Assembly: GCF_003634695.1 (NCBI RefSeq)
Contig: NZ_RBWV01000009.1
Location: 248,001 to 312,000 of the forward strand
From: Motilibacter peucedani
Lineage (GTDB): Bacteria > Actinomycetota > Actinomycetes > Motilibacterales > Motilibacteraceae
Direction of reading: 5' to 3'
DNA: 64,000 bases
Shown here: piece by piece, positions 1 through 64,000 of the stretch
How the letters are laid out: every line of letters begins with the position of its first letter
Position numbering within the stretch: the stretch's first letter is position 1
Notes under the pieces: model-generated
Seen by the model: the letters and a program-made list of their open reading frames with translations, nothing else
The model's database searches: none
Told to the model about the DNA's origin: nothing
Made by a program: the position numbers and the translations under genes

Positions 1-269
1 AGCAGCTCGGTCAGCCACCACCCGTACAGCGCGTGCAGGCCGGCGGCACCCTCCCAGACGTCGAGCTTCAGCGTGACCCGCAGCTCGGTGATGATGTCCT
101 GGGCGTGCGTGAGCTGGGCGTGCGCGACGTCGAGGTCGCCGCTGCGCTGCGCGTTCTCGCCGCGGGTGAGGTCGAGCACGAGCCGGTCGTAGAGCATGGT
201 GAGCAGCCGGGCCGGGCTCGCGTGGAGGATGCCGTCGTCGGCGTAGCGGCGGGACGCGTTCGCGTACAT
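1..269 (-). CDS. fliS: Flagellar export chaperone FliS, partial (runs off left edge)
   Basis: The reverse strand from ATG at 269 reads MYANASRRYADDGILHASP, then ARLLTMLYDRLVLDL, the classic FliS N-terminus (helix bundle with the LxxxLYDxxL motif). FliS binds the disordered C-terminus of newly made flagellin in the cytoplasm and prevents premature polymerisation before export. About 89 codons are visible and the 3' end lies outside the window. It follows fliD by 47 bases, giving the order flaG-fliD-fliS. A weak AAGGA-type ribosome site precedes the ATG. Identification is firm; only the C-terminus is unknown. Confidence 0.9.
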   Translation of the reverse strand, partial: MYANASRRYADDGILHASPARLLTMLYDRLVLDLTRGENAQRSGDLDVAHAQLTHAQDIITELRVTLKLDVWEGAAGLHALYGWWLTEL

Positions 270-316
270 CGGGGAGTCCTTCGGAGTTCGGGGAGCGGGT
301 GCGGTGAGGGGCTGGA

Positions 317-1888
317 CTAGCCCAGGCCGGCGAGCTGGCCGGCGAGCCAGTTGCCCTGGTCCTTGAGCTTGCCGAGCGCGACCTCGAGGGCGCTGTACTG
401 CTTCTGCAGCGAGGTCTTCTTGTCGGCCAGGCGGACGTCCCAGCTGGCGATCTGCGTGTTGAGGTCATCGACCGAGCTCTGCCGGCCGTTGATCGCTCGT
501 GTGAGCGATCCGTTCGACGAGTCGGTCGCCGCCTGCGCCACGTTGGCCAACCGCTGGGCCAGGCCCGCGTTCACCGTGATCGTGGCCGTGCCGGTGGCCG
601 TGGCGTTGACCGACAGGCCGGCGCCGAAGGAGTCGAGGTCGGTGACGGTGAGCACGTTGCCCGCCCCCGTGGTACCCAGCGCGGGCTTGCCCACCGGGCT
701 GATCGTGCCGGTCACGCCGGCGCCGGTGGAGCTGTCGGCCAGCGCGCTGACGGACACGGTGTAGGTGCCCGGCTGGGTGCGCTGGGTCGCCGAGGAGAAG
801 GTGATGGCGGGGTTGTCGGTGGTCGCGGTGGCGCCGAGGAGCTTCTTGAGCCCGTCGGGGTTGCTGGCCAGCGTCGCCTTGAACTTGGCGCTGTCGAAGG
901 TCAGCTTGCCGTCGCGCGAGAGCTGGACGCCCGCGTCGGCCGCCGACATGCCGCCGGTGGCGGACAGCCCGATCGCCGAGGTGATCTGCTGCGAGAGCTG
1001 GCGCACGGTGAAGTCGCCGCTGAGCGGTGACCCCTTGTTGTTGGCAGCGTCGTACTTCGTCTGGGCGGTGATCGTGGAGATCGCCGCGTTCGCCGCGTCG
1101 ACCAGCTTCTGCATGTTGCTGGTGACGGTGTCGGCGTCCTGCGACACCGAGAGCGAGATGTCCTGGTTGGCGACCGCCGTGGGCTTCACCGTGAACGTGA
1201 GCCCGGGCGTCACGTTGCTGAAGGTGTTGGTGGACGAGCGCACGACCGCGGTCGAGGCGCCCGCCAGCGCGATCTTCGCGTCCTGGCCGGGCTGCGTCGT
1301 GGTCATCGCCGAGGTGAGGCCGCCGAGGCTGAAGGCGCCGGCCTCGCCGGTCTTGCTGTTGGAGACCTGGAGCCGGAAGGTGCCGTCGCCCATCGAGATC
1401 GCGGCGGCGCGCAGCCCGAGGTCGGAGCGGCCGTTGATGGCGTCGACGAGGGAGCCGAGGCTGCTGTCCTTGGGCGTGAGGTCGGGCATCGCCTTGCCGC
1501 CGACGGTCACGGTCACGGCGGAGCCGGTGGTGGCCGCGTCGCCGAGGCCGCCGAAGGAGTCCGAGAGCTGCACCTCGCTCTTGGCGGTCTGGAGCAGCTT
1601 GAAGTCGAAGGTGCCCGCCTTGGCCGAGCTGGTCACGCTGGCGGCGACGTCGGTGCTGCTCGAGGTGGCGCTCATGACGTCGAGGGCCGTGGAGCTGCTC
1701 ATCGCCTGCGCCGCCGTCATGAGCGACGACATGGAGGTGTTGACGGTGCGGTAGCTCGAGATCGCCAGCTGCTGGTCGCTGACGCGCGACTTGAGCTGGT
1801 TCTGGGTCGTCGACTCCGCGCTGATCAGCGAGTTGATCAGCGAGGTCGTGTCGAGACCGCTGACGAGTCCGTCGATGCCGCTAGCCAT
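317..1888 (-). CDS. fliD: Flagellar filament cap protein FliD (hook-associated protein 2)
   Basis: This 523-residue protein begins MASGIDGLVSGLDTTSLINS, the conserved FliD N-terminus. A Ser/Thr/Ala-rich body follows, and the C-terminus (DDLNTQIASWDVRLADKKTS) is a coiled coil. FliD pentamers cap the growing filament and fold flagellin as it emerges. The ATG at 1888 overlaps the flaG stop (bases 1881-1888 shared), so translation is probably coupled; a GTG one codon upstream is an alternative start. It has the usual two-ended FliD_N/FliD_C plan and a normal length. It is co-transcribed with flaG and fliS, and no separate promoter was seen in front of it. Confidence 0.93.
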   Translation of the reverse strand: MASGIDGLVSGLDTTSLINSLISAESTTQNQLKSRVSDQQLAISSYRTVNTSMSSLMTAAQAMSSSTALDVMSATSSSTDVAASVTSSAKAGTFDFKLLQTAKSEVQLSDSFGGLGDAATTGSAVTVTVGGKAMPDLTPKDSSLGSLVDAINGRSDLGLRAAAISMGDGTFRLQVSNSKTGEAGAFSLGGLTSAMTTTQPGQDAKIALAGASTAVVRSSTNTFSNVTPGLTFTVKPTAVANQDISLSVSQDADTVTSNMQKLVDAANAAISTITAQTKYDAANNKGSPLSGDFTVRQLSQQITSAIGLSATGGMSAADAGVQLSRDGKLTFDSAKFKATLASNPDGLKKLLGATATTDNPAITFSSATQRTQPGTYTVSVSALADSSTGAGVTGTISPVGKPALGTTGAGNVLTVTDLDSFGAGLSVNATATGTATITVNAGLAQRLANVAQAATDSSNGSLTRAINGRQSSVDDLNTQIASWDVRLADKKTSLQKQYSALEVALGKLKDQGNWLAGQLAGLG

Positions 1889-2231
1889 CACTGTCCTTCT
1901 TGCGCAGGCGCCACAGCGCTGACTCGAGCATGACGAGCACGCCTTCGGGTGGTGACTGGTAGATCGGCTCGCCGGTCCGCGGGTTTAGCACCCGGACGAC
2001 GTTGATCCCCATCTCACCCGCACGGCTGTCGCGGCGCACGACCTGCACGTCGAGCTGCGAGGCCGGGGCGAGCTCCGGCGAGGGCTCTTCCCGGGAGCCG
2101 TGCGGCGCGGGCGCAGCGGCGCCGGGCGGCGCGCTCTGGGGCGGGGGCGGCGGCGGGCTCTGGGGCTGGCGCGGCCAGCCACCGGCGTACGCGCCGGAGC
2201 TCCGTGCCACCGGGTCGACCGGTTCGACCAT
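1881..2231 (-). CDS. flaG: FlaG-like flagellar protein
   Basis: A 116-residue protein with a Pro/Ala-rich N-terminal half (PQSPPPPPPQSAPPGAAAP). Its C-terminal half (QLDVQVVRRDSRAGEMGINV, then VRVLNPRTGEPIYQSPPEGV) matches the FlaG fold, in which a conserved I-x-x-IP-like strand is followed by a short helix. FlaG is a small protein commonly encoded just ahead of fliD and influences filament length. ATG 2231 is chosen because a GGGGGAAGG ribosome site precedes it; the in-frame codons upstream lie in structured leader. The proline-rich head is unusual and may be a disordered linker. Assignment rests on context plus the C-terminal motif. Confidence 0.7.
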   Translation of the reverse strand: MVEPVDPVARSSGAYAGGWPRQPQSPPPPPPQSAPPGAAAPAPHGSREEPSPELAPASQLDVQVVRRDSRAGEMGINVVRVLNPRTGEPIYQSPPEGVLVMLESALWRLRKKDSDG

Positions 2232-2252
2232 GACCTTCCCCCTGTGGGTCCA

Positions 2253-2275
2253 GCCGGCCCGCGTTCGGGTCCGGC
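2253..2275 (-). other. Hairpin in the flaG leader
   Basis: An inverted repeat with GCCGG and CCCG arms pairing with CGGG and CCGGC around a 4-base loop and one bulged A on the minus strand. It ends about 22 bases before the flaG ATG. It lies just downstream of the larger hairpin at 2289-2328 and may compete with it or hold the leader structured. No U-run follows, so it is not an obvious terminator. Confidence 0.5.
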
Positions 2276-2288
2276 CGCCTGAGATGGC

Positions 2289-2328
2289 GGTGGGGAGGGA
2301 CCGGCGTCCGTGCCGGCCCCTCCCCACC
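2289..2328 (-). promoter_or_regulatory. Strong hairpin with ACGGAC loop between flagellin 1 and flaG
   Basis: On the minus strand the arms GGTGGGGAGGG and CCGGC flank a six-base loop ACGGAC and pair with GCCGG and CCCTCCCCACC, with one G/T position between the segments: about 16 base pairs plus a mismatch. No U-tract follows. The loop is identical to that of the flagellin 5' leader hairpins (ANGGA, the CsrA recognition core). It could be an mRNA 3' stabiliser or partial terminator of flagellin 1, or a CsrA target controlling flaG-fliD-fliS. No sigma-28 promoter was found between it and flaG, so read-through is probably needed. Confidence 0.6.
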
Positions 2329-2374
2329 CCCAGCGGTGCGAGCTACGAGCGCGCCTGGTCAGCGCGCGACGGAG

Positions 2375-3190
2375 CTAGCGGAGCAGGCTCAGCACTCCCT
2401 GGGAGGACTGGTTGGCCTGCGACAGCATCGACGTGCCCGCCTGCGACAGGATCTGGTTGCGGGTGAACTTCGTCATCTCCTCGGCCATGTCGGTGTCGCG
2501 GATCCGCGACTCCGACGCGGAGAGGTTCTCCGTCGCCACGTTGATGTTGTTGATCGCGTGCTCGAACCGGTTCTGGAACGCACCGAGCGTGGAACGGGTG
2601 CTCGACACGGTCGAGATCGCGGCGTCGATCGAGGCCAGCGCCGCCGAGGCGTTGTTGACCAGGTCGATCCCCGTGACCCCCAGGCCCGAGGCGCTCATGT
2701 CACCGACACCGGTGACGTCGATCGTCTCGCCGGCGTTCGCGCCGACCTGGAAGGTGCCCGAGAACGAGCCCGCGAGCAGCTGCTGCGAGCCGAACTTGGT
2801 GGTGCTCGAGATGCGGCTCAGCTCCGCGGAGAGCTGGGTCACCTCGGTGTTGGCGGCGGTACGGGCGCTCGAGTCCTGCGAACCGGTCGAGGACGCCTGC
2901 ACAGCCAGGTCACGCATGCGCTGCAGGATCGCGTGGCTCTCGCCCAGCGCACCTTCAGCGATCTGGACGACGCTGACGCCGTCCTGGGTGTTGCGGGCGG
3001 CGACCTTGAGGCCACCGATCTGCGAACGCAGGCCCTCGGAGATCGAGAGGCCGGCAGCGTCGTCCGCGGCGCGGTTGATGCGGAAGCCGCTCGACAGCTT
3101 CTCCAGCGACTTGCCCATCTGGCTGTCCGTCACGGAGAGGTTCCGGTAGGCGTTCATCGCCGCGACGTTGGTGTTGACGCGCAGTGCCAT
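2375..3190 (-). CDS. fliC: Flagellin 1
   Basis: A 271-residue flagellin. The N-terminal D0/D1 segment (MALRVNTNVAAMNAYRNLSV, with LEKLSSGFRINRAADDAAGL) and the C-terminal D1/D0 segment (FEHAINNINVATENLSASES, ending SQANQSSQGVLSLLR) are joined by only a short middle region. The surface D2/D3 domains of enterobacterial flagellin are therefore absent. It forms the extracellular filament. It is nearly identical to flagellin 2 (3412-4227) over both ends. Translation starts at the ATG preceded by AAGGAGG. Transcription is expected from the sigma-28-type promoter at 3248-3274, and the leader carries an ACGGA hairpin. Confidence 0.96.
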   Translation of the reverse strand: MALRVNTNVAAMNAYRNLSVTDSQMGKSLEKLSSGFRINRAADDAAGLSISEGLRSQIGGLKVAARNTQDGVSVVQIAEGALGESHAILQRMRDLAVQASSTGSQDSSARTAANTEVTQLSAELSRISSTTKFGSQQLLAGSFSGTFQVGANAGETIDVTGVGDMSASGLGVTGIDLVNNASAALASIDAAISTVSSTRSTLGAFQNRFEHAINNINVATENLSASESRIRDTDMAEEMTKFTRNQILSQAGTSMLSQANQSSQGVLSLLR

Positions 3191-3218
3191 GGCACTTCCT
3201 CCTTGAGATGCAGCTACT

Positions 3219-3238
3219 CCGACCCATCCGTGGGCCGG
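3219..3238 (-). promoter_or_regulatory. Flagellin 1 leader hairpin, candidate CsrA site
   Basis: On the transcript CCGGCCC pairs with GGGUCGG (one G-U pair) around loop ACGGAU. It starts within a few bases of the predicted transcription start (about 3241) and lies 28 bases before the ATG. The Shine-Dalgarno AAGGAGGA holds a second ANGGA. The same structure, with compensating stem changes, precedes flagellins 2 and 3. Confidence 0.7.
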
Positions 3239-3247
3239 ACCCTCACC

Positions 3248-3274
3248 TCATCGACCCGGCCACCGGGCGTCTGA
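3248..3274 (-). promoter_or_regulatory. Sigma-28-type promoter of flagellin 1
   Basis: The -35 TCAG (3274-3271), a 15-base spacer and the -10 GTCGATGA (3255-3248) match the sigma-28 form TAAA-N15-GCCGATAA apart from the -35. The element recurs at seven other motility transcripts in this window. Confidence 0.8.
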
Positions 3275-3335
3275 AAGGCCGGCACTGCTGCAGACGGGTG
3301 GTCTCGGGCCCCCGCGCGGGCTCCGGGCAACGACG

Positions 3336-3369
3336 CGAAGGGCCCGCAGCAGCTGCTGCGGGCCCTTCG
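3336..3369 (-). terminator. Terminator of flagellin 2 (34-base perfect palindrome)
   Basis: A perfect 34-base palindrome with arms CGAAGGGCCCGCAGCAG lies 43 bases after the flagellin 2 stop. The GGGCCCGCAGC arm is shared with the terminators of flagellins 3 and 4. It separates flagellin 2 from the flagellin 1 promoter. Confidence 0.75.
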
Positions 3370-3411
3370 GGTGTCAGTCGTGCGTCCCCGCGCCGTCGCG
3401 GAGGACCACTA

Positions 3412-4227
3412 CTAGCGGAGCAGGCTCAGCACTCCCTGGGAGGACTGGTTGGCCTGCGACAGCATCGAGGTGCCGGCCTGGGAGAGGATCTGGTTGCGGG
3501 TGAACTTCGTCATCTCCTCGGCCATGTCGGTGTCGCGGATCCGCGACTCCGACGCGGAGAGGTTCTCCGTCGCCACGTTGATGTTGTTGATCGCGTGCTC
3601 GAACCGGTTCTGGAACGCACCGAGGGTCGAACGAGTGCTCGACACGGTCGAGATCGCGGCGTCGATCGAGGCCAGCGCCGCTGAGGCGTTGTTGACCAGG
3701 TCCACGCCGGTGACGCCGAGGCCGGAGGCGCTCATGTCGCCCACGCCGGTGACGTCGATCGTCTCGCCCTGGTTCGCGCCGACCTGGAAGGTGCCGGAGA
3801 ACGAGCCGTTGAGCAGCTGCTGCGAGCCGAACTTGGTGGTGCCCGCGATGCGGGTCAGCTCGGCGGAGAGCTGGGTCACCTCGGTGTTGGCGGCGGTACG
3901 GGCGCTCGAGTCCTGCGAGCCGGTCGAGGACGCCTGGACAGCCAGGTCACGCATGCGCTGGAGGATGGCGTGGCTCTCGGAGAGAGCACCTTCAGCGATC
4001 TGGACGACGCTGACGCCGTCCTGGGTGTTGCGGGCGGCGACCTTGAGGCCACCGATCTGCGAACGCAGGCCCTCGGAGATCGAGAGGCCGGCGGCGTCGT
4101 CCGCCGCGCGGTTGATGCGGAAGCCGCTCGACAGCTTCTCCAGCGACTTGCTCATCTGCCCGTCGGTGACCGAGAGGTTCCGGTAGGCGTTCATCGCCGC
4201 GACGTTGGTGTTGACGCGCAGTGCCAT
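3412..4227 (-). CDS. fliC: Flagellin 2
   Basis: A 271-residue flagellin starting MALRVNTNVAAMNAYRNLSV. It differs from flagellin 1 at only a handful of positions (for example GQMSKS for SQMGKS, LNGSFSG for LAGSFSG, and NQGETID for NAGETID). Both are compact, lacking D2/D3. The pair looks like a recent tandem duplication, since promoter, leader hairpin and ribosome site are also duplicated. ATG 4227 is chosen over an in-frame upstream codon at 4254 because it has AAGGAGG in front and matches all paralogues. It is a filament subunit exported through the flagellar type III apparatus. Confidence 0.95.
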   Translation of the reverse strand: MALRVNTNVAAMNAYRNLSVTDGQMSKSLEKLSSGFRINRAADDAAGLSISEGLRSQIGGLKVAARNTQDGVSVVQIAEGALSESHAILQRMRDLAVQASSTGSQDSSARTAANTEVTQLSAELTRIAGTTKFGSQQLLNGSFSGTFQVGANQGETIDVTGVGDMSASGLGVTGVDLVNNASAALASIDAAISTVSSTRSTLGAFQNRFEHAINNINVATENLSASESRIRDTDMAEEMTKFTRNQILSQAGTSMLSQANQSSQGVLSLLR

Positions 4228-4253
4228 GGCACTTCCTCCTTGAAAGTTGTTCA

Positions 4254-4273
4254 CCGGCCCGTCCGTGGGCCAG
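4254..4273 (-). promoter_or_regulatory. Flagellin 2 leader hairpin, candidate CsrA site
   Basis: CUGGCCC pairs with GGGCCGG (one U-G pair) around loop ACGGAC at the very 5' end of the predicted transcript. The downstream Shine-Dalgarno contains AAGGA. Relative to flagellin 1, two stem positions differ and pairing is kept. Confidence 0.7.
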
Positions 4274-4281
4274 CACTCCTC

Positions 4282-4308
4282 TCATCGGTGGAGCGTGCAG
4301 GCGGCTGA
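4282..4308 (-). promoter_or_regulatory. Sigma-28-type promoter of flagellin 2
   Basis: The -35 TCAG (4308-4305), a 15-base spacer and the -10 ACCGATGA (4289-4282). It is the same element as at the other motility operons, with the start expected about 7 bases downstream, at the foot of the leader hairpin. Confidence 0.78.
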
Positions 4309-4339
4309 GGAAAGCCCGCCACTCGTCCGGGTGAACCGC

Positions 4340-5185
4340 TCAGGCGACGGCGACCGGCGTGCGCTCGTCGGGACGGTGCGCAGTGCCCGCACCACGGCGT
4401 ACGCGGTGGCGCAGGGCGTCCCAGCCGGCCAGCAGCGCGAAGGTGAGCAGCAGCAGCACGACCGACACGGCACCGTCGGCCCAGTAGTGGTTGCCGGTCA
4501 CGACCACGACCGTGGCCATGGTCAGCGGGTGCAGCACGCTGAGGTAGCGGCGCCAGGTGCGGCCGAGGCGGATGAAGGTGACCGCGAACAGCACCGACCA
4601 GCCGACGTGGATGGAGGGCATGGCAGCGAGCTGGCTGATGGCGCCGAGCCCGCCGGCGTCGTAGACCGACTGGCCGAAGAGCGTCGGGGTGTCGACGACC
4701 AGGTGCCCGGGCAGCAGCCGCGGCGGCGCGACGGGCACGACCTGCACGGCCGTCGCCATCAGCGTGAACACGATGATGGTCAGCCGCAGGCGCGGGTAGG
4801 CGTCGCGGTGGCGCAGCCAGACCCACGCCAGCATCGCGATCAGCACGTTGAAGTGGCCGTAGATGTAGTAGGCGTTGGCGACCTGCGTCAGGTGGGGGTG
4901 GGGGAGCAGGTAGCTCTGCAGCCAGTCCTCGCCCGGCACGTGCAGCCGGCGCTCCCACTTCCAGATCGACTGCCCGCGCGAGATGGCGGCCGCGCGGTCG
5001 GTGAGCGTGTAGGCGCCGACCACGCCCCAGAGGCCGTAGAGCGTCACCATCAGCGCCGACTCGCGCAGCGCGAGCGAGGCGAAGCGCGCCCAGCGGGTGC
5101 GCGGCAGCATGAGCACCAGGCTGAGCGTGATGAGCACGAGCGCGATCTCGAGAGCGGTGTGCCACCCGAACGACAGGTGTGGCAT
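4340..5185 (-). CDS. PAP2-family membrane phosphatase / inositolphosphotransferase-like
   Basis: A 281-residue polytopic membrane protein with several hydrophobic segments. It carries the PAP2 signature in the IPC-synthase-like form: MPSIHVGW at 189-196 and GNHYWADG at 231-238, giving the catalytic histidines and aspartate. Such proteins dephosphorylate or transfer phospho-head groups on lipids at the cytoplasmic membrane. ATG 5185 is used because GAGGAGG sits just upstream and the hydrophobic N-terminus begins there; the longer in-frame reading has no such character. The substrate cannot be told from sequence. It diverges from the reductase-like gene at 5274. Confidence 0.8.
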   Translation of the reverse strand: MPHLSFGWHTALEIALVLITLSLVLMLPRTRWARFASLALRESALMVTLYGLWGVVGAYTLTDRAAAISRGQSIWKWERRLHVPGEDWLQSYLLPHPHLTQVANAYYIYGHFNVLIAMLAWVWLRHRDAYPRLRLTIIVFTLMATAVQVVPVAPPRLLPGHLVVDTPTLFGQSVYDAGGLGAISQLAAMPSIHVGWSVLFAVTFIRLGRTWRRYLSVLHPLTMATVVVVTGNHYWADGAVSVVLLLLTFALLAGWDALRHRVRRGAGTAHRPDERTPVAVA

Positions 5186-5273
5186 CCGACCTCCTCGAGC
5201 GCTGAGGCCGACCATGATGCCAGGCGCTCGCTGGAGTGCCGGTCGGAAGCGCCTGCCTGGTGGGAGGGCCTGC

Positions 5274-5834
5274 ATGGGCGAGATCGCGGTGCACGAGTTC
5301 ATCAGCCTCGACGGGGTCGTCGAGGACCCGCGGTGGACCTTCGAGTTCGGCTTCGACCCGGAGATGGGCGACACCCTCGCTGCGGTGACCTCGGCGTCGA
5401 ACGCGATCCTGCTCGGGCGCACGACGTTCGAGATGTTCGCCCCCGCCTGGTCGGGCCGCACGGCCGCCGACGACCCGGGCGCGCCCTTCTTCAACGACAC
5501 CCCGAAGTACGTCGTGGGGTCGCAGGCGCCGAGCGTCGAGTGGTCGCGGTCGACTCTGCTCGGTGCCTACGACCCGGCGCGGATCCAGGCGCTGAAGGAC
5601 GAGACCGAGGGCGGGATCTACGTCTCCGGCAGCCCCACGCTCGTGCGCGCCCTGCTGGCTGACGGGCTGGTCGACACCCTGCACCTGTTCGTCTACCCCG
5701 TGGCTCTGGGTCGGGGGCTGCGGCTGTGGCCCGAGGGCTCCGAGCGCACCCGGCTCGCGCTGCAGGCGCACGACTCCTACGACAACGGGATCGTCCACCT
5801 GGCCTACGGCCCGGCGGGCGACCCCGCTGCGTGA
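5274..5834 (+). CDS. Dihydrofolate reductase family protein (RibD C-terminal-like)
   Basis: A 186-residue protein of the RibD_C/DHFR-like family. The start is HEFISLDGVVEDP, then LLGRTTFEMFAP in the middle, GIYVSGSPTLVRALL (glycine-rich NADPH-binding turn) and DTLHLFVYPVALGRG near the end. Members are NADPH-dependent reductases of unclear substrate and rarely true folate enzymes. ATG 5274 follows GGGAGGG. A second, divergent family member lies at 15120-15764. Nothing links it to neighbouring genes. Confidence 0.85.
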   Translation: MGEIAVHEFISLDGVVEDPRWTFEFGFDPEMGDTLAAVTSASNAILLGRTTFEMFAPAWSGRTAADDPGAPFFNDTPKYVVGSQAPSVEWSRSTLLGAYDPARIQALKDETEGGIYVSGSPTLVRALLADGLVDTLHLFVYPVALGRGLRLWPEGSERTRLALQAHDSYDNGIVHLAYGPAGDPAA

Positions 5835-5866
5835 GGTCTCCCTGAGCCCGAGCAGGACCCCAGCGA

Positions 5867-6844
5867 CTAGCGCACGGCGGCCGGCTCGTCCTGCTCGTCA
5901 TGCTCGACCGCCGGCTCCTCGGGCCGGCGCAGGCTGAGCACGACCGAGGCGGTGAGGACGGTCACGATCACGCCGAGGCTGACCAGCGACGGGATCTCGG
6001 GCACCGAGGTGCTGACCGTCTTGTGCAGTGCCTGGAGCACCAGCTTGACGCCGATGAAGGCGAGGATCAGCGAGAGGCCCTTCGAGAGCAGGTGGAACCT
6101 CTCGAGCAGGCCGGCCAGCAGGAAGTACAGCGCCCGCAGGCCGAGGATGGCGAACGCGTTGCTCGAGTAGACGATGAATGCGTTGTCGCTGACGGCGAGC
6201 ACGGCGGGCACGCTGTCGACGGCGAAGACCAGGTCGGCGGCCTCGATCGCGACGACCACGGCGAGCAGCGGGGTGGCGACCCGGCGGCCGGCCTCCTTCA
6301 CGAAGAAGCGGGTGCCGTCGTAGTCCTCGCGGACGGGGACGACTTTGCGCAGCAGGCGTACGCCGAGGCTCGTGCTGGGGTCGAATGCCTCGTCGTCGTC
6401 CTTGAGCATCTTCCACGCGCTGTAGAGCAGCACGGCGGCGAAGACGAACAGCACCGCGGTGAACTTCTCGACGACGGCGACGCCGAGCATCAGGAAGATG
6501 CCACGGAAGACCAGTGCGCCGAGCACGCCGAAGAACAGGACCCGGTGCTGGTAGGCGCGCGGCACGGCGAAGTAGCCGAAGACCAGGGCGAAGACGAACA
6601 GGTTGTCTACCGACAGGCTCTTCTCGAGCAGCCAGGCCGTCGTGAAGTCGACGCCCGCGCCCGGGCCGACGACCACGGCGACGAGGACGGCGAAGGCGAG
6701 CGAGAGCCCGACCCAGACGGCGCTCCAGCGGGCGGCCTCCTTGAAGCCGATGACGTGCGGGCCGCGGTGGGCGACGAGGTCGACGACGAGGCCCGTCAGC
6801 ACCGTGCCTCCGAACACGAGCCAGAGCCAGAAGGGGACGTCCAC
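5867..6844 (-). CDS. TerC/Alx-family integral membrane protein
   Basis: About 325 residues with eight or nine hydrophobic segments. The TerC hallmarks are present: WLLEKSLSVDNLFVFALVF near the first acidic membrane motif and AADLVFAVDSVPAVLAVSDN in the second. The family includes tellurite-resistance TerC and manganese-linked Alx proteins; metal transport or metalation of exported proteins is the leading idea, not proven here. The GTG at 6844 is chosen because AGGAG lies six bases upstream and VPFWLWLVF starts the first helix. The charged tail (EEPAVEHDEQDEPAAV) is cytoplasmic in topology models. It stands alone as a transcription unit. Confidence 0.85.
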   Translation of the reverse strand: MDVPFWLWLVFGGTVLTGLVVDLVAHRGPHVIGFKEAARWSAVWVGLSLAFAVLVAVVVGPGAGVDFTTAWLLEKSLSVDNLFVFALVFGYFAVPRAYQHRVLFFGVLGALVFRGIFLMLGVAVVEKFTAVLFVFAAVLLYSAWKMLKDDDEAFDPSTSLGVRLLRKVVPVREDYDGTRFFVKEAGRRVATPLLAVVVAIEAADLVFAVDSVPAVLAVSDNAFIVYSSNAFAILGLRALYFLLAGLLERFHLLSKGLSLILAFIGVKLVLQALHKTVSTSVPEIPSLVSLGVIVTVLTASVVLSLRRPEEPAVEHDEQDEPAAVR

Positions 6845-6961
6845 GAGGTGCTCCTGCGAGAGGTGAGGGGGTGGTGCCTCAAGCCTCCCCTTGCCGAGTC
6901 CCCGCAGCCAGGGCTGCTGCCGGACGACATCCCGCCTTTTCTTGCCGGTCGTCGGCAACCG

Positions 6962-8116
6962 CTAGTCGCCGAGAGGCGCCTGCGGCCAGCCCAGCAGACG
7001 GGCACCGAGCGAGGCCGCGTGCAGAGCCAGCCGGTGCTCCGGGTCGGCCGGGTCGCGGCCCAGCAGCCGCTGCACGCGGGCCAGCCGGTAGGTCACCGCC
7101 CGCACCGAGAGGTGGAGCCGGCGCGCGGTCTCGGTCGCGACGGCTCCGGTGGCGTAGTAGGTGACCAGCGTCTCGAGGAGTTCGGCACCACCGCGTACGC
7201 CCTGCAGCGGGCCGAGCGTCGTCTCGATCAGCTCGGTGATCGCCGCGCGGTCGCGCAGCAGCACGCGGTAGACCGCGAGGTCGGCCGGGCGCACGACCGG
7301 CTGCTCGAGCCCGAGGCGCACCGCGAGCTCGAGCGCGTCGGCGGCGGAGTCGAACGAGACGCGTACGCCGCCGGCCCCCGCCAGCGCGCGCCCGACCGCG
7401 AGCTGCCAGCGCTGGCCGGCCGGTCCGGCGAGCAGCTGGGCGACCCGGTCGGAGACCTGCTCGACCGCTCGCTCGTCGGGTGCGGCGAACAGGCAGACCA
7501 GCCGGCCCTCGCGCACGGCGACCAGGGGCTGGGCGTCGCCGAGCCGGCCGGCGAGCGCGCGCTCGAGGCGGCCGACGACCGCGCCCGCGGCCTGTGCGGA
7601 CCCGGCGCCCGGGGCAGATGGAGCGGCGAGCAGCACCGCGTGCGGGCTCGTCAGGTCCAGCCCGATGTCGGCCGCCCGGGGCAGTGCGGCCGTGGCCGCC
7701 GCCCCGCCGGCGAGCAGCTCGTCCAAGACGTCGCGCCTCTCGACCTCCTCACGGCGCACGAGGTCGGCGCGCGCCAGCTGGAACCCCTCGGCCAGCGCGG
7801 CGACCCCGTCGTCGGCGGCCCGCAGCACCGCCAGTCCGGCGGCGCGCACCTGCTCGGCGCTGCCCTGCTGCACGACGTCGAGCTCGCCCCACAGCCGCCA
7901 GCTGGCCGAGAGGTAGAGGTCGACCAGCGCGCGCAGCGGCACCCCGGCGCGGGCGGCCTCCGCCCCGCGCTCGCCGTAGCGGTCGAGCTGGGCGCGCCGC
8001 AGCGTGCGACCCGACTGCGCCGCACCCACGACCGTGGGGAGGAAGTCGCCGAGCAGCGCCGGGTCGAGCCCGCCCGCGTCGTCGGCCGCGCCGCGGGCCA
8101 CGGCGTCGAGGTCCAT
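6962..8116 (-). CDS. PucR/CdaR-type transcriptional regulator
   Basis: 384 residues. The N-terminal half is an alpha-helical RsbRD/GGDEF-like sensor region. The C-terminus (TARRLHLSVRAVTYRLARVQ) is the PucR helix-turn-helix in which a recognition helix reads 'VRAVTYRLARV'. The family controls purine, sugar-acid or amino-acid genes; no ligand can be inferred here. It is transcribed away from flagellin 3, whose terminator lies between the flagellin stop and this gene's start. A start at ATG 8116 fits the family length. Confidence 0.82.
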   Translation of the reverse strand: MDLDAVARGAADDAGGLDPALLGDFLPTVVGAAQSGRTLRRAQLDRYGERGAEAARAGVPLRALVDLYLSASWRLWGELDVVQQGSAEQVRAAGLAVLRAADDGVAALAEGFQLARADLVRREEVERRDVLDELLAGGAAATAALPRAADIGLDLTSPHAVLLAAPSAPGAGSAQAAGAVVGRLERALAGRLGDAQPLVAVREGRLVCLFAAPDERAVEQVSDRVAQLLAGPAGQRWQLAVGRALAGAGGVRVSFDSAADALELAVRLGLEQPVVRPADLAVYRVLLRDRAAITELIETTLGPLQGVRGGAELLETLVTYYATGAVATETARRLHLSVRAVTYRLARVQRLLGRDPADPEHRLALHAASLGARLLGWPQAPLGD

Positions 8117-8158
8117 CCGGGCACGCTACCGGTGCGGCTGCGCACCCGCGCCGGACGC

Positions 8159-8196
8159 ACGAAGGGCCCGCAGCGTCGTCGCTGCGGGCCCTTCGT
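8159..8196 (-). terminator. Terminator of flagellin 3
   Basis: A 17-base-pair perfect stem (arms begin ACGAAGGGCCCGCAGCG) with a TCGT loop, 21 bases after the flagellin 3 stop. The arm is the same GAAGGGCCCGCAGC found after flagellin 2. Confidence 0.8.
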
Positions 8197-8217
8197 CGCC
8201 GTGCTGCTGGAGCAGGG

Positions 8218-9033
8218 CTACTTGAGCAGGCTCAGCACTCCCTGGGAGGACTGGTTGGCCTGCGACAGCATCGAGGTGCCGGCCTGGGAGAGGATCTGGT
8301 TCCTGGTGAACTTGGTCATCTCCTCGGCCATGTCGGTGTCGCGGATCCGCGACTCCGACGCCGAGAGGTTCTCGACGGACACGTTGATGTTGTTGATCGC
8401 GTGCTCGAAGCGGTTCTGGAACGCACCGAGCGTCGACCGGGTGCTCGACACGGTCGAGATGGCCGTGTCGATCGAGGCCAGCGCCGCCGAGGCGCTGCCC
8501 ACCAGGTCCAGCCCGGTGACGCCGAGGCCGGAGGCGCTCATGTCACCGATGCTGTTGACGTCGATGGTCTCGCCGGCGTTGGCGCCGACCTGGAACGTCC
8601 CGGTGAACGAGCCGTTCAGCAGCTGCTGCGAGCCGAACTTCGTGGTGCTGGAGATGCGGGTCAGCTCGGCCGTGAGCTGCTGCACCTCGGTGTTGGCGGC
8701 GGTGCGGGCACTGCTGTCCTGCGAGCCGGTCGAGGACGCCTGCACGGCCAGGTCGCGCATGCGCTGGAGGATGGCGTGGCTCTCCGAGAGCGCGCCTTCA
8801 GCGATCTGCACGACGGACACGCCGTCCTGGGCGTTGCGGGATGCGACCTTGAGACCTCCGATCTGCGACCGGAGCCCCTCTGAGATCGAGAGACCGGCCG
8901 CGTCGTCCGCGGCCCGGTTGATCCGGAATCCGCTCGACAGCTTCTCCAACGACTTCGACATCTGGCCGTCCGTCACCGTGAGGTTCCGGTAGGCGTTCAT
9001 CGCAGCGATGTTGGTGTTGACGCGCAGTGCCAT
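8218..9033 (-). CDS. fliC: Flagellin 3
   Basis: A 271-residue compact flagellin starting MALRVNTNIAAMNAYRNLTV. It keeps the invariant D0/D1 ends but carries its own middle (AGETIDVNSIGDMSASGLGV, LDLVGSASAALASID) and ends VLSLLK rather than LLR. It stands alone between a PucR regulator and arr, away from the flagellin 1/2 pair, and has its own sigma-28-type promoter, ACGGA leader hairpin and terminator. ATG 9033 has ACGGAGG upstream; the longer in-frame reading would include the leader. It is a filament subunit, possibly used in a different part of the filament. Confidence 0.95.
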   Translation of the reverse strand: MALRVNTNIAAMNAYRNLTVTDGQMSKSLEKLSSGFRINRAADDAAGLSISEGLRSQIGGLKVASRNAQDGVSVVQIAEGALSESHAILQRMRDLAVQASSTGSQDSSARTAANTEVQQLTAELTRISSTTKFGSQQLLNGSFTGTFQVGANAGETIDVNSIGDMSASGLGVTGLDLVGSASAALASIDTAISTVSSTRSTLGAFQNRFEHAINNINVSVENLSASESRIRDTDMAEEMTKFTRNQILSQAGTSMLSQANQSSQGVLSLLK

Positions 9034-9060
9034 GAGAATTTCCTCCGTGAAGACCTGTTC

Positions 9061-9080
9061 CCGGCCCGTCCGTGGGCCAG
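9061..9080 (-). promoter_or_regulatory. Flagellin 3 leader hairpin, candidate CsrA site
   Basis: The same stem and loop as flagellin 2: CUGGCCC / ACGGAC / GGGCCGG. The Shine-Dalgarno region reads ACGGAGGA, which is itself an ANGGA site, giving two spaced sites as in the Bacillus hag leader. Confidence 0.7.
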
Positions 9081-9088
9081 CACTCACC

Positions 9089-9116
9089 TGATCGGCCCAA
9101 CCACAGGGCGATCTGA
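9089..9116 (-). promoter_or_regulatory. Sigma-28-type promoter of flagellin 3
   Basis: The -35 TCAG (9116-9113) and the -10 GCCGATCA (9096-9089), with a 16-base spacer, one longer than in the other motility promoters. Confidence 0.75.
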
Positions 9117-9206
9117 GCCGACGGGCGTCACCCGTTCGGTCGAACGTGTCCGAGCGCAGCCCCGCTCGACCGCAGGTCGGCGGCGCGCGCGTTCGGACAC
9201 AGGGCG

Positions 9207-9632
9207 CTAGTTGACGATGTCGCCGGCCTGGCCGGTGCGCAGGCGCGCCAGGCGCTCGCGCCACACCTGCAGCGCCTCGGACGTCAGGCGGGTCCACCCC
9301 GTCACCTCGGCGACCACGCGCAGGGGATCGCTGCTGCGGTAGGAGCGCAGAGGGTTGCCGGGGAACTTCTTGTCGGTGACGTTGGGGTCGTCCTCGAAGG
9401 GCCCCGTCGGCTCCACGCGGTAGACGCGCGGCGCGGGGTGGTCGGACGCGAGCTCGGAGGCGATCTCGGCCGCGAGCCCCGCCCCGTCGACCAGTGCGGT
9501 GAAGTAGACGTGGTTCATGACGACCTCGGGGCGGTAGTTCGACCGGCGCCCCGCGGTCAGCAGGTCGCCGGGGCGCAGGTCCGCCACCGTGCCGTGGAAG
9601 AACGGGCCTTCATCGGGCATGCCGGCGCTCAC
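9207..9632 (-). CDS. arr: Rifampin ADP-ribosyltransferase (Arr)
   Basis: 141 residues with the Arr pattern: FFHGTVADLRPGDLL, SNYRPEVVMNHVYFTALVDG, RVYRVEPTGPFEDDPNVTDK and KFPGNPLRSYRSSDPLRVVA. Arr transfers ADP-ribose from NAD to rifamycins in the cytoplasm and inactivates them. The GTG start at 9632 overlaps the TetR gene stop by four bases (GTGA), so the two are coupled; the ATG at 9620 is a possible alternative. Length is normal for the family. It is the last gene of a histidine kinase-TetR-arr chain, an uncommon setting. Confidence 0.92.
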   Translation of the reverse strand: MSAGMPDEGPFFHGTVADLRPGDLLTAGRRSNYRPEVVMNHVYFTALVDGAGLAAEIASELASDHPAPRVYRVEPTGPFEDDPNVTDKKFPGNPLRSYRSSDPLRVVAEVTGWTRLTSEALQVWRERLARLRTGQAGDIVN

Positions 9633-10180
9633 GAGCCGAAGCCTCGCATCGCCGCGGCCATGGCCGCGACCGGGTCGAAGTCGTCGTCGTGGAGGGCGAG
9701 CTGGTCGACGACCAGGCCGTTGCCGTAGGAGAGCAGGTAGCGGGCCTTCATCTCGACGTCGTCGGTGACGCCGGCCGCTCGGAGCATGTCGGCGATGGCG
9801 CTCGCCCAGAGCCGGTTCGTACGCGCCGCGACCTCGCGGAGCGACGGGTCGACGGCCGCTTCGGTGAACAGCGCGGCGAGCGCTCCGGCGGCCACCCGGC
9901 CGGGGCCGAGCGCCGCTCCCAGGTTGGCCCCGAGGACCTGGGCGACGTCGGACGCGTTGCGCACGGTCACCGTCCCCAGGTCGCCGATGACCGCGGCCAT
10001 CCCCTCCCCCAGCCGCTCGAGGGTGCCGACGAGCAGCGCGGTCCTCGACCGGAAGTAGTTCGACGTGGTGCCGTTCGGGAGGCCGCCGGCCCGGTCGACG
10101 TTGCCGTGCGTCAGCGCGCGTACGCCGCCTGCCGCCGTGACGCCGATGGCTGCCTCCAGCACCTGGTCGCGCCGGCTCAC
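9629..10180 (-). CDS. TetR-family transcriptional regulator
   Basis: 183 residues. The N-terminal TetR helix-turn-helix includes VRALTHGNVDRAGGLPNGTT and SNYFRSRTALLVG. The C-terminal ligand domain is family-variable. It starts with GTG at 10180 overlapping the kinase stop (GTGA) and ends overlapping the arr start, so three genes are translationally coupled. It probably controls this operon or a drug/lipid-responsive set; no operator is evident inside the operon. The ligand is unknown. Confidence 0.85.
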   Translation of the reverse strand: MSRRDQVLEAAIGVTAAGGVRALTHGNVDRAGGLPNGTTSNYFRSRTALLVGTLERLGEGMAAVIGDLGTVTVRNASDVAQVLGANLGAALGPGRVAAGALAALFTEAAVDPSLREVAARTNRLWASAIADMLRAAGVTDDVEMKARYLLSYGNGLVVDQLALHDDDFDPVAAMAAAMRGFGS

Positions 10181-11214
10181 GCGCCTGCCAGCGCCGGTGC
10201 GCCCGAGCGTGCGCCCAGGGGCACGGTGATGCGGACGACCGTCCCGGCACCCCGCGGGCTCTCGACCGACACCGTGCCGTCGAGCGCCCGCAGCCGCTCG
10301 CTCATGCCGGCCAGACCGGTGCCCTTGGCGGGGTCGGCCCCGCCCGGGCCGTCGTCGCGGACCGTGCCCTCGAGCACGTCGCCCGACAGGGCGAGTGCGA
10401 CGTCCACCCGGTGGGCGCCGTACTTCGTCGCGTTCGTCAGCGCCTCGGCCACCAGGAAGTAGACCGAGGTCTCGACCAGCGGCGGGAGCCGCCCGGGGAC
10501 GTCGAGCGAGACGACCACCTCGAGCGGCGAGCGGCGGGCGAGGTGCGCGACCGCGGCCGCGAGTCCGCGCTCGGTGAGGACCCCGCTGTGCACCCCTCGT
10601 GCGAGCTGGCGCAGCTCGTCGATGGCGTCACGCAGCCGCCCGAGCGACTCGTCGAGGATCGCGGCCGCGGCGTCGGGGTCGTGCGTCACGCGCGCCCGGA
10701 CGCTGGACAGCGAGATCGCGAGGGCGACGAGGTGCTGCTGAGCACCGTCGTGCAGGTCGCGCTCGAGCCGGCGCCGGGTGTCGTCGGAGACGCGCATCAG
10801 GCGCATGCGGCTCTCGCGCAGGTCGGCCAGCATGCGGGCGCGCTCGGTGATGTCGCGCAGGAAGCCGACGAAGACGGTCCTGCCGTCGCGCTCCACCCGG
10901 CAGATCGTGAGCTCGACCGGGAAGCGGGTGCCGTCGGCGCGCTGCCCGACCGTCTCGATGCGCCTGCCGAAGCGGCCCGGGTCACCGGCGGCCACGCGGG
11001 CCAGGCCGGCCCGGTGGGCGTCGCGCAGCTCGGGCGGCACGACCGTCTCGGCGAGCTCGCGCCCCAGGACGCTCGCCGCCTCACGGCCGAACATCACTGC
11101 GGCCGACGCGTTCCAGGAGCGGATGCGGCCCTCCGCGTCGACCGTGACCACAGCGTCCATGGACGCGTCGAGCACCGCGTCCGCACCACTGCCCGTCTCA
11201 CTGCTCCGGTCCAT
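10177..11214 (-). CDS. PAS-domain NarL-type sensor histidine kinase
   Basis: 345 residues: one PAS domain (about 12-130, with MDAVVTVDAEGRIRSWN and FVGFLRDITERA), then a HisKA_3 dimerisation helix with the phospho-acceptor box RRLERDLHDGAQQHLVAL, and an HATPase_c domain (EALTNATKYG, DDGPGGADPAKGTGLAGMSE). There is no membrane segment, so it is a soluble cytoplasmic sensor. The partner is almost surely the response regulator at 11313-11990, transcribed just upstream with a 98-base gap. The signal is unknown; PAS could bind a cofactor or drug. It is coupled to TetR by a GTGA overlap. Confidence 0.88.
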   Translation of the reverse strand: MDRSSETGSGADAVLDASMDAVVTVDAEGRIRSWNASAAVMFGREAASVLGRELAETVVPPELRDAHRAGLARVAAGDPGRFGRRIETVGQRADGTRFPVELTICRVERDGRTVFVGFLRDITERARMLADLRESRMRLMRVSDDTRRRLERDLHDGAQQHLVALAISLSSVRARVTHDPDAAAAILDESLGRLRDAIDELRQLARGVHSGVLTERGLAAAVAHLARRSPLEVVVSLDVPGRLPPLVETSVYFLVAEALTNATKYGAHRVDVALALSGDVLEGTVRDDGPGGADPAKGTGLAGMSERLRALDGTVSVESPRGAGTVVRITVPLGARSGAPALAGA

Positions 11215-11312
11215 CGAGCCCCCGACCGCCGCACCCGTCCCAGCGCCATGCCGGTACTACGTTCATAGTAAGCAGACAGCACCCGTCCGGCGCAAGGGTC
11301 TCGAGCGCCCCG

Positions 11313-11990
11313 TCAGGACTGGGCGAGGTAGAGCAGCACTGCGCGCACCCGCGAGTGGTAGTCCGGCTCCGCGCCCAGGCCGAGCTTGCCGAACAGCGCG
11401 TTGATGTGCCGCTCGACGCCGCGCACCGTGACGTGCAGACGAGCTGCGATCGCTGCGTTGTTGGCACCGGTCGCCATCAGCTCGAGGACCTCGCGCTCAC
11501 GGGGGCTGAGCAGGCCCAGCCGTGGCCCCGCAGGCGTACGCGGCCGGCTGCCGGCACCCAGCAGCGACTCGACGACCCGCGGGTCGATGACCGAGCCGCC
11601 CCGGGCCACCTCCTGCACGGCGGCGACCAGCTGGCCCGGCTCGGCCACCCGCTCCTTGAGGAGGTACGCACGCCCCGCCGCCCCCTCCTGGAGCAGGTCC
11701 AGGGCGTGCTGGGGGTCGTCGCGGCTGGAGAGGACGACGACACCGGTGCCCGGCCGGTCGCGCCGCAGCTCGCGCGCGACCGCGATCCCGTCGTCGTCGA
11801 GCAGCGGCGGCATGTGGATGTCGGTCACCACCACGTCGGGGTCGTGCGCCGCGACCGCGGACCTCAGCTCGGTCGCATCGGCGCAGACCGCGACGAGCTC
11901 GAGCCCCGGCTCGGCGGCGAGGATGCCCCGCACACCCTCCCGCACGAGCAGGTTGTCCTCGGCCATCACGACTCGGATGCGCTCGGTCAT
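11313..11990 (-). CDS. NarL/FixJ-family response regulator
   Basis: 225 residues: a receiver domain with IRVVMAEDNLLVREGVRGIL and phospho-Asp in VVVTDIHMPPL, switch residues VVLSSRDD and a lysine in AYLLKERV, then a LuxR-type HTH (LLSPREREVLELMATGANNA, VERHINALFGKLGL). It probably receives phosphate from the PAS kinase encoded next. ATG 11990 is preferred because residues upstream in frame have no domain character. A 98-base gap to the kinase holds no obvious promoter. Confidence 0.88.
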   Translation of the reverse strand: MTERIRVVMAEDNLLVREGVRGILAAEPGLELVAVCADATELRSAVAAHDPDVVVTDIHMPPLLDDDGIAVARELRRDRPGTGVVVLSSRDDPQHALDLLQEGAAGRAYLLKERVAEPGQLVAAVQEVARGGSVIDPRVVESLLGAGSRPRTPAGPRLGLLSPREREVLELMATGANNAAIAARLHVTVRGVERHINALFGKLGLGAEPDYHSRVRAVLLYLAQS

Positions 11991-12065
11991 GATCGCCACT
12001 CTGCTGCACCACAGGCGCTCGCGCGCGTCTTCAGGCGCATCCGGCACGGCGGGGAGCACCGGGGC

Positions 12066-12890
12066 TCAGCTGTAGGAGACCAGGTACTGCCCGCGCACCA
12101 CGAAGCCCACGGGGCCGTCGACCTGCGCCTGGAAGGGCACGTACGCCTTGGTCTCGGTGAGCGTGTCGAGGGTGGTCGACGCGGTCGACCAGTCGGCCGC
12201 CCAGGAGGACCCGGTCGTCCAGAAGGGGTGGCTGCCGTAGTAGGTCCAGTCGTCCATCCACGGCAGCCGCGGGTTCGAGACGTCGGTGTCGAACATCTCG
12301 GTCTTGACGGCCGTGCTGGCCGGCGCGTCCGGCAGGCTGATGAACTGGGTCGCGTTGACCGTCGTGCCGCTCTCGATCGAGGTCGGGACCATCAGCGAGT
12401 GGACGGCGGTCGGTCCCACCTTGAAGTCGGTGCGGAACTCGCCCGCGCTGCCCGAGTCGGAGTCCTTCGTGACGGTGATCGTCTGGACGTAGACGAGCAG
12501 GTTGCGGTGCTTCGTGGTCGTGGTGCCGACCCGTTCCTGCGTGTTGCCCTGCGCGTCGGTCACCGTCACGTGCCAGGTGTAGGCGGTGTTCGGCGTGAGC
12601 ACCGCGGGCGAGCTGAGCTCGTGGTGCAGCCGCATGGTCGGGTTGACGCCGGTGGCGACCAGCGTCCCGTCCTTGTAGACGCGGATGGCGTCCTTCGTCG
12701 GCACCGTCGTGTCGAACGACGCCGACGTCGAGAGGCCGCTGCGCTGGCTCTCGAAGTTGACGATGCACGAGGCGCTCGCGCAGGTCGTGGTCGCCGAGGC
12801 GGCGGCGGGGGCGACGAGGGCCGCTGCTGCGGCGCCGGCGCTGAAGACGCCCAGGATGCGGGCGCGGCGAGCGGTGGTCTTCGGTGGCAT
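12066..12890 (-). CDS. Secreted protein of unknown function
   Basis: 274 residues. The N-terminus (MPPKTTARRARILGVFSAGA, then AAAALVAPAAASA) is a good Sec signal peptide with cleavage near residue 33. The mature part is rich in Thr/Ser, contains a close Cys pair (CASASC) and has beta-sandwich-like repeats with a fibronectin/Ig flavour (VLTPNTAYTWHVTVTDAQGN). I do not recognise a family. ATG 12890 is followed by a typical n-region. It lies upstream-adjacent to the two-component cluster but has its own leader containing the repeats at 12976-13050. Confidence 0.7.
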   Translation of the reverse strand: MPPKTTARRARILGVFSAGAAAAALVAPAAASATTTCASASCIVNFESQRSGLSTSASFDTTVPTKDAIRVYKDGTLVATGVNPTMRLHHELSSPAVLTPNTAYTWHVTVTDAQGNTQERVGTTTTKHRNLLVYVQTITVTKDSDSGSAGEFRTDFKVGPTAVHSLMVPTSIESGTTVNATQFISLPDAPASTAVKTEMFDTDVSNPRLPWMDDWTYYGSHPFWTTGSSWAADWSTASTTLDTLTETKAYVPFQAQVDGPVGFVVRGQYLVSYS

Positions 12891-12975
12891 GACATGTCCT
12901 CCGGTTCGGTGCCGCGGGCCGTTCCCCCGGCTGACATGACGATGCCGTCTCGAGTGTGGTCGCGGCGACGGCGTA

Positions 12976-13050
12976 CGCACCACGATGTCGACGTGGTGCG
13001 CGCCCCGACGAGATGTGGTGCGTGCACGTCTCGCGTGGTGCCTGCACCAC
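12976..13050. repeat. Cluster of GTGGTGC repeats, two of them palindromic
   Basis: CGCACCAC (12976) and GTGGTGCG (12993) form an inverted repeat; GTGGTGCG recurs at 13015; GTGGTGC-C-TGCACCAC at 13035-13050 is a compact palindrome. The cluster sits between the methyltransferase stop and the secreted-protein gene, which both run on the minus strand. It may be an operator array for the secreted protein or the terminator of the methyltransferase. Confidence 0.5.
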
Positions 13051-13052
13051 GG

Positions 13053-13802
13053 TCAGCGCACCGCCTCGACCAGGTGCCGGCTCGAGTGGGCGACGAACGA
13101 GCCCTCCGCACGGATCCGGGCGTCCAGCTCCAGGAGCCTGTCGCGGTAGCGCTCGACGGTGAAGTCGGGCACCCACCAGACGCACGTGCGCAGCGTCCAC
13201 ACGACGGCGCCGACGTCGAAGAACTCCATCCGGCAGCGGGCTGTCCGGAGGTCGGTGACCGTCAGGCCGGCCGCCCGCGCCTGCCGCGCCTCCACCTGCG
13301 GGTCGCGACCCAGGCGCTGGCGGGGCAGCGGCCCGAGGAAGAACTCGATCAGCTCGAACGCCGACGCAGGCCCGACGTGCTGGGCGAGGTAGGTGCCACC
13401 CGGCCGCAGCACCCGGTGGACCTCCGCCCAGTCGGGCCGGACCGGGTGCCGCGAGGTGACCAGGTCGAACGACTCGTTCGGGAAGGGGAGCGCGCCACCG
13501 TCCTGCGTCTGGTGCACCTCGACGCCGCGGGGCTCGAGACGCTCGCGCGCGCGGGCGAGGTTCGGCGGCCACCCCTCGGTCACGCACATGCGCGCCGGCA
13601 GGACCCCCGCCTCGGCGAGCACCTCCCCGCCGCCGGTGTCGATGTCCAGAGCGGCCGTCGCGGTGGCCAGCCGCTCGGCGAGCACACGGGCGTACTGCCA
13701 GGGCGGCCGCTCCTCCGTGGCCCTGCCGTCGAGCCACGCGAAGCTCCACCCCGTGACGTCAGCCGCGGCCGCTTCCGCGACCAGCGCGTCGAAGGTGCGC
13801 AC
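13053..13802 (-). CDS. Class I SAM-dependent methyltransferase
   Basis: 249 residues with a Rossmann methyltransferase core: ALDIDTGGGEVLAEAG (motif I), GALPFPNESFDLVTSRHPV (motif II/III) and EVHRVLRPGGTYLAQHVGP (post-II). It belongs to the Methyltransf_11/25 type; the substrate is unknown. The FxVGAVVWTLRTCVWWVPDF section is typical of UbiE-related actinobacterial enzymes. It appears to be a single-gene unit. The 216 bases upstream (13803-14018) hold no confident gene. Confidence 0.83.
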   Translation of the reverse strand: MRTFDALVAEAAAADVTGWSFAWLDGRATEERPPWQYARVLAERLATATAALDIDTGGGEVLAEAGVLPARMCVTEGWPPNLARARERLEPRGVEVHQTQDGGALPFPNESFDLVTSRHPVRPDWAEVHRVLRPGGTYLAQHVGPASAFELIEFFLGPLPRQRLGRDPQVEARQARAAGLTVTDLRTARCRMEFFDVGAVVWTLRTCVWWVPDFTVERYRDRLLELDARIRAEGSFVAHSSRHLVEAVR

Positions 13803-14018
13803 TGCACCAGTCTGCAGGTCCGGCGGGTCGCGGACTGCCTACCGTTGCGGTTGCTCACCGAGGACGAGACGCAGGTCGAGGCGTGGCTCAGCACGGAACC
13901 CCATCAGCGGCAGCGGCGCCCTGGCCGGTGTGACGGGGCACGTCGACGTCGAGTTCAGCGAGCGTGGGCGGCGCACGGTGGTCACCTCCGTCGGCGACCT
14001 CCACACGCCCTGGGACTG

Positions 14019-14633
14019 CTAGTCACCGTCACGCCGGGCCCCAGCTCGCGGCCCCTGCGGGTAGAACGTCTCGCCCCGCGCCAGCATGGCCACGAACTCG
14101 CCGATGCGGCGCTCCCGCGTCTCCGCCCGCTTGGCCGTGCCCAGCCGGTAGAGCACCGCGAAGCGGTTCTGGCTGCTCAGGCCGGCGAAGGCGGCCTGAG
14201 CTGCCGGCTCGGCGGCCAGCGCGGCCGCGAGGTCGGGCGGGACCTCGATCGCGGCGGGCCCTGCGTACGCCGCGTCCCACCGCCCGTCGGCCCGAGCGCG
14301 CTCGACCTCCGCCAGGCCGCGGGGCTGCATGCGACCCTCGTCGACGAGCCGCGCCACGATGGTCGTGTTGCGGCGCGACCACGCGCTGCGCGCCCTGCGC
14401 GGGGTGAAGCGCTGCTGGAAGGTCCCCGCGTCGCGCCGCTTGACCTGCCCGTCGATCCAGCCGTGGCAGAGCGCCTCCTCCAGCGCCTGGTCGTAGCTCA
14501 TGCTCGTCGGCTCGGTCGTGCCCTTCTTCGCGAGCACGAGCCACACCCCGGGCTCGTCGTCGGCGTGCTCGGCGAGCCAGGCGCGCCACGCCCCTTGGTC
14601 GGCGACCACCAGCTCCGGCAGCTCCACGGCCAT
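14019..14633 (-). CDS. YdeI/OmpD-associated family protein
   Basis: 204 residues. The start (WRAWLAEHADDEPGVWLVLA), then KKGTTEPTSMSYDQALEEAL, CHGWIDGQVKRRDAGTFQQR and FTPRRARSAWSRRN match the YdeI/OmpD-associated family (DUF1801-adjacent, 'bacteriocin protection' in older annotation). Its biochemical function is unproven. ATG 14633 is the first codon with family similarity. A 28-base gap separates it from the SRPBCC gene upstream, so it may be the last gene of the ArsR-DHFR-SRPBCC operon. Confidence 0.82.
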   Translation of the reverse strand: MAVELPELVVADQGAWRAWLAEHADDEPGVWLVLAKKGTTEPTSMSYDQALEEALCHGWIDGQVKRRDAGTFQQRFTPRRARSAWSRRNTTIVARLVDEGRMQPRGLAEVERARADGRWDAAYAGPAAIEVPPDLAAALAAEPAAQAAFAGLSSQNRFAVLYRLGTAKRAETRERRIGEFVAMLARGETFYPQGPRAGARRDGD

Positions 14634-14661
14634 GCCCGCACCGTAGCGGCGGACGAGCCGG

Positions 14662-15123
14662 TCAGGCGAGGTAGGCACCCAGCGCGTCCAGCAGCCCCCG
14701 CGTACCGACCTCGCGCCCTGCCCCGTCTGCCCAGAACTGGTCGAAGAAGACGCCGTGCTCGACGTGCGTGAACCGGGTCCCCTCGTCGAGCGGCTCGAAC
14801 TCCAGCGACGCCACCGACGTCGACATGTGCACGCCGTCGAGCCACATGTCGTAGGTCGTGACGATGCGGACGTGCTCGACGATGTCGGTGTAGGTGGCCT
14901 CGTAGCGCGTCACCGGGCCGTCGTGGAACTTCCCCTCTGCCACGTCGCGGCCGCCGACGCGGAAGTCGAAGGCCCACTCACGAGGCTCGATGACGTCCGG
15001 CGAGCCCCACCAGCGCAGCTTCTGCTGCTCGTCGGCGAAGGCGTCCCAGACGCGCGCGGGCTCCGCGGGGTAGTCGCGGGTGAGGGTGAACCCTGCCCGG
15101 GCCAGCCGGCGCCCGGGCGTCAC
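14662..15123 (-). CDS. SRPBCC/AHSA1-like protein
   Basis: 153 residues of the START/Bet v1-like fold: GFTLTRDYPAEPARVWDAFA, then KLRWWGSPDVIEPREW, VAEGKFHDGPVTRYEATYTD and TRFTHVEHGVFFDQF. AHSA1-type proteins bind hydrophobic ligands and are typically paired with ArsR regulators in actinobacteria, as here. The GTG start at 15123 overlaps the DHFR-like gene stop (GTGA). Ligand unknown. Confidence 0.85.
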   Translation of the reverse strand: MTPGRRLARAGFTLTRDYPAEPARVWDAFADEQQKLRWWGSPDVIEPREWAFDFRVGGRDVAEGKFHDGPVTRYEATYTDIVEHVRIVTTYDMWLDGVHMSTSVASLEFEPLDEGTRFTHVEHGVFFDQFWADGAGREVGTRGLLDALGAYLA

Positions 15124-15764
15124 GAGCGCCTCAGCGTCACGTGGATCTCGCCGCTCTCGGCGACCTCCGTGGTCACCGCGTGGGTCGCCTCGATGCCGGT
15201 GAGGTGGTCCCACAGGCGGTCCCCTCGACCGAGGAAGACCGGGGCGACCAGCAGGTGCAGGTCGTCGACCAGGCCGGCGCGCAGGAACGCGCGCGCCGTG
15301 CGGGAGCCGCCACCGACGCGTACGTCGAGGCCCCCCGCCGCCGCGGTGGCCTCGGCGAGCACCTCCTCGACCGGCGCGTCCCGGAAGTGGAACGTCGTCC
15401 CGCCCTTCATCTCGATCGAGGGCCGCGGCGCGGTGTGCGTGAGCACGTAGACCGGGGTGCCGAACGGCGGCTCGTCGCCCCACCAGCCCTTCCAGTCCGG
15501 GTCGTCGGGGTAGGAGTGCAGGCCGAACATCGCCGCCCCCATGACCTCCGCGCCGACGCCCTCGAAGTACGCGCGGGCGTACCTGTCGTCGACGCCGGTC
15601 GTGCCCTCGCCGCTGGTGTCGCCGAGGCGCTCGCGGAACGTGCGCGTCGCCGTGTAGGAGGCGGTCAGGCGCCCCCAGTCCGCACCCATCGGGGCGTCCG
15701 GCGTCGGGTCCGACGGCGTGAAGCCGTCGAGGGAGACGAACAGGTCCATGCGTACACGGGTCAT
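15120..15764 (-). CDS. Dihydrofolate reductase family protein
   Basis: 214 residues of the RibD_C family: MDLFVSLDGFTPSDPTPDAP at the start, DVRVGGGSRTARAFLRAGLV for the nucleotide turn and DDLHLLVAPVFLGRGDRLW near the end. It is probably an NADPH-linked reductase with unknown substrate. It sits between ArsR (one base upstream of its ATG) and the SRPBCC gene (four-base overlap), and so belongs to an ArsR-controlled operon. It is only distantly like the 5274-5834 protein. Confidence 0.86.
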   Translation of the reverse strand: MTRVRMDLFVSLDGFTPSDPTPDAPMGADWGRLTASYTATRTFRERLGDTSGEGTTGVDDRYARAYFEGVGAEVMGAAMFGLHSYPDDPDWKGWWGDEPPFGTPVYVLTHTAPRPSIEMKGGTTFHFRDAPVEEVLAEATAAAGGLDVRVGGGSRTARAFLRAGLVDDLHLLVAPVFLGRGDRLWDHLTGIEATHAVTTEVAESGEIHVTLRRS

Positions 15765-15765
15765 G

Positions 15766-16116
15766 TCAGCGTTCCTCCGGGACGTAGCGGGCGAGGTGGG
15801 TGCCGAGCCGGTCGGCCGCGAGCTCGGCGGGAGTGCGCTGCTGGGCGAGCCAGAGGTGCAGGACGTCGAGGCCGCCCGGCCGGAGGCTCACGGTGCGGAC
15901 GCGACCGTGCTTCTCCGAGGTGACGAGCCCCGCGTCCTCGAGCACGCGCAGGTGCTGGAGCAGCGAGGGCAGTGCCATGGGGAACGGCGCTGCGAGCTCG
16001 GAGACGACGGCCGGCGACTGCGCCAGCCTCTCGACGAGTGCCCGACGCGTCGGGTCCGCGAGCGCCCGCAGGACCCCGTCGAGCTCGTCGCGATGGTTAG
16101 GCACACACCTAACCAT
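15766..16116 (-). CDS. ArsR-family repressor
   Basis: About 116 residues: DELDGVLRALADPTRRALVE (first helices), SPAVVSELAAPFPMALPSLL with recognition helix LPSLLQHLRVLEDAGLV, then TSEKHGRVRTVSLRPGG (wing). No metal-binding cysteine pair is seen in helix 3, so it is the non-metal type paired with SRPBCC proteins. The ATG at 16116 is the outer edge of a palindrome. The GTG at 16104 (VPNHRDELDG) is an equally plausible start and the transcript may be leaderless. It heads the operon with the DHFR-like and SRPBCC genes. Confidence 0.85.
   Translation of the reverse strand: MVRCVPNHRDELDGVLRALADPTRRALVERLAQSPAVVSELAAPFPMALPSLLQHLRVLEDAGLVTSEKHGRVRTVSLRPGGLDVLHLWLAQQRTPAELAADRLGTHLARYVPEER
16093..16116. 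promoter_or_regulatory. Palindromic operator over the arsR start
   Basis: ATGGTTAGG (16093-16101), a 6-base spacer and CCTAACCAT (16108-16116) form a perfect 9+9 inverted repeat covering the arsR start codons. Position and form fit ArsR autorepression. Confidence 0.65.
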
Positions 16117-16151
16117 TGCGCACCCGGACGCCCCGCGTCAACAGACGACGA

Positions 16152-16184
16152 AGGACCCGCAGCGCGGGGTGCGCTGCGGGTCCT
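16152..16184 (-). terminator. Terminator of flagellin 4
   Basis: AGGACCCGCAGCGC pairs with GCGCTGCGGGTCCT around a five-base loop, about 49 bases past the flagellin 4 stop. The GGRCCCGCAGCG arm resembles those after flagellins 2 and 3. Confidence 0.75.
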
Positions 16185-16232
16185 GGGGTCGCGACGGGTC
16201 CGGCTCTGCCGCAGCCCGTCGGGCGGGTGGTG

Positions 16233-17048
16233 CTACTTGAGCAGGCTGAGGACGCCCTGGGAGGACTGGTTGGCCTGCGACAGCATCGAGGTGCCGGCCT
16301 GGGACAGGATCTGCGACCGCGTGAACTTGGTCATCTCCTCGGCCATGTCGGTGTCGCGGATGCGCGACTCCGAGGCGGAGAGGTTCTCGACCGAGACGTT
16401 GATGTTGTTGATCGCGTGCTCGAAGCGGTTCTGGAACGCACCGAGGGTGGAGCGGGTCGCGGAGACCTGCGAGACGGCTGCGTCGATCGAGGCCAGCGCC
16501 GAGGAGGCGTTGTTGACCAGGTCGAGCCCGGTGACGCCGAGCCCCGAGGCGCTCATGTCGCCGACGGTGCTGATCGTGATGGTCTCGCCGGCGTTGGCGC
16601 CGATCTGGAAGGTGCCGCTGAACGAGCCGCTCAGCAGGGGCTGCGAGCCGAACTTCGTGGCGGTCGCGATGCGGCTGAGCTCCGCGGTCAGCTGCTGGAC
16701 CTCGGTGTCGGCGGCGGTGCGGGCGCTGGAGTCCTGCGAACCGGTCGAGGAGGCCTGGACGGCCAGGTCGCGCATGCGCTGCAGGATCGCGTGGGTCTCG
16801 GTCAGGGCGCCTTCAGCGACCTGCACGACGCTGACGCCGTCCTGGGCGTTGCGGGCGGCGACCTTGAGGCCACCGATCTGCGAACGCAGGCCCTCGGAGA
16901 TCGAGAGACCGGCCGCGTCGTCGGCGGCCCGGTTGATCCGGAAGCCGCTCGACAGCTTCTCCAGCGACTTCGACATCTGCCCGTCCGTCACCGACAGGTT
17001 CCGGTAGGCGTTCATCGCCGCAATGTTCTGGTTGACACGCAGTGCCAT
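16233..17048 (-). CDS. fliC: Flagellin 4 (most divergent)
   Basis: A 271-residue compact flagellin. Unlike the others it has MALRVNQNIAAMNAYRNLSV, ALTETHAILQRMRDLA, RIATATKFGSQPLLSGSFSG, AGETITISTVGDMSASG and SQVSATRSTLGAFQ, and it ends LLK. Its leader lacks the ACGGA hairpin of the other three and its ribosome site is GAGGAAGG rather than ANGGA-containing. It has a sigma-28-type promoter and a terminator of its own. It is directly followed upstream by the glycan island. It may be a minor or differently timed subunit. Confidence 0.95.
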   Translation of the reverse strand: MALRVNQNIAAMNAYRNLSVTDGQMSKSLEKLSSGFRINRAADDAAGLSISEGLRSQIGGLKVAARNAQDGVSVVQVAEGALTETHAILQRMRDLAVQASSTGSQDSSARTAADTEVQQLTAELSRIATATKFGSQPLLSGSFSGTFQIGANAGETITISTVGDMSASGLGVTGLDLVNNASSALASIDAAVSQVSATRSTLGAFQNRFEHAINNINVSVENLSASESRIRDTDMAEEMTKFTRSQILSQAGTSMLSQANQSSQGVLSLLK

Positions 17049-17105
17049 GACACTCGCCTTCCTCGTGAACCTCGTCGGTCCGGCCGGTGCGGCTGGACAC
17101 CTAGT

Positions 17106-17132
17106 GCATCGGCGGCTGGTTGGGCCGCTTGA
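17106..17132 (-). promoter_or_regulatory. Sigma-28-type promoter of flagellin 4
   Basis: The -35 TCAA (17132-17129), a 15-base spacer and the -10 GCCGATGC (17113-17106). The start is expected near 17099, giving a leader of about 50 bases without the conserved hairpin. Confidence 0.78.
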
Positions 17133-17174
17133 GTGAACTCACTCGTCTTTCTGGGGGGACTTCCCCGGTTCTGC

Positions 17175-19322
17175 TCAGGCGGCGAGCAGCTGTGCCGCCA
17201 CGCGCGGCGCGACCGTGCGCAGCTCGGCGCCCACGGCGTCGGCCTCGGCGTCGGGGATGAGCTCCGCGGCAGCGACGAGGTCCGGCATGGTGCGGTCGTC
17301 GCCGAACGCCTCGATCACCAGCGCCGCGGCCAGGACCCGGTCGCGGGGGGAGCGGCCGGTGTCGCGGGCGAGCGCGACGAGCGCGCAGTCCGAGACGCCG
17401 GCCCCGCGCAGCCGGGCCGCCCACTCGAGCGCCCGGAGGACGGTGAGCCGGGGCGCCACCACGGTGGCGGCGGCCAGCACGGCGCTGCGGGCGCGACCGG
17501 CGCGCCACATCGCCTCGAGCAGCGCGTCGGCACGCTCGGGGCGCACCCAGCGGCTCTCGGCGAGGGTCAGCATCACCATCGAGTCGTGGAGCGCCGCGAC
17601 GTAGGCGTCGAGCGCGGCGGGCTCGGCCTCGAACAGCGCGAGCACGCGCTCGAGCGAGATGTTCATCGAGCCCGTACGCACGACCTCCACCACCCGCCAC
17701 GCCGCCTCGGGCGCGCGGCCGAGGCGCGAGAGCGCCGCGATCTCGAAGGTCAGGGCGCCGTCGCGGCGCACGACCCGGTTGTTCTCGTCCTTGCCCTCGA
17801 CCGGCATCCGCGAGACGACGTCGAGCACGTCCTCGTAGCGGCCCTCGGCGAGCAGGACCTCGGCGGCGATCTCGTAGGAGCCGACGGGGTCGGTCATCGA
17901 CGCGGTCAGCTTGTCGAGCCACTCGTGCGCCACGTCGAAGCGGCCGAGCGACGCGGCGGCGACCGCCGCGGCGTGGCACAGCTCGCGCCAGTTGATCGGG
18001 GGGAAGCTCTCGCCCTCGGCCAGGGCGGCGGTCCGCAGCACGCCCTCGTTGTCGCCGGCGAAGCGCTGCGAGCGGGCGAGGTTCGCCAGGGCCGTGCCCT
18101 TGGTGAGCCCCTCCGGCACGGCGTCGGCCAGGCCCAGCGAGGCGAGACGCAGGTTGCGCCCGGCCTTGTCGCGCTCCTCGGTGCGCGCGGCGAGGTAGCC
18201 GGAGTGCACGAGCGTGACGCCGCGGAGGGCGCCCTGGACGGGGCCGCGGCCCTCCCGGTGGAGGACCTCCTCGTGCAGGCGGCCGGCGAACCAGCCCTCG
18301 TCGCGGCGGGCGAGCCGGCGCACGAGACCGGTCTGCGGCGTGCCCATGCCGTTGCCGGTGATGTTCTCGACGTCGATGGCCAGCGCCTCGGTGGTGGCCT
18401 CCTGCAGCGCGCGCCGGAAGAGCGCCACGTCGCCGACCTCGAGGACCTCGTCGGCGTCGACCTGGAGGTGCCAGTCGCCGAACGCGTGCGAGAGGGCCCG
18501 GTTGCGGGCGTCGCCGAAGTGCTCGTCCCAGTAGCCGAGCACGACGCGCGCGCCCGCGGCGCGCGCGATCTCGACCGTGCGGTCGGTGGAGCCGGTGTCG
18601 TAGACGACGACCTCGTCGGCGACGCCCTCGAGCGCCGCCAGGGAGGACGGGAGCAGCTCCTCCTCGTCCTTGACGATGTAGACGGCGCTGAGCAGCGGCG
18701 CGCGGCGCGGCGCGAGACCGCACCCGCGCGTACCCCTGTGGTGCCAGACGCTGTCGGCCACGACCGTGAGCGTCCCGACGGCGCCCAGGCGCTCGCCGAG
18801 GCCCGGCAGCCCGCCGTCGGCGAGCAGCGCGTCGGTGCGCACGGCGATGACGCCCTCGCCCAGGGCGGGGACCGTACGCGTCTCGCCCCGGTGCTCGTCG
18901 CGCCAGACCCGCGCCCAGTCGCGCAGGGCCTGCGGGCTGGCCAGCGCCTTGACCGGCGCGGTCACGCACTGGCGCCCGACGCCGAGGTCGTGCAGCGGGC
19001 CTGCGGCGACTGACCCGGCGGCGACGGCGACGACCAGCGGGTCGATCGCGTGCGAGGGGGGCAGGCAGTCGGCGCACACCAGGACGGTGACGGCGTGCTT
19101 CGCGCGCCGAGCGCCGGAGAGCCGGCGGGCCGCGAGGTCCTGGGCGTCGTCGAGGCGGGCGGCAGCGATCTCGCTCATCCCGGGCTCGCCGTCGGCGACG
19201 ACGACCAGCTCGTCGCGCACGCCGAGCGACGGGCGCAGCGCCCGGGCCAGGAAGTCGGCACGGGCGCGACCCTCCGGGCCGTGCTGGGCGACGACGACGA
19301 CCGATGCGGGAGAGCGCTTCAT
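17175..19322 (-). CDS. Large GT2 glycosyltransferase with helical-repeat C-terminus
   Basis: 715 residues. Residues 1-205 resemble a degenerate nucleotide-sugar domain. Residues 210-330 are a GT2 domain (SAVYIVKDEEELLPSSLAAL, VVVYDTGSTDRTVEIA, FGDWHLQVDADEVLE, with the acidic VDADE as DxD-like metal site). From about 370 on it is all helices of TPR type (KAGRNLRLASLGLADAV, GSYEIAAEVLLAEGRYEDVL). This plan is common among flagellin or cell-surface glycan transferases that recognise polypeptides. No membrane segment. It is probably cytoplasmic and acts on flagellin or a lipid-linked glycan. A possible sigma-28-like promoter abuts the ATG. Confidence 0.8.
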   Translation of the reverse strand: MKRSPASVVVVAQHGPEGRARADFLARALRPSLGVRDELVVVADGEPGMSEIAAARLDDAQDLAARRLSGARRAKHAVTVLVCADCLPPSHAIDPLVVAVAAGSVAAGPLHDLGVGRQCVTAPVKALASPQALRDWARVWRDEHRGETRTVPALGEGVIAVRTDALLADGGLPGLGERLGAVGTLTVVADSVWHHRGTRGCGLAPRRAPLLSAVYIVKDEEELLPSSLAALEGVADEVVVYDTGSTDRTVEIARAAGARVVLGYWDEHFGDARNRALSHAFGDWHLQVDADEVLEVGDVALFRRALQEATTEALAIDVENITGNGMGTPQTGLVRRLARRDEGWFAGRLHEEVLHREGRGPVQGALRGVTLVHSGYLAARTEERDKAGRNLRLASLGLADAVPEGLTKGTALANLARSQRFAGDNEGVLRTAALAEGESFPPINWRELCHAAAVAAASLGRFDVAHEWLDKLTASMTDPVGSYEIAAEVLLAEGRYEDVLDVVSRMPVEGKDENNRVVRRDGALTFEIAALSRLGRAPEAAWRVVEVVRTGSMNISLERVLALFEAEPAALDAYVAALHDSMVMLTLAESRWVRPERADALLEAMWRAGRARSAVLAAATVVAPRLTVLRALEWAARLRGAGVSDCALVALARDTGRSPRDRVLAAALVIEAFGDDRTMPDLVAAAELIPDAEADAVGAELRTVAPRVAAQLLAA

Positions 19323-19329
19323 GCGGGTG

Positions 19330-19356
19330 TCTTCGGCCGTTGCGCCGGTCGGGTGA
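19330..19356 (-). promoter_or_regulatory. Possible sigma-28-like promoter of the GT2 gene
   Basis: TCAC (19356-19353), a 15-base spacer and GCCGAAGA (19337-19330) have one mismatch in each hexamer core relative to TCAR/GYCGAT. The start would fall at the ATG, giving a leaderless transcript. Confidence 0.35.
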
Positions 19357-19467
19357 AGCGGTCGGCGGCACCTGGTCGAGGCCCGCGGCCCGCCGATCAG
19401 GCAGGGTCGCCGGAGTTCGTGCCCGCGCAGTGCTCAAGCCCACACCCCGCCCGGTCGTTAGAGACGC

Positions 19468-21408
19468 ATGGCCAAGAGCTCCCTCCTCACGGTGTGCGTC
19501 GTGCTGCCGCCGTCGCCGACCCCGTCCCCGGCGCTCCAGCAGGTCAAGCGCCACGCGAAGCGGCTGGCCCGCGGCCGCGTGCGCGTCCTGCTGGTCGAGC
19601 CGGTCGTCGACGCGGTCGCGGCCGCCGAGTGCCCCAGCGCCCCCGGCGTGTGGAGGGTGCCGCTGCCCTACGACTCGGGCGCGCTGCCGGCCTACGGCGA
19701 CACGCTGTTCGAGACCGCGCTCGCCGAGCTGTTGCTGCGCGAGCAGGCCGACGTGGTGCACCTGCACTGGAGCGGCGCGACGACCGTCGTGCCGGCGGTC
19801 GAGCGCTGCTGGCTCGTCGGTGTGCCGGCGATCGTCTCGATCCACGACGACTGGGCGCCCGCGGCCGACGCACCTGCGCTCACGAGCCCCGTGCAGGTCG
19901 TGCGCCAGATGCTGACGATGGCCTCGCTGGTCTGCTCCCCCGACCCGGCCACGGCGCAGCGCGCGAGCGTCGCGAACTGGGCCCCGGACGTGCGCCACCT
20001 CTCGCACGCCAGCGGCAGCGCGCCGCGCTGGGAGGACGCCTACCGCGAGCTCGCCGCGCTCGACGAGGACCACTCGCGCGACCGCACGACCCTCAGCGCG
20101 GTCGTCACGACCTACCAGCGCAACGAGGAGCTCGCGGCCTGCCTCGACTCCCTCGTGGCGCAGACGCTGCCGCGCGAGCGCTTCGAGGTCGTCGTCATCG
20201 ACGACTGCAGCGAGCCGAGCGCGGAGCCGGTCGTACGCGGCTACGAGGACCGCCTCGACGTGACCTACGTGCGCATGGAGCGCAACGTCGGCATCGGCGA
20301 GGCCCGCAACGCGGGCATCGACGCCAGCCGCAACGACGTCCTCGCGTTCCTCGACGACGACGACGTGCTCGCGCCGCGCTACCTCGAGGAGCTGCTCGCG
20401 ACCTACGACGACGGCACGGGCGAGGTCGACGCCGTGCTGGCGTGGACCGGCGCCAGCCCGCGCGCGGCCGCTAGCCCCGCCGGCGTGATGGCCTTCCGCG
20501 GCGGGCTCTACATGAACTACACCTCGTTCCACGAGGGCCAGGACCTCGAGTGGGGCTTCTGGTGGGGCGGGCGCTGCAGCATCCGGCGCACCCGGCTCGG
20601 CGAGCACCGCTTCAACGTGCGCTTCTGCGAGGACACCGAGCTCGCCTACCGGATCACGCAGGACGAGACGCTCACCGTGCGCCACACCCGGCGCGCCGTG
20701 CAGCGCGTCGACCAGGGCCTCGAGCCGATGACCCTCGTGCGCCGCCACGGCCGGCTCGGCCAGGCGCAGGCCCAGCTGGCCGAGCTGCACCCGCAGCTGG
20801 TCGAGAACCACCCGTGGTTCCAGGACAGCACCCGGGTGCGCGCGCTGCAGTCCGGCCTGCCGCTGCGCCCGGCGATGAACGCGCGCATCGCTACCGACGT
20901 GACCGCGACGCTCGAGCTGCCGGCCCTGCGCGCCTGCGCGTCGGGTGCCACGAGCCTGCTCGACCTGGTGGGCCACAGCTACGGGATGCTCGGCTCGGTC
21001 GAGAACGGCCTCGGCTGGTTCGCCGCCCGTCGCGCCGCCCAGGCCCGCGCCGACGGCCGCCGCCTGCGGCTGGGCATCGACGTCGCCTCCCCCCTCCTGC
21101 CGGCGTTCCTCGACTGGGCGCGCACCGCTCCCGACGAGGCGTTCCCCGAGCTCGTCCTCGCGGTTCCCGGCCCGGGCGCCCGCGCGGCCTACGACACGGT
21201 GCGCGCGCTCGCCCAGGAGAAGGGCGGCACCGCGCGGCTGACGATGGAGCGCGGCGCGGCCTTCTGGGCCGGCGTCGACGCCGTGCTCGACCACCGCGCC
21301 CCCGAGGGCTGGACCATCGCCGACGGCCTCCCGCTGCCGCGCGGCCCCCTCGACGAGGCCCTGAACCGCCTGTTCCTGACCGACAGCCTGCTGGGGAGCT
21401 TCCGATGA
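19468..21408 (+). CDS. Two-domain glycosyltransferase (GT-B-like head, GT2 core)
   Basis: 646 residues. Residues 1-200 look like the N-terminal half of a GT4/GT-B enzyme (ADVVHLHWSGATTVVPAVER, PAIVSIHDDWAPAADAP). Residues 207-420 are a GT2 domain with TTLSAVVTTYQRNEELAACL, VVVIDDCSEPSAEPVV, ERNVGIGEARNAGIDASRND and the metal-binding stretch VLAFLDDDDVLAPRYLEELL; FCEDTELAYRI supplies the later acidic motif. The remainder is a helical tail. It is divergent from the 17175 GT2 gene and followed by a four-base-overlapping small gene. The likely role is glycosylation of flagellin or a surface polymer. Confidence 0.82.
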   Translation: MAKSSLLTVCVVLPPSPTPSPALQQVKRHAKRLARGRVRVLLVEPVVDAVAAAECPSAPGVWRVPLPYDSGALPAYGDTLFETALAELLLREQADVVHLHWSGATTVVPAVERCWLVGVPAIVSIHDDWAPAADAPALTSPVQVVRQMLTMASLVCSPDPATAQRASVANWAPDVRHLSHASGSAPRWEDAYRELAALDEDHSRDRTTLSAVVTTYQRNEELAACLDSLVAQTLPRERFEVVVIDDCSEPSAEPVVRGYEDRLDVTYVRMERNVGIGEARNAGIDASRNDVLAFLDDDDVLAPRYLEELLATYDDGTGEVDAVLAWTGASPRAAASPAGVMAFRGGLYMNYTSFHEGQDLEWGFWWGGRCSIRRTRLGEHRFNVRFCEDTELAYRITQDETLTVRHTRRAVQRVDQGLEPMTLVRRHGRLGQAQAQLAELHPQLVENHPWFQDSTRVRALQSGLPLRPAMNARIATDVTATLELPALRACASGATSLLDLVGHSYGMLGSVENGLGWFAARRAAQARADGRRLRLGIDVASPLLPAFLDWARTAPDEAFPELVLAVPGPGARAAYDTVRALAQEKGGTARLTMERGAAFWAGVDAVLDHRAPEGWTIADGLPLPRGPLDEALNRLFLTDSLLGSFR

Positions 21409-22127
21409 GCACGTCTTCTGCGCTGCGCACCGCCATCGACGCCTTCCGCCACGTGCACCAGCACGGGGGCGCGGCGCCGCAGGGTCACCCGGCCCTGCGC
21501 CGCGAGCTCGAGCGCGTGGTCGCGACAGGTACGCAGCTGGTCGTCGTCCGCGCCCTCGACGGCGCGCTCTCGCCGACCGATGTCGCCGCCCCCGCGGGCA
21601 GCCCGCTGGCCGCCCTGGTGCTCGGCGAGCTCGAGCGCAGCGTCGCCTGGGCCGAGCGCGTCGACCCCGCCACCGTGGTGGAGCGCGCGCTGCAGACCGC
21701 CGCACTGCTGACGATGCCTGTTCCCGCCGAGGTCGTGGGCGGCAGCTTCTCGCCGCTGCCCTACGACCGGCTCTCGGTCGCCGTCCACGTCGACCCGCAG
21801 GACCCGGCGCGCACGAGCCTGCCGATCCGTACGCTGCTCGACCTGCTCGGCAGCGACCCGACCGCGACGGTGACCTTCGTGCTCGACGGTGCGCCCGAGG
21901 CGACCGAGGAGACGGCCGGCGAGGTCGTGTCGCTCGTCGGCCGGCTCGCGACCGGCTCGCTGGTCGCCGACCTGCTGGTCGTGGGCGACGAGGAGGAGCG
22001 TGCCGCTGCCGACCTCCGCGTCAGCGAGGCCAGTGACCCGGCTGCGGTCCGCGCCGCGCTCGAGGCGCGCGTGGCCGAGCGGCGCAGCCCCGTCGCGGCG
22101 TTCGCGCTGGCCGGGTTGCGCCCCTAG
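21405..22127 (+). CDS. Protein of unknown function in the glycan island
   Basis: 240 residues, soluble, Ala/Val/Asp-rich. I do not recognise a family. Strand-turn segments (SFSPLPYDRLSVAVHVDPQD, ATVTFVLDGAPEATEE, LVADLLVVGDEEERAAADLR) suggest a Rossmann-like or truncated GT fold with low similarity. Its ATG overlaps the stop of the GT gene upstream (ATGA), so the pair is translated together and may work together, for example as an accessory subunit. It converges on the triple-fusion gene with only 15 bases between. Confidence 0.7.
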   Translation: MSTSSALRTAIDAFRHVHQHGGAAPQGHPALRRELERVVATGTQLVVVRALDGALSPTDVAAPAGSPLAALVLGELERSVAWAERVDPATVVERALQTAALLTMPVPAEVVGGSFSPLPYDRLSVAVHVDPQDPARTSLPIRTLLDLLGSDPTATVTFVLDGAPEATEETAGEVVSLVGRLATGSLVADLLVVGDEEERAAADLRVSEASDPAAVRAALEARVAERRSPVAAFALAGLRP

Positions 22128-22142
22128 CGGCGTCGTCCAGCC

Positions 22143-24251
22143 TCACACCGCGTCGTCGGAGAGCCGCAGGACGTCGGGCTCTCCGCGCGCGGCGGTCAGC
22201 CGCCCGTCGACGACGTGGAGCTCGGCGACGTGCACCGACGAGCGCCGTGCCCGCGGCAGGTCACTGGCCGCGGTGTGCCGCTCGGGGTGGGTGAAGTAGA
22301 CGACGTAGGCGCGGCTCCCGTCGACGACCAGATCGGCATGGTGGCCGGCGCCGACGTCGTCGGTGCCCGGGCGGCCGGTGGCCGGCTCGAGGATGCGTCC
22401 AGCCTCTTCCCACGACTCCAGGTCGTCGGACCGGTAGGCGAGCTGGCCCTTCCAGCCGTCGACGAGCAGCCACCAGGCGCCCTCGAAGAAGAAGACCTTC
22501 GGGCCCTCGTGGCCTCCCATGGTCTGCAGCACACGGCGGTGGCCGGACCACGACGACAGGTCAGCACTGTCCGAGGACCACGTCGTGCCACCGTCGGCCT
22601 CGTCCTTGTAGTACATGCGGTAGCCACCGCCGGGCAGCGCGACCACCGCAGCGTCGATCACCCGGTCGCTCGACAGCTCGAGCCGGCCCTGGTGCTCCCA
22701 CGCCCACATGTCACTGCTCGTGTAGTGGTGGATGTGCCGTGCGTGGCCCTCCCACCGGTCGGGGACGCCACGCACGTAGGACACGAACATGTGGCAGGTG
22801 TCCCCCACCCACAGCAGCTCCGGTGCCCAGAAGGTGTTGCGGCCCGGCTCGTGCTCGAGGCCGGCGAGGGTGCCGCGGTAGGTCCACGACGCACCGCCGT
22901 CGGCTGAGATCGCCACGCCGAGGTCACTGCCGTGCACCCACTCGACTCCGGCAGTCGGCACCGACGCGCGGCGGGCGGTGTAGACGAGCCACCACGTACC
23001 TTCGGCACGGTTGCGGACGAGCACCGGGTCAGTGGCGCCGTCGAAGACGGGGTCACGGAACAACGGCGTCGGGCGGCCGACGGCCGCGGTGGAGGCCGAC
23101 CGTCCCGCCGGCCCGAACTGCGCCACGAACTCGGCCGCCGGCCTGCGGAACCACTCGAGGCGCTCGCTGATGACCTCTTCGGTCCAGTCCCACCAGCGGA
23201 TCTCGAGCATGGCGTCGATGACGCCCTGGTCGTAGCGGTAGCGCACGACCTGGGCAGGGTTGCCGGCGACGACGGCATAGGGAGGTACGTCGCGGCTGAC
23301 GACCGCGCCCGCTCCCACGATCGCGCCGTCGCCGACCGTCACGGGGCCGACCACGACGGCCCCCTGCCCGATCCACACGTCGTTGCCGATGACCTGCGGC
23401 GCGCCGAGCTGGTCGGGCCGGGGCCACTCCGGCTCGACGTAGCCGAGCCGGTTGAGCGGGAAGGTCGTCGCGGTGCCCGGGCGGTGGACGCCGAAGAGGT
23501 TCAGCGTGGTCTCGACGCCGTCCGCGCCGACCACCCGGCCGTCCCGCGGGTGCGGGTTGAGCAGGCGCACCCCTTCGGCGATCGAGCAGTAGGCGCCGAT
23601 GCGGATGCGCTGGGTCGAGACGTAGGCGACCGCCTTCGAGTCGCCGGCGAGGTAGGTGTGGGCGCCGACCGTCACCCAGCCCGCCGGGTCGAGGGGGCGG
23701 GGCGGCTGCACGACCGGCACACCGCGTACGACTGCACCCGGCACCACGACGCGCCGACCCGGCTCGAGCAGCAGCCACAGGTGGTGCCACACCTCGGGGG
23801 CCGCGTCGGGCCACGCCAGGCCGAGGCCCTGGAGCCCCCCGACACCCCGCAGGTAGGAGCTGCGGGCGAGGACGGCGGGCGCCGCCGACGTGCCCGGGAA
23901 GGCGACGACCGCCTCCGGGTGGGCCAGCAGCGCGCGCACCAGCTCGACGAGCGCGTCCGGCCGCGGGGCCGAGACGTCGGTGCACAGGTAGACGAGCTCG
24001 GCCGTGGTGGCGGCGACACCCCGGTCCCACGCGGTGGCGAGCCCCTCTCCCGGCGCCACGTCGACGACCGCCCCCTCCACCGAGCGCAGCAGCGGCTCGG
24101 TCTCCGGGTCGGGGCCGACGGCGACCAGGCGCGCGTCGACCTCGACGCCGAGCGCGTCCTCGACGGCGTTGGCGGCCTCGACCGTCGCCCAGACCGCGCT
24201 GGCGGTGGCCGGCGGCGTCTGGTCGGCGAGCAGGACGACGGTGAGCTTCAC
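22143..24251 (-). CDS. Three-domain fusion: GT-like, CatB-type acetyltransferase, GH43-like
   Basis: 702 residues from GTG 24251 (GAGAGG upstream). Residues 1-190 look like a GT2-type nucleotide-sugar domain that has lost clear DxD metal residues (LVYLCTDVSAPRPDALVELV, SYLRGVGGLQGLGLAWPDAA). Residues 192-370 are a left-handed beta-helix acetyltransferase of xenobiotic/CatB type (GAYCSIAEGVRLLN, His256 in FGVHRPGTATTFPLNRLG, VIGNDVWIGQGAVVVGPVTV, PPYAVVAGNPAQVVRYRYDQ, EIRWWDW). Residues 395-702 form a GH43-like five-bladed propeller (PLFRDPVFDGATDPVLVRN, RNTFWAPELLWVGDTCHMFV, HEGPKVFFFEGAWWLLVDGW). No signal peptide, so it is cytoplasmic. The combination suggests making, O-acetylating and trimming or binding one sugar unit. 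Confidence 0.8.
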   Translation of the reverse strand: MKLTVVLLADQTPPATASAVWATVEAANAVEDALGVEVDARLVAVGPDPETEPLLRSVEGAVVDVAPGEGLATAWDRGVAATTAELVYLCTDVSAPRPDALVELVRALLAHPEAVVAFPGTSAAPAVLARSSYLRGVGGLQGLGLAWPDAAPEVWHHLWLLLEPGRRVVVPGAVVRGVPVVQPPRPLDPAGWVTVGAHTYLAGDSKAVAYVSTQRIRIGAYCSIAEGVRLLNPHPRDGRVVGADGVETTLNLFGVHRPGTATTFPLNRLGYVEPEWPRPDQLGAPQVIGNDVWIGQGAVVVGPVTVGDGAIVGAGAVVSRDVPPYAVVAGNPAQVVRYRYDQGVIDAMLEIRWWDWTEEVISERLEWFRRPAAEFVAQFGPAGRSASTAAVGRPTPLFRDPVFDGATDPVLVRNRAEGTWWLVYTARRASVPTAGVEWVHGSDLGVAISADGGASWTYRGTLAGLEHEPGRNTFWAPELLWVGDTCHMFVSYVRGVPDRWEGHARHIHHYTSSDMWAWEHQGRLELSSDRVIDAAVVALPGGGYRMYYKDEADGGTTWSSDSADLSSWSGHRRVLQTMGGHEGPKVFFFEGAWWLLVDGWKGQLAYRSDDLESWEEAGRILEPATGRPGTDDVGAGHHADLVVDGSRAYVVYFTHPERHTAASDLPRARRSSVHVAELHVVDGRLTAARGEPDVLRLSDDAV

Positions 24252-24398
24252 GCGGGCGGCCTCTCGTCGACAGCGGGCAGCTCGGCGCCGGTGCCGCCGC
24301 CGGGGAGCCACAGCATAGGACGCACAGCGCGTAGCGAGCCGGTGACGGGCGGGCTACGCTGCTGCGACCTCGACGTCGCCCAGCGGAGGAGCGTTGCC

Positions 24399-25355
24399 GT
24401 GAAGGTCCACCTCGCCGAGGACCTGCCCTCGTTCTACGAGCACCTCGTCCTGTGGAAAGCGGCCGACGGGCTCAACGCCCTCGACCTCGGCGCCTTCGAG
24501 CGCCGCAACCCCTCGGTGCTCTCGCTGGTCGAGCAGGCCGACGCGGAGTCGCCCCTGCCGGAGTTCGGCCCGGTGCTGCTCGGCACCGGGGACCAGCCGA
24601 CGTGCACCGACGGCTCGTGGGCGGCCTACGCGTTCTCCACCGCCGACGGGTTCTCCGACCTCCCGGTGCCCGACTTCGTCTTCGACCGCTGGCTGGAGGC
24701 CGGTATCGGCGACTACGAGGAGGTGGCGGCCGCGATGGCCGCCGCGGGCGACGCGCCCGCCGCGGCCGGGGTCGTCGGGTGGATCGGCAACTGCCACACG
24801 GCACCGGTGCGCTGGGAGCTCCACGCCCTGGCCGAGCAGCACCCCGACGCGCTCGACGTGCGCCACGCCGGCTGGGTGCCCGACGAGGACGGCGTCCTGC
24901 ACCGCGACGGCGTGCCGCCGATGAGCCTGCCCGAGCAGGTCGCAGCCTGGGGCGCCTTGCTCGACGTGGAGGGCCGCGGCTGGAGCGCCCGGCTCAAGCT
25001 GCTGCTGCACAGCGGGCGTCCGGTGCTGGTGCAGGAGCGGCCCTGGCGGGAGTGGTGGTTCGACGAGCTGCGACCCATGGAGAACTGCATCCCGGTCGGG
25101 CGCGACCTCGGCGACGTCCTCGAGCGCGCCCAGTGGGTCGTCGAGAACCCCGAGGAGGCCGCCGCGATCGGCCGCGCCGGCCAGCAGCTCGCCCGGGAAC
25201 GGCTGACGCGGCCGGCGGCCCTGGCCACCTGGCGCGAGGTGCTCGCCGGCGCCGACGCCCGGCGCACCGCAGCAGGGCTGCCGTGGGCTCCGGCCGAGGC
25301 CCGCGAGGCCCTCGACCCGATGCTGATGATGCTGGGCGCCGACGTCCCCAGCTAG
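24399..25355 (+). CDS. GT90 (CAP10)-like glycosyltransferase
   Basis: 318 residues. The C-terminal half matches the GT90/CAP10 pattern: SARLKLLLHSGRPVLVQERP, WREWWFDELRPMENCIPVGR and DLGDVLERAQWVVENPEEAA, followed by AIGRAGQQLARERLT. GT90 enzymes transfer xylose or glucose to proteins or capsule; a xylosyl role would fit the UDP-xylose synthase four kilobases away, which is inference. GTG 24399 follows GGAGG with an 8-base spacing. It diverges from the triple-fusion gene; 147 bases lie between. Confidence 0.75.
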   Translation: MKVHLAEDLPSFYEHLVLWKAADGLNALDLGAFERRNPSVLSLVEQADAESPLPEFGPVLLGTGDQPTCTDGSWAAYAFSTADGFSDLPVPDFVFDRWLEAGIGDYEEVAAAMAAAGDAPAAAGVVGWIGNCHTAPVRWELHALAEQHPDALDVRHAGWVPDEDGVLHRDGVPPMSLPEQVAAWGALLDVEGRGWSARLKLLLHSGRPVLVQERPWREWWFDELRPMENCIPVGRDLGDVLERAQWVVENPEEAAAIGRAGQQLARERLTRPAALATWREVLAGADARRTAAGLPWAPAEAREALDPMLMMLGADVPS

Positions 25356-25367
25356 GACCGCGCGGGG

Positions 25368-26510
25368 CTACGCGGCCTCGGGCAGCGCCGTGCCGGCGAC
25401 CAGCGAGGGCACCAGCTGGAGGGCGCGGCCGACCGCCTGGTGCATGTCGTAGTAGCGGTAGTCGCCGAGCCGGCCGGCGAAGTAGACCTTCGGCTCGAGC
25501 TCGCGGCACGCGGCCTGGTAGACCTTGTGCAGCGCGCGGCTCTCGTCGTCGTGCACCGGGTAGAACGGCTCGTTCACGCCGGGCACGTGCGTCTCGGAGT
25601 ACTCCACGCCGAGCGTCGTGCGCAGCGTCGCGCGCGGCGAGAAGTGCGCGTGCTCCGTGATGCGCGTCCACGGCTCGGTGCCCGGGTAGTTGACCTGGGC
25701 GACCGGCTGCACGCGTCGCTCGTCACGGGTCTGCAGGTCGAAGCGCAGGCTGCGGTAGGGCAGGTGCCCGTGCTCGTGGGCGAAGTAGGAGTCGACCGGT
25801 CCGGTCCACAGCGCGCGGGCGCGCGGGTTGGCGGCGATGGCGGCGTGGCCGTCCTCGCCGAGGGCGACCGTGACGCCGTCGACGTCGGCCATGCGCGCGG
25901 CCATGGCGGTGTAGCCGTCGAGAGGTATGGCTTGGTACTCGTCACGGAAGTAGCGGTCGTCGTAGGACAGAACCACGGGCACCCGGCCCATGACGCCGCG
26001 GTCGAGCTCCTCGACCGGGCGGCCCCACTGCTTGGCGGAGTAGCCACGGAAGACCACGTCGAGCACGTGCTCGCCGAACTCGGCGATCTGCGGGTCGGTG
26101 TCCTCGAGCAGGCGCAGGACGGGTACGCGGCTGCCCGGCACGTGCCGCGCCAGCAGTGCCGCCTTCAGCGACTCGGCGCGCGCGGGGAGCAGCGCCTCGA
26201 GGGTGGTGAAGTTGTAGGGCACCGGGAGCAGCTTGCCTTCGATGCTCGCGAGGACGCGGTGCTCGTAGGGCATCCACTCGGTGAAGCGCGAGAGGTAGTC
26301 CCACACGGGCTTGGACCCGGTGTGGAAGGCGTGCGGCCCGTACTTGTGCACCAGTACGCCGTTGTCGTCGACCTCGTCGTAGATGTTGCCGCCGATGTGC
26401 GTGCGCTGGTCCACGACGAGCACGCGCGCGCCCTGGCCGTTGGCCAGCTGCTCGGCGACGGTCAGGCCGGTCAGCCCGGCTCCGACGACGACCCAGTCGT
26501 AGGCGGTCAT
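25368..26510 (-). CDS. glf: UDP-galactopyranose mutase
   Basis: 380 residues with the FAD-binding start ([36 protein letters not shown]), conserved substrate loops ([49 protein letters not shown]) and the end [20 protein letters not shown]. It converts UDP-galactopyranose to UDP-galactofuranose, the donor for galactofuranosyl residues. The start overlaps the UDP-xylose synthase stop by four bases (ATGA). In this position it supplies a glycan pathway rather than mycobacterial arabinogalactan, for which no other genes are present here. Confidence 0.93.
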
Positions 26511-27502
26511 CGGGCCACGCCCGCGAGGAGCTCGGGGTGGCCGGCGAAGTAGCCGATGGTGGCGGACAGGCCCTCGAGGTAGCCGACCCGCGGCTCCCAG
26601 CCCAGCTGCTCCCGCGCGACCGTGATGTCGGGACGGCGCAGCGACGGGTCGTCCTGCGGGCGCGGGACGTAGGTGATCGGCGAGCTGGAGCCGACGAGGT
26701 CGCGGATGGTCTCGGCGAGCGAGAGCATCGACACCTCGTGCGGGTTGCCGATGTTGACGGGGCCGGAGAGGTCGGAGTGCAGCAGGCGCACGATGCCCTC
26801 GACCAGGTCGTCGACGAAGATGATCGAGCGGGTCTGCGAGCCGTCGCCGGCGACGGTGATGGGCTCGCCCGACAGGGCCTGCGTCGCGAACGCCGGGATC
26901 GCGCGGCCGTCGTTCGGGCGCATGCGCGGACCGTGGGTGTTGAAGATCCGCACGATCTTCGCGTCGAGCCCGTGGGTGCGGCGGTAGGCCATGGTCAGCG
27001 CCTCGCCGAAGCGCTTCGCCTCGTCGTAGACGCTGCGCGGGCCGACCGGGTTGACGTTGCCCCAGTAGGACTCGGGCTGCGGGTGCACCAGCGGGTCGCC
27101 GTAGCTCTCGGAGGTCGAGGCCAGCAGGAAGCGGGCGCCCTTCGCCTTGGCCAGGCCGAGGGAGTTGAGCGTGCCGAGGGAGCCGACCTTCATCGTCTCG
27201 ATGGGGTGGCGCAGGTAGTCGACGGGCGAGGCCGGCGAGGCGAAGTGCAGGACGACGTCGACCGGGCCCGGCACGTCGACGTAGGCCGACACGTCGCAGG
27301 TCCGGAGCTCGAAGCCGTCGACTCCGCGCAGGTGCTCGACGTTGCGCGCGTGCCCGGTGAGGAAGCTGTCGAGCGCGAGCACCTCGTAGCCGTCGGCCAG
27401 CAGCCGCGTGCACAGGTGCGAGCCGAGGAACCCCGAGCCGCCGGTGACGACGGCGCGCCCCCTGCGCGGAGGGGTGGTGCCTGGGGTGTCGCTGACGCTC
27501 AT
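26507..27502 (-). CDS. UDP-glucuronate decarboxylase (UDP-xylose synthase)-like SDR
   Basis: 331 residues of the extended SDR family: [20 protein letters not shown], the UXS-type segment [40 protein letters not shown], active-site [14 protein letters not shown] (YxxxK) and [23 protein letters not shown] makes UDP-xylose from UDP-glucuronate; a UDP-glucuronate source is not in the window. It is translationally coupled to glf, so xylose and galactofuranose donors are made together. A dTDP-sugar epimerase or dehydratase is less likely given the UXS-specific segment. Confidence 0.85.
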
Positions 27503-27605
27503 GGTCGCTCCTGCGCGGTTCTGAGGACGAGGACGGATGCCCGGTGCTTCGTCGCGAGCGGCCGGCGACCTTAGGCCGGACGGGTGACGAGCTGAGGACG
27601 ACCGG

Positions 27606-28454
27606 TCAGACGCGTACGCCGGCCGCCTCGAGCAGCGTGTTGACCGTCGGCGCGAGGTAGACGTACTGCTCCGCGGCGGACTGCAGGACGCGCGGCGAGC
27701 TGCCGCCCAGCAGCGCGTTGGCGAGCTCGAGCGCGTCGAGCAGCCGGCCGCTCGGGTCGAGCGCGCCGAGGACGCGGTGCTGCAGCGGCCAGGAGACGCC
27801 GTACTCCGCGGCGAGCTCGACGGCCTCCTCCTCGGGCGACTTGGTCAGCGTGCCGTAGAGCGTGCCGCCGCCGACCGGGCGCGTGTGCCGCACCGGGGTG
27901 GCGTCGAGGATGCCGACCTCGAGGCCCGCGGCGGCGAGCATGGTGGGCCAGATGGTGTCGAGGCCCCAGCCCGACACGCTGCGGCCGAACGACGGCAGGC
28001 AGGCCTGCAGCCCGGCCCGCGAGAACACCGGGCCCATGACCTCGACGAAGCTGGTCCAGCGCATCGCGAGGCCGGCCACCTGGAGCGTGATGCCGTGGCT
28101 GAAGTAGGAGTCACCGGTGAGGGCGGGCTGCGCCGCGCCCAGGCCGAGCGCGGTGGTCAGCTCGAGCATGTCGCTCACCGTGTCGCCGGTGGCGTAGAGG
28201 TCGTCGTCGGGCAGCCACACGGCCTCGTACTCGCGCACGAGGGCGGCGTTGTCCTGCAGCCACTCCCCGACCGGCGCGAACTTCGGGCCCTTGCGCTCGA
28301 GGTAGACGTCGGCGTCCTCCCGCCACAGCCCCGGCGTGGAGCCGTAGTAGTCGACCACCAGGTCGAAGTTGCGCCGCCCCCGCAGCCACTCGCGGTGCAG
28401 GGAGCGGTCGCCGGCCCGGACGACCACGAGGTAGGGGCGCGTGGGAGATGCCAT
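27606..28454 (-). CDS. DUF707-family (putative glycosyltransferase) protein
   Basis: 282 residues with DUF707 hallmarks: [117 protein letters not shown] and [20 protein letters not shown]. The DDD in a nucleotide-sugar-like fold points to transferase activity, but the family is biochemically uncharacterised and is best known from plants. It is transcribed ahead of the UXS-glf pair with a 103-base gap. It lies close to the sigma factor. Confidence 0.85.
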
Positions 28455-28488
28455 GGCGGAGGTGTCGGCGGGTGCCGGGGACGACTGA

Positions 28489-28514
28489 AGCCCTGGCGCG
28501 CACGCGCCAGGGCT
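28489..28514 (-). terminator. Terminator of the sigma-factor gene
   Basis: AGCCCTGGCGCG pairs with CGCGCCAGGGCT around a tight two-base loop, 42 bases past the sigma-factor stop and just before the DUF707 start. A U-rich TTC follows on the minus strand. Confidence 0.75.
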
Positions 28515-28555
28515 CCAGGTCGGGACGCTCCGGGTCGGGAGCAGGAGGGGTGGGG

Positions 28556-29434
28556 TCAGGCGGACGCCACCCGTGCGTACGCGGTGCTCGCGTAGGAGGG
28601 CACCTGCGCCGAGAGGCGGGTGCGGTAGTCGCCGCGGGCGGCGACCTCGGCGAAGTACGCCTCGCGGCGGCGCGCGGCGCAGCCGTTCGGGCGCTCGTGC
28701 TGGGTCACGAGCGAGGGCTCGAGCTGGGCGTTGAGGCCGTCCTTGAGCAGGGCGAGCGCCTCGGCGCGCATCTGGGAGACGCGCGACTCGCTGACGCCGA
28801 GCTCGGTGGCGATCTCGAGCATGGGGCGCTCCTCGAAGAAGTAGCGCAGGACGACCGTCTTGAGCCGGTCGGGGAGCACCTCGACGGCGTCGTAGAGGTA
28901 GCCGACCTTCTCGCGGTGCAGCACGACCTCGTCGGGGGCCGGCTCGTGCACGGCGACGACCTCGTCGAGGCTGCCGGAGTCGGAGAAGCCCTGGAGGCTC
29001 AGCACGACCGCGCGCTGCACGTCCTCCTCGACCGCGCCGATCTCCTCGGGCGCCACGCCCAGGTGGTCGGCGACCTCCTGCAGCGTCGGCGTGCGGCCGA
29101 GCAGCGCGGTGAGCTGCTCCTCGGCGACGTCGCGCTTGCGGGCCCGGGACCGCACCGAGCGGCTCGCCCAGTCGTAGCTGCGCAGCTCGTCGATCAGCGC
29201 GCCGCGGATGCGGGTGCTGGCGAAGCGGCCGAACGGCACGCCGCGCGAGTCGTCGTAGGAGCGGGCGGCCTGCGCCAGGGCGGCGAGGCCGGCCGAGGTG
29301 AGCTCGTCGCGGCTCACGTGTGCGGGGAGCCGGCCGATGAGCTCGTTGACGAGGTAGCCCACGAGCGGCAGGTTCTCCCGGCAGAGCTCGTCCTCGCGGC
29401 GGGTGGAGGATCGAGGCTGCGTCAGTGCGGTCAT
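28556..29434 (-). CDS. fliA: FliA/WhiG-type RNA polymerase sigma factor (sigma-28)
   Basis: 292 residues. Region 2 (ENLPLVGYLVNELIGRLPAH, GVPFGRFASTRIRGALIDEL, RSYDWASRSVR), region 3 (LGRTPTLQEVADHLGV) and region 4 (LPDRLKTVVLRYFFEERPML, ELGVSESRVSQMRAEALALL) are those of the FliA/SigD/WhiG class. After region 4 there is an unusual tail of about 50 residues (HERPNGCAARRREAYFAEVA) not seen in the short family members. It should direct transcription from the eight TCAR-N15-GYCGAT promoters listed here. No FlgM anti-sigma gene is in the window. ATG 29434 fits MTALTQPRSS. Confidence 0.92.
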   Translation of the reverse strand: MTALTQPRSSTRREDELCRENLPLVGYLVNELIGRLPAHVSRDELTSAGLAALAQAARSYDDSRGVPFGRFASTRIRGALIDELRSYDWASRSVRSRARKRDVAEEQLTALLGRTPTLQEVADHLGVAPEEIGAVEEDVQRAVVLSLQGFSDSGSLDEVVAVHEPAPDEVVLHREKVGYLYDAVEVLPDRLKTVVLRYFFEERPMLEIATELGVSESRVSQMRAEALALLKDGLNAQLEPSLVTQHERPNGCAARRREAYFAEVAARGDYRTRLSAQVPSYASTAYARVASA

Positions 29435-29595
29435 GGCCGGTGGTTCGGGTCGACCCCCGAGACCTCTTGAGGGATCCGCAGCCAACCCAACCCGGTCGGG
29501 TCAATCCCGGGCGCTGGAGCCACGAACGGGTGACCACAGGTGGGCCATGCGGGTGCTGCCCCGGGCTAGGCCGTCAGATACCTCGGCCCGAGCCC

Positions 29596-29622
29596 TCAGG
29601 TCGGTCGCCGCCCCGCCGATGC
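29596..29622 (+). promoter_or_regulatory. Sigma-28-type promoter of flgN-flgK-flgL
   Basis: The -35 TCAG (29596-29599), a 15-base spacer and the -10 GCCGATGC (29615-29622), 67 bases before the flgN ATG. It is the only copy on the plus strand. Confidence 0.8.
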
Positions 29623-29688
29623 ACCGTGCATGAAGGGTCGCAGACCGACGAGCTCGACGGGCCGCCCGTGCGGTCGAGGAGTGACCAG

Positions 29689-30171
29689 ATGAGCCTTGCC
29701 GCGGTGTCCAGCACCCTGTGGCGCGAGCGTGAGCTGCTCGAGCTGCTGCTGTTCAAGCTCGAGGAGGAGCAGCTCGTGCTCGCCTCCGCGCGCTCGCGCT
29801 GGCTCGCCCGCGCGACCAAGGAGGTCGAGATGGTCCTCGAAGAGGTCCGCCGGGCCGAACTGCTGCGCGCCGTCCAGGTCGACGCCGCGGCTGCCGAGCT
29901 GGGCCTGCCCGCCGGCCCGAGCCTGCGCGAGCTGGCCGAGGCCTCCGAGGAGCCGTGGCGCTCGCTGCTGCTGGAGCACCGCCAGGCGTTCCTCACCGCG
30001 ACCGCCGAGATCCAGGCGATGGCCGAGTCGAACCGCGAGCTGCTCGCGACCGGCTTCCGCGCCACCCGCGAGGCGCTCCTGTCGCTCGGTGACAACGCCG
30101 AGACCTACACCGCAGCCGGTGCGCCGGTGACCGTGGGCCGCTACAGCCGGCTCTTCAACGAAGCCGTCTAG
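29689..30171 (+). CDS. flgN: Flagellar export chaperone FlgN
   Basis: 160 residues, nearly all helix (WRERELLELLLFKLEEEQLV, TKEVEMVLEEVRRAELLRAV, EIQAMAESNRELLATGF). This is the FlgN pattern at its usual length and position, immediately upstream of flgK. FlgN binds and escorts FlgK and FlgL to the flagellar export gate. ATG 29689 has GAGGAG eight bases upstream. Expressed from the sigma-28-type promoter at 29596. Confidence 0.85.
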   Translation: MSLAAVSSTLWRERELLELLLFKLEEEQLVLASARSRWLARATKEVEMVLEEVRRAELLRAVQVDAAAAELGLPAGPSLRELAEASEEPWRSLLLEHRQAFLTATAEIQAMAESNRELLATGFRATREALLSLGDNAETYTAAGAPVTVGRYSRLFNEAV

Positions 30172-30190
30172 GACGAGGGAGGAGGGCACG

Positions 30191-31621
30191 ATGGGCAGCA
30201 CCTTCGGCGGCATCAACACCGCCTACACCGGACTCGTGGCGCAGCGCCGTGCCCTCGAGGTCACCGGCCAGAACGTCGCCAACGCCAACACCCCTGGCTA
30301 CAGCCGCCAGCGCGTGACCATGCAGTCGCAGGGCGCCGGCGTGCAGCCGGCGGTCTACTCGCGCTACGAGGGCGCCGGCGACGGCGTCGCCGTCACCGGC
30401 GTGGAGCGCATCACCGACGGCTTCCAGGTCGCCCGCCAGCAGGTCGAGCACGGCAACTACTCCGCGGCCGACACCCACGCGGCGACCCTCAAGGACATCG
30501 AGGGGACCTTCGCCGAGCCGTCGGAGAACGGCATCCAGGAGTCCATGCAGGACCTCTACAACGCCTTCGCCGCCGTCGGCGAGTCGGCCGACCCCTCCGC
30601 GTCGGGCCCGCGCGCGACGCTGCTGCAGGCGGCGCAGGGCGTCACCGACAAGCTGCACGACGCCTCGACCAACCTCGACCAGCAGTGGTCGACGATGCGC
30701 ACCACGCTCGACAACAGCGTCGCCGAGATCAACACGACCACGCAGACCATCGCCGACCTGAACCTGGCGATCAAGCGCAACACCCAGGCCGGCGTGCCGG
30801 CCAACGAGCTCGCCGACCGTCGCGACCAGCTGGTGCTCAAGCTCAGCGACTCGATCGGCGCCGTGGGGCGCCCCGGGGAGGACGGCGTCGTCGACGTGCT
30901 CGTCGGCGGCTCCCCGCTCGTCTCGGGCGTCAGCGCGTCCGCGCTCTCGGTGAAGGGGAACACCAACCCCAACCAGCTGCCGCCGGACCCGCCGCGCGTC
31001 ACCTGGGGCATGGACGGCACGTCGCTCTCGGTCACCACCGGCACGGTCGGCGGTCTGTTGACCGGCATGAACAAGACCATCCCGTCCTACAAGTCCTCGC
31101 TGGACTCCGTGGCAGCGAGCCTCGCCTCGACGGTCAACGCGATCCACCGCACCGGCTACGACACCGACCCGACGGGCGACCCCGCGACGGGCGGCGAGGG
31201 ACGCGACTTCTTCGGCCCTGCCGACGGCACGACCACCACCCCGGTCACCGCCGCCAACATCACCGTGCGCATCACCGACCCGGCCAAGATCGCGGCCAGC
31301 GCCACGCCGGGCGGCAACAAGGACGGCTCGGTCATGTCGCTGATCGCCAACGCGAGCGACGCGGCCGACGGCCCGATGGCGTCGTACAAGTCGCTGATCG
31401 GGAACCTCGGGGTCGAGTCGCAGACGGCGCAGACCCGGCTGACGACGCGCAAGGACGTGGCGACCAAGGCCGACGAGGCGGTGGGGAGCACCTCGGGCGT
31501 CGACACCGACGAGGAGCTCACGAACCTGCTGGGCTTCCAGCGCGCCTACGAGTCGGCGGCCAAGATCCTGAGCACGCTCGACAGCTCGATCGAGACGATC
31601 ATCAACATGGTGAGAGGCTGA
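30191..31621 (+). CDS. flgK: Flagellar hook-associated protein 1 (FlgK)
   Basis: 476 residues. The N-terminus (GGINTAYTGLVAQRRALEVT, QNVANANTPGYSRQRV) and C-terminus (LTNLLGFQRAYESAAKILST, IETIINMVRG) are the conserved flagellar rod/hook-family coiled ends of FlgK. The middle is shorter than in enterobacteria. FlgK is the first junction protein between hook and filament. A ribosome site (GGAGGG) precedes ATG 30191. It is third in the flgN-flgK-flgL-fliW-csrA run, and flgL follows within three bases. Confidence 0.94.
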   Translation: MGSTFGGINTAYTGLVAQRRALEVTGQNVANANTPGYSRQRVTMQSQGAGVQPAVYSRYEGAGDGVAVTGVERITDGFQVARQQVEHGNYSAADTHAATLKDIEGTFAEPSENGIQESMQDLYNAFAAVGESADPSASGPRATLLQAAQGVTDKLHDASTNLDQQWSTMRTTLDNSVAEINTTTQTIADLNLAIKRNTQAGVPANELADRRDQLVLKLSDSIGAVGRPGEDGVVDVLVGGSPLVSGVSASALSVKGNTNPNQLPPDPPRVTWGMDGTSLSVTTGTVGGLLTGMNKTIPSYKSSLDSVAASLASTVNAIHRTGYDTDPTGDPATGGEGRDFFGPADGTTTTPVTAANITVRITDPAKIAASATPGGNKDGSVMSLIANASDAADGPMASYKSLIGNLGVESQTAQTRLTTRKDVATKADEAVGSTSGVDTDEELTNLLGFQRAYESAAKILSTLDSSIETIINMVRG

Positions 31622-31623
31622 CG

Positions 31624-32517
31624 ATGACCGGCATCAGCAGGGTGACCTACACCTCGCTCGCAGCGTCCTCGCTGCGTGGCATCCAGGGCAACCTCGAGCG
31701 CTACAGCCAGAGCCAGGCGCGGCTCTCGAGCGGCACGACGATCTCGAAGCCGTCCGACAACCCGACCGGCACCGTCAACTCGATGACGTTCCGGGCGGAC
31801 ATCGCCAAGAACAAGCAGTACTCCGCCAACGGCGACGACGGCGGCGCGTGGCTGGCCCGCACGGACAGCGCGCTGCAGGACGTCGACGACCAGCTCAACA
31901 CGGTCAAGAACCTCGCGCTGCAGGGTCGGTCGACCGGCAACTCGGACGCGACGGCCCGCAACGCGCTCGCCGCCCAGGTCGACCAGCTGCGCAACGGGCT
32001 CATCGACAGCGCCAACGCGACCTACCTCGGCCGGCCGGTGTTCGGCGGCACGACCACGGGCACGATCGCCTTCGACCCGACCACCGGCGCCTACGTCGGT
32101 GACACCGGCTCGGTCAACCGCACCGTCGGCAAGGGCGACTCCGTGCGGGTCGACACGCCCGGCGAGACGACCTTCGGCAGCGGGCCCGACCAGCTGTTCA
32201 AGGTCATCGACGACATCAGCACGCACCTCAAGAGCGACCCCACCTCGCTCGACGCCGACCTCGCCCGGCTCGACAAGGTCATCAACGGGGTGCGCCAGGC
32301 GCAGTCCGACGTCGGCGCCCGCACCAACCGGGTCGAGGCGCTGCAGACGACGGCCAAGGCGCGCATCGACGCCAGCAGCAAGGCGCAGGGCGAGATCGAG
32401 GGCGTGGACATCCCCGCCGAGACGATCAACCTGAGCATGCAGCAGGTGTCCTACCAGGCCGCGCTCAGCACCGCCAGCAAGGTGCTGCAGCTCTCCCTCA
32501 ACAACTTCCTCCGGTGA
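31624..32517 (+). CDS. flgL: Flagellar hook-associated protein 3 (FlgL)
   Basis: 297 residues with a flagellin-like N-terminus (ISRVTYTSLAASSLRGIQGN, ARLSSGTTISKPSDNPTG) and C-terminus (SLQALQ-type ending TASKVLQLSLNNFLR). FlgL is the second junction protein. It starts three bases after the flgK stop. Its N-terminal ARLSSG and C-terminal NNFLR fit FlgL rather than flagellin, which ends SLLR/K here. Confidence 0.93.
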   Translation: MTGISRVTYTSLAASSLRGIQGNLERYSQSQARLSSGTTISKPSDNPTGTVNSMTFRADIAKNKQYSANGDDGGAWLARTDSALQDVDDQLNTVKNLALQGRSTGNSDATARNALAAQVDQLRNGLIDSANATYLGRPVFGGTTTGTIAFDPTTGAYVGDTGSVNRTVGKGDSVRVDTPGETTFGSGPDQLFKVIDDISTHLKSDPTSLDADLARLDKVINGVRQAQSDVGARTNRVEALQTTAKARIDASSKAQGEIEGVDIPAETINLSMQQVSYQAALSTASKVLQLSLNNFLR

Positions 32518-32560
32518 GTCGCAGGTGACGAGCGCCCTGTCCACGCGGCACGATGTCCCC

Positions 32561-32971
32561 ATGACCTCCGTTCCCACGCTCGAGGCGAGCACCGAGCCGG
32601 TCCTGCGCTTCGAGACGGGCCTGCCCGGCTTCCCCGACGCGCGCGAGTTCCTGCTCGTGCGCCTCGACGACGCGGGCACGGTCTTCTCGCTGCGCTCGGC
32701 CGAGGACGCCGGGCTGCGCTTCCTCGCGGTGCCGCCGGCGACGTTCTTCCCCGACTACTCCCCCGAGATCCCCGACGACGCGGTCGACGAGCTCGACCTG
32801 CGTGACGCCTCCGAGGCGCTGGTCCTGCTGCTGGTGACCTGCCAGACCGGGCTCGCCGACGCCACCGCCAACCTGATGGCGCCGGTGGTCGTCAACTCGC
32901 GCACGCACGCCGCCGCCCAGGTCGTGCTGGCCGGATCCGACCTCCCGCTCCGCGCGCCGCTGCAGTCCTGA
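32561..32971 (+). CDS. fliW: Flagellar assembly factor FliW
   Basis: 136 residues from ATG 32561 (a GTG at 32525 would add 12). FliW signature: PVLRFETGLPGFPDAREFLL, FLAVPPATFFPDYSPEIPDD, LLLVTCQTGLADATANLMAP and VVVNSRTHAAAQVVLAGSDL. FliW binds both cytoplasmic flagellin and CsrA, releasing CsrA's block on flagellin translation when flagellin is scarce. It lies between flgL and csrA, as in Bacillus subtilis. No ribosome site is evident for either start. Four flagellin targets are in the window. Confidence 0.93.
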   Translation: MTSVPTLEASTEPVLRFETGLPGFPDAREFLLVRLDDAGTVFSLRSAEDAGLRFLAVPPATFFPDYSPEIPDDAVDELDLRDASEALVLLLVTCQTGLADATANLMAPVVVNSRTHAAAQVVLAGSDLPLRAPLQS

Positions 32972-33035
32972 GGCACCGTTCCCTAGACTCGGGACCCGAC
33001 GGGCACCACCTGCCCGCGACCACCGAGGAGGGCCC

Positions 33036-33293
33036 GTGCTCGTCCTGAGCCGCCGCGCCGGCGAGAGCGTCGTCATCGGTCACGACGTGACCATCACCGT
33101 GCTCGAGGTCCGTGGCGACCTCGTCCGCATCGGGATCGACGCCCCGCGCAGCGTGCAGGTCCACCGCGAGGAGGTCTACAAGGAGCTCCAGGAGGCCAAC
33201 CGCGTCGCGGCCCAGGCCCCCGAGGACGCCGTCGCCGCCCTCACCGCCCAGCTGACCGGCCGGGCCGCCCCGCCTCCCGCAGACGCGCGATGA
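33036..33293 (+). CDS. csrA: Carbon storage regulator CsrA
   Basis: 85 residues from GTG 33036 (GAGGAGGG upstream): MLVLSRRAGESVVIGHDVTI, then VRIGIDAPRSVQVHREEVYK, the RNA-binding strands and helix with the conserved L4/R6 and R44 region. CsrA dimers bind ANGGA in hairpin loops and at Shine-Dalgarno sites. The C-terminal tail (APPPADAR) extends beyond the usual 61-75 residues. Its natural targets are the flagellin leaders described here. A possible own -10 (TAGACT) lies at about 32988-32993, otherwise it is transcribed with fliW. Confidence 0.95.
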   Translation: MLVLSRRAGESVVIGHDVTITVLEVRGDLVRIGIDAPRSVQVHREEVYKELQEANRVAAQAPEDAVAALTAQLTGRAAPPPADAR

Positions 33294-33299
33294 CCATGA

Positions 33300-33338
33300 G
33301 GAAGTCAGCAGCGACACGCGCGTGTCGTGCTGACTTCC
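33300..33338. terminator. Bidirectional terminator after csrA
   Basis: GGAAGTCAGCA and CGACACG pair with CGTGTCG and TGCTGACTTCC with one bulged G, forming an 18-base-pair stem. It separates csrA from the convergent galactanase gene. Confidence 0.75.
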
Positions 33339-33381
33339 CCATGATCATCACGGGTGGGGGGCGTGGAGGGGGCGGAGCGGG

Positions 33382-34542
33382 CTACGACGCGTCGGGCTTG
33401 CGGTAGGCGTAGACCGAGGGCAGGGCGTGGCCGGTGAAGTCGAACTGCGTCATGTTGTCGTTCGAGGCCTCCGCCCCGGGCTGCCAGCCCACGCCGGGCA
33501 CCCACTCGGGCTCCCAGTCGAAGAAGCCGAGGCCCATCCCGTCCGGCACCTGAAGCAGCACCCGGCGCAGCGCCTCGAAGAAGCCGGCCTGGCCGAGCTC
33601 GGTCGCGGGGTACTGGTCGCCGTCGGGCAGCACGGTGCCCGGCCCGACGATGTTGCCCTTGCCGTCACCGTCGGCGTAGGTCCAGGGGTACGCCGTCTCC
33701 ACCACGACGACCGGCTTGTGGTAGCGCGCCACCGAGTCGTCCAGGTTCGCCTGCAGCTGCGCGAGCGAGCCGTGCCAGATCGGGTAGTACGACTGGCCGA
33801 TGACGTCGAACGGCACCTTCGCGGCCGTGACGTGGTCGAAGAACCACTGCGTACCGCCCAGATCACCGCCACGGTCGATGTGGATCATCACCTTCATCTC
33901 GTGGTGGCGCGGGTTGCCCTCCTTCGCGCCGGTGACACCCGCCTTCAGCAGGTCGGTGAACGCGGCCCAGTGGTCACCGCCCCCGGGCGGGTAGAGCTGA
34001 CCCGTGGGCCACAGCATGCCGCCGGTGATCTCGTTGCCGACCTGGATCATGTCGACCGGCGTGTGCTGGTTGGCGAAGTCCTGCACCAGAGAGCGGGTGT
34101 AGGCGCGCACCGTGTCCTTCAGCGCCGGCAGCGCGGTGGGCCAGCCCGCCGGGATCGGCTGCTTGCTCGGGTCGGCCCAGAAGTCGGAGTAGTGCGGGTC
34201 GAGCAGGATCTTCATGCCGGCCTTCTTGGCCCGCTTGGCCAGGGCCAGCGCCCGGGTCTCGTCGGTGTAGCCCGCCGGCGGGTCCACCCACACGCGGATG
34301 CGCATGTAGTCGGCGCCGTGCTTCTCGAGGATGCGCTCGGCCGGCTTGGCCTTGCCGTTGACGTCGCGGAACGTGACGCCGGCCTCCTCGAGCTGGGGCA
34401 GGAACGAGAGGTCCGCGCCGCGGATGCTCAGCGCTCCGGTCTCGTGGTTGCGCGCCTGCGCGGGCGCCGCGACGGTGCCGAGCACCAGCGCGGCGAGCGG
34501 GACGGCCGTCAGCAGCCGTCGCGCCGTTCGGGACAGGGTCAT
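33382..34542 (-). CDS. Secreted arabinogalactan endo-beta-1,4-galactanase (GH53)
   Basis: 386 residues with a signal peptide (RRLLTAVPLAALVLGTVAAP, cleavage near AQA at 30). The mature part is a GH53 TIM barrel: GADLSFLPQLEEAGVTFRDV, YMRIRVWVDP, acid/base Glu in VDMIQVGNEITGGMLWP and nucleophile Glu in VVVVETAYPWTYAD. It cuts beta-1,4-galactan outside the cell into oligosaccharides that the importer encoded upstream would take up. The ATG follows GAGAGGAAG. It is last in a seven-gene run with the importer and two intracellular glycosidases. Confidence 0.92.
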   Translation of the reverse strand: MTLSRTARRLLTAVPLAALVLGTVAAPAQARNHETGALSIRGADLSFLPQLEEAGVTFRDVNGKAKPAERILEKHGADYMRIRVWVDPPAGYTDETRALALAKRAKKAGMKILLDPHYSDFWADPSKQPIPAGWPTALPALKDTVRAYTRSLVQDFANQHTPVDMIQVGNEITGGMLWPTGQLYPPGGGDHWAAFTDLLKAGVTGAKEGNPRHHEMKVMIHIDRGGDLGGTQWFFDHVTAAKVPFDVIGQSYYPIWHGSLAQLQANLDDSVARYHKPVVVVETAYPWTYADGDGKGNIVGPGTVLPDGDQYPATELGQAGFFEALRRVLLQVPDGMGLGFFDWEPEWVPGVGWQPGAEASNDNMTQFDFTGHALPSVYAYRKPDAS

Positions 34543-34571
34543 GGGTGCTTCCTCTCTGAAGCGGTGGGGGG

Positions 34572-34946
34572 TCAGTCGGTGCAGAGATGGGCGTAGGTCT
34601 CGGCGATGCGCGTGTGGAGCTGCGCGCCCGCCGTCTCACCCCTGCGCAGGCAGTCGCCCGCCAGGCGCAGGTGCTCGAGGGCCAGCGGGCGCAGGTCGCG
34701 CCCGTCGGCCGAGGGGGACGGGGTACGAGTGGGGCTGAGCGCCCCGCCGTGCACCCGCACGGCGCCGTGCTGCGTGCAGAGCACCTGCAGGTCGCGCGCC
34801 GCTGTCGGGTAGGAGACGCCGGTCAGGTCTTGGACGTCGCCGACGCTGAGCGCGCCGCGCTCGGCCAGGACCTGCAGCAGATGGGCGCGGCGCTCGTGCG
34901 GGAGCGCGTCCCGCGCGGGCGGCCGCCGCAGCTGCGTCACGCTCAT
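34572..34946 (-). CDS. Small DeoR-type HTH protein
   Basis: 124 residues containing only a DeoR-type winged helix (HERRAHLLQVLAERGALSVG, DVQDLTGVSYPTAARDLQVL, AVRVHGGALSPTRT). A short helical C-terminus takes the place of the usual sugar-phosphate isomerase-like sensor, so it is about half the normal DeoR length. It starts inside the GH42 stop (ATGA overlap). It may be a second local regulator or a degenerate one. A LacI regulator of the same cluster lies at 43494. Confidence 0.7.
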   Translation of the reverse strand: MSVTQLRRPPARDALPHERRAHLLQVLAERGALSVGDVQDLTGVSYPTAARDLQVLCTQHGAVRVHGGALSPTRTPSPSADGRDLRPLALEHLRLAGDCLRRGETAGAQLHTRIAETYAHLCTD

Positions 34947-36933
34947 GGTCGCGGGCGCCGGAGGACGGCGACCTCGCCGGCGGGCAGCTCGAACGGAGCG
35001 CCGTGCTCGGCGCCCGTGAGCAGGTCGACACCGTGGTCGGGCACGGTCGCGGGCGAACCCGCGTGGTTGATCAGGAAGACGTAGTCGTGGCGGTCGTCGC
35101 GCCGCACGACCCGCTCGAGGTCGACCGGGAGGTCTGGCGTGGTCACGCCCGCCTGCTCGAGGACTCGCCCGACGACGTCGTGGAGACCTGCGGCATCCGG
35201 GTAGCAGGAGAGGTACCACGCCGTACCAGCGCCGTAGGTGTGGCAGGTGAGCGCCGGTGCACCGGCGTCGGGACCGTCGATGAAGCGTACGACCGCCTCC
35301 GCACCCGAGGTGTGCACCGCCTCGGACCACACGGCGGCGGTGGTGCCGTCGTCGAGCGAGACCTGCGCACCGTGCGCCAGCGGGTGGAACTCGTCGACCC
35401 AGACGCCGAGCACGTCGCGCAGCTGACCGGGGTAAGGCCCCTCCGGCACGATGTCGAGCTCGTCGACCATCCCGGAGAAGAACCAGACGAGCAGCGTGCC
35501 GCCACCGCTCACGTAGTCGCGGGCGACGTCACGGCCGCGGTCGCTGAGCAGGTAGAGGCTCGGCGCGACCACCACGGGGTAGCGCGACCAGTCGCCCTCG
35601 GGTGCGACGAAGTCGGCGGTGAGGTGGTGGTCCCAGACCGCGGTGAACAGCTCGCGCACACGCTCGACGTGGTCGACGTCGATCGAGGGCTTGAACTCGA
35701 ACTCGCCGGCCCACCAGTTCTCCCAGTCCCACACGACCGCGACGTCCGGCACCACCCCGCTGCCGGCCACCTCGACCAGCGACTGCAGGTCGGAGCTCAG
35801 CCGGGTCAGCTCCGCCCACACGCGCGACCGCGTCCCGGAGTGCGGCAGCATCGCCGAGTGGAACTTCTCCGCCCCCGCCCGTGAAGCCCGCCACTGGAAG
35901 AAGAGCACGCCGTCGGCGCCGTGGGCCACGTGCGCCAGGCTGTTGCGCCGCAGCTCACCGGGGGCCTTGGCGAGGTTGCGGTCCTGCCAGTTGACCGACG
36001 AGGTGGAGTGCTCCATGAGCAGCCACGGCCGACCGCCTCCCAGCGACCGGGTGATGCCGGCCGACATGGACAGGTCCACCTGGCTGCGCGGGTGCTCGGC
36101 GATCAGGTAGTGGTCGTTGGCGACGACGTCGAGGTGCGGGCTCCACGGCCAGTAGTCGGTGTGGATGCAGTTGTTGGCCATCAGGTTGGTGGTGACCGGC
36201 ACCTCGGGCGTGACCGACAGCAGCTCCTCGCGCTCGTTGAGGTAGCAGGCGAGGTACTCCTGCGAGGAGAAGCGCCGGAAGTCCAGCTGCTGCGCCGGGT
36301 TGACGGGCATGGGCGCCGGCACGGGCGCCGTGACCTCCGCCCAGTCGTGGTAGCGCTGCCCCCACACCGCCGTCTGCCAGGCCTCGTTGAGCCCGTCGAG
36401 GTCGCCGTAGCGGTCGGCCAGCCAGCTGCGGAACGCGGCGACGCTGGCCGGGCAGTAGCACGGGCCGACGTGCGCGCCGAGCTCGTTGTTGACGTGCCAG
36501 AGCGCCAGCGGCTCGTAGTCGCGGTAGCGCCGGGCCAGCGCGCCGGCGACCTCGCGCGCCAGTCGCCGGTAGTCCGGCGAGCTGGGGCAGAACGCCTCGC
36601 GCGCGCCGATGCCGAGGACCTGGCCGGTCGCGGTGACCGGCCGGCTCTGCGGGTACGCGGTGGCGAGCCACGCGGGCGGCGCGGCGGTCGGAGTGGCCAG
36701 CACGACCCGCAGCCCGGCCGACGCCACCAGGTCGAGGATCCGGTCGGTCTGCCCGAAGTCGAAGACGCCCTCGGCCGGCTGCAGCAGGGCCCACGAGAAC
36801 ACGCCCAGCGTGACGACCGAGACGCCGGCCTCCTTCATGAGCAGCAGGTCGTCCTGCCACACGCTCTCGGGCCACTGCTCGGGGTTGTAGTCGCCGCCGA
36901 ACCCCATCGCGGGCAGCTTCGTCGGCCAGCCGG

Positions 36934-36937
<4 letters not shown>
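34943..36937 (-). CDS. Beta-galactosidase (GH42)
   Basis: 664 residues: GFGGDYNPEQWPESVWQDDL opening, acid/base Glu in LALWHVNNELGAHVGPCYCP, nucleophile Glu in WLLMEHSTSSVNW, Cys zinc-type cluster YCPASVAAF, and beta-galactosidase trimerisation and C-terminal domains (GPYPGQLRDVLGVWVDEFHP). No signal peptide, so it hydrolyses imported galactosides inside the cell. GTG 36937 overlaps the GH1 stop (GTGA). Confidence 0.93.
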
Positions 36938-38292
<1,355 letters not shown>

Positions 38293-38346
38293 GCCGGGTC
38301 GGTCTCCTCGAGGGTGGGAGCGGGTCGGTGGCGGGTGCGCAGGGGC

Positions 38347-39249
38347 TCAGCCCTTGACGCCGCCGGAGACGAGGTCCAGGCGCCAGTACTTCTGCAGGAA
38401 CAGGAACAGCGCGATGAGCGGGATGATGGAGAGCAGCGCGCCCATGACGGTCAAGCTGTAGAGCGCCGGCTGGCTGGCGCCCTGGTTGAGCATCGAGTAG
38501 AGCCCGACGGTCAGCGGGAAGCGGTCGTCGTTCGAGATCATGATGAAGGGCAGCAGGAAGTTGTTCCAGATGGCGACGAACTGCAGCAGCAGCAGCGTCA
38601 CCATGCCGGGCAGCATCGGAGGCATGCCCACCGACCAGGCGAGGCGGTACTCCCCCGCCCCGTCGATGCGGCCGGCCTCGAGCATGTCGTCGGGGATGAC
38701 CGCCGCGGCGTAGATGCGGGCGAGGTAGATGCCGTAGGGGCTGATGATGCTGGGCAGCAGGACCGCCCAGTAGGTGTTGACGAGCCCGATCTTCGACATC
38801 AGGAGGTACTGCGGGATCGCCAGCGCGACCTGCGGCACCAGCACCCCGGCGAGGATGCACCGGAAGATCGTCTCCCGGCCGAAGAACCGGAACTTCGCCA
38901 GCGCGTAGCCGGCCAGCGTCGACACCAGCACGGAGACGACCGAGCCGACCCCTGCGTAGAGCAAGCTGTTGAGCGCCCACTTGTAGAACTGCCCGTCGTT
39001 GAAGTCGAGCAGGTGGCGCAGGTTGTAGGTGAACCCGCCGTGGAAGCTGGGCCTGAAGGAGAAGGTCGTGAAGAACTCGTCGGGGTTCTTCGTCGACGCC
39101 ACCAGCACCCACAGCACGGGAAGCAGGCAGTAGAGCGCGCCGAGGAGCAGGACGGCGGTCGGCACGACCTTGGCGCGCGGGCGGAGGCCGGAGTGCGTAC
39201 GCGGTGACGCCTCCTGCCGGCGCGCCGGCTTCGTGAGGGTGGTGCTCAT
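38347..39249 (-). CDS. Carbohydrate ABC transporter permease (MalG-type)
   Basis: 300 residues, six membrane segments, with the EAA loop DDMLEAGRIDGAGEYRLAWS followed by VGMPPMLPGM. Polar N-terminus (RPRAKVV). It forms the membrane channel with the permease encoded next. No ATPase subunit is encoded here; actinobacteria often share an MsiK-type ATPase. ATG 39249 overlaps the upstream permease stop (ATGA). Confidence 0.92.
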   Translation of the reverse strand: MSTTLTKPARRQEASPRTHSGLRPRAKVVPTAVLLLGALYCLLPVLWVLVASTKNPDEFFTTFSFRPSFHGGFTYNLRHLLDFNDGQFYKWALNSLLYAGVGSVVSVLVSTLAGYALAKFRFFGRETIFRCILAGVLVPQVALAIPQYLLMSKIGLVNTYWAVLLPSIISPYGIYLARIYAAAVIPDDMLEAGRIDGAGEYRLAWSVGMPPMLPGMVTLLLLQFVAIWNNFLLPFIMISNDDRFPLTVGLYSMLNQGASQPALYSLTVMGALLSIIPLIALFLFLQKYWRLDLVSGGVKG

Positions 39250-40196
39250 CGGTCCTCCCCGAACGCGCGCCGCTGCAGCGTGCCGAGCACGGCGAGCGAG
39301 AGCACGAGCGTCGCCGCGGCGAGGACCACCGAGGCCGCGGCTGCCGTGTAGACGTCGTTGTTGACGAAGGCGTCGCGGTAGATGGTCATGAGGGGCACCC
39401 AGGTGCTGGAGATGGCGGACGTCAGCGGCACGAGCGTCTGCGGCTCGTTGAAGACCTGCAGCGTCGAGATCAACGAGAAGATCGCGGTCATGATGACGGC
39501 AGGCAGCACGAGCGGGACCTTGATGCGCCAGGCGATCTGCAGCTCGTTGCAGCCATCGATGCGGGCCGCCTCCTGCAGCTCGGCCGGCAGGCCGCGCAAC
39601 GAGGTGTAGATGATGATCATGTTGAAGCCGATGCCACCCCAGACCGCGATGTTGACGACGGAGTAGAGGACTGAGTGCGGCCCGAGGAAGCTCGGCACGG
39701 GCAGCCCGAGGGTGTCCGCCGCCTCGCGGATCGGGCTGACGCCGGGCAGGTAGATGAAGCCCCACAGCAGGGTGGCGATGACGCCGGGCACCGCGTAGGG
39801 CAGGAAGATCGCGATGCGGCTGAACCTGCCGAACCGGATCACCGGTGAGTCGAGCAGCAGGGCGAACAGCAGCGCGAAGCCCAGCATGATCGGCACGACG
39901 AGGAAGCCGTAGCCGAGCAGACGGAGCACCGAGTGCAAGTAGGCCGAGTCGCTGACGGCCGAGACGTAGTTGTCGAAGCCGACGAACTTCTCGGTACGCA
40001 CCCCGAAGCCCGTCGAGTCGACGCGCGAGGCCCGCAGGCTCAGCCAGAGGGTGTAGCAGATGGGGACGACCAGGAAGACGGCGAACAGCGCCAGGGCGGG
40101 CGCGAGGAACACCAGCGGCGTGCTCCGCGCCCGCACCCGTCGTCGGCCCTGCCTGGGAGTCGAGACGGCCGCGACCGTGCTCTCCTTCAGGCTCAT
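39246..40196 (-). CDS. Carbohydrate ABC transporter permease (MalF-type)
   Basis: 316 residues, six membrane segments (LVFLAPALALFAVFLVVPIC; IAIFLPYAVPGVIATLLWGF) and the EAA loop LPAELQEAARIDGCNELQIA. It partners the permease above. The ATG is three bases before the substrate-binding gene stop. It belongs to the importer of the galactan cluster. Confidence 0.92.
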   Translation of the reverse strand: MSLKESTVAAVSTPRQGRRRVRARSTPLVFLAPALALFAVFLVVPICYTLWLSLRASRVDSTGFGVRTEKFVGFDNYVSAVSDSAYLHSVLRLLGYGFLVVPIMLGFALLFALLLDSPVIRFGRFSRIAIFLPYAVPGVIATLLWGFIYLPGVSPIREAADTLGLPVPSFLGPHSVLYSVVNIAVWGGIGFNMIIIYTSLRGLPAELQEAARIDGCNELQIAWRIKVPLVLPAVIMTAIFSLISTLQVFNEPQTLVPLTSAISSTWVPLMTIYRDAFVNNDVYTAAAASVVLAAATLVLSLAVLGTLQRRAFGEDR

Positions 40197-40199
40197 GCC

Positions 40200-41600
40200 C
40201 TAGGCCCCGGCGACCTTGAAGCCCTGCTTCTCGAGGTCGGCCACGGCGGCCGCCTGCAGGGAGTCGCACGCCGCGGCGAAGTCGGACTTCGACTGGATCG
40301 CCTTGGCGAAGATGTCGCTGTAGGAGCTGTAGGTCACGTTGACGTTGGGCGCCCACGTGAAGCCCTTGGCGGTGGCGGCGATCGCCTTGGCGTCGGCGTA
40401 GAAGCTCGGCTGGTTCGGCATCATCGCGGGTGCCTTCTCCAGGGCCGGCACGCTCTGGCCGGCCGAGGCCGCCGGGTAGATGCCGCCGAACTCGACGAAG
40501 GCCTGCAGCGCCTCGGGGTCGGTGTTGAGCCACTTGACGAACTTCTCCGCCTGCGGCTTCTGCTTCGACTTGGCCCAGATGGCCGTCGCCGACCCGCCCC
40601 AGAAGCCGGTGACCTTCGCCCCCGCGTCCCACTGCGGCAGCGCCGTCATCTTCCACTTGCCCTTGGTGCTGGGCGCGACGCCCTCGAGGACGCCGGCGCC
40701 CCACACCGCGCTCGGCCACGCCAGCAGCGTGCCGTCGCTCATGGCCTTGTTCCACTCGGGGGTGTACATCGGCTTGCCGGACAGGACGCCCTTGTTGACG
40801 AGGTCGCCCCAGAACTTCGCCACCTTCTTGGTGGGCTCGTCGTTGATCGACACCTTCCAGGTGCCGCCGTCGTTGGTCCACCAGCTGGCGCCCGCCTGCT
40901 CCGCGAGTCCCGCGAACCAGCCCGGGTCGCCTGAGGAGAACGTGGCGAGGTAGCGCTTGGGGTCCTTGGCGCGCACCTGCTCCGCGACGCTGGCGAACTC
41001 GTCCCAGGTGGTCGGGACGGTCAGGCCCATCTCCTGGAAGAGGTCCTCGCGGTAGTAGAGCATCATCGGGCCGACGTCCTGCGGGATGCCGTAGGCCTTG
41101 CCGCCGAACGACGTGAGGGCCCACGTGCCGTCGGGGAACGCGCTCTTGACCTGGCCGGCGAGCGAGCTGAGGTCGGCCGCGACGCCGTTGGTCACGAGCA
41201 CCGGCAGCGCTTGGTACTCCGCGTGGATGAGGTCGGGGGCGTTGCCTGCCCGTGACGCGGTGATGATCTTGGTGAGGAGCTCCTCGCCCTGCGCCTGGCG
41301 GCTGACCTTGACCTGCTGGGTCGGGTTCTTCTTGTTCCAGATGTCGACGACCTTCTCGATGTTGGTCGTCCACGTCCAGAAGGTCAGCGTGGCCGCGGCG
41401 TCGGCGTCGCCCGCGCTGCCTGCAGCCGCGGCGGTGGAGGACGCACTGCCACCGCCCGAGCTGCCGCCGCACGCCGCGAGCAGCGCCGAGGCGGAGGCGG
41501 CTGCCCCGGCTCCGGCCAGTCCCTTGAGGAACCCGCGCCGCCCGAGGACCGGAGCGTCGAGCGCTGCACCTGCGCGTGGGCCGAACGGGGATGAAACCAT
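40200..41600 (-). CDS. Lipoprotein sugar-binding protein of the ABC importer
   Basis: 466 residues. N-terminal RRGFLKGLAGAG (twin-arginine) and lipobox LLAACGGSS, so a Tat-exported lipoprotein. The body is SBP_bac_1/extracellular type (LTFWTWTTNIEKVVDIWNKK, FWGGSATAIWAKSKQKPQAE). ATG 41600 has AGGAGG eight bases upstream. It captures oligosaccharides for the two permeases. The promoter region between it and the divergent VOC gene holds three CebR-like operators. Confidence 0.9.
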   Translation of the reverse strand: MVSSPFGPRAGAALDAPVLGRRGFLKGLAGAGAAASASALLAACGGSSGGGSASSTAAAAGSAGDADAAATLTFWTWTTNIEKVVDIWNKKNPTQQVKVSRQAQGEELLTKIITASRAGNAPDLIHAEYQALPVLVTNGVAADLSSLAGQVKSAFPDGTWALTSFGGKAYGIPQDVGPMMLYYREDLFQEMGLTVPTTWDEFASVAEQVRAKDPKRYLATFSSGDPGWFAGLAEQAGASWWTNDGGTWKVSINDEPTKKVAKFWGDLVNKGVLSGKPMYTPEWNKAMSDGTLLAWPSAVWGAGVLEGVAPSTKGKWKMTALPQWDAGAKVTGFWGGSATAIWAKSKQKPQAEKFVKWLNTDPEALQAFVEFGGIYPAASAGQSVPALEKAPAMMPNQPSFYADAKAIAATAKGFTWAPNVNVTYSSYSDIFAKAIQSKSDFAAACDSLQAAAVADLEKQGFKVAGA

Positions 41601-41634
41601 GGACGAGCCTCCTGGACCGCGATGTCGAGTGTGC

Positions 41635-41648
41635 TGGGAGCGGTCACA
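41635..41648 (-). promoter_or_regulatory. CebR-like operator 1
   Basis: TGGGAGCGGTCACA is one perfect half of the TGGGAGCGCTCCCA palindrome bound by LacI-type CebR, with a variant right half. It lies 35 bases upstream of the sugar-binding gene. Confidence 0.6.
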
Positions 41649-41703
41649 CACTCCGTCGCGACGCCAGGGGTTGTCAAGAGGTCGATGCTGGCCGTGACCT
41701 ATC

Positions 41704-41717
41704 TGTGACCGCTCCCG
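41704..41717. promoter_or_regulatory. CebR-like operator 2
   Basis: TGTGACCGCTCCCG is the reverse complement of operator 1 (mismatch at one end), so the two form an inverted pair 55 bases apart. Confidence 0.6.
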
Positions 41718-41782
41718 GTCAGCCGTCGCGTTCCGTCCGCGACGCGTGCCCTCTCCCGTTGTCAAGCAGCGTGTGCCATTCT

Positions 41783-41796
41783 CGGGAGCGTTCCCA
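41783..41796. promoter_or_regulatory. CebR-like operator 3
   Basis: CGGGAGCGTTCCCA differs from the TGGGAGCGCTCCCA palindrome at two positions. It sits 26 bases upstream of the VOC gene start and is the best full palindrome of the three. Confidence 0.65.
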
Positions 41797-41821
41797 CACG
41801 TCTCCGCTCTGGAGCTGCCCC

Positions 41822-42658
41822 GTGCCCTCTCTCGTACGACCCCCCGCCCAGCCGCTGCGTACGGTTCGGCTCGGCTGCGCCGACCTCGACCGTTCGCTCG
41901 ACTTCTACACACAGGCACTGGGGTTCTCCGAGGTCGCGCGCCCGTCGCCGGGGACGCGTGCCGTCACAGACGGCGCCACGACCCTCGAGCTGGTCCACGT
42001 CAGCGGCGGCTCGCTCGGCGGCTGGCGCAACGACGACCTCCAGGGCGGCATCCGCCACGTGGGCCTCAAGGTGCCTGACGTGGATGACCGCATCTCCGCC
42101 CTCGCGGCCCGCGGCACCACCGTGCTGTCACCGCCCGCCGACGTGCTGGGCGACGTACGCATCGCCTTCTTCCTCGACCCCGACGGCGCGCGGCTCGAGT
42201 TCGTGCAGGGCTCCCTCACCTACCAGTCCGTCGCGTCGCCGGAGCTCGCCGCCGCCGAGCGGGCCGCGGAGCCGTCGTCCGGTGCGCCGGCGCGGGTCGA
42301 CCACGTGGCCGTCACGGTGCCCGACCTCGACCAGGCCCTGCGGTTCTACTGCGACGGGCTCGGCTGGCAGGAGATCGGCCGCATCCGCCACGAGGGCGAC
42401 GAGCGCGGCTTCCTCATGACCTACCTGCAGGCGGGCCCCACCGTGCTGGAGGTCTTCAGCTTCGACGTGCCCACCGCTCCGCCGCCCGCCCGGCCGGACC
42501 CGGCCCTGCTCGGCATCCAGGGCGGCGTCATCGACGAACTCCCGGAGCGCCAGCTCGAGGTCCTCACGGAGCTCGGCGCCCGACGAGTGGACAGCAGTGG
42601 TACGACTGTGGTCGTGGCACCCGACGGACTGCCGCTCGAGATCGGAGCAGGGTCGTGA
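41822..42658 (+). CDS. Two-domain VOC (glyoxalase/dioxygenase) protein
   Basis: 278 residues with two vicinal-oxygen-chelate domains: LRTVRLGCADLDRSLDFYTQ, then VHVSGGSLGGWRNDDLQGGI in the first and DHVAVTVPDLDQALRFYCDG, then TYLQAGPTVLEVFSFD in the second. Such proteins bind a metal and a small molecule; the substrate is unknown. The GTG at 41822 follows GGAG and is the first codon of the conserved sequence; the longer upstream frame would include the operator. A four-base overlap joins it to the SDR gene. Confidence 0.82.
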   Translation: MPSLVRPPAQPLRTVRLGCADLDRSLDFYTQALGFSEVARPSPGTRAVTDGATTLELVHVSGGSLGGWRNDDLQGGIRHVGLKVPDVDDRISALAARGTTVLSPPADVLGDVRIAFFLDPDGARLEFVQGSLTYQSVASPELAAAERAAEPSSGAPARVDHVAVTVPDLDQALRFYCDGLGWQEIGRIRHEGDERGFLMTYLQAGPTVLEVFSFDVPTAPPPARPDPALLGIQGGVIDELPERQLEVLTELGARRVDSSGTTVVVAPDGLPLEIGAGS

Positions 42659-43404
42659 GCAGGGTCCTGGTCACCGGCTCGACCGACGGCATCGGTGCCG
42701 CCGTCTCGACCCGGCTCGAGGCGGAGGGGCACACGGTGCTGCGGCACGCCCGCAGCGCGGAGCGGGCCCGGGAGGCCGGGGTGCCGGACGCGCTCGTCGG
42801 CGACCTGATGTCGCTGGAGTCGACGGCGGCGCTCGGACGCAGCGTGCGCGAGGCGGCCCTCGATGCCGTCGTGCACAACGCCGGCTGGGCCAGCCCGCAC
42901 GACGTCCGCGAGACGACGGTCGACGGCGTCGAGCGCACCTTCGCCGTGCACGTGCTCGCTCCCTACGTCCTCAGCGCGGTCGCCGGCGTCCCCGCGCGGT
43001 GGGTCTACGTCAGCAGCGACTCGATCCGCGGCGCGTCGGTCGACCTCGACGACCTGCAGCTGGAGCGGGGCTGGACCTCGGCCACCGCGTACTCCAGCAG
43101 CAAGCTGGCCGGGACCGCACTGACGTTCGCGCTGGCCCGCCGCGTACCGGGCGCGCTCGTCAACGCCGTGCACCCGGGCTGGGTGCGCACGAAGATGAGC
43201 GGCGACGTCGCGCCGCTCAGCGTCGAGCAGGGGGCCGACACGCCCGCCTGGCTGGCGGTCTCCGACGACCCCGAGGCACTCACCACCGGCCGGCTCTTCC
43301 AGGACCGCGCCGTCGTGCGGCTCAACGACGCGGTCGACGACGAGGCGCTGCAGGAGCGGGTCGTCGAGACCTGCGAGCGGCTCAGCGGGCTGCGGCTGGC
43401 GTGA
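42655..43404 (+). CDS. Short-chain dehydrogenase/reductase
   Basis: 249 residues: SRVLVTGSTDGIGAAVSTRL (TGxxxGxG), LDAVVHNAGWASPHDVRE (NAG), a catalytic serine at VYVSSDSI and YSSSKLAGTALTFALA (YxxxK). Atypical sequence spacing suggests a divergent SDR; the substrate is unknown. Translation is coupled to the VOC gene (GTGA). It is read towards the LacI gene, so the three genes could respond to the same sugar signal. Confidence 0.85.
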   Translation: MSRVLVTGSTDGIGAAVSTRLEAEGHTVLRHARSAERAREAGVPDALVGDLMSLESTAALGRSVREAALDAVVHNAGWASPHDVRETTVDGVERTFAVHVLAPYVLSAVAGVPARWVYVSSDSIRGASVDLDDLQLERGWTSATAYSSSKLAGTALTFALARRVPGALVNAVHPGWVRTKMSGDVAPLSVEQGADTPAWLAVSDDPEALTTGRLFQDRAVVRLNDAVDDEALQERVVETCERLSGLRLA

Positions 43405-43493
43405 GCAGAGGCCGGGGGGCCGACGACGCCGGGGCGATACCATCGCCGCGGTCGTCGCACGGTGCCGGTCGACCGGCTCCACGGGAGGTGCAG

Positions 43494-44570
43494 GTGGCGG
43501 GGGACGGTGCGGCTGTGCCCACGTCTGAAGGCGCCCACCCCAAGTCCCGCACCGCGGCGCGTCGGGCGCAGCGCCGCGCACCCACCATCGACGACGTCGC
43601 CCTGGCCGCAGGCGTCTCCCGCGGGACCGTCTCCCGAGTGCTCAACGGCGGGCACTACGTCAGCCCGGCCTCGCTGACCGCTGTGACCCGCGCGATGCGG
43701 GAGACCGGCTACGTCGTCAACCAGAGCGCCCGCACGCTGGTGACCGGGCGCGCGAGCGCGGTCGCCTTCGTCCTGCCCGAGCCGCAGGAGCGGCTGTTCG
43801 AGGACCCCAACTTCAGCGTGCTGCTGCGCACCTGCACCCGTGCGCTGGCCGAACGCGACTACAGCCTCGTGCTCATGCTGGCCGAGAGCGCCGAGGCGCA
43901 CGAACGGGTCATGCGCTACGTGCGCAGCGGCCACGTCGACGGGGTGCTGCTCATCTCGACCCATGCCGGCGACCCGTTCCTCGAGCAGCTCGACCGGGGC
44001 GGCGTGGCGGCGGTGGCCTGCGGCAAGCCGCTCGGGCACGAGGGCGGGCTGCCCTACGTCGCGGCCGACGACCGCGAGGGGGCGCGCCAGATGACGCGCT
44101 ACCTGCTCGAGCAGGGGCGCACGCGCGTCGCGACGATCACCGGGCCGCTCGACACGCCGGGCGGGCGCGAGCGGCTCGAGGGCTACCGCGACGTGCTCGG
44201 GCGCCGGGCGCTCAAGCGCCGGATCGCCTCGGCCACCGACTTCAGCATCGAGGCGGGCGACGCGGCGATGACCGACCTGCTCGCGCGCAGCCCCGACCTC
44301 GACGCGGTGTTCGTGGCCTCCGACCTGCTGGCGGCCGGGGCGCTGCAGGCGCTGCGCCGCGCGGGGCGCTCCGTGCCCGACGAGGTCGCGGTGGGCGGCT
44401 TCGACGACTCGCGGCTGGCCGAGTCGACGCAGCCGGCCCTCACGACGGTGCGCCAGCCGCTCGAGCGGGTCGCCACCGAGATGGTCGACGTGCTGCTCCA
44501 GCTGATCGCCGGCGAGCCGGTGGCCTCGCGCATCCTGCCGACCGAGCTCGTACGCCGCGGCTCCGCCTGA
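43494..44570 (+). CDS. LacI-family regulator, CebR-like
   Basis: 358 residues: LacI HTH (PTIDDVALAAGVSRGTVSRV, LNGGHYVSPASLTAVTRAMR) and a periplasmic-binding-protein-like sensor (YVAADDREGARQMTRYLLEQ, AVFVASDLLAAGALQALRRA, VGGFDDSRLAESTQPALTTV). GTG 43494 has GGGAGG six bases upstream. Three operators of CebR type lie 1.7 kb away in front of the sugar operon, so it is the natural candidate repressor, with an oligosaccharide inducer. Its own promoter region of 89 bases has no clear operator. Confidence 0.88.
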   Translation: MAGDGAAVPTSEGAHPKSRTAARRAQRRAPTIDDVALAAGVSRGTVSRVLNGGHYVSPASLTAVTRAMRETGYVVNQSARTLVTGRASAVAFVLPEPQERLFEDPNFSVLLRTCTRALAERDYSLVLMLAESAEAHERVMRYVRSGHVDGVLLISTHAGDPFLEQLDRGGVAAVACGKPLGHEGGLPYVAADDREGARQMTRYLLEQGRTRVATITGPLDTPGGRERLEGYRDVLGRRALKRRIASATDFSIEAGDAAMTDLLARSPDLDAVFVASDLLAAGALQALRRAGRSVPDEVAVGGFDDSRLAESTQPALTTVRQPLERVATEMVDVLLQLIAGEPVASRILPTELVRRGSA

Positions 44571-44597
44571 CGGGGCCCAGCCCTGCCCCCAGCACGT

Positions 44598-44652
44598 TTG
44601 GCACGATGTGACTCCTTGCCCATGGGATTGGCAAGGAGTCACATCGTGCCAA
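44598..44652. terminator. Long perfect inverted repeat between lacI and cheX-like genes
   Basis: Two 23-base arms (TTGGCACGATGTGACTCCTT, then GCC, and the complement) around a 9-base loop. It sits between convergent genes and probably terminates both. The arms are longer than most intrinsic terminators. Confidence 0.7.
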
Positions 44653-44684
44653 GGGTCAGGCGCCCCGCGACCGGGGCCCTGGCG

Positions 44685-45167
44685 TCAGGCGAGGACGACC
44701 GAGAGGCGACCGGCGCCGTAGCCGGCGACCGTCACCTTGAGGTCGCTGCGCCGGCCGAGCGTGCGCGAGATCGCGATGAGGTCGTTCGGCGGGAGCTCCT
44801 TGAGCCCGAAGGTCTGGTAGAGACGCACGTGCGGCTCGCCCTCGGCGTTGAAGAGCGAGGCCAGCACGTTGAGGACCTCGTCGAAGTTCTCCTTGACCGA
44901 GGGCGAGAGCTCCCGGTCCTCGATCGCGGCCTCGGCCCCGCCCTTGGGGATCAGGCCGATCGCCGCGCCCGCGTAGGCCGACATCGGCAGGTCGGCGATG
45001 ACCACGGCCGCCGTGGCGGTGCGGTCGTCGACGTAGACCGCCGTGGTGGCGAGCTCGGTCGCGGAGTGCACGACCGGCTCGCCCTGCGCGATCTCGACGT
45101 CACGGAACAGCAGGCCCGAGAGCGCGTCCCGGATGGCCTTCTCGTGCGGCACGAACTTGACGACCAT
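44685..45167 (-). CDS. CheX/CheC-like protein of the chemotaxis operon
   Basis: 160 residues with a possible CheX-type helix (VKENFDEVLNVLASLFNAEG) and alternating strands (ATTAVYVDDRTATAAVVIAD). It is the last gene of the che operon, after cheY, with AAGGA eight bases before ATG 45167. The E-x-x-N active-site pair of CheX phosphatases is not evident, so it may be a divergent or inactive member. It could dephosphorylate or bind CheY-P. Confidence 0.6.
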   Translation of the reverse strand: MVVKFVPHEKAIRDALSGLLFRDVEIAQGEPVVHSATELATTAVYVDDRTATAAVVIADLPMSAYAGAAIGLIPKGGAEAAIEDRELSPSVKENFDEVLNVLASLFNAEGEPHVRLYQTFGLKELPPNDLIAISRTLGRRSDLKVTVAGYGAGRLSVVLA

Positions 45168-45194
45168 CGCAGTGTCCTTCAGGGAGGGGGAGGA

Positions 45195-45557
45195 TCAGAC
45201 CAGCACGGCGTCGAGGGCGTCGCGGAACGCCTCGGGCGTGAACGGCTTGGCGATCAGGAACAGGGCCCCCGACGCCTCGGCGCGGCCGCGCATCTCGGGC
45301 GAGCCCTCGGAGGTGACGAAGCCGAAGCGCACGGCGTTGCCGGCGCCGCGCAGCGCGTCGAGGAGCTCGATACCGGTCATGTTGGGCATGTTCCAGTCGC
45401 TGAGCACGAGGTCGGGCGCCTCGGCAACGACCTTCTCGAACGCGTCCTTGCCGTCGACGGCCTCGACGATGTCGTGGCCGTCATACCCGGCCTGGCGCAG
45501 GGTACGCGTGACGATCTGGCGCATGACCTTGCTGTCGTCGGCGATGAGGATCTTCAC
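45195..45557 (-). CDS. cheY: CheY-like single-domain response regulator
   Basis: 120 residues: VKILIADDSKVMRQIVTRTL, phospho-Asp D54 in LVLSDWNMPNMTGIELL, T/S switch in FVTSEGS and Lys in LIAKPFTPEAF. A receiver alone, the form that docks to the flagellar switch or receives from CheA. GTG 45557 starts two bases after the upstream cheX stop. There are two cheY genes in the operon; which drives the motor is unknown. Confidence 0.88.
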   Translation of the reverse strand: MKILIADDSKVMRQIVTRTLRQAGYDGHDIVEAVDGKDAFEKVVAEAPDLVLSDWNMPNMTGIELLDALRGAGNAVRFGFVTSEGSPEMRGRAEASGALFLIAKPFTPEAFRDALDAVLV

Positions 45558-45559
45558 GG

Positions 45560-46018
45560 TCAGGCTCCCTTGGTCTCGATGGACGACCACACGGTGATCT
45601 CGAACTGCTCGCCCTGCCACTCGAGGGCGGCCTCGGCGACGATCGCGGCGCCGCGCTCGCTGACCGTCACCGCACCGGCGGAGACCAGGGGCAGCGAGAG
45701 CGAGCTAGGACCGGGCAGCACGCTCTTCACGTTGCCGCCGATGATGTTGACGAGCTCGCCGAAGGCGTCGTTGACGTCACCGTCGCTGAGGTCGGCCTCG
45801 TCGATCTCGAGCAGGACCGAGCCGACCAGGCGGGCGCCGCGCACGCTGGTGCCGACGACCACGAGGCCGTTCCACTCGCCGACGACCGAGACGGTCGCGC
45901 TGACCTCGGGCACGACGAGCCCGGCCACGGAGGGCAGGGGCTCGTCGCCGAGGTAGGACGCCCAGAGGTCGCCGGCGATGGCGAGGATGTCCTCGCTGCC
46001 GAGGAGTGCGATGGTCAT
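45560..46018 (-). CDS. cheX: CheX-family CheY-P phosphatase
   Basis: 152 residues. DAFGELVNIIGGNVKSVLPG carries the E-x-x-N active-site pair of CheX/CheC phosphatases; the surrounding strands (VSVVGEWNGLVVVGTSVRGA) fit. It removes phosphate from CheY-P and so ends a signal. ATG 46018 overlaps the cheY stop (ATGA). No CheZ is present. Confidence 0.78.
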   Translation of the reverse strand: MTIALLGSEDILAIAGDLWASYLGDEPLPSVAGLVVPEVSATVSVVGEWNGLVVVGTSVRGARLVGSVLLEIDEADLSDGDVNDAFGELVNIIGGNVKSVLPGPSSLSLPLVSAGAVTVSERGAAIVAEAALEWQGEQFEITVWSSIETKGA

Positions 46019-46410
46019 GCGGACACCGCCGTCGGGTTCAGGCCGAGCAGCGCCAGCTTGTCGGCGATGGCGTCGGCAGTGAAGGGCTTGATGACGTACT
46101 CGTGGGCACCGGCGGCGAGGGCGCGCACGATCTGGGCGTGCTCGCTCTCGGTGGTGACCATCATGAGCGTGAGGTTGGACAGCTCGCTGCGGGAACGCGC
46201 CTCCTTGATGAAGGTGAGCCCGTCCATGACGGGCATGTTCCAGTCCACGAGGGCCAGCGCGGGGAGGTCGTCCTCCGCCTGCAGGGTCGCGAGGACGTCC
46301 AGCGCCTCCTGGCCGTTGCCGGCGTCGGAGACGGTGAAGCCCTGCGCGGCGAGGATGCGACCGAGGATGGTCCGCATCGCTCGCGAGTCGTCGATGACGA
46401 GGGCGCGCAT
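46015..46410 (-). CDS. cheY: CheY-like single-domain response regulator
   Basis: 131 residues: MRALVIDDSRAMRTILGRIL, phospho-Asp D56 in LALVDWNMPVMDGLTFIKEA, switch Thr in LMMVTTESEHA and Lys in YVIKPFTADAI. It lies between cheR and cheX, with ATG 46410 two bases from the cheR stop. It is the closest of the two receivers to a classic CheY sequence. Confidence 0.9.
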   Translation of the reverse strand: MRALVIDDSRAMRTILGRILAAQGFTVSDAGNGQEALDVLATLQAEDDLPALALVDWNMPVMDGLTFIKEARSRSELSNLTLMMVTTESEHAQIVRALAAGAHEYVIKPFTADAIADKLALLGLNPTAVSA

Positions 46411-46411
46411 G

Positions 46412-47302
46412 TCAGGCCCCTCTCCTTCCGAGTTGTGCGGCCGGCTTGTGGACCGGCGCTCCGGCGACGAGGACGCGATCCCAACGCTCGTCCACGCCAA
46501 GTGTTGTTTCGGCACCACCGAGCAAGAGATGAGACTCGGGGCGCATGACTCCTGCGACACGGCTCAGGATCGAGCGCTTGGTGGCCGTGTCGAAGTAGAT
46601 GAGCACGTTGCGCAGCAGGACGATGTCGAACGGCTGCATGGGGGGGAACGGTGCTGCCAGGTTCATCCGCTGGAAGCGGATCGAGGAGCGCAGCTCGGGG
46701 GCTGCCTCCCACTCCGTGCCGCGTCGTGAGAAGTGCTTCACGAGCAGCGGCGCGGGGAGTCCACGGTTGACCTCGAGCTGCGAGTACCTGCCGGCCCGCG
46801 CACGGGTCAGCATCTCCTCGGAGATGTCGGTCGCGAAGATGTCGAGCCGCCAGCCCGCCGCCTTGACCTTGTCGGTGAGCGACATAGCCACGGTGTAGGG
46901 CTCCTGCCCGCTCGAGCAGGCCGCCGACCAGATGCGCAGCGTCCGGTCGGCCCGGCCGCTGGCCAGGATCTCGGGCACGAGCACGTCGGACAGCGCGCGG
47001 AACGGCGAGCCGTCGCGGAACCACGACGTCTCGTTCGTGGTCAGCGCGTCGACGACGCGGGCCGCCTCGCGGCTGTCACGGCTGGTACGCAGCGACTCCA
47101 CGTAGGCGCCGACGCTGTCCTTGCCCGCCTGGCGCGAGAGCGGCAGCAGGCGTGCCTCGACGAGGTACTCCTTGCCGGGCTCGAGCACGATGGCGGCCTC
47201 GCGGTAGACGAGGTCGCGGACCCAGTCGAAAGCGGCCGGTGGCAGGGTCGATGCGGGTCTCGCGGCTGCCGACGGCCGAGTCGGCGCCGGTGCTGTGGTC
47301 AT
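46412..47302 (-). CDS. cheR: Chemotaxis protein methyltransferase CheR
   Basis: 296 residues: the N-terminal helical domain with TTNETSWFRDGSPFRALSD, the SAM-binding region (RIWSAACSSGQEPYTVAMSL, LDIFATDISEEMLTRARAG) and IVLLRNVLIYFDTATKRSIL. It methylates glutamates of receptors such as the MCP at 49628. ATG 47302 overlaps the cheB stop (ATGA). A Pro/Ala-rich N-terminal stretch precedes the helical domain. Confidence 0.93.
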   Translation of the reverse strand: MTTAPAPTRPSAAARPASTLPPAAFDWVRDLVYREAAIVLEPGKEYLVEARLLPLSRQAGKDSVGAYVESLRTSRDSREAARVVDALTTNETSWFRDGSPFRALSDVLVPEILASGRADRTLRIWSAACSSGQEPYTVAMSLTDKVKAAGWRLDIFATDISEEMLTRARAGRYSQLEVNRGLPAPLLVKHFSRRGTEWEAAPELRSSIRFQRMNLAAPFPPMQPFDIVLLRNVLIYFDTATKRSILSRVAGVMRPESHLLLGGAETTLGVDERWDRVLVAGAPVHKPAAQLGRRGA

Positions 47303-48456
47303 GGTCGGGCCCCCAGAGGTATTGCGTGGGCCTGGTGGCCCACCGAGTCGACGATCGCGCCTGCAACGGCGTCGATCGGGAGGAGCGCATCGGCGAGGCC
47401 GGCGTGCGCCACTGCACCGGGCATGCCCCAGACGACCGAGGTCGCCTCGTCCTGGGCGAGGATCCGGGCGCCCTTTGCGCGGAGCAGCTCTGCCCCGCGC
47501 CGGCCGTCGGACCCCATGCCGGTCAGCACGACGGCGAGGCTCGCGCCGCCGTAGACGCTGGCCACGCTGCGGAAGAGCACATCGACCGCTGGGCGGCAGA
47601 AGTTCTCGGCCGGGCCGCTGGTGAGGTGCGCCGTCACGGCGGCACCACGGCGTACCAGTTCGAGGTGGAAGTCACCGGGCGCGATGAGCACCGTCCCCGG
47701 CTTGAGCTGGTCACCCTCGGCCGCCTCGCGGACGTCGAGCGCGCTGGCGCGCGAGAGCCGCTCTGCGAGCAGCCGGGTGAAGATGGGTGGCATGTGCTGG
47801 ACGATCACGACCGGCACGCGCAGCGTGCCGGGAAGCCCGGTGAGCACACGCGCCAGTGCCTCGGGACCTCCGGTCGAGCTGCCGATCGCCAGCACCTCGG
47901 GCCGCTGCACGGGTCCGCGCACCGCGCCGGCCCGGGGGCCGACCACCGCCGTCGCCGTGCTGGCGACCGGCCGCAGCGGGGCGGTCGGGCGGGTCGGCAG
48001 GGACGTCGTCGGGCGCAGCGGCGTACGCGGCCGCCCGGCCGGCACGTCGCGCCCGGTCAGCGAGCGCAGCTTCGGCACCAGCTGCTCGCGCACGCTGCGC
48101 ACCGAGTCGGTGAGCGCCGTCGTGTTGGACGGCTTGGTGACGTAGTCGCTGGCGCCCAGGGACAGTGCCTCGAGCGTCTTGGCCGCGCCGCGCTCGGTGA
48201 GCGTGCTGAACATGATCACCGGGACGCGGGCGTGCGTCTTGCGCAGCTCCTTGAGCGTGCCCAGGCCGTCGAGCTCAGGCATCTCGATGTCGAGCGTCAC
48301 GGCGTCGGGCGAGAGTGCGGCGAGCTTCTGGAGCGCCACGCGGCCGTTCTCGGCCGTGCCCACGACGGTGATGTCGGGCTCGGCGTCGAGGACCTGCGCG
48401 ACGATGCGCCGCACCACCGCCGAGTCGTCGACGACCAGCACGCGGATGTCCGCCAT
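47299..48456 (-). CDS. cheB: Chemotaxis methylesterase/glutaminase CheB
   Basis: 385 residues: a receiver with phospho-Asp D56 (AVTLDIEMPELDGLGTLKEL), a Pro/Thr/Arg-rich linker (about 135-190) and a C-terminal esterase with catalytic Ser in LAIGSSTGGPEALARVL, His in VIVQHMPPIFTRLLAERL and Asp in LTGMGSDGRRGAELL. It demethylates receptors. It heads the cheB-cheR-cheY-cheX-cheY-cheX-like operon; the sigma-28-type promoter 48511-48537 precedes it. Confidence 0.93.
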   Translation of the reverse strand: MADIRVLVVDDSAVVRRIVAQVLDAEPDITVVGTAENGRVALQKLAALSPDAVTLDIEMPELDGLGTLKELRKTHARVPVIMFSTLTERGAAKTLEALSLGASDYVTKPSNTTALTDSVRSVREQLVPKLRSLTGRDVPAGRPRTPLRPTTSLPTRPTAPLRPVASTATAVVGPRAGAVRGPVQRPEVLAIGSSTGGPEALARVLTGLPGTLRVPVVIVQHMPPIFTRLLAERLSRASALDVREAAEGDQLKPGTVLIAPGDFHLELVRRGAAVTAHLTSGPAENFCRPAVDVLFRSVASVYGGASLAVVLTGMGSDGRRGAELLRAKGARILAQDEATSVVWGMPGAVAHAGLADALLPIDAVAGAIVDSVGHQAHAIPLGARP

Positions 48457-48510
48457 GCGCCGCCCCCCGTCCCTCGTGTGGTCCGGAGCACAGCGCCCCG
48501 TCGAGGAGAC

Positions 48511-48537
48511 TTATCGACGGACCCCCCGACCGCTTGA
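48511..48537 (-). promoter_or_regulatory. Sigma-28-type promoter of the cheB operon
   Basis: The -35 TCAA (48537-48534), a 15-base spacer and the -10 GTCGATAA (48518-48511). The -10 is the closest here to the textbook GCCGATAA. Confidence 0.8.
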
Positions 48538-48573
48538 GGCTTTGTGCCCAGCGGTGTCGGTGGGGCGCGAGGG

Positions 48574-49473
48574 TCAGCGCAGCGGGCCGAGCACCCCCGC
48601 GAGCGGCTCGACGAGCGCATCGACGTCGGCGTCGGCCAGCAGGTCGGCGACGACCAGCGCGTGCACGGCCCCGGAGACCAGGTTCCAGACGCCGCCGGCG
48701 CAGTCGCTTGTGCCGAAGCCGGCGGCCTGGGTCGTCATCACGGCGAGCATCTGGGCCTGGGCGGCCACGCGCGTCCGGTCGGAGAGGTGGGCGGCCCACG
48801 AGGCGTTGTGCACGGCGAGCGCCCAGCTCGAGGTGCCGGTCGAGGCGCCTGAGGTGCGGCGGTACTGGTCCGCGGCGGCGCGCACGGCGTCGCGGTCGGC
48901 CGGCAGGCACGTACGCACCCGGAACAGCAGCCGGTGCACCGAGGCGCTGCCGGGGCCGAGGTCGCGAGGCAGCGAGCGGTGCGCGGCGGCGCGGCGCCAG
49001 GCCTCGAGCAGCACACCGCGGTCGGCCGTGGAGAGGGCCGAGCCCGCGTAGGACGCGGCGACCGCGTCGCACACGGCGGCGACCGCGCGCGTGCTGGCGT
49101 CGTCCTGCACCGCGAGCCCGTTGCCGGTGCGCCAGGTCCAGTCGAAGACGTCGTGGCGCACGCAGCGCAGCAGGTCCTCGAGCCCGCCCACCTGGGTCGT
49201 CTCGAGCCCGCGCAGCGCCGCGAGGGTCGCCGGGCCGGTGGTGCCCCGGGTGCGCGAGGCGAGGGTGCGCAGGTCGACCGAGTCGCGGGTCGCCCGCGCG
49301 ACGCCGGCCCACGCGTCGGCGCGGTCGCGGTCGGCGGGCGCGGCGGCTGCCAGCGCGGGCAGGTCGGCCGCGGTCAGGTCAAGGGCGGCGGCTACCACGG
49401 CGGCGGTGTCGCTGCCGCCCGGGCGGCGCACGAGGTCGAAGCCGAGGACCGGGGAGCTGACGAGGGAGTACAC
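48574..49473 (-). CDS. Hypothetical helical protein between the che operons
   Basis: 299 residues, almost all helix, Ala/Arg/Asp-rich (AAALDLTAADLPALAAAAPA, SALSTADRGVLLEAWRRAAA, VHNASWAAHLSDRTRVAAQA). I do not recognise a family and see no membrane segment. It sits between the cheB promoter and the MCP gene, on the same strand, with a GGGGGG stretch just before the ATG. The setting suggests, but does not show, a link to taxis. Confidence 0.6.
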   Translation of the reverse strand: MYSLVSSPVLGFDLVRRPGGSDTAAVVAAALDLTAADLPALAAAAPADRDRADAWAGVARATRDSVDLRTLASRTRGTTGPATLAALRGLETTQVGGLEDLLRCVRHDVFDWTWRTGNGLAVQDDASTRAVAAVCDAVAASYAGSALSTADRGVLLEAWRRAAAHRSLPRDLGPGSASVHRLLFRVRTCLPADRDAVRAAADQYRRTSGASTGTSSWALAVHNASWAAHLSDRTRVAAQAQMLAVMTTQAAGFGTSDCAGGVWNLVSGAVHALVVADLLADADVDALVEPLAGVLGPLR

Positions 49474-49542
49474 CCCCCAAGGGTCTCCCAGCGCCCCCGT
49501 CGGCGCACTCCCCCGACGGAGCGGTTTGCCCTCACACGCCGT

Positions 49543-49573
49543 AGGGGAGCGTCACCGACGGCGACGCTCCCCT
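49543..49573 (-). terminator. Terminator of the MCP gene
   Basis: AGGGGAGCGTC pairs with GACGCTCCCCT around a nine-base loop, 55 bases past the MCP stop. Confidence 0.72.
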
Positions 49574-49627
49574 GGGACGTCCCGGACGAGCCGGGACTTC
49601 TCGGGCTCTCGCGAGCCCGCGGCCGGC

Positions 49628-51193
49628 TCAGACGGTGAAGCGGCCGACCAGCGACTGCAGCTCGCCCGACATGCGGGCCAGCTCCGAGGCCGACTGCTGC
49701 GCCTCGGTCACCGTGTGGGCGGTGGCCCGGGCGCTGCCGGCCACGCCGTCGATGCCGGCGGCGATGCGGCTGGTGGCCTGCGCCGCCTCGGTGACGTTGC
49801 GGCCCATCTCGCCGGTCGTCGCCGTCTGCTCCTCGACCGCCGAGGCGATCGTCATCTGGAAGTCGTTGATGCGGGCGATGATCGCGGCGATCTCGCCGAT
49901 GGCCTCGACGGCGCTGGAGGTGTCGTTCTGGATCGCCTCGACGCGGCGCACGATGTCGTCGGTCGCCCGCGAGGTCTCCTGGGCCAGGTCCTTGACCTCG
50001 TTGGCGACGACCGCGAAGCCCTTGCCGGCCTCGCCGGCGCGAGCGGCCTCGATGGTCGCGTTGAGCGCGAGCAGGTTGGTCTGCTCGGCGATGCTGGTGA
50101 TGACCTTGACGACGTCGCCGATCTCCCGCGAGGAGTCGCCGAGCGAGGTGACCGTGGCGTTGGCGGCCTCGGCCACGCCGACCGCCTGCGAGGCGACGCG
50201 CGCAGCCTCGCTGGTGTTGTGCGCGATCTCGGCGATCGATGCGCCCATCTCCTCGGAGCCCGCGGCGACGGTGTCGACCGCGTGCGAGACCGAGCCGGCG
50301 GCCTCGGCCACCGCGTCGGCCTGCGCGGACGCCGACTCGGCGGTGCCCGAGATCTCGGCGGCGACGCCGGTCAGCTGCTCGGCGGCGGTCGACAGGCTGC
50401 CGGCCGAGCCGCTCACGGCGTCGACCAGCGTGCGGATGCCCTGCTGCGCGCCCCGCAGCGACTCGCCCATGCGGCCGATCTCGTCGCGGCCGGTGATGTC
50501 GACGGCGTAGGTGAGGTCGCCGTGCGCGAGGGCGTCGAGCGCGTCGCCGGCCTTGCGCAGCGGACGGACGATGCCGCGCGACACGCGCCAGGCGATGCCG
50601 CCGAGCACGAGCAGCGCGAGCAGGCAAGTCAGGAGGGTCAGGCTGCGCACCTCGGTGACCTTGCGGGCGCTGCTGGCGGTGTACTTCTTCACGTCCACGG
50701 TCAGGGCGTCGTCGGCCGCGGCGACCGCGTCGTCGGTGGCGTCGTTGGCCTTCTGGACGTCCTCGTACTTCGCCCGCTCGACCGGCTGGTTGGCCGTCGC
50801 GGCGTCGATGACGGTCTTGATCTCGCCGAAGTAGGCGGCGTAGGCGGTGCGCAGGCCCGCGATCTCGTCCTTGGTGTCCTGCGTCAGCTGGTCCTCGTGG
50901 ATCGCGTCGAGGAAGCCCTGCGCCTTGGCCTGGTCGTCGGCCAGGTCGGCGAGCAGCGCGTCCGGCTTGGGGGCGAGCAGCGCCTTGTAGGCGTCGACCT
51001 TGAGCTCGCTGGCGCGGGTGTCGAGGCGCAGGACCAGCGCGCGCACGTCGCGCACGTCGTTGAGCTTGTCCTGCTCGCTGCGGATGCCGTTGGCGCCGCT
51101 GATGGCGACGGAGCCGACGGCCACCGTGGAGAGGAGGCCGGCGCCGGCGAGGGCGGCGAGCTTCTTGCTGACGCTGAGCGCGGGGAGTGCCAT
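49628..51193 (-). CDS. Methyl-accepting chemotaxis protein
   Basis: 521 residues: TM1 ([20 protein letters not shown]), an extracellular helical sensor of four-helix-bundle type, TM2 ([20 protein letters not shown]), a HAMP segment and the signalling hairpin with the conserved tip [20 protein letters not shown], then [20 protein letters not shown]. The true start is ATG 51193; an in-frame codon at 51274 lies inside the promoter's -10, so the longer reading is wrong. It is probably a membrane receptor feeding CheA-CheW. The ligand is unknown. Confidence 0.93.
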
Positions 51194-51270
51194 GGGGGAG
51201 GCGCAGCCTTTCCTGTGGTTCGGGACGTTCGGTGCGTGGTGCCAGGCCGAACGGCCCGGTGCTGCTGAGA

Positions 51271-51297
51271 ACATCGGCAGACCGCGTACGCACCTGA
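51271..51297 (-). promoter_or_regulatory. Sigma-28-type promoter of the MCP gene
   Basis: The -35 TCAG (51297-51294), a 15-base spacer and the -10 GCCGATGT (51278-51271). The -35 overlaps the outer end of the cheW terminator stem. Confidence 0.8.
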
Positions 51298-51340
51298 GCC
51301 CCGGCCCCGCACCTGTCGTCAGGTGCGGGACCGGGGCTCA
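51295..51340 (-). terminator. Terminator of the cheA-cheW operon
   Basis: A stem of about 21 pairs (GAGCCCCGG, CCCGCACCTG) with one mismatch and a TCGT loop, 27 bases past the cheW stop. It also lies under the -35 of the MCP promoter. Confidence 0.72.
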
Positions 51341-51367
51341 GAGCCGTACGGGTGTGGCGCGGCAGCG

Positions 51368-51787
51368 TCAGCCGACGTCGACCGCGCGGTCGATGTCGAG
51401 CGCCAGCAGGAGGCGGTTCTCCAGCTTGTAGGCGCCGGTGATCAGCGCGCGCTCACGGGCGCTGAGCGTCTCGGGCGGGGTCTCGAACAGCTCGTCGCTG
51501 ACGGTGACCACGTCGCCGATCGCGTCGACGAGCAGGCTGACGACCTCGCCGTCGACGCGGACGACGACGTTCATCGGCTCGGAGCCCTCGGCCGCACCCG
51601 GCAGCTCCAGGCGGCGGCGGAGGTCGACCGAGGTGACGACCTGCCCGCGCAGGTTCATCATGCCGCCGATGGCGGCCGGCGCGAGGTGCACCTTGGTGCT
51701 CGGCTGGTAGCGGAGCACCTCCTGCACGCGGCTCACCTCGACGCCGAACAGGTGGTCGGCCAGGGTGAAGGTGGCGAGCTGGGTCAC
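51368..51787 (-). CDS. cheW: Chemotaxis coupling protein CheW
   Basis: 139 residues of two SH3-like barrels: LATFTLADHLFGVEVSRVQE, GGMMNLRGQVVTSVDLRRRL, VDAIGDVVTVSDELFETPP and LLALDIDRAVDVG. It links receptors to CheA. GTG 51787 overlaps the cheA stop (GTGA), so they are made together. Confidence 0.92.
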   Translation of the reverse strand: MTQLATFTLADHLFGVEVSRVQEVLRYQPSTKVHLAPAAIGGMMNLRGQVVTSVDLRRRLELPGAAEGSEPMNVVVRVDGEVVSLLVDAIGDVVTVSDELFETPPETLSARERALITGAYKLENRLLLALDIDRAVDVG

Positions 51788-54150
51788 AGCGAGATCCCCT
51801 CCAGGGAGAAGGCCTCTGCAGCGGCAGCGGCCGGGTCGTACGCCGCGGCGGGGTCGCCCGGCAGGATCGGGTCGAGCGGGAAGTGCGGGTCGGCCGCGAG
51901 GATCGCCTGGCGCACGTCGAGCAGCTCGACGACCTGCTGCTGGATGAGCGCGGAGCCCAGCAGGCCGATGTCGTCGACGTCGCTGCGGGCGTGGACGCCC
52001 TCCTCCACGATGTCGATGATGCGGTCGACCACCAGGGCGACGCTGCGCCCGCCGCGCGACGAGACGATCATCGGCAGGCGCTCGCCGGTGCCGTCGTCGA
52101 ACGAGCCGAGGTGCTGCGAGAGCCGCACCAGCGGGAGGATCTCGTTGCGGTACTCCACGACCTCGCGGCTGCCGACGTGCTGCACCTTGTCGGTCGGGAA
52201 CTCCTCGAGCCGGGTGACCATGTCGAGCGGGATGGCCACGCGGCGACCGCCGGCCACCTGGGCCACGAGCAGCTTCTCGGCCTCGACGACCGCGGCCGTG
52301 TGCTGCTCGACGGCGGCGGCGCGCTTGGCGCCCTCGCTGCTGAGAGCACCGGCGGCCAGGGCCTGGATGTCGAGGATGAGGGCCACCGAGCCGTCGCCGA
52401 GGATCGTGGCGCCGGAGTAGACGCCGATGCCCTTGAGCCGCGAGCTGAGCGGCTTGACGACGATCTCCTCGCTGTTGAGGACGCGGTCGAGGATGAGCCC
52501 GAAGGTCCGGCCCTCCGACTGCAGCACCGCGATGTTGAGCAGCCCGTCGCGGCGCTTGCCCTCGAGCCCGAGGACGTCGGCCAGGTCGACCAGCGGCAGC
52601 AGGCGGCCGCGCAGGCGGTAGACCGGCGCGCCGGACACCTGCTCGATCGCGGTGGTGCCGCGCGAGGCGTCGACGCTGACGACCTCGAGCAGGCTGATCT
52701 GCGGGACCGCGTAGCGCTCGCCCGCGCACTCCACCGTGAGCGCCGGCACGATGGCCAGCGTCAGCGGGATCGTGAGGCGGAAGGTGCTGCCCTGGCCCGG
52801 CACCGAGGACAGGTCGACGGTGCCACCGATCTTCTCGATGTTGGTGCGCACGACGTCCATGCCGACACCGCGGCCGGAGACGTTGGTGACCTTCTCCGCC
52901 GTGCTGAAGCCCGCCTTGAAGATGAGCATGAGGACCTCCCGCTCGGGCATCGCCGCGAGCTGGGCGCTCGTGATGATCCCGCGCTCGACGGCCTTGGCCC
53001 CGATCTTGGCGGGGTCGATGCCGGCGCCGTCGTCGAGGATCTCGACGACCACGCGACCGCCCTCGTGGAAGGCGCGCAGGCGCAGCAGGCCGGTCTCCGG
53101 CTTGCCCGCGGCGCGGCGCGCCTCGGGCGTCTCGATGCCGTGGTCGACCGAGTTGCGCACGATGTGCGTCAGCGGGTCCTTGATGGCCTCGAGCAGGGTG
53201 CGGTCGAGCTCGGTCTCCTTGCCGTGCATCTCCAGCGAGATCTGCTTGCCGAGCATGCTCGACAGGTCGCGGACGACGCGGGGCAGCTTGGACCAGACGT
53301 GGTCGATCGGCTGCATGCGCGTCTTCATGACGCCCTCCTGCAGCTCGCTGGTGACCAGGTTGAGCCGCTGGGTCATGCGCAGCAGGTCCATGTCGTGCTC
53401 GGCGCTGGCCCGCTGGATGAGCTGGTTGCGGGTCAGGACGAGCTCGCCCACCAGGCGCATGAGCAGGTCGAGCTGGTCGACGTCGACGCGGATGGTGCTG
53501 TCGGCAGCGGTGCGCCGGGCGGGGTTCTCGGTGCCGGGCTCCGGGTGGTGCTCCGCCTCGACCGAGGTGGGCGCCACGGGCGGCGCGACGACGGTCGGCG
53601 CAGGGGCGGTCACCGGCTCGGCGGGTGCCGCCGCGGCCTTGGGGGCGCGCGGGGCGGCCGGCTTGCGCGTACGCCGCTTGGCGGCCGGCTTCGGCGCCTC
53701 CTCCGCGACGGGCTCGGCCACGGGGGCCGGCTCGGCGGGGGCCGCGGTCACCGCGCTGCCGTTGAGGCACGCCTCGACGAGCGCGACGGCGCCGCTCACG
53801 TCGACAGCGCCCTCGGTGCCGTCCTGCTCGATGCGGGACAGCAGGCTGCGCACGTCGTCGACCATGCGCAGCAGCGCGTCGGTGGTGGCGGCCGTCATCG
53901 GCAGCTCCCCGTCGCGCAGGCGGCTGAGCAGGTTCTCACCGACGTGGGTCAGCGACTCGAGCTTCGAGAAGGCGAGGAAGCCGCTCGTGCCCTTGATCGT
54001 GTGGATGGTCCGGAAGATGCTCGACAACAGGTCACGGGAACCCGGCTCAGCCTCGAGCGCGACGAGGTCGCGGTCGAGCTGGTCGAGGTTCTCGTGGCTC
54101 TCGACAAGAAACTCCTGGACGATCTCGTCCATGCCCTCAAGGCCGTCCAT
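51784..54150 (-). CDS. cheA: Chemotaxis histidine kinase CheA with two CheW-like domains
   Basis: 788 residues: an HPt domain (phospho-His H50 in RTIHTIKGTSGFLAF), an Ala/Pro-rich linker, a dimerisation domain (LDLLMRLVGELVLTRNQLIQ), an HATPase (HIVRNSVDHGIETPEARRA, EILDDGAGIDPAKIGAKAVE, VSGRGVGMDVVRTNIEKIGG) and two CheW-like domains in tandem (LTVECAGERYAVPQISLLEV; KLLVAQVAGGRRVAIPLDMV). Most CheA proteins have one. No obvious P2 docking domain is visible between HPt and dimerisation. ATG 54150 has AGGAGAGAGG upstream. Confidence 0.94.
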   Translation of the reverse strand: MDGLEGMDEIVQEFLVESHENLDQLDRDLVALEAEPGSRDLLSSIFRTIHTIKGTSGFLAFSKLESLTHVGENLLSRLRDGELPMTAATTDALLRMVDDVRSLLSRIEQDGTEGAVDVSGAVALVEACLNGSAVTAAPAEPAPVAEPVAEEAPKPAAKRRTRKPAAPRAPKAAAAPAEPVTAPAPTVVAPPVAPTSVEAEHHPEPGTENPARRTAADSTIRVDVDQLDLLMRLVGELVLTRNQLIQRASAEHDMDLLRMTQRLNLVTSELQEGVMKTRMQPIDHVWSKLPRVVRDLSSMLGKQISLEMHGKETELDRTLLEAIKDPLTHIVRNSVDHGIETPEARRAAGKPETGLLRLRAFHEGGRVVVEILDDGAGIDPAKIGAKAVERGIITSAQLAAMPEREVLMLIFKAGFSTAEKVTNVSGRGVGMDVVRTNIEKIGGTVDLSSVPGQGSTFRLTIPLTLAIVPALTVECAGERYAVPQISLLEVVSVDASRGTTAIEQVSGAPVYRLRGRLLPLVDLADVLGLEGKRRDGLLNIAVLQSEGRTFGLILDRVLNSEEIVVKPLSSRLKGIGVYSGATILGDGSVALILDIQALAAGALSSEGAKRAAAVEQHTAAVVEAEKLLVAQVAGGRRVAIPLDMVTRLEEFPTDKVQHVGSREVVEYRNEILPLVRLSQHLGSFDDGTGERLPMIVSSRGGRSVALVVDRIIDIVEEGVHARSDVDDIGLLGSALIQQQVVELLDVRQAILAADPHFPLDPILPGDPAAAYDPAAAAAEAFSLEGISL

Positions 54151-54201
54151 GCGGACCTCTCTCCTTCTCGCGGGCCATCGCTCGTGCCCCGACCAACAAG
54201 A

Positions 54202-54228
54202 CCATCGGCGTCCGCTCGCGCGGCTTGA
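54202..54228 (-). promoter_or_regulatory. Sigma-28-type promoter of cheA-cheW
   Basis: The -35 TCAA (54228-54225), a 15-base spacer and the -10 GCCGATGG (54209-54202), 52 bases before the cheA ATG. Confidence 0.8.
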
Positions 54229-54291
54229 CCCTATTGACGCGCCCGCTTTGGGCTGGTGAGGTCAGTGGCTCGTCAGGACGAGGGGAGTGCG

Positions 54292-55773
54292 GTGGAGCTC
54301 GGAGGCGGACTGCTGGGCGCCGTCGTGCGGATCGGCGCAGCCCGCACCACCGCGGAGGCGCTCGACGCCCTGCTGCGCGCGGCGCTCCTGCTGGCGCCCG
54401 GGGCGCAGGTGGCCGCGGCGCTCCACGGCCCGGACGGTGCGCTGCGCGAGGCCGCTGCGGCTGACCTGTCGACGGACGCGACTGCCGTGCTGGCACGACT
54501 GCGGGCGCACCCTGACGCGGTGGTGCTGCCGGTGCCGGTGGAGGGTCGAGCACCAGGCGTGCTGGTGGTGGAGGGGCTGCCCGCCGCCGAGATCGAGCCA
54601 CTGCGGCTGCTGGCGGTCGCGGCGGGAGCGGCGATCACCACCGCCCACGCGCTCGAGCGGGCCGAGCTGCAGCGTCGCTGGTCGGAGGGGAGCGCCTCGC
54701 TGGTGGCCGCGATGGCGCGCTCGGCCGGTCGCGGCGACGACGAGCTGCACCAGGTAGCCCGGCGGGTCCGCGAGCTGGCCGGTGCCGATGCGGCGCTCCT
54801 GCTGCTGCCGAGCGGACCGTCCGAGGTGGTCGTCGAGGTGGCCGCCGTCGCACCGGGGCTGGACCCGGCGGCCCTCGCCGGCGCGCGGCTGCCGCGCGCC
54901 GCGACGCTGGCGGGTGCGGTGCTCGAGGAGGGCGAGGCGCTGGTCGTCGACGCGGCGCCGGAGGCCGCAGCCGTACGCGGCGACCTGACGGCACCGCCGG
55001 GCTGGCCGGGCGGCGGGCCGACGCTGCTCGTGCCGCTGGGAGGCGCCGACGACGTACGCGGGGTGCTGGCGCTCGTGCGCTCGGCGCCCGCCTTCACCGA
55101 GCTCGAGCTCTCGCTGGCGAAAGGGTTCGCGGGCCTGGCGGCGCTGGCGCTGCAGCGCTCGCGTGCGCAGGCCGACCGGGGCGCGCACGCCGTGCTCGAG
55201 GACCGCGACCGGATCGCGCGCGACCTGCACGACTTGGTGATCCAGCGGCTGTTCGCGACAGGCTTGCAGCTGCAGGGCGTCGCCCGGCGCGCCGACGGAC
55301 CGCTGCGCGAGCGGGTCGAGGGTGCGGTCGACGACCTCGACCAGACGATCCGCGACATCCGCACGACGATCTTCCAGCTGCACCGGCGGCCCGACAGCAC
55401 CGACCTGCGCGGGCAGCTGCACGACGTGGCCGACGAGGCGGCGCGTCCGCTGGGGTTCCCGGTGCTGCTCGAGCTGCGCGGACCGATCTCCGAGGCGGTG
55501 CCCGACGAGCTGGCGCCGCACCTGGTGGCGGTGCTGCGCGAGTCGCTCTCCAACGTGGCCAAGCACGCGCAGGCGAGCGCCGTGACGGTGACGGTCACCG
55601 CCGACCGCGACATCACCCTCACCGTCGAGGACGACGGCCGCGGCTTCGTCGCCGACCGTGCCGGCAGCGGCATGCGCAACATGCGCCGTCGCGCCGAGAT
55701 GCACGGCGGCCGCCTCGACGTCGCCGCCCGCCCCGGCGGCGGCACGCGCCTCCAGTGGCACGTCCCCGCCTAG
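54292..55773 (+). CDS. GAF-domain sensor histidine kinase (DevS-like)
   Basis: 493 residues: two GAF-like regions (AGDAALLLLP-type segments near 170), then HisKA_3 with the His box EDRDRIARDLHDLVIQRLFA and an HATPase (SLSNVAKHAQASAVTVTVTA, VEDDGRGFVADRAGSGMRNM). Soluble. GTG 54292 is used because GAGGGGAG lies six bases upstream; a GTG at 54256 is possible. The convergent response regulator at 55887 is the likely partner. DevS/DosS-type kinases sense redox or gas through GAF heme; no heme-binding histidine was verified. Confidence 0.87.
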   Translation: MELGGGLLGAVVRIGAARTTAEALDALLRAALLLAPGAQVAAALHGPDGALREAAAADLSTDATAVLARLRAHPDAVVLPVPVEGRAPGVLVVEGLPAAEIEPLRLLAVAAGAAITTAHALERAELQRRWSEGSASLVAAMARSAGRGDDELHQVARRVRELAGADAALLLLPSGPSEVVVEVAAVAPGLDPAALAGARLPRAATLAGAVLEEGEALVVDAAPEAAAVRGDLTAPPGWPGGGPTLLVPLGGADDVRGVLALVRSAPAFTELELSLAKGFAGLAALALQRSRAQADRGAHAVLEDRDRIARDLHDLVIQRLFATGLQLQGVARRADGPLRERVEGAVDDLDQTIRDIRTTIFQLHRRPDSTDLRGQLHDVADEAARPLGFPVLLELRGPISEAVPDELAPHLVAVLRESLSNVAKHAQASAVTVTVTADRDITLTVEDDGRGFVADRAGSGMRNMRRRAEMHGGRLDVAARPGGGTRLQWHVPA

Positions 55774-55788
55774 TCGCGGCGGCCCGAC

Positions 55789-55873
55789 GTTGATCGCCCT
55801 AGCCGATCAAAGTCGTGCCGGGCCCATGCAATTTGGTCGGCCCGGCACGAGGTTGATCGCCCTAGCCGATCAA
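55789..55873. repeat. Composite repeat between convergent two-component genes
   Basis: Two identical 22-base units at 55789-55810 and 55852-55873, each itself an inverted repeat (TTGATCG, a 7-base loop, CGATCAA), flank a hairpin with 12-base arms (TCGTGCCGGGCC) and a 14-base loop at 55813-55850. The gene pair converges here, so it may be a bidirectional terminator, but the exact double palindrome is unusual. Confidence 0.7.
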
Positions 55874-55886
55874 CATCTCGGCGGGG

Positions 55887-56555
55887 TCAGGCGGGGGTGG
55901 GGAGGGAGTGGCGGGTGGCGAAGATGGCGGCCTGGGTGCGGCTCTCGAGGCCGAGCTTGCCGAGCAGGTTGGAGACGTGGTTCTTGACCGTCTTCTCGGC
56001 CACCCCGAGCGCCTCGGCGATCTGCCGGTTGGTCTCGCCCTGCGCGATGTGACCGAGGATGCGCCGCTCCTGGTCGGTCAGGCTGGCGATCCGGTCGGGA
56101 CGCCCGCCGCCGCGCAGCCGGTCGAGCACCCGCGCGGTGACCGCCGGGTCGAGCAGCGACTGGCCGGCGGCGACGCGGTGCACGGCCTCGATGAGGTCGT
56201 CGCCGCGCATCTGCTTGAGCAGGTAGCCCGACGCGCCCGCGGTGATGGCGGCGAACAGCGCCTCGTCGTCGTCGTAGGACGTGAGGATGAGCACGCGGAC
56301 GAACGGGTCGGCCGAGCGTACGTCGCGCGCCACCTCCACGCCGCTGCCGTCGGGCAGTCGCCCGTCGAGGATCGCCACGTCGGGCCGCGCGAGCAGGATG
56401 CCGTCGCGCGCCTCGCGCGCGGTGCCGGCCTCGCCGACGACCTCGATGGCGGGGTCGGACTCGAGCAGGTCGCGCAGGCCGCGGCGCACGATCTCGTGGT
56501 CGTCGAGGAGGAAGACGCGTACGCGGCGCACGGGTGCGTCGGACGGCTGGCTCAT
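55887..56555 (-). CDS. NarL/DevR-family response regulator
   Basis: 222 residues: a receiver (RVRVFLLDDHEIVRRGLRDL, Asp in VAILDGRLPDGSGVEVA, Lys in YLLKQMRGDD) and a LuxR HTH (LTDQERRILGHIAQGETNRQ, EKTVKNHVSNLLGKLGL). ATG 56555 starts the receiver; the in-frame codons upstream do not. It is transcribed convergently with the GAF kinase. Its operator sites are unknown. Confidence 0.88.
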   Translation of the reverse strand: MSQPSDAPVRRVRVFLLDDHEIVRRGLRDLLESDPAIEVVGEAGTAREARDGILLARPDVAILDGRLPDGSGVEVARDVRSADPFVRVLILTSYDDDEALFAAITAGASGYLLKQMRGDDLIEAVHRVAAGQSLLDPAVTARVLDRLRGGGRPDRIASLTDQERRILGHIAQGETNRQIAEALGVAEKTVKNHVSNLLGKLGLESRTQAAIFATRHSLPTPA

Positions 56556-56703
56556 GTGCGTGGCTCCTCGGTGCGGACCGGCAGCGCCGCTGGAGCGGCG
56601 CCGACGGTCCCATCGGCAGGCAGGGCGCCGACGTGAGCGAGGGGATGCAGGGAACGGGGTCGCCGGTGCCGGGACGGAGCCCGGCACCGGCACTCCGTGA
56701 CGG

Positions 56704-56792
56704 CGGAGGCGGCGGGATTTGAACCCGCGAGAGGGTTTAAGCCCTCAACCCGCTTAGCAGGCGGGCGCCATAGGCCACTAGGCGACGCCTCC
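56704..56792 (-). tRNA. tRNA-Ser (GCU)
   Basis: The reverse strand folds as a class II tRNA: acceptor GGAGGCG/CGCCTCC, D arm, anticodon stem CCCGC/GCGGG with loop CTGCTAA (anticodon GCT), a long variable arm (GAGGG/CCCTC) and T arm GCGGG TTCAAAT CCCGC. Discriminator G; CCA is not encoded. It serves AGC/AGU codons. Confidence 0.93.
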
Positions 56793-56830
56793 GCGGGAGA
56801 GGCTACCCGGACGGGAGGGCGCCGAGCAAA

Positions 56831-56883
56831 GCGGGCTCAGCGCCCGCAGCGGAGCGGGCTCAGCGCCCGAGCGGAGCGGGCTC
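56831..56883. repeat. Short tandem repeat next to the oxidoreductase stop
   Basis: A unit of 22-23 bases (GCGGGCTCAGCGCCCG plus AGCGGA) repeats about 2.4 times just beyond the stop codon of the next gene. It is partly self-complementary and may act as that gene's terminator. Confidence 0.55.
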
Positions 56884-58332
56884 TCAGAGTCCGTAGGCCT
56901 CCAGCAGCCGCAGCCAGATCTCGCTCACGGTCGGGTAGGACGGCACCGCGTGCCAGAGCCGCTCGAGCGGGACCTCGCCCACCACGGCGATGGTGGCCGC
57001 GTGGAGCAGGTCGCCGACGCCCGGGCCGACGAAGGTGACGCCGACGAGGACCTTGCGCTGCTCGTCGACCACGGCGCGCGCGGTCCCGGTGTAGCCGTCG
57101 GCCAGCAGCGAGGCGCCCGCCACGTTGCCGATCTCGTAGTCGACGACGCGCACGTCGAGGCCCCGGGACTGCGCCTCGGCCGCGGTGAGGCCGACAGAGG
57201 CCACCTCCGGGTCGGTGAAGACCACGCCGGGCACGGCGACGGCGTCGGCCGTGGCCGACGTCGCCGCCCACGGGCTGCCGTCGACCTGCGTGCCGCGCGC
57301 CCGGGCGGCGATCGCGTCACCCGCCGCGCGCGCCTGGTACTTGCCCATGTGCGTCAGCAGGTTGCGCCCGTTGACGTCGCCGACGGCGTAGAGCCAGTCG
57401 AACCCGGTGACGCGCAGCGTGTCGTCGACCTGGAGCGGCGCCTCGGGGTCGAGCCCCACGGTCTCGACGCCGACGTCGTATCTGCGCGCGCGGCGACCGG
57501 TGGCCACGAGCACCGCCGCCGCGGTGACCGGCTCGCCGGCGTCGAGCTGCAGCGTGGTCGGTCCGTCGCCGTCGCGCGCGGCGGAGGTCACGTTGACTCC
57601 GAGCCGCACGTCGACCCCGGCCTCGCGGAGCCCGCGCAGGACGAGCTCGCCGGCGAACGGCTCGTAGCGGCCGAGCAGCGTCTCGTCGCGCACGAGCATC
57701 GTCACCTGCGAGCCGAGCGCGTTCCAGGCGGTCGCGAGCTCGCACGCCACGACGCCGCCGCCGATGACGGCGAGCGTCGGCGGCACCTCCTTCGCGGAGG
57801 TGCCCTCGCGGCTCGTCCAGGGCGAGGCCTCGCGCAGACCAGGCACCGGCGGCACGACCGCGGTGGAGCCGGTGGCCAGGACGACGGCGTGACGGGCGTG
57901 CAGCGTACGCGTGCCCTCCGCCCCCTCGACGCGCACCGTGCGCTCGCCCTCGAGCGCGCCCTTGCCGCGGACGACCGAGATGCCGGCGCCCTCGGCCCAG
58001 CTCACCTGGCCGTCGTCCTTCCAGTCCGAGGCGAAGGAGTCGCGCCGGGCGAGGACGGCGGCGACGTCGAGCTCACCGGTCGCGGCAGCCGCCGCGCCGG
58101 GCAGCCGGCGCGCGGCGGCGAGCGCCTCGGGGTCGCGCAGCAGCGCCTTGCTCGGCATGCAGGCCCAGTAGGAGCACTCGCCGCCGACCAGCTCGTGCTC
58201 GACCAGCGCGGCGGTCAGGCCGCCGCGCACGGCGCGGGCCGCGGCGTTCTCACCGGCGGGGCCGGCACCGACCACGACGACGTCGAAGGTGTCCGGTGAG
58301 TCTGCTGCCGTCTCGGGCGACTGGTCGGTCAT
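56884..58332 (-). CDS. Pyridine nucleotide-disulfide oxidoreductase, lipoamide-dehydrogenase-like
   Basis: 482 residues: FAD site VVVVGAGPAGENAAARAVRG, redox Cys pair in GGECSYWACMPSKALLRD, NAD site LAVIGGGVVACELATAWNAL, DVNGRNLLTHMGKYQARAAG and a dimerisation domain ending LWHAVPSYPTVSEIWLRLLE with a His. It resembles dihydrolipoamide dehydrogenase or mercuric/glutathione-reductase relatives; the ring-facing sequence is not decisive. ATG 58332 is five bases from the deformylase stop, so they may be co-transcribed. The cytoplasmic partner is unknown. Confidence 0.86.
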   Translation of the reverse strand: MTDQSPETAADSPDTFDVVVVGAGPAGENAAARAVRGGLTAALVEHELVGGECSYWACMPSKALLRDPEALAAARRLPGAAAAATGELDVAAVLARRDSFASDWKDDGQVSWAEGAGISVVRGKGALEGERTVRVEGAEGTRTLHARHAVVLATGSTAVVPPVPGLREASPWTSREGTSAKEVPPTLAVIGGGVVACELATAWNALGSQVTMLVRDETLLGRYEPFAGELVLRGLREAGVDVRLGVNVTSAARDGDGPTTLQLDAGEPVTAAAVLVATGRRARRYDVGVETVGLDPEAPLQVDDTLRVTGFDWLYAVGDVNGRNLLTHMGKYQARAAGDAIAARARGTQVDGSPWAATSATADAVAVPGVVFTDPEVASVGLTAAEAQSRGLDVRVVDYEIGNVAGASLLADGYTGTARAVVDEQRKVLVGVTFVGPGVGDLLHAATIAVVGEVPLERLWHAVPSYPTVSEIWLRLLEAYGL

Positions 58333-58337
58333 GCCGA

Positions 58338-58880
58338 TCACTCTGGCACGCGCACGCCGTCGGCGACATCGCTCCATGCCGGGTCGGTCATCTCGGCGAG
58401 CAGGCGCTTGCGCGCCCGGCGCGGCAGCTTGTCGACGTAGACGACGCCGTCGAGGTGGTCGTACTCGTGCTGCAGGCAGCGCGCCACGAGCCCGTCGCCC
58501 TCGACGGTGACCGGGGCGCCCGTCTCGTCGAAGCCCCGCACGCGCGCCCAGCCCGGCCGGGCCAGGTCGTGGTAGACGCCGGGCACCGAGAGGCAGCCCT
58601 CCTCGCCCTCGTCGAGCTCGCGCCCGCGCTCCAGCTCGAGCACCGGGTTGACGAGGGTCGCGACCACGCGCTCGCCGTCGCTGCCCGGGCAGTCCATGAC
58701 GAACACCCGCAGCCCCACCCCGATCTGCGGCGCCGCGAGCCCCACTCCGTCGGCCGCGGCCATGCTGCGGCGCATGTCGTCGACGAGGGCGGCGAGGTCG
58801 GCGTCGAACGCCTCGACCGGGCGCGCGACCGACGAGAGCACCGGGTCGCCGTAGCGCCGGATGCGGGGTGCGTCAGGCAT
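58338..58880 (-). CDS. def: Peptide deformylase
   Basis: 180 residues with the three PDF motifs: GVGLAAPQIGVG (motif 1), EEGCLSVPGVYHD (motif 2, Cys metal ligand) and QHEYDHLDGVVYVDK (motif 3, His metal ligands and Glu base). It removes the N-formyl group from nascent proteins. No methionyl-tRNA formyltransferase gene is nearby. It starts at ATG 58880 and is followed by the oxidoreductase. Confidence 0.95.
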   Translation of the reverse strand: MPDAPRIRRYGDPVLSSVARPVEAFDADLAALVDDMRRSMAAADGVGLAAPQIGVGLRVFVMDCPGSDGERVVATLVNPVLELERGRELDEGEEGCLSVPGVYHDLARPGWARVRGFDETGAPVTVEGDGLVARCLQHEYDHLDGVVYVDKLPRRARKRLLAEMTDPAWSDVADGVRVPE

Positions 58881-58956
58881 GGCTCCAGCCTAGGACCGAC
58901 ACGCAGGACGCCGCCCGTCCGCGTGGGCCCGCCGGCCAGGGGGCAGTCTGTACGCC

Positions 58957-59736
58957 GTGAGCCCCCCAGCCCTGCCGCGCACGCTGGTCGTCGACAGCGG
59001 GGGCACCGGGATCAAGGCGCTGGTGCTCGACGCGCACGGCCGGATGATCACGCCGCGACGGCGGGTCGCCACGCCGTACCCCTGCCCCACCAGCGTCTTC
59101 CTCGAGACGGTCCGCAGCCTCGCCGAGCCGCTCGGCGAGTACGAGCGCGCCTCGATCGGCGTGCCGGGCGTGCTGCGCCACGGCCGCGTCGTGCACACGC
59201 CGCACTTCGTCACGGTCGCCGGGCCGTTCACCCCTGCCGACCCGCAGCTGGTCGAGCAGTGGCGCGGCTTCGACGTCGCCGCCGCGCTGTCACTGGTGCT
59301 GGGCGTGCCCGTGCGCGCGGTCAACGACGCGGAGATGGCGGGCTGCTCGGTGATCGCCGGACGCGGGTTCGAGGTGGTCATCACGCTCGGCACCGGCTTC
59401 GGCTTCGCGATGTTCGACGGGGGCCACCTGCTGCCCAAGGTCGAGATGTCGGCGCACGTGTTCCAGAAGGGCGAGACCTACGACCAGCGCCTCGGCAACG
59501 TGACGCGTGCCCGCATCGGCCGCGAGCGCTGGAACGCGCGGATGGTCGAGGCGATCGACGGGCTGCGCCGGGTGTTCTTCTGGGACCACCTCTACGTCGG
59601 CGGCGGCAACGCGCGCCACCTGCGGGTCGACCTCGGCCCGGACGTCACGACGGTGCCCAACATCGCCGGCCTGCTGGGCGGCGCGGCGCTGTGGCGCGAG
59701 GAGCTCGAGGGGCACGTCGGAGCCGGCGCACCCTGA
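58957..59736 (+). CDS. ROK-family sugar kinase (polyphosphate-glucokinase-like)
   Basis: 259 residues: phosphate loop LVVDSGGTGIKALVLD, then VRAVNDAEMAGCSVIAGRGF, EVVITLGTGFGFAMFDGGHL and FWDHLYVGGGNARHLRVDL. The 'GTGFG' and length fit polyphosphate/ATP glucokinases of actinobacteria; a true sugar substrate is not proven. GTG 58957 starts the motif. It converges on an acetyltransferase gene with a six-base gap. Confidence 0.85.
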   Translation: MSPPALPRTLVVDSGGTGIKALVLDAHGRMITPRRRVATPYPCPTSVFLETVRSLAEPLGEYERASIGVPGVLRHGRVVHTPHFVTVAGPFTPADPQLVEQWRGFDVAAALSLVLGVPVRAVNDAEMAGCSVIAGRGFEVVITLGTGFGFAMFDGGHLLPKVEMSAHVFQKGETYDQRLGNVTRARIGRERWNARMVEAIDGLRRVFFWDHLYVGGGNARHLRVDLGPDVTTVPNIAGLLGGAALWREELEGHVGAGAP

Positions 59737-59742
59737 GGCCGC

Positions 59743-60249
59743 TCAGCCCACCAGGGCGGGAGCGGCGAGCATGGCGACGTCGACCGAGCCTCCCTTGGTG
59801 CTCTGCCGGCCCACCTCGACGAAGCCGAGACGGGTGTGGAAGCGCATGGAACCGGGGTTCGGCGGGCGGGTGTTGACCTCGCAGCAGACCTCGGCCAGCC
59901 CGAGCGCGCGGGCGTCGTCGAAGATCGCGGCGTAGAGCACGCGACCCAGCCCACGGCCGCGGGAGCCCTCGCCGACCGCGATGCGGTCGACGTAGAGGAA
60001 GTCCGAGGAGCGTGCCTCGAACCACCGGTAGTTCTCGCTCGCGTAGTCCGCGCCGGGCAGCAGGCAGAGCGCGAAACCGGCCACCGCGTCGGTGGCGTCG
60101 TCGACGACCGCGAGCGCCAGCCGGGTCTGCCCCACCAGCCGCTCGAGCGCCGGCGCGTCCAGCTCGCTGACGGCGGGCACGGAGGCGTTGTTGATGACGA
60201 GCACGTCATCGAGGTCAGCCGGCACGACGGGCCGCACGACGTAGCTCAC
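59743..60249 (-). CDS. GNAT-family N-acetyltransferase
   Basis: 168 residues with the acetyl-CoA loop RIAVGEGSRGRGLGRVLYAA and the C-terminal EVNTRPPNPGSMRFHTRLGF, typical of GNAT enzymes. The substrate is unknown. It starts at ATG 60249. Confidence 0.87.
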   Translation of the reverse strand: MSYVVRPVVPADLDDVLVINNASVPAVSELDAPALERLVGQTRLALAVVDDATDAVAGFALCLLPGADYASENYRWFEARSSDFLYVDRIAVGEGSRGRGLGRVLYAAIFDDARALGLAEVCCEVNTRPPNPGSMRFHTRLGFVEVGRQSTKGGSVDVAMLAAPALVG

Positions 60250-60302
60250 CCGCGAGACTGTAGTGGCGGGCCCGGCGCGCCGCGGGTCCTAGGGTGAGCC
60301 CG

Positions 60303-61274
60303 ATGAGCACCGACTTCGCGCCCGTCGCCCGGGTGATTCGCTCCGGCTTCGTCGAAGGCGTCCACGTCGGCGCGGCGGTGGTCGTCGACCCCGACGGCAC
60401 GGTGGTGGCCTCGCTCGGCAAGCCCGGCGTACCCGTCCTCCCGCGCTCGGCCGCGAAGCCGCTGCAGAGCGTCGCGATGCTCCGCGCCGGGCTCGACCTG
60501 CCGCCCGACCTGCTGGCGCTGGCGACCGCGAGCCACAGCGGCGAGGCCGAGCACCTCGACGGCGTACGCCGCATCCTGGCGCTCGCCGGCCTCGCTCCCG
60601 AGGCGCTGCAGGGCACGCCGGACCTGCCGCTCGGCCGCGCGGAGCGGCGGGCCTGGCAGCAGCGCGGCGACGAGCCGTCGTCGCTGGCGCAGAACTGCTC
60701 CGGGCAGCACGCGGCCATGCTGCTCACCTGCGTCGGCCGCGACTGGCCGACCGACGCCTACCTCGCCTCGGAGCACCCGCTGCAGCAGGAGGTGGCGCGC
60801 ACCGTCGCCGAGCTGGGCGGCACCGAGGTGGTGGCGACCGCGGTCGACGGCTGCGGCGCGCCGACCCTCGCGCTGCCGCTGGCTGCGCTCGCCCGCGCCT
60901 TCGGACGCATCGCGAGCGCCGGTGCGGGAAGCGTGGAGGGCCGGGTGGCCGACGCGGTGCAGGCGCGGCCCGACCTGCTCGGCGGCTCCGGCCGCGAGGT
61001 CACCCGACTGCTCCGGGCGGTGCCCGGCCTGCTCGCGAAGGACGGCGCCGAGGGCGTGTTCGCCGCTGCGGTGCCGGGCGGGCCGGCGGTCGCGCTCAAG
61101 GTCGGCGACGGCGGCGCCCGCGCGGTGTGGCCCGTGGCGGTGGCGCTGCTGCGCCGGGCCGGGGTGCGCGCCGCGGTCCTCGACGAGCTCGCCGAGGTGA
61201 CCGTGCTCGGTCACGGCGAGGTCGTCGGCTCTGTGCAGCCGGTGGCGCTCGAGGAGCTCAGGGCGCCGGCGTGA
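60303..61274 (+). CDS. Class 3 (ReAV-type) L-asparaginase family protein
   Basis: 323 residues with the thermolabile-asparaginase signature: Ser-x-x-Lys in VLPRSAAKPLQSVAM, SHSGEAEHLDGVRRILALAG, then LAQNCSGQHAAMLLTCVGRD and AVDGCGAPTLALPL. In the Rhizobium ReAV enzyme the motif is NCSGKH, where the Cys and Lys help bind zinc; here the Lys is Gln. It should hydrolyse L-asparagine if active. ATG 60303 follows GGGTGAG; GTG 60294 is an alternative. The convergent gene at 61258 overlaps its end by 17 bases. Confidence 0.87.
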   Translation: MSTDFAPVARVIRSGFVEGVHVGAAVVVDPDGTVVASLGKPGVPVLPRSAAKPLQSVAMLRAGLDLPPDLLALATASHSGEAEHLDGVRRILALAGLAPEALQGTPDLPLGRAERRAWQQRGDEPSSLAQNCSGQHAAMLLTCVGRDWPTDAYLASEHPLQQEVARTVAELGGTEVVATAVDGCGAPTLALPLAALARAFGRIASAGAGSVEGRVADAVQARPDLLGGSGREVTRLLRAVPGLLAKDGAEGVFAAAVPGGPAVALKVGDGGARAVWPVAVALLRRAGVRAAVLDELAEVTVLGHGEVVGSVQPVALEELRAPA

Positions 61275-61716
61275 GGGCGGCCTCGCCGAGCCGGCCGGTC
61301 ACCTCGCTCCACTCGGCCGGCGTCAGCTCGACACGCAGTTCCTCGCCGTCGTCCGAGACGGCGACCAGCAGGTCCTCGCCGGCGGTGTAGGCCTCGCCCG
61401 CGCCGAGCACCGCGATCTCGGCGAACATCCGGCGCTGCGCCTGGTCGGAGGGGTCGAGGTCGACACCGAGGTGCGGCTCGTCGCTGCGCGGGAGCCGGCC
61501 CTCCTGCACCTGCTCCGCGGCGAGCGAGCGCACCAGCGCGAGCGAGGGCGCGGCCTGCTCGTCGACCCGCGCGGCGGGCGGCTCGTCGACCCAGGCGGAG
61601 TCGAGCAGGGGCGCCAGCACGTCGACGACGGCGAGCAGGACCTCGCGCCGAGCGCCGGGCGGGGTGCCGGTCGGCACGGTGTAGGGGCGGCGGTCTGCGG
61701 CGGGCTCGGTCGTCAC
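61258..61716 (-). CDS. Hypothetical protein
   Basis: 152 residues, soluble, acidic (DDGEELRVELTPAEWSEVTG; VDVLAPLLDSAWVDEPPAAR). No known family recognised. Its end overlaps the asparaginase gene by 17 bases, tail to tail. It starts 12 bases after the GGDEF-EAL gene stop on the same strand and so may be co-transcribed. Confidence 0.65.
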   Translation of the reverse strand: MTTEPAADRRPYTVPTGTPPGARREVLLAVVDVLAPLLDSAWVDEPPAARVDEQAAPSLALVRSLAAEQVQEGRLPRSDEPHLGVDLDPSDQAQRRMFAEIAVLGAGEAYTAGEDLLVAVSDDGEELRVELTPAEWSEVTGRLGEAALTPAP

Positions 61717-61728
61717 GGGGGCATCGTC

Positions 61729-64000
61729 TCAGCCGCGGGAGACCAGCCGCAGCGGGCGGGCCTTGGCCGCGGGCCGGAGCTCGGCGTCGGGCGCGTAGAG
61801 CAGGTTGTCGCGGATCCAGGTGGCGAGCTTCTCCGGGGGCAGCGGCCGGCTGAAGAGGTAGCCCTGGGCGATGTCGCAGCCCATCTCCTCGAGCTTGCGC
61901 AGGCTCAGCCGGTCCTCGACGCCCTCCGCGACGACGACCTTGCCCATGTGGTGGGCGAGCTGCACGACCGCGTTGACGACGGCCTCGTCGTTGGCCTCGG
62001 TGCCCATGCCGAAGACGAACGACTTGTCGATCTTGACCTCGTGGACGGGCAGCCGGCTCAGCTGCGCGAGCGAGGAGTAGCCGGTGCCGAAGTCGTCGAC
62101 CGAGATGTGCACGCCCAGCTCGGCGATGCGCGTCAGCGCCTCACCGGCGCTCGCGCGGTCGTCCATGATGCTGGTCTCGGTGAGCTCGAGCGTGAGCAGG
62201 TGGCCGGGTACGCCGTGGTGCCTCACGACGCCCGCGACCTCGTCGACGAACGCGCTGTCGAGCAGCGCGCGCACGGAGACGTTGACCGCGACCGGGATCC
62301 GCTTGCCCTCGTCGAGCCACGCGCGGCACTGCGCGACCGCCTCGTCGAGCACGAGCGTCGTGAGCGGCGCGATCAGGCCGGTGTGCTCCGCTGCGCCGAT
62401 GAACTCGTCGGGCAGCACGAGCCCGCGGGTCGGGTGGTTCCACCGCACCAGCGCCTCGACGCCGGCGAGGACGTCGTCGGAGAGCTGGACCTTGGGCTGG
62501 TAGTAGACGACGAGCTCGCGCGACCGGAGCGCCTGACGCAGCTGGGCGACGAGGGCGAGGCGGCGCGCCGTGCCGTCGTCGAGGGAGTCGTCGAAGACGC
62601 GGACGCCGAGGCGCCGGTCCTTCGCGTGGTACATCGCGATGTCGGCGTGCTGCAGCAGCGAGGTGGCGTCGCGGCCGTGCTCCGGGTGGAGCGCGACCCC
62701 GATCGAGCCCTCGATGTCCATGACCGAGCCCTCGAGCGTGACCGACTGGAGCAGCGAGTCGACGAGCGAGCGGGCGGTCCGCTCGGCCTCGCCCTCACCG
62801 CCGGGCCGGCGCAGCAGCACGGCGAACTCGTCGCCGCCGAGGCGCGCGACGGTGGACTGCGGTGGTGCGGCCGCGAGCAGCCGCTGGGCGACCGCGCAGA
62901 GCAGCTGGTCCCCACTGGTGTGGCCCAGGGCGTCGTTGATGTCCTTGAACTCGTCGAGGTCGAGGATGCAGACCGCGACGGGCACGTCGTCGCGCACCTC
63001 GGCCGCGACCTCGGTCATGAACTGCGACCGGTTGACCAGGCCCGTGAGGTCGTCGTGGGTGGCCTCGAGCCGCAGGCGCTCGAGCAGGCTGCTGTTCTCC
63101 AGGGCGAAGCCCGCCTGGGTGGCCAGCGTCTCGAGCAGGTGCAGGTCCTCCTCGCGGAACGACCGGCTCTCGGCGAGGTGGCCGGTGACCTCGAGCGTCC
63201 CGATCACCCCCGACTCCGAGGGCAGCGGCACCACGACGGCGTCGCGGGCGTCGCGCCCTGCCAGCCACGCCTTGAGCTCGACGTCGGCCGTGGACCGGGT
63301 CACGAGCACCGGCTGCTGCCGGCGGCGCACCTCGGCGTGGACGCTGTCGTCGAGGGTGTCGACGACCTCGACGCCCGACGGGCCGAGAGTGGTACGCCGC
63401 GGCCCGGTGCCGTCGGCCAGGGCGGTGAGCTCGAGGGTCGCGCTGCGCGCGTTGAGCAGCTCGACGGCCCGCTGGAGCAGGTTGCGCTCGAGGCCGGTGA
63501 GGTCCTGGCCGGGGCGCACGGTGCGGGACGTCTCGTAGAGCCGGCCGAGGGCGACGTGGCGGCGCAGCAGGGCGCCGTAGACCCGGTAGCCGACGTAGAA
63601 CGACAGGCCGAGGGGGACGAGCAGCATCGGCTGCCACGACCCCGCCTCGACCAGCACGTAGGTGATGACGCCGACGGTGCCGCTGAAGAGCGCCGCCAGC
63701 AGGGCGATCCAGAGCGTCCAGCCGGTCTCGGCGGTCGGCGCGGTGCCCTCGTTGAGGTAGATCGCGCCTTGGACGGCGGCGAACTCGAAGGCGCTGGCCA
63801 GCAGGACGCCGAGCAGCGCGCCGGCACCCGCCGCGAGGCCGAGGTGGCCGTGCGGGGAGCACAGCTGCTGCACGGAGTAGGCGATCAGCGTCGTGCTGAC
63901 GTAGAGCGCGACGTTGAACAGCCGCTTGATGAGCGGCACCGGCGTGAAGAGGCTGCCGACCAGCACGCCCACCGAACGGGCCAGGGCCAGCCCGAGCGGG
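61729..64000 (-). CDS. GGDEF-EAL (cyclic di-GMP) protein with membrane and GAF regions, partial
   Basis: At least 750 residues; the 5' end lies beyond the window. N-terminal membrane segments (LFNVALYVSTTLIAYSVQQL; LWIALLAALFSGTVGVITYV; GSWQPMLLVPLGLSFYVGYR) precede a GAF region (SESGVIGTLEVTGHLAESRS), a GGDEF domain (VARLGGDEFAVLLRRPGG) and an EAL domain (DVLAGVEALVRWNHPTRGLV, HISVDDFGTGYSSLAQL). GGDEF and EAL motifs are intact, so synthesis or breakdown of c-di-GMP could both occur; no RxxD inhibition site is visible ahead of GGDEF. It probably links to motility control. Confidence 0.88.
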   Translation of the reverse strand, partial: PLGLALARSVGVLVGSLFTPVPLIKRLFNVALYVSTTLIAYSVQQLCSPHGHLGLAAGAGALLGVLLASAFEFAAVQGAIYLNEGTAPTAETGWTLWIALLAALFSGTVGVITYVLVEAGSWQPMLLVPLGLSFYVGYRVYGALLRRHVALGRLYETSRTVRPGQDLTGLERNLLQRAVELLNARSATLELTALADGTGPRRTTLGPSGVEVVDTLDDSVHAEVRRRQQPVLVTRSTADVELKAWLAGRDARDAVVVPLPSESGVIGTLEVTGHLAESRSFREEDLHLLETLATQAGFALENSSLLERLRLEATHDDLTGLVNRSQFMTEVAAEVRDDVPVAVCILDLDEFKDINDALGHTSGDQLLCAVAQRLLAAAPPQSTVARLGGDEFAVLLRRPGGEGEAERTARSLVDSLLQSVTLEGSVMDIEGSIGVALHPEHGRDATSLLQHADIAMYHAKDRRLGVRVFDDSLDDGTARRLALVAQLRQALRSRELVVYYQPKVQLSDDVLAGVEALVRWNHPTRGLVLPDEFIGAAEHTGLIAPLTTLVLDEAVAQCRAWLDEGKRIPVAVNVSVRALLDSAFVDEVAGVVRHHGVPGHLLTLELTETSIMDDRASAGEALTRIAELGVHISVDDFGTGYSSLAQLSRLPVHEVKIDKSFVFGMGTEANDEAVVNAVVQLAHHMGKVVVAEGVEDRLSLRKLEEMGCDIAQGYLFSRPLPPEKLATWIRDNLLYAPDAELRPAAKARPLRLVSRG

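Follow-up and report, generated by a model that had tools for sequence, protein, structure and literature searches.

Predicted CsrA-responsive hairpins in the leaders of three Motilibacter peucedani flagellin mRNAs, with counterparts across flagellated Actinomycetota

The stretch of the Motilibacter peucedani genome analyzed here (64,000 nucleotides of contig NZ_RBWV01000009.1; hereafter, the window) encodes four flagellins that form one clade (tree support, 100/97), a FliA/WhiG-family sigma factor, and adjacent fliW and csrA genes located ~24 to 30 kb from flagellins 1 to 3 (Table 1). The first-pass annotation had placed FliW at 32561 and CsrA at 33036, and matches to PF02623 and PF02599 confirm both identities. 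CsrA is present as a single copy in the genome, and its best PDB match is Bacillus subtilis CsrA (1T3O), which aligns up to query residue 72, through the C-terminal extension. In the solved structure of the FliW-CsrA complex (5DMB), one chain is matched by the FliW of the window and another by its CsrA.

Table 1. Flagellin genes, predicted leader elements and regulators in the window
Feature	Positions	Strand	Sequence	Evidence and remarks
Flagellin 1, 271 aa	2375..3190	-		PF00669 143 bits, PF00700 105.9 bits
AAGGA in flagellin 1 Shine-Dalgarno, predicted CsrA site 2	3200..3204	-	AAGGA	Sequence; SD A enrichment in flagellin leaders
Flagellin 1 leader hairpin, predicted CsrA site 1	3219..3238	-	CCGGCCC[ACGGAU]GGGUCGG (3238-3219), loop ACGGAU 3231-3226	Sequence, fold, covariation in relatives, best genome-wide model match
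Predicted sigma-28-like promoter, flagellin 1	3248..3275	-	TCAG ... TCGAT	Leader alignment
Flagellin 2, 271 aa	3412..4227	-		97% identical to flagellin 1; profile match, tree
AAGGA in flagellin 2 Shine-Dalgarno, predicted CsrA site 2	4237..4241	-	AAGGA	Sequence; SD A enrichment
Flagellin 2 leader hairpin, predicted CsrA site 1	4254..4273	-	CUGGCCC[ACGGAC]GGGCCGG (4273-4254), loop ACGGAC 4266-4261	Sequence, fold, genome-wide model match
Flagellin 3, 271 aa	8218..9033	-		Profile match, tree
ACGGA in flagellin 3 Shine-Dalgarno, predicted CsrA site 2	9044..9048	-	ACGGA	Sequence; SD A enrichment
Flagellin 3 leader hairpin, predicted CsrA site 1	9061..9080	-	CUGGCCC[ACGGAC]GGGCCGG (9080-9061), loop ACGGAC 9073-9068	Sequence, fold, genome-wide model match
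Flagellin 4, 271 aa	16230..17048	-		~90% identical to flagellin 3; sequence, tree
FliA/WhiG-family sigma factor	28556..29434	-		TIGR02479 175 bits, best family, under cut-off 189.6
FliW, predicted to antagonize CsrA and sense flagellin	32561..32971	+		PF02623 112.7 bits; matches 5DMB chain A
CsrA, 85 aa with C-terminal extension	33036..33293	+		PF02599 89.7 bits; TIGR00202 above cut-off

Three of the four flagellin genes are preceded, ~40 nt upstream of the start codon, by a hairpin that displays an ACGGAY hexaloop on a 7- to 9-bp stem. These are the minus-strand hairpins with ACGGAC or ACGGAU loops described in the first-pass annotation, and all three lie where it had located them. In the leader folds, the stems pair with probabilities of 0.9 to 1.0 and the GGA is left unpaired. 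The second ANGGA (AAGGA or ACGGA) that had been ascribed to each Shine-Dalgarno (SD) is likewise seen in flagellins 1 to 3, where it overlaps the SD 25 to 27 nt downstream of the loop motif. The three hairpins are all downstream of sigma-28-like promoter elements. A CGAT box like that of flagellin 1 recurs at 4287, 9094, and 17111 and is shared by 9/9 aligned leaders of this species and its sister, and the position of the predicted flagellin 1 promoter implies that its mRNA would start at the hairpin or just before it. The FliA/WhiG-family sigma factor likely reads these promoters.

The window hairpins, as a set, are the best three matches to a motif model across the 4.19-Mb genome, which argues against chance, with the reservation that these three are among the 66 rows used to train the model. 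Whole-leader folding z-scores (-1.0 to -1.7) are not decisive in such G+C-rich sequence and alone would not prove the hairpins; thus, the case for them rests on comparative data. No Rfam family attains its gathering score over the leaders; for leader 1 alone, the lowest E-value belongs to RsmV and is not significant (E 0.5, 9.6 bits versus a gathering score of 100). The first-pass annotation had also read preserved pairing into the way the three stems differ. This holds for the outermost pair, but the remaining differences are one-sided (G-C to G-U, C-G to U-G), and covariation is therefore barely visible from the window alone.

Comparison of leaders across related genomes, which had been proposed as a check, uncovered strong covariation in the sister species and throughout Actinomycetota. 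The sister carries five tandem flagellins, all five with an ANGGA-loop hairpin on re-paired stems. Over the eight leaders of the two species, 95.3% of the cells are paired and four pairs have changed on both sides, with a covariation score of 0.491 versus 0.271 in shuffles, while slid registers reach at most 55% pairing. A broader set of 66 leaders, mostly from Actinomycetota and picked by ANGGA alone, with pairing not used, yielded double changes in all eight stem pairs (72.5% versus 43.3% paired; covariation score, 0.613 versus 0.185). At both scales the loop is invariant while the stem covaries, and the flanking leader sequence has diverged around them.

An ANGGA-loop hairpin occurs in 75 of 111 actinobacterial flagellin leaders, whereas shuffled sequences average 1.9 (maximum, 6), permuted cores give at most 18, and T-, C-, and G-NGGA give 0, 7, and 0, respectively. 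About one-third of the actinobacterial leaders, e.g., that of Mobiluncus porci, fail the hairpin criterion, with CsrA and FliW present in nearly all of these genomes. Among 396 Actinomycetota, 59 genomes bear flagellin, 57 of them with CsrA and 56 with FliW. A Frankiales metagenome-assembled genome, possibly incomplete, has hairpins, with neither CsrA nor FliW detected. The second site is likewise enriched, with an A two bases 5' of the SD GGA in 103 of 116 flagellin SDs versus 56 of 109 control SDs (Fisher p 7e-10); this A is retained even ahead of a C or T, a choice that weakens the SD itself.

Flagellated Lactobacillales provide a contrast, with CsrA absent from all 33 genomes tested and FliW absence checked in three of them. 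The hairpin is found in 0 of 30 leaders from these CsrA-less bacteria versus 25 of 42 from other Firmicutes (p 2e-8), and the SD ANGGA is found in 8 of 30 versus 38 of 41, although the Lactobacillales leaders are A+T-richer (28% versus 39% GC). Perhaps this contrast reflects one CsrA loss event, and the independent losses behind the association of hairpin and CsrA are probably few. Absence of the leader site where CsrA is missing is a prediction of the model rather than a defining feature in the literature. It offers a test from sequence alone, i.e., a hairpin with CsrA and none without it.

Flagellin 4 is the exception within the window. Its leader has a sigma-28-like promoter but neither an ANGGA hairpin nor an ANGGA in the SD, whereas its positional counterpart in the sister species retains the hairpin site. 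Flagellin 4, which adjoins glycosyltransferase genes, has lost both sites and should escape CsrA. Three flagellins with sites and one without in a single genome make a natural comparison that could reveal whether such escape yields filaments of mixed composition.

Other hairpins were considered as CsrA sites. Flagellin 1 is followed, before the next genes, by a perfectly paired 14-bp hairpin whose loop reads ACGGAC (~2328-2289, minus strand); its counterpart in the sister species is terminator-like and lacks GGA in the loop, so we read the M. peucedani hairpin as a terminator whose loop resembles a CsrA site by chance. In the sister, csrA is also preceded, at 37 nt, by a hairpin with an ACGGAG loop, but the corresponding loop in M. 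peucedani reads CCACC and the other csrA leaders examined carry no such hairpin, which leaves csrA autoregulation as a lead only. Beyond the flagellin leaders and that of the sister csrA, a genome-wide search with the hairpin model returned no match with an E-value better than ~0.5 and none in a convincing leader position.

Taken together, covariation in relatives, the CsrA-linked distribution, and the matches to 5DMB and B. subtilis CsrA favor the CsrA-FliW control that the first-pass annotation had predicted for these leaders. We regard it as highly likely that the three are CsrA repressible in the manner of B. subtilis hag, in a Hag-FliW-CsrA type of flagellin homeostasis spread over three paralogues, and the hairpins very probably let CsrA keep flagellin synthesis switched off until the filament can be built. 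A CsrA dimer would bind the 5'-end hairpin together with the SD ANGGA and, by occupying both, block ribosome binding. Free FliW would capture CsrA and release the mRNA, and cytoplasmic flagellin would in turn sequester FliW, so that unexported flagellin would turn off its own synthesis; both FliW interactions are predicted from homology to the 5DMB partners. A single FliW-CsrA pair would then control three near-identical flagellins jointly, with flagellin 4 outside its reach.

Three other explanations deserve consideration. A 5'-terminal hairpin could simply stabilize the mRNA, shielding abundant flagellin transcripts from decay, with the ANGGA loop being incidental. The stable stem and its place near the predicted 5' end would fit this role, which we nevertheless judge very improbable, since a stabilizer would not need the GGA, ANGGA far outnumbers permuted or substituted cores in the loop, and the hairpin is missing where CsrA is missing. 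CsrA binding could add mRNA stabilization or destabilization on top. We give almost no credence to the notion that the hairpins are alike merely through recent flagellin duplication and have no selected function. Flagellins 1 to 3 are indeed recent duplicates within their clade, and their similarity is weak evidence for that reason. However, the flanking leader sequence has diverged, whereas the loop and the pairing persist both in the sister species, whose stems differ, and phylum-wide, and the contrast between CsrA-less Lactobacillales and other Firmicutes also contradicts this explanation.

It is similarly hard to believe that CsrA binds these leaders without FliW governance, e.g., in response to a small RNA or growth state, leaving no flagellin partner switch. 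A Modestobacter genome has the hairpin and CsrA, with FliW not detected, including by tblastn near csrA, and 16 surveyed genomes have CsrA but neither flagellin nor FliW, which indicates that CsrA has other roles. Against this, FliW adjoins CsrA in the window and occurs in nearly all flagellin-bearing genomes surveyed, and CsrA has the extension bound by FliW in the solved complex (PMC7652899). A bolder extension of the preferred CsrA-FliW model, which we consider rather doubtful, is that the ANGGA-hexaloop hairpins all trace back to a single ancient RNA element of flagellin leaders that predates the split of Actinobacteria and Firmicutes, its structure having been kept while nearly all of the sequence turned over; flagellin 4 would then have escaped CsrA and be made outside the homeostasis loop.

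The B. subtilis hag leader and the Hag-FliW-CsrA partner switch reportedly go back to work by Yakhnin in 2007 and Mukherjee in 2011. The B. subtilis mechanism (reviewed in PMC7652899; see also PMC6529632) shares with our locus a flagellin leader with a pair of CsrA-type sites, of which one overlaps the SD, adjacent fliW and csrA genes, and a CsrA with an extended C terminus. The M. peucedani locus differs in placing three flagellin mRNAs under one distant FliW-CsrA pair, with a fourth lacking sites, and in its G+C-rich stems; these are stiffer than SELEX-selected CsrA hairpins, most of which have no more than four pairs (PMC7652899). Campylobacter jejuni flaA (PMC4894983, Dugar 2016) likewise combines a hairpin-loop ANGGA with one at the ribosome-binding site; compensatory changes among relatives support its leader structure, and FliW antagonizes CsrA, but there each of the two ANGGA sites sits in a hairpin loop and the flaA mRNA also titrates CsrA. 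In Treponema denticola, the flagellins flaB1 and flaB2 have CsrA sites close to the SD, and a fliW-csrA pair resides in the flagellar cluster; these are spirochete periplasmic flagella, and the accessible part of that report mentions no hairpin (PMC9481697). CsrA control of actinobacterial flagellin is not new as an idea, having been proposed in the 2008 genome paper of Kineococcus radiotolerans from an SD match to hag BS2; the portion available mentions neither an upstream hairpin nor FliW, covariation, or comparative evidence (PMC2587704). What is new is that the predicted RNA signal is conserved through flagellated actinobacteria and missing from every leader examined in CsrA-less lactic acid bacteria. 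The structural signature of CsrA-FliW control, known in Bacillus and Campylobacter, is thereby carried into a phylum for which the available literature had only guessed it.

The first-pass annotation had placed an ACGGA-loop hairpin at the head of three of the four window flagellin genes, with a second ANGGA (the CsrA core motif) inside each of the three Shine-Dalgarno (SD) sequences and FliW and CsrA encoded nearby, all of which was confirmed in the window sequence. In flagellins 1 to 3, the hairpin precedes the start codon by 39 to 41 nt and the SD ANGGA by 25 to 27 nt. Because sigma-28-type CGAT boxes lie 60 to 63 nt upstream of all four flagellin starts, in alignment with the sister species (G001), and the window has a gene for a sigma factor of the FliA/WhiG family, the hairpin probably forms the very 5' end of the flagellin mRNA, whose start is predicted. 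Flagellin 4 (start 17048) keeps the promoter and has neither the leader hairpin site nor the SD ANGGA. Beside it, two genes (17175-19322, minus; 19468-21408, plus) encode large proteins that carry domains of glycosyltransferase family 2, possibly pointing to flagellin glycosylation. A long hairpin after flagellin 1 (2289-2328, minus), with the ACGGAC loop of the leaders, was set aside as terminator-like; its sister-species equivalent has no GGA.

Leader hairpins and regulatory genes in the window
Feature	Position	Strand	Hexaloop
Leader hairpin, flagellin 1	3238-3219	minus	ACGGAU
Leader hairpin, flagellin 2	4273-4254	minus	ACGGAC
Leader hairpin, flagellin 3	9080-9061	minus	ACGGAC
FliA/WhiG-family sigma factor	28556-29434		
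FliW	32561-32971	plus	
CsrA	33036-33293	plus	

Covariation had also been claimed among the three window copies. Their stem changes are mostly one-sided, so this argument required outside data, and it held once relatives were added. The order of the window species comprises five genomes in three genera. G001 belongs to the genus of the window species, and all five of its tandem flagellins have leaders with an ANGGA-loop hairpin (ACGGAC in three, AGGGAA and AUGGAA), and their stems differ from those of the window by one G-C to A-U replacement, another G-C to C-G, and further changes. Across the eight hairpin-bearing leaders of the two species, pairing holds in 95.3% of cells, and both sides have changed in four of the pairs; one G001 hairpin (G001_3838) has an A-A stem mismatch. 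Of the G001 leaders, the one with this hairpin is the most similar to the leader of flagellin 4, whose own loop has become CCGGCC. The four flagellins of the window species group together, as do the five of G001, suggesting that the copies were duplicated recently or underwent gene conversion with leaders staying distinct.

The comparison across related genomes that the annotation had proposed (named relatives and a survey of 396 Actinomycetota genomes) revealed loop and pairing kept, with stems covarying in both the sister species and the phylum. An ANGGA-loop hairpin of set strength occurs in 75 of 111 leaders, a set including a few loci of uncertain affiliation (e.g., L017, L044), versus 1.9 on average after dinucleotide shuffling; loop cores that had been permuted or substituted scored far below ANGGA in the same leaders. 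To avoid selection for pairing, 71 leaders were picked by motif alone (exactly one ANGGA 5' of the SD), and pairing at the hexaloop register was 0.59 to 0.87 across eight positions. The 66 distinct sequences among them had 72.5% of cells paired, against 43.3% in shuffles and 23 to 44% in slid registers; their covariation score was 0.613, compared with 0.185 in shuffles. ANGGA in an SD is weak evidence alone because SDs often contain AGGA. The A two bases 5' of GGA is nonetheless present in 103 of 116 flagellin SDs, even with C or T as the next base, versus 56 of 109 SDs in a rough control set (long ORFs with an SD-like stretch, flagellins left in).

Within the Actinomycetota survey, CsrA is present in 57 of 59 genomes with flagellin, and FliW in 56, leaving little contrast; one (G334), with flagellin and CsrA and no detected FliW, lacks the leader hairpin. 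Sixteen surveyed genomes, several in one family (f36), have CsrA without detected flagellin or FliW. Two genomes from the family of the window species (G002, G004) encode FliW, CsrA and weaker, FlgL-looking Flagellin_N matches; no clear flagellin was found in either, perhaps because the assembly has a gap or the flagellin has diverged. Outside the phylum, the hairpin was absent from the first three genomes lacking CsrA and FliW (two Enterococcus and Ligilactobacillus ruminis), and CsrA was not found in any of 33 flagellated Lactobacillales genomes searched, three of which were also searched for FliW. The hairpin occurs in 0 of 30 leaders of CsrA-less Lactobacillales versus 25 of 42 in other Firmicutes, and the SD ANGGA in 8 of 30 versus 38 of 41, in leaders that also differ in GC (28% versus 39%); CsrA loss in Lactobacillales may be a single event.

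CsrA is single copy in the window genome. Its best solved match is Bacillus subtilis CsrA (1T3O), with an alignment spanning the C-terminal extension, the FliW-binding part (PMC7652899); in the solved complex 5DMB, the matching chains are A for FliW and D for CsrA. Upstream of G001 csrA, an ACGGAG-loop hairpin lies at 37 nt (L181, minus strand, 11419; G001:C1:706405-706426), which would suggest csrA autoregulation; the window csrA leader has a hairpin with a CCACC loop at the corresponding place.

A flagellin-FliW-CsrA switch is supported. Most likely, CsrA would bridge or occupy both leader sites and block the ribosome, as in B. subtilis; by homology, FliW would free the flagellin mRNA and unexported flagellin would take up FliW. 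Flagellin 4 would be expected to escape this loop. Among the mainly open-access papers searched, none was found to describe the upstream hairpin in Actinobacteria. What gives the finding its value is the covariation, together with the contrast between leaders with and without CsrA and the loss of both sites in one flagellin. The hag-type mechanism with its two-site leader is already published, and FliW is known to occur widely alongside CsrA, also in Actinobacteria (PMC7652899, PMC6529632, PMC4682653); a 2008 paper proposes CsrA control of a Kineococcus flagellin from its SD site (PMC2587704). Some lineages (e.g., L107, L130) have the SD ANGGA itself within a hairpin loop, like SL2 of Campylobacter jejuni flaA (PMC4894983).

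Follow-up and report, generated by a model that had tools for sequence, protein, structure and literature searches.

A REPIN-like repeat of Motilibacter peucedani belongs to a genome-specific family with an AbiEi-Vsr-like nuclease as its probable partner

Introduction

REP sequences are among the oldest bacterial repeats known. To our knowledge, the RAYT transposase is the sole recognised partner of REPs, and we know of no enzyme that has been assigned to the CGTC REPs or to actinobacterial palindromes. According to the accessible portion of PMC8049555, RAYTs are single-copy, vertically inherited genes that still replicate REPINs. The available sections of PMC3733652 place CGTC-tagged REPs at most 20 bp from both 3' ends of convergent ORFs. 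A further relevant family is that of the AbiEi proteins, which bind inverted repeats and, in the cases of AbiEi and Rv2827c, thereby autoregulate from their promoters, as the available excerpt of PMC7319586 has it.

Herein we describe an element found in a 64-kb stretch of Motilibacter peucedani DNA (the window). Our preferred explanation, to which we give a probability of roughly 0.68, is that the element is a copy of a REPIN-like repeat from a genome-specific family and that an AbiEi-Vsr nuclease is probably the partner of that family; this figure takes in the catalytic steps, where our main doubt lies. A literature search, which lay mostly outside the subscription journals, returned no description of an association between hairpin repeats and AbiEi-Vsr proteins, and none is given in the portions of PMC12915292 and PMC2587704 that were available.

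Results

Two palindromes around a GC hairpin

The original prediction described two identical 22-base units, each with a TTGATCG/CGATCAA palindrome, on either side of a 12-bp hairpin and between convergent regulatory genes, and each part of this description was borne out (Table 1). The window contains exactly two copies of the unit, GTTGATCGCCCTAGCCGATCAA, whose palindromic part measures 21 nt (TTGATCG-7-CGATCAA). A third copy was not found in the 64 kb with three mismatches allowed, and 100 shuffles of the window gave 0 matches to the unit; chance, as represented by these shuffles, does not give such a pair. The central hairpin pairs TCGTGCCGGGCC with GGCCCGGCACGA over 12 bp. Together, the units and the hairpin make up a single imperfect inverted repeat with arms of 39 nt that are 79% complementary, and RNA folding gave z values of -4.1 for the plus strand and -6.7 for the minus strand, a long single hairpin being possible on both. 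The whole element spans 92 nt with GAYG...CRTC ends and is slightly longer than the span first proposed. U-tract terminators, consisting of a GC hairpin followed by a T run, numbered 0 at the element on either strand, and no Rfam family matched at its gathering score, the only matches being sub-threshold ones to microRNA models. The minus strand also carries a tRNA-Ser (gct) gene immediately past the response regulator, at window positions 56702-56792.

Table 1. Positions of the element, its parts and its neighbouring genes in the window
Feature	Position	Strand	Remarks
Whole element, type I (palindrome, GC hairpin, palindrome)	55786..55877	.	12 genome copies aligned; flanks beyond the ends unconserved
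Left 22-nt unit	55789..55810	.	Palindrome TTGATCG-CCCTAGC-CGATCAA at 55790-55810
Central GC hairpin, left arm	55813..55824	+	
Hairpin loop, 14 nt	55825..55838	+	CATGCAATTTGGTC; family consensus CATGCAAGTTGCTC
Central GC hairpin, right arm	55839..55850	+	
Right 22-nt unit	55852..55873	.	Identical to left unit
Convergent GAF / HisKA_3 / HATPase_c histidine kinase	54256..55773 (putative start)	+	Stop codon 12 nt before element
Convergent LuxR-type response regulator (Response_reg + GerE)	55887..56555 (upstream limit set by the stretch submitted to Pfam)	-	Stop codon 9 nt after element

A dispersed family in the genome

The feature is not a single copy. The pattern TTGATCG-(3..12)-CGATCAA has 15 exact sites in the 4.19-Mb genome, and three pairs of TTGATCG..CGATCAA sites are spaced by exactly 63 nt, as they are in the window. 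The alignment of twelve genome elements covers 92 nt, starting at GAYG and ending at CRTC, beyond which the sequences do not align. A covariance model built from these 12 elements identified 18 places in the genome (E ≤ 1.3e-6), a number that may be a lower bound because only 150 of the 9,382 first-look candidates were scored with the model. The family comes in two forms, namely type I, which is the palindrome-hairpin-palindrome arrangement of the window, and type II, in which a palindrome and hairpin are followed by GAGGTTSGTGGGCC or a sequence close to it. The mean pairwise identity of the eight two-ended type I copies is 81%. Base-pair covariation within the family was not above that of shuffles. 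The shared sequence therefore suggests copying and not selection on RNA structure, and for the same reason we did not favour a function through RNA structure alone. By our reading, 8 of 12 element sites in the genome are clearly convergent with nearby stops, as compared to 10 of 45 neighbouring gene pairs in the window. The eight type I copies showed no target-site duplication (mean of 3.00, versus 3.11 in cross pairs).

Exact-pattern scans of named genomes, a set that possibly did not include M. peucedani itself, and of viral contigs found nothing. Neither G002 nor G003 has the element at the kinase/regulator homologs that were examined. At the homologous convergent junction of G003 (L068) there is another hairpin, together with a tandem repeat of the GCATGATCGGC type. 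Elsewhere in the M. peucedani genome, a tandem array with a 178-nt period (L038:1322-1855, C13:319711-320158) alternates the element class of the window with a second class and ends about 55 nt before the tmRNA gene (L038:1910-2287). A second element class, class B, is found at L018:1596-1685, beside C12:130977, and has the same three-part layout with another sequence: TTGATCACGTA palindromes, a GGGCACCAGCCG stem, and again a 14-nt loop with GCAAC. A search for a partner gene of the class B elements yielded none.

A nuclease gene with the element at both ends

One gene of the genome, C17:49172-50215 (∼1 kb), is bracketed by two inverted type II elements, which together with the gene form a unit at C17:49076-50248. 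The two arms are identical to each other at 81 of 94 positions, and the window element is identical to them at 63 of 82 and 68 of 81 positions. With respect to an autonomous transposon carrying the ends of the element, the ∼1-kb gene has such ends but encodes no recognised transposase. Its product matches AbiEi-type domains and, weakly, DUF559 and REase_MTES_1575. The generic DUF559 profile scores the protein at 17.7 bits, below the cut-off, and is a poor guide to the family; homologs were collected by protein search instead.

A structure model of a 316-residue relative (pLDDT 94) was compared with known folds using Foldseek and VIA-align 2. Among the matches listed, residues 1-196 correspond to the AbiEi antitoxin structure 6y8q (Z 10.5), in line with matches to PADLOC AbiEi models, and residues ∼200-312 to the homing endonuclease I-Bth0305I (3r3p, Z 11.8) and to Vsr (1cw0, Z 9.9). 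Asp236, Glu247, Lys253, Glu271, and Arg274 (D236, E247, K253, E271, R274) are invariant in 23 sequences. The modelled C-terminal domain thus combines a predicted Vsr/PD-(D/E)XK fold with conserved acidic and basic residues, and the C17 product appears to be an AbiEi-like DNA-binding part joined to a Vsr-like, or homing-endonuclease-like, nuclease domain. Beside six units, whose neighbours were read by eye, no toxin-like AbiEii gene was seen.

Bracketed nuclease genes recur across Actinobacteria

Of the 393 class genomes searched, 163 hold a homolog of the nuclease gene. Flanking repeats were scored by comparing the sequence upstream of each gene with the inverted downstream sequence, and controls came from sliding windows of identical geometry over the DNA in question. 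Among 40 regions selected from the homolog list of the class genomes, 31 loci scored above 99% of 856 slid controls and 28 above the highest control, the count of 31 including long, low-identity alignments of partly coding sequence at L132, L133, L137, L141, L145, L149, L155, and L157. Among these long alignments, the covariance model independently confirms L137 and L145 only. A named set of 80 loci, reduced to 74 by leaving out six near contig ends, gave 44 loci above 99% of 1,839 slid controls and 23 above the highest control; the two sets overlap by at least two loci (L186 and L188). The 44 positive loci include the genera Jiangella, Rhodococcus, Nocardia, Prescottella, Kribbella, Skermania, Nakamurella, Pseudonocardia, Blastococcus, and Microlunatus. 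A significant flanking repeat is lacking in 9 of the 40 and 30 of the 74 homologs, among them the second homolog of the M. peucedani genome (L118, score of 21). The nuclease gene with inverted arms nevertheless recurs across Actinobacteria.

Each genome has its own version of the repeat

The covariance model of the M. peucedani elements matches 7 of the 393 class genomes (E ≤ 1e-4), namely M. peucedani itself and six of genus g41, whose elements have the same architecture over ∼93 nt with another sequence. All seven matching genomes carry the nuclease gene, as compared to 163 of 393 overall. When the model was run over 314 kb around 40 nuclease genes, 19 matches were obtained, 17 of which lie at the unit ends of five loci (M. 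peucedani and four g41 genomes), the other two being one further copy beside a unit end. When dispersed elements were compared with 15 units, the best fit was the unit of the same genome for 16 of 21 elements; the exceptions, best fitted by a foreign unit, were three elements of G065 and two of G201.

The arms of four further genomes were searched for in 400-kb samples. Matches within the own genome numbered 15 in G123, probably of the Jiangella genus, one each in G302 and G103, and 0 in G304, whereas all 12 cross comparisons between the arms of one genome and the sample of another gave 0. G123 also has elements of both types, I and II, and of its copies 5 lie in convergent gaps, 10 in same-strand gaps, and 0 in divergent gaps, against a background of 51, 130, and 46 of 227. 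Dispersed copies thus share sequence with the arms of the nuclease gene in their own genome.

Short TGATCATCAAC...GTTGATGATCA-like hairpins were also noticed in genomes of the genus of G123, at L161 (G112), at L166 (G234), and in G133 near 9950 of an 80-kb stretch. Two of them are on the PAC2/mshC side without a unit and one is elsewhere, and they are possibly the dispersed family of another unit.

Resident genes and changing repeats

Among the pairs listed, the closest homologs (≥75% nucleotide identity) keep the same neighbours, which gives no sign of recent movement of the gene. The nuclease gene diverges faster than its flanks, at 70.7% identity for L187/L199 versus 90-92% for the flanking sequence. 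This fast divergence at a fixed site, observed for L187/L199 and L192/L203, is as in an arms race or relaxed selection. At one chromosomal site the gene may stand in opposite orientations (L130 and L133 versus several others; L113 versus L094, L104, and L116), which suggests in-place inversion, as expected from recombination between inverted arms. In the genus of G061, 6 of 12 genomes have a unit at the junction between PAC2-like and mshC-like genes (named by eye); no cleanly empty counterpart of the nuclease unit was found there, and in some genomes a GNAT-like gene (by eye) occupies the site. Plasmids contained no relative of the nuclease at 1e-20.

Dispersed copies were compared over 80-kb stretches around the PAC2-like gene in five genomes of the same genus. 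At the site of the G123 copy at position 59847 of its stretch, the convergent junction is short and without a copy in G061, G173, and G153, and holds other sequence in G133. At a second G123 site, G133 has a different hairpin of its own, and a third site is complicated by other insertions, so that presence and absence between congeners is clear at one of the three sites examined. Gene units stay at fixed sites while the sequence of the repeat differs between genomes. By analogy, this arrangement may be read as that of domesticated RAYTs, which stay in place while REPINs spread.

Taken together, these results favour the mobile-element-like repetitive unit that had been offered as one possibility for this sequence: the copies are dispersed with unrelated flanks and genome-specific sequence, one orthologous junction differs by presence and absence, and a gene is bracketed by inverted copies. 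The nuclease partner did not figure in the original prediction.

Discussion

The association between repeat and nuclease is observed directly, and what the nuclease would do with the repeat, that is, recognise and copy it, is our inference. In the mechanism we envisage, the AbiEi part would recognise the palindromic ends of the element, and the Vsr-like part would nick DNA either at the element or at the target. A single-stranded hairpin copy could then be inserted during repair, presumably for the most part between genes or just downstream of them, where an insertion would be tolerated or least harmful. Once inserted, the copy may in addition provide both transcripts with a 3'-end hairpin that works in either direction.

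Several observations weigh against our reading: the homologs that have no significant flanking repeat, the five elements best fitted by a foreign unit, the scarcity of dispersed copies in G302, G103, and G304, the lack of target-site duplication and of covariation above shuffles, the kinase/regulator homologs of G002 and G003 that are free of the element, the lack of recent movement of the gene, and a presence/absence case that is clear at a single site. Part of the evidence can also be read in other ways. The elements could be two-way terminators or 3'-end-stabilising hairpins that are selected at gene ends and homogenised by gene conversion, with the nuclease gene merely carrying them. The excess of clearly convergent sites (8 of 12, versus 10 of 45 gene pairs in the window), the strong hairpins on both strands, and the 0 of 15 G123 copies between divergent genes are what this account would lead one to expect, and the position likewise agrees with the novel terminator class that the original prediction allowed for. 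That suggestion fares less well on the remaining points, since there is no U-tract terminator-like site, and the paired positions do not covary above shuffles, the arms mismatching systematically. Furthermore, a terminator has no need of the 81% of sequence that the copies share, loops included, and the account does not fit a nuclease gene that is bracketed by the same repeat in a version particular to each genome. We therefore regard terminators or stabilising hairpins kept at gene ends as an unlikely full explanation, although the copies may have a terminator-like or regulatory role alongside their dispersal.

The long terminal inverted symmetry, small size, and dispersal of the elements also recall a MITE of the usual kind, mobilised by a conventional transposase, for which the nuclease gene would be a passenger or a frequent insertion neighbour. 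A passenger would not be expected to come from one gene family in many genera with different repeat sequences, and with no target-site duplication, and no transposase of the family searched (Y1), we judge a MITE to be very unlikely. Similarly improbable, to our minds, is a role of the arms as operators for autoregulation by the AbiEi part, with the dispersed copies acting as extra regulatory or decoy sites and no mobility involved. Autoregulation through inverted repeats in promoters has been described for AbiEi and Rv2827c (PMC7319586, in the excerpt available), and wherever arms were found one of them is upstream of the gene; the second arm, however, is downstream, the dispersed copies are near 3' ends and not promoters, sequences of 60-92 nt are shared whole, beyond the needs of an operator, and one copy is present or absent between congeners.

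With the REPIN-like reading thus preferred, a broader proposal follows on which we consider the odds to be even: that this is a second, independently evolved REP-type system, in which domesticated AbiEi-Vsr nucleases of actinobacteria each maintain and spread a private hairpin family without a Y1 transposase. If true, it would constitute a new class of repeat-spreading enzyme and would account for many of the extragenic palindromes seen in high-GC Gram-positive bacteria. The recurring link between hairpin repeats and AbiEi-Vsr genes provides a candidate enzyme, with which the spread of such repeats and the retention of the gene by its hosts can be tested directly. A role is suggested as well for proteins that annotation describes only as 'AbiEi antitoxin' or DUF559 and whose relatives are present in 163 of the 393 class genomes searched.

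Of the described systems, REPIN/RAYT is the one with the most in common. In the accessible portions of Bertels and Rainey 2011 (PMC3116915) and of PMC8049555, REPINs are short extragenic palindromes in inverted doublets that form one long hairpin, their families are genome-specific, a chromosomal partner gene adjoins its own repeat, and this gene is resident and vertically inherited while the repeats spread. The element described here is likewise a dispersed extragenic palindrome (in the genome, and 15 times in 400 kb of G123) and an inverted doublet, with 39-nt arms and a long hairpin as its MFE structure. The partner differs, being a Y1 tyrosine transposase there and an AbiEi-Vsr-like protein here, as do the GTAG-footed hairpin of REPINs and the outer palindromes TTGATCG or TGATCACGT of our elements, which moreover have three hairpins in the order palindrome-hairpin-palindrome. 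A RAYT system as such was ruled out, since Y1_Tnp (PF01797) was found in 0 of 11 genomes by a search that was positive in 6 of 14 control genomes, and the foot of the hairpin has GAYG/CRTC ends rather than a GTAG-type tag.

The CGTC-tagged REPs (Di Nocera 2013, PMC3733652, in the sections available) have in common with our element a CRTC/GAYG end tetranucleotide and the lack of a dedicated Y1 transposase. Their stems of 8-9 bp and loops of 4-5 nt compare with 7 bp, a 7-nt centre, and CRTC ends here, and a partner gene is proposed only in the present case; 'Actinobacteria' occurs 0 times in the available text of PMC3733652. Our element thus resembles them in its ends, position, and lack of a Y1 partner, and differs in stem and loop. 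On the protein side, the N-terminal 196 residues are modelled as like those of the AbiE type IV toxin-antitoxin (AbiEi / Rv2827c; 6y8q, Z 10.5, and PADLOC), from which the unit protein differs by its fusion to a nuclease domain and by the lack of an AbiEii gene beside the six units viewed. The predicted C-terminal fold is like that of Vsr and I-Bth0305I (Z 9.9 and 11.8, respectively), with the difference that here it is fused to an AbiEi part and encoded by a gene that the repeats bracket.
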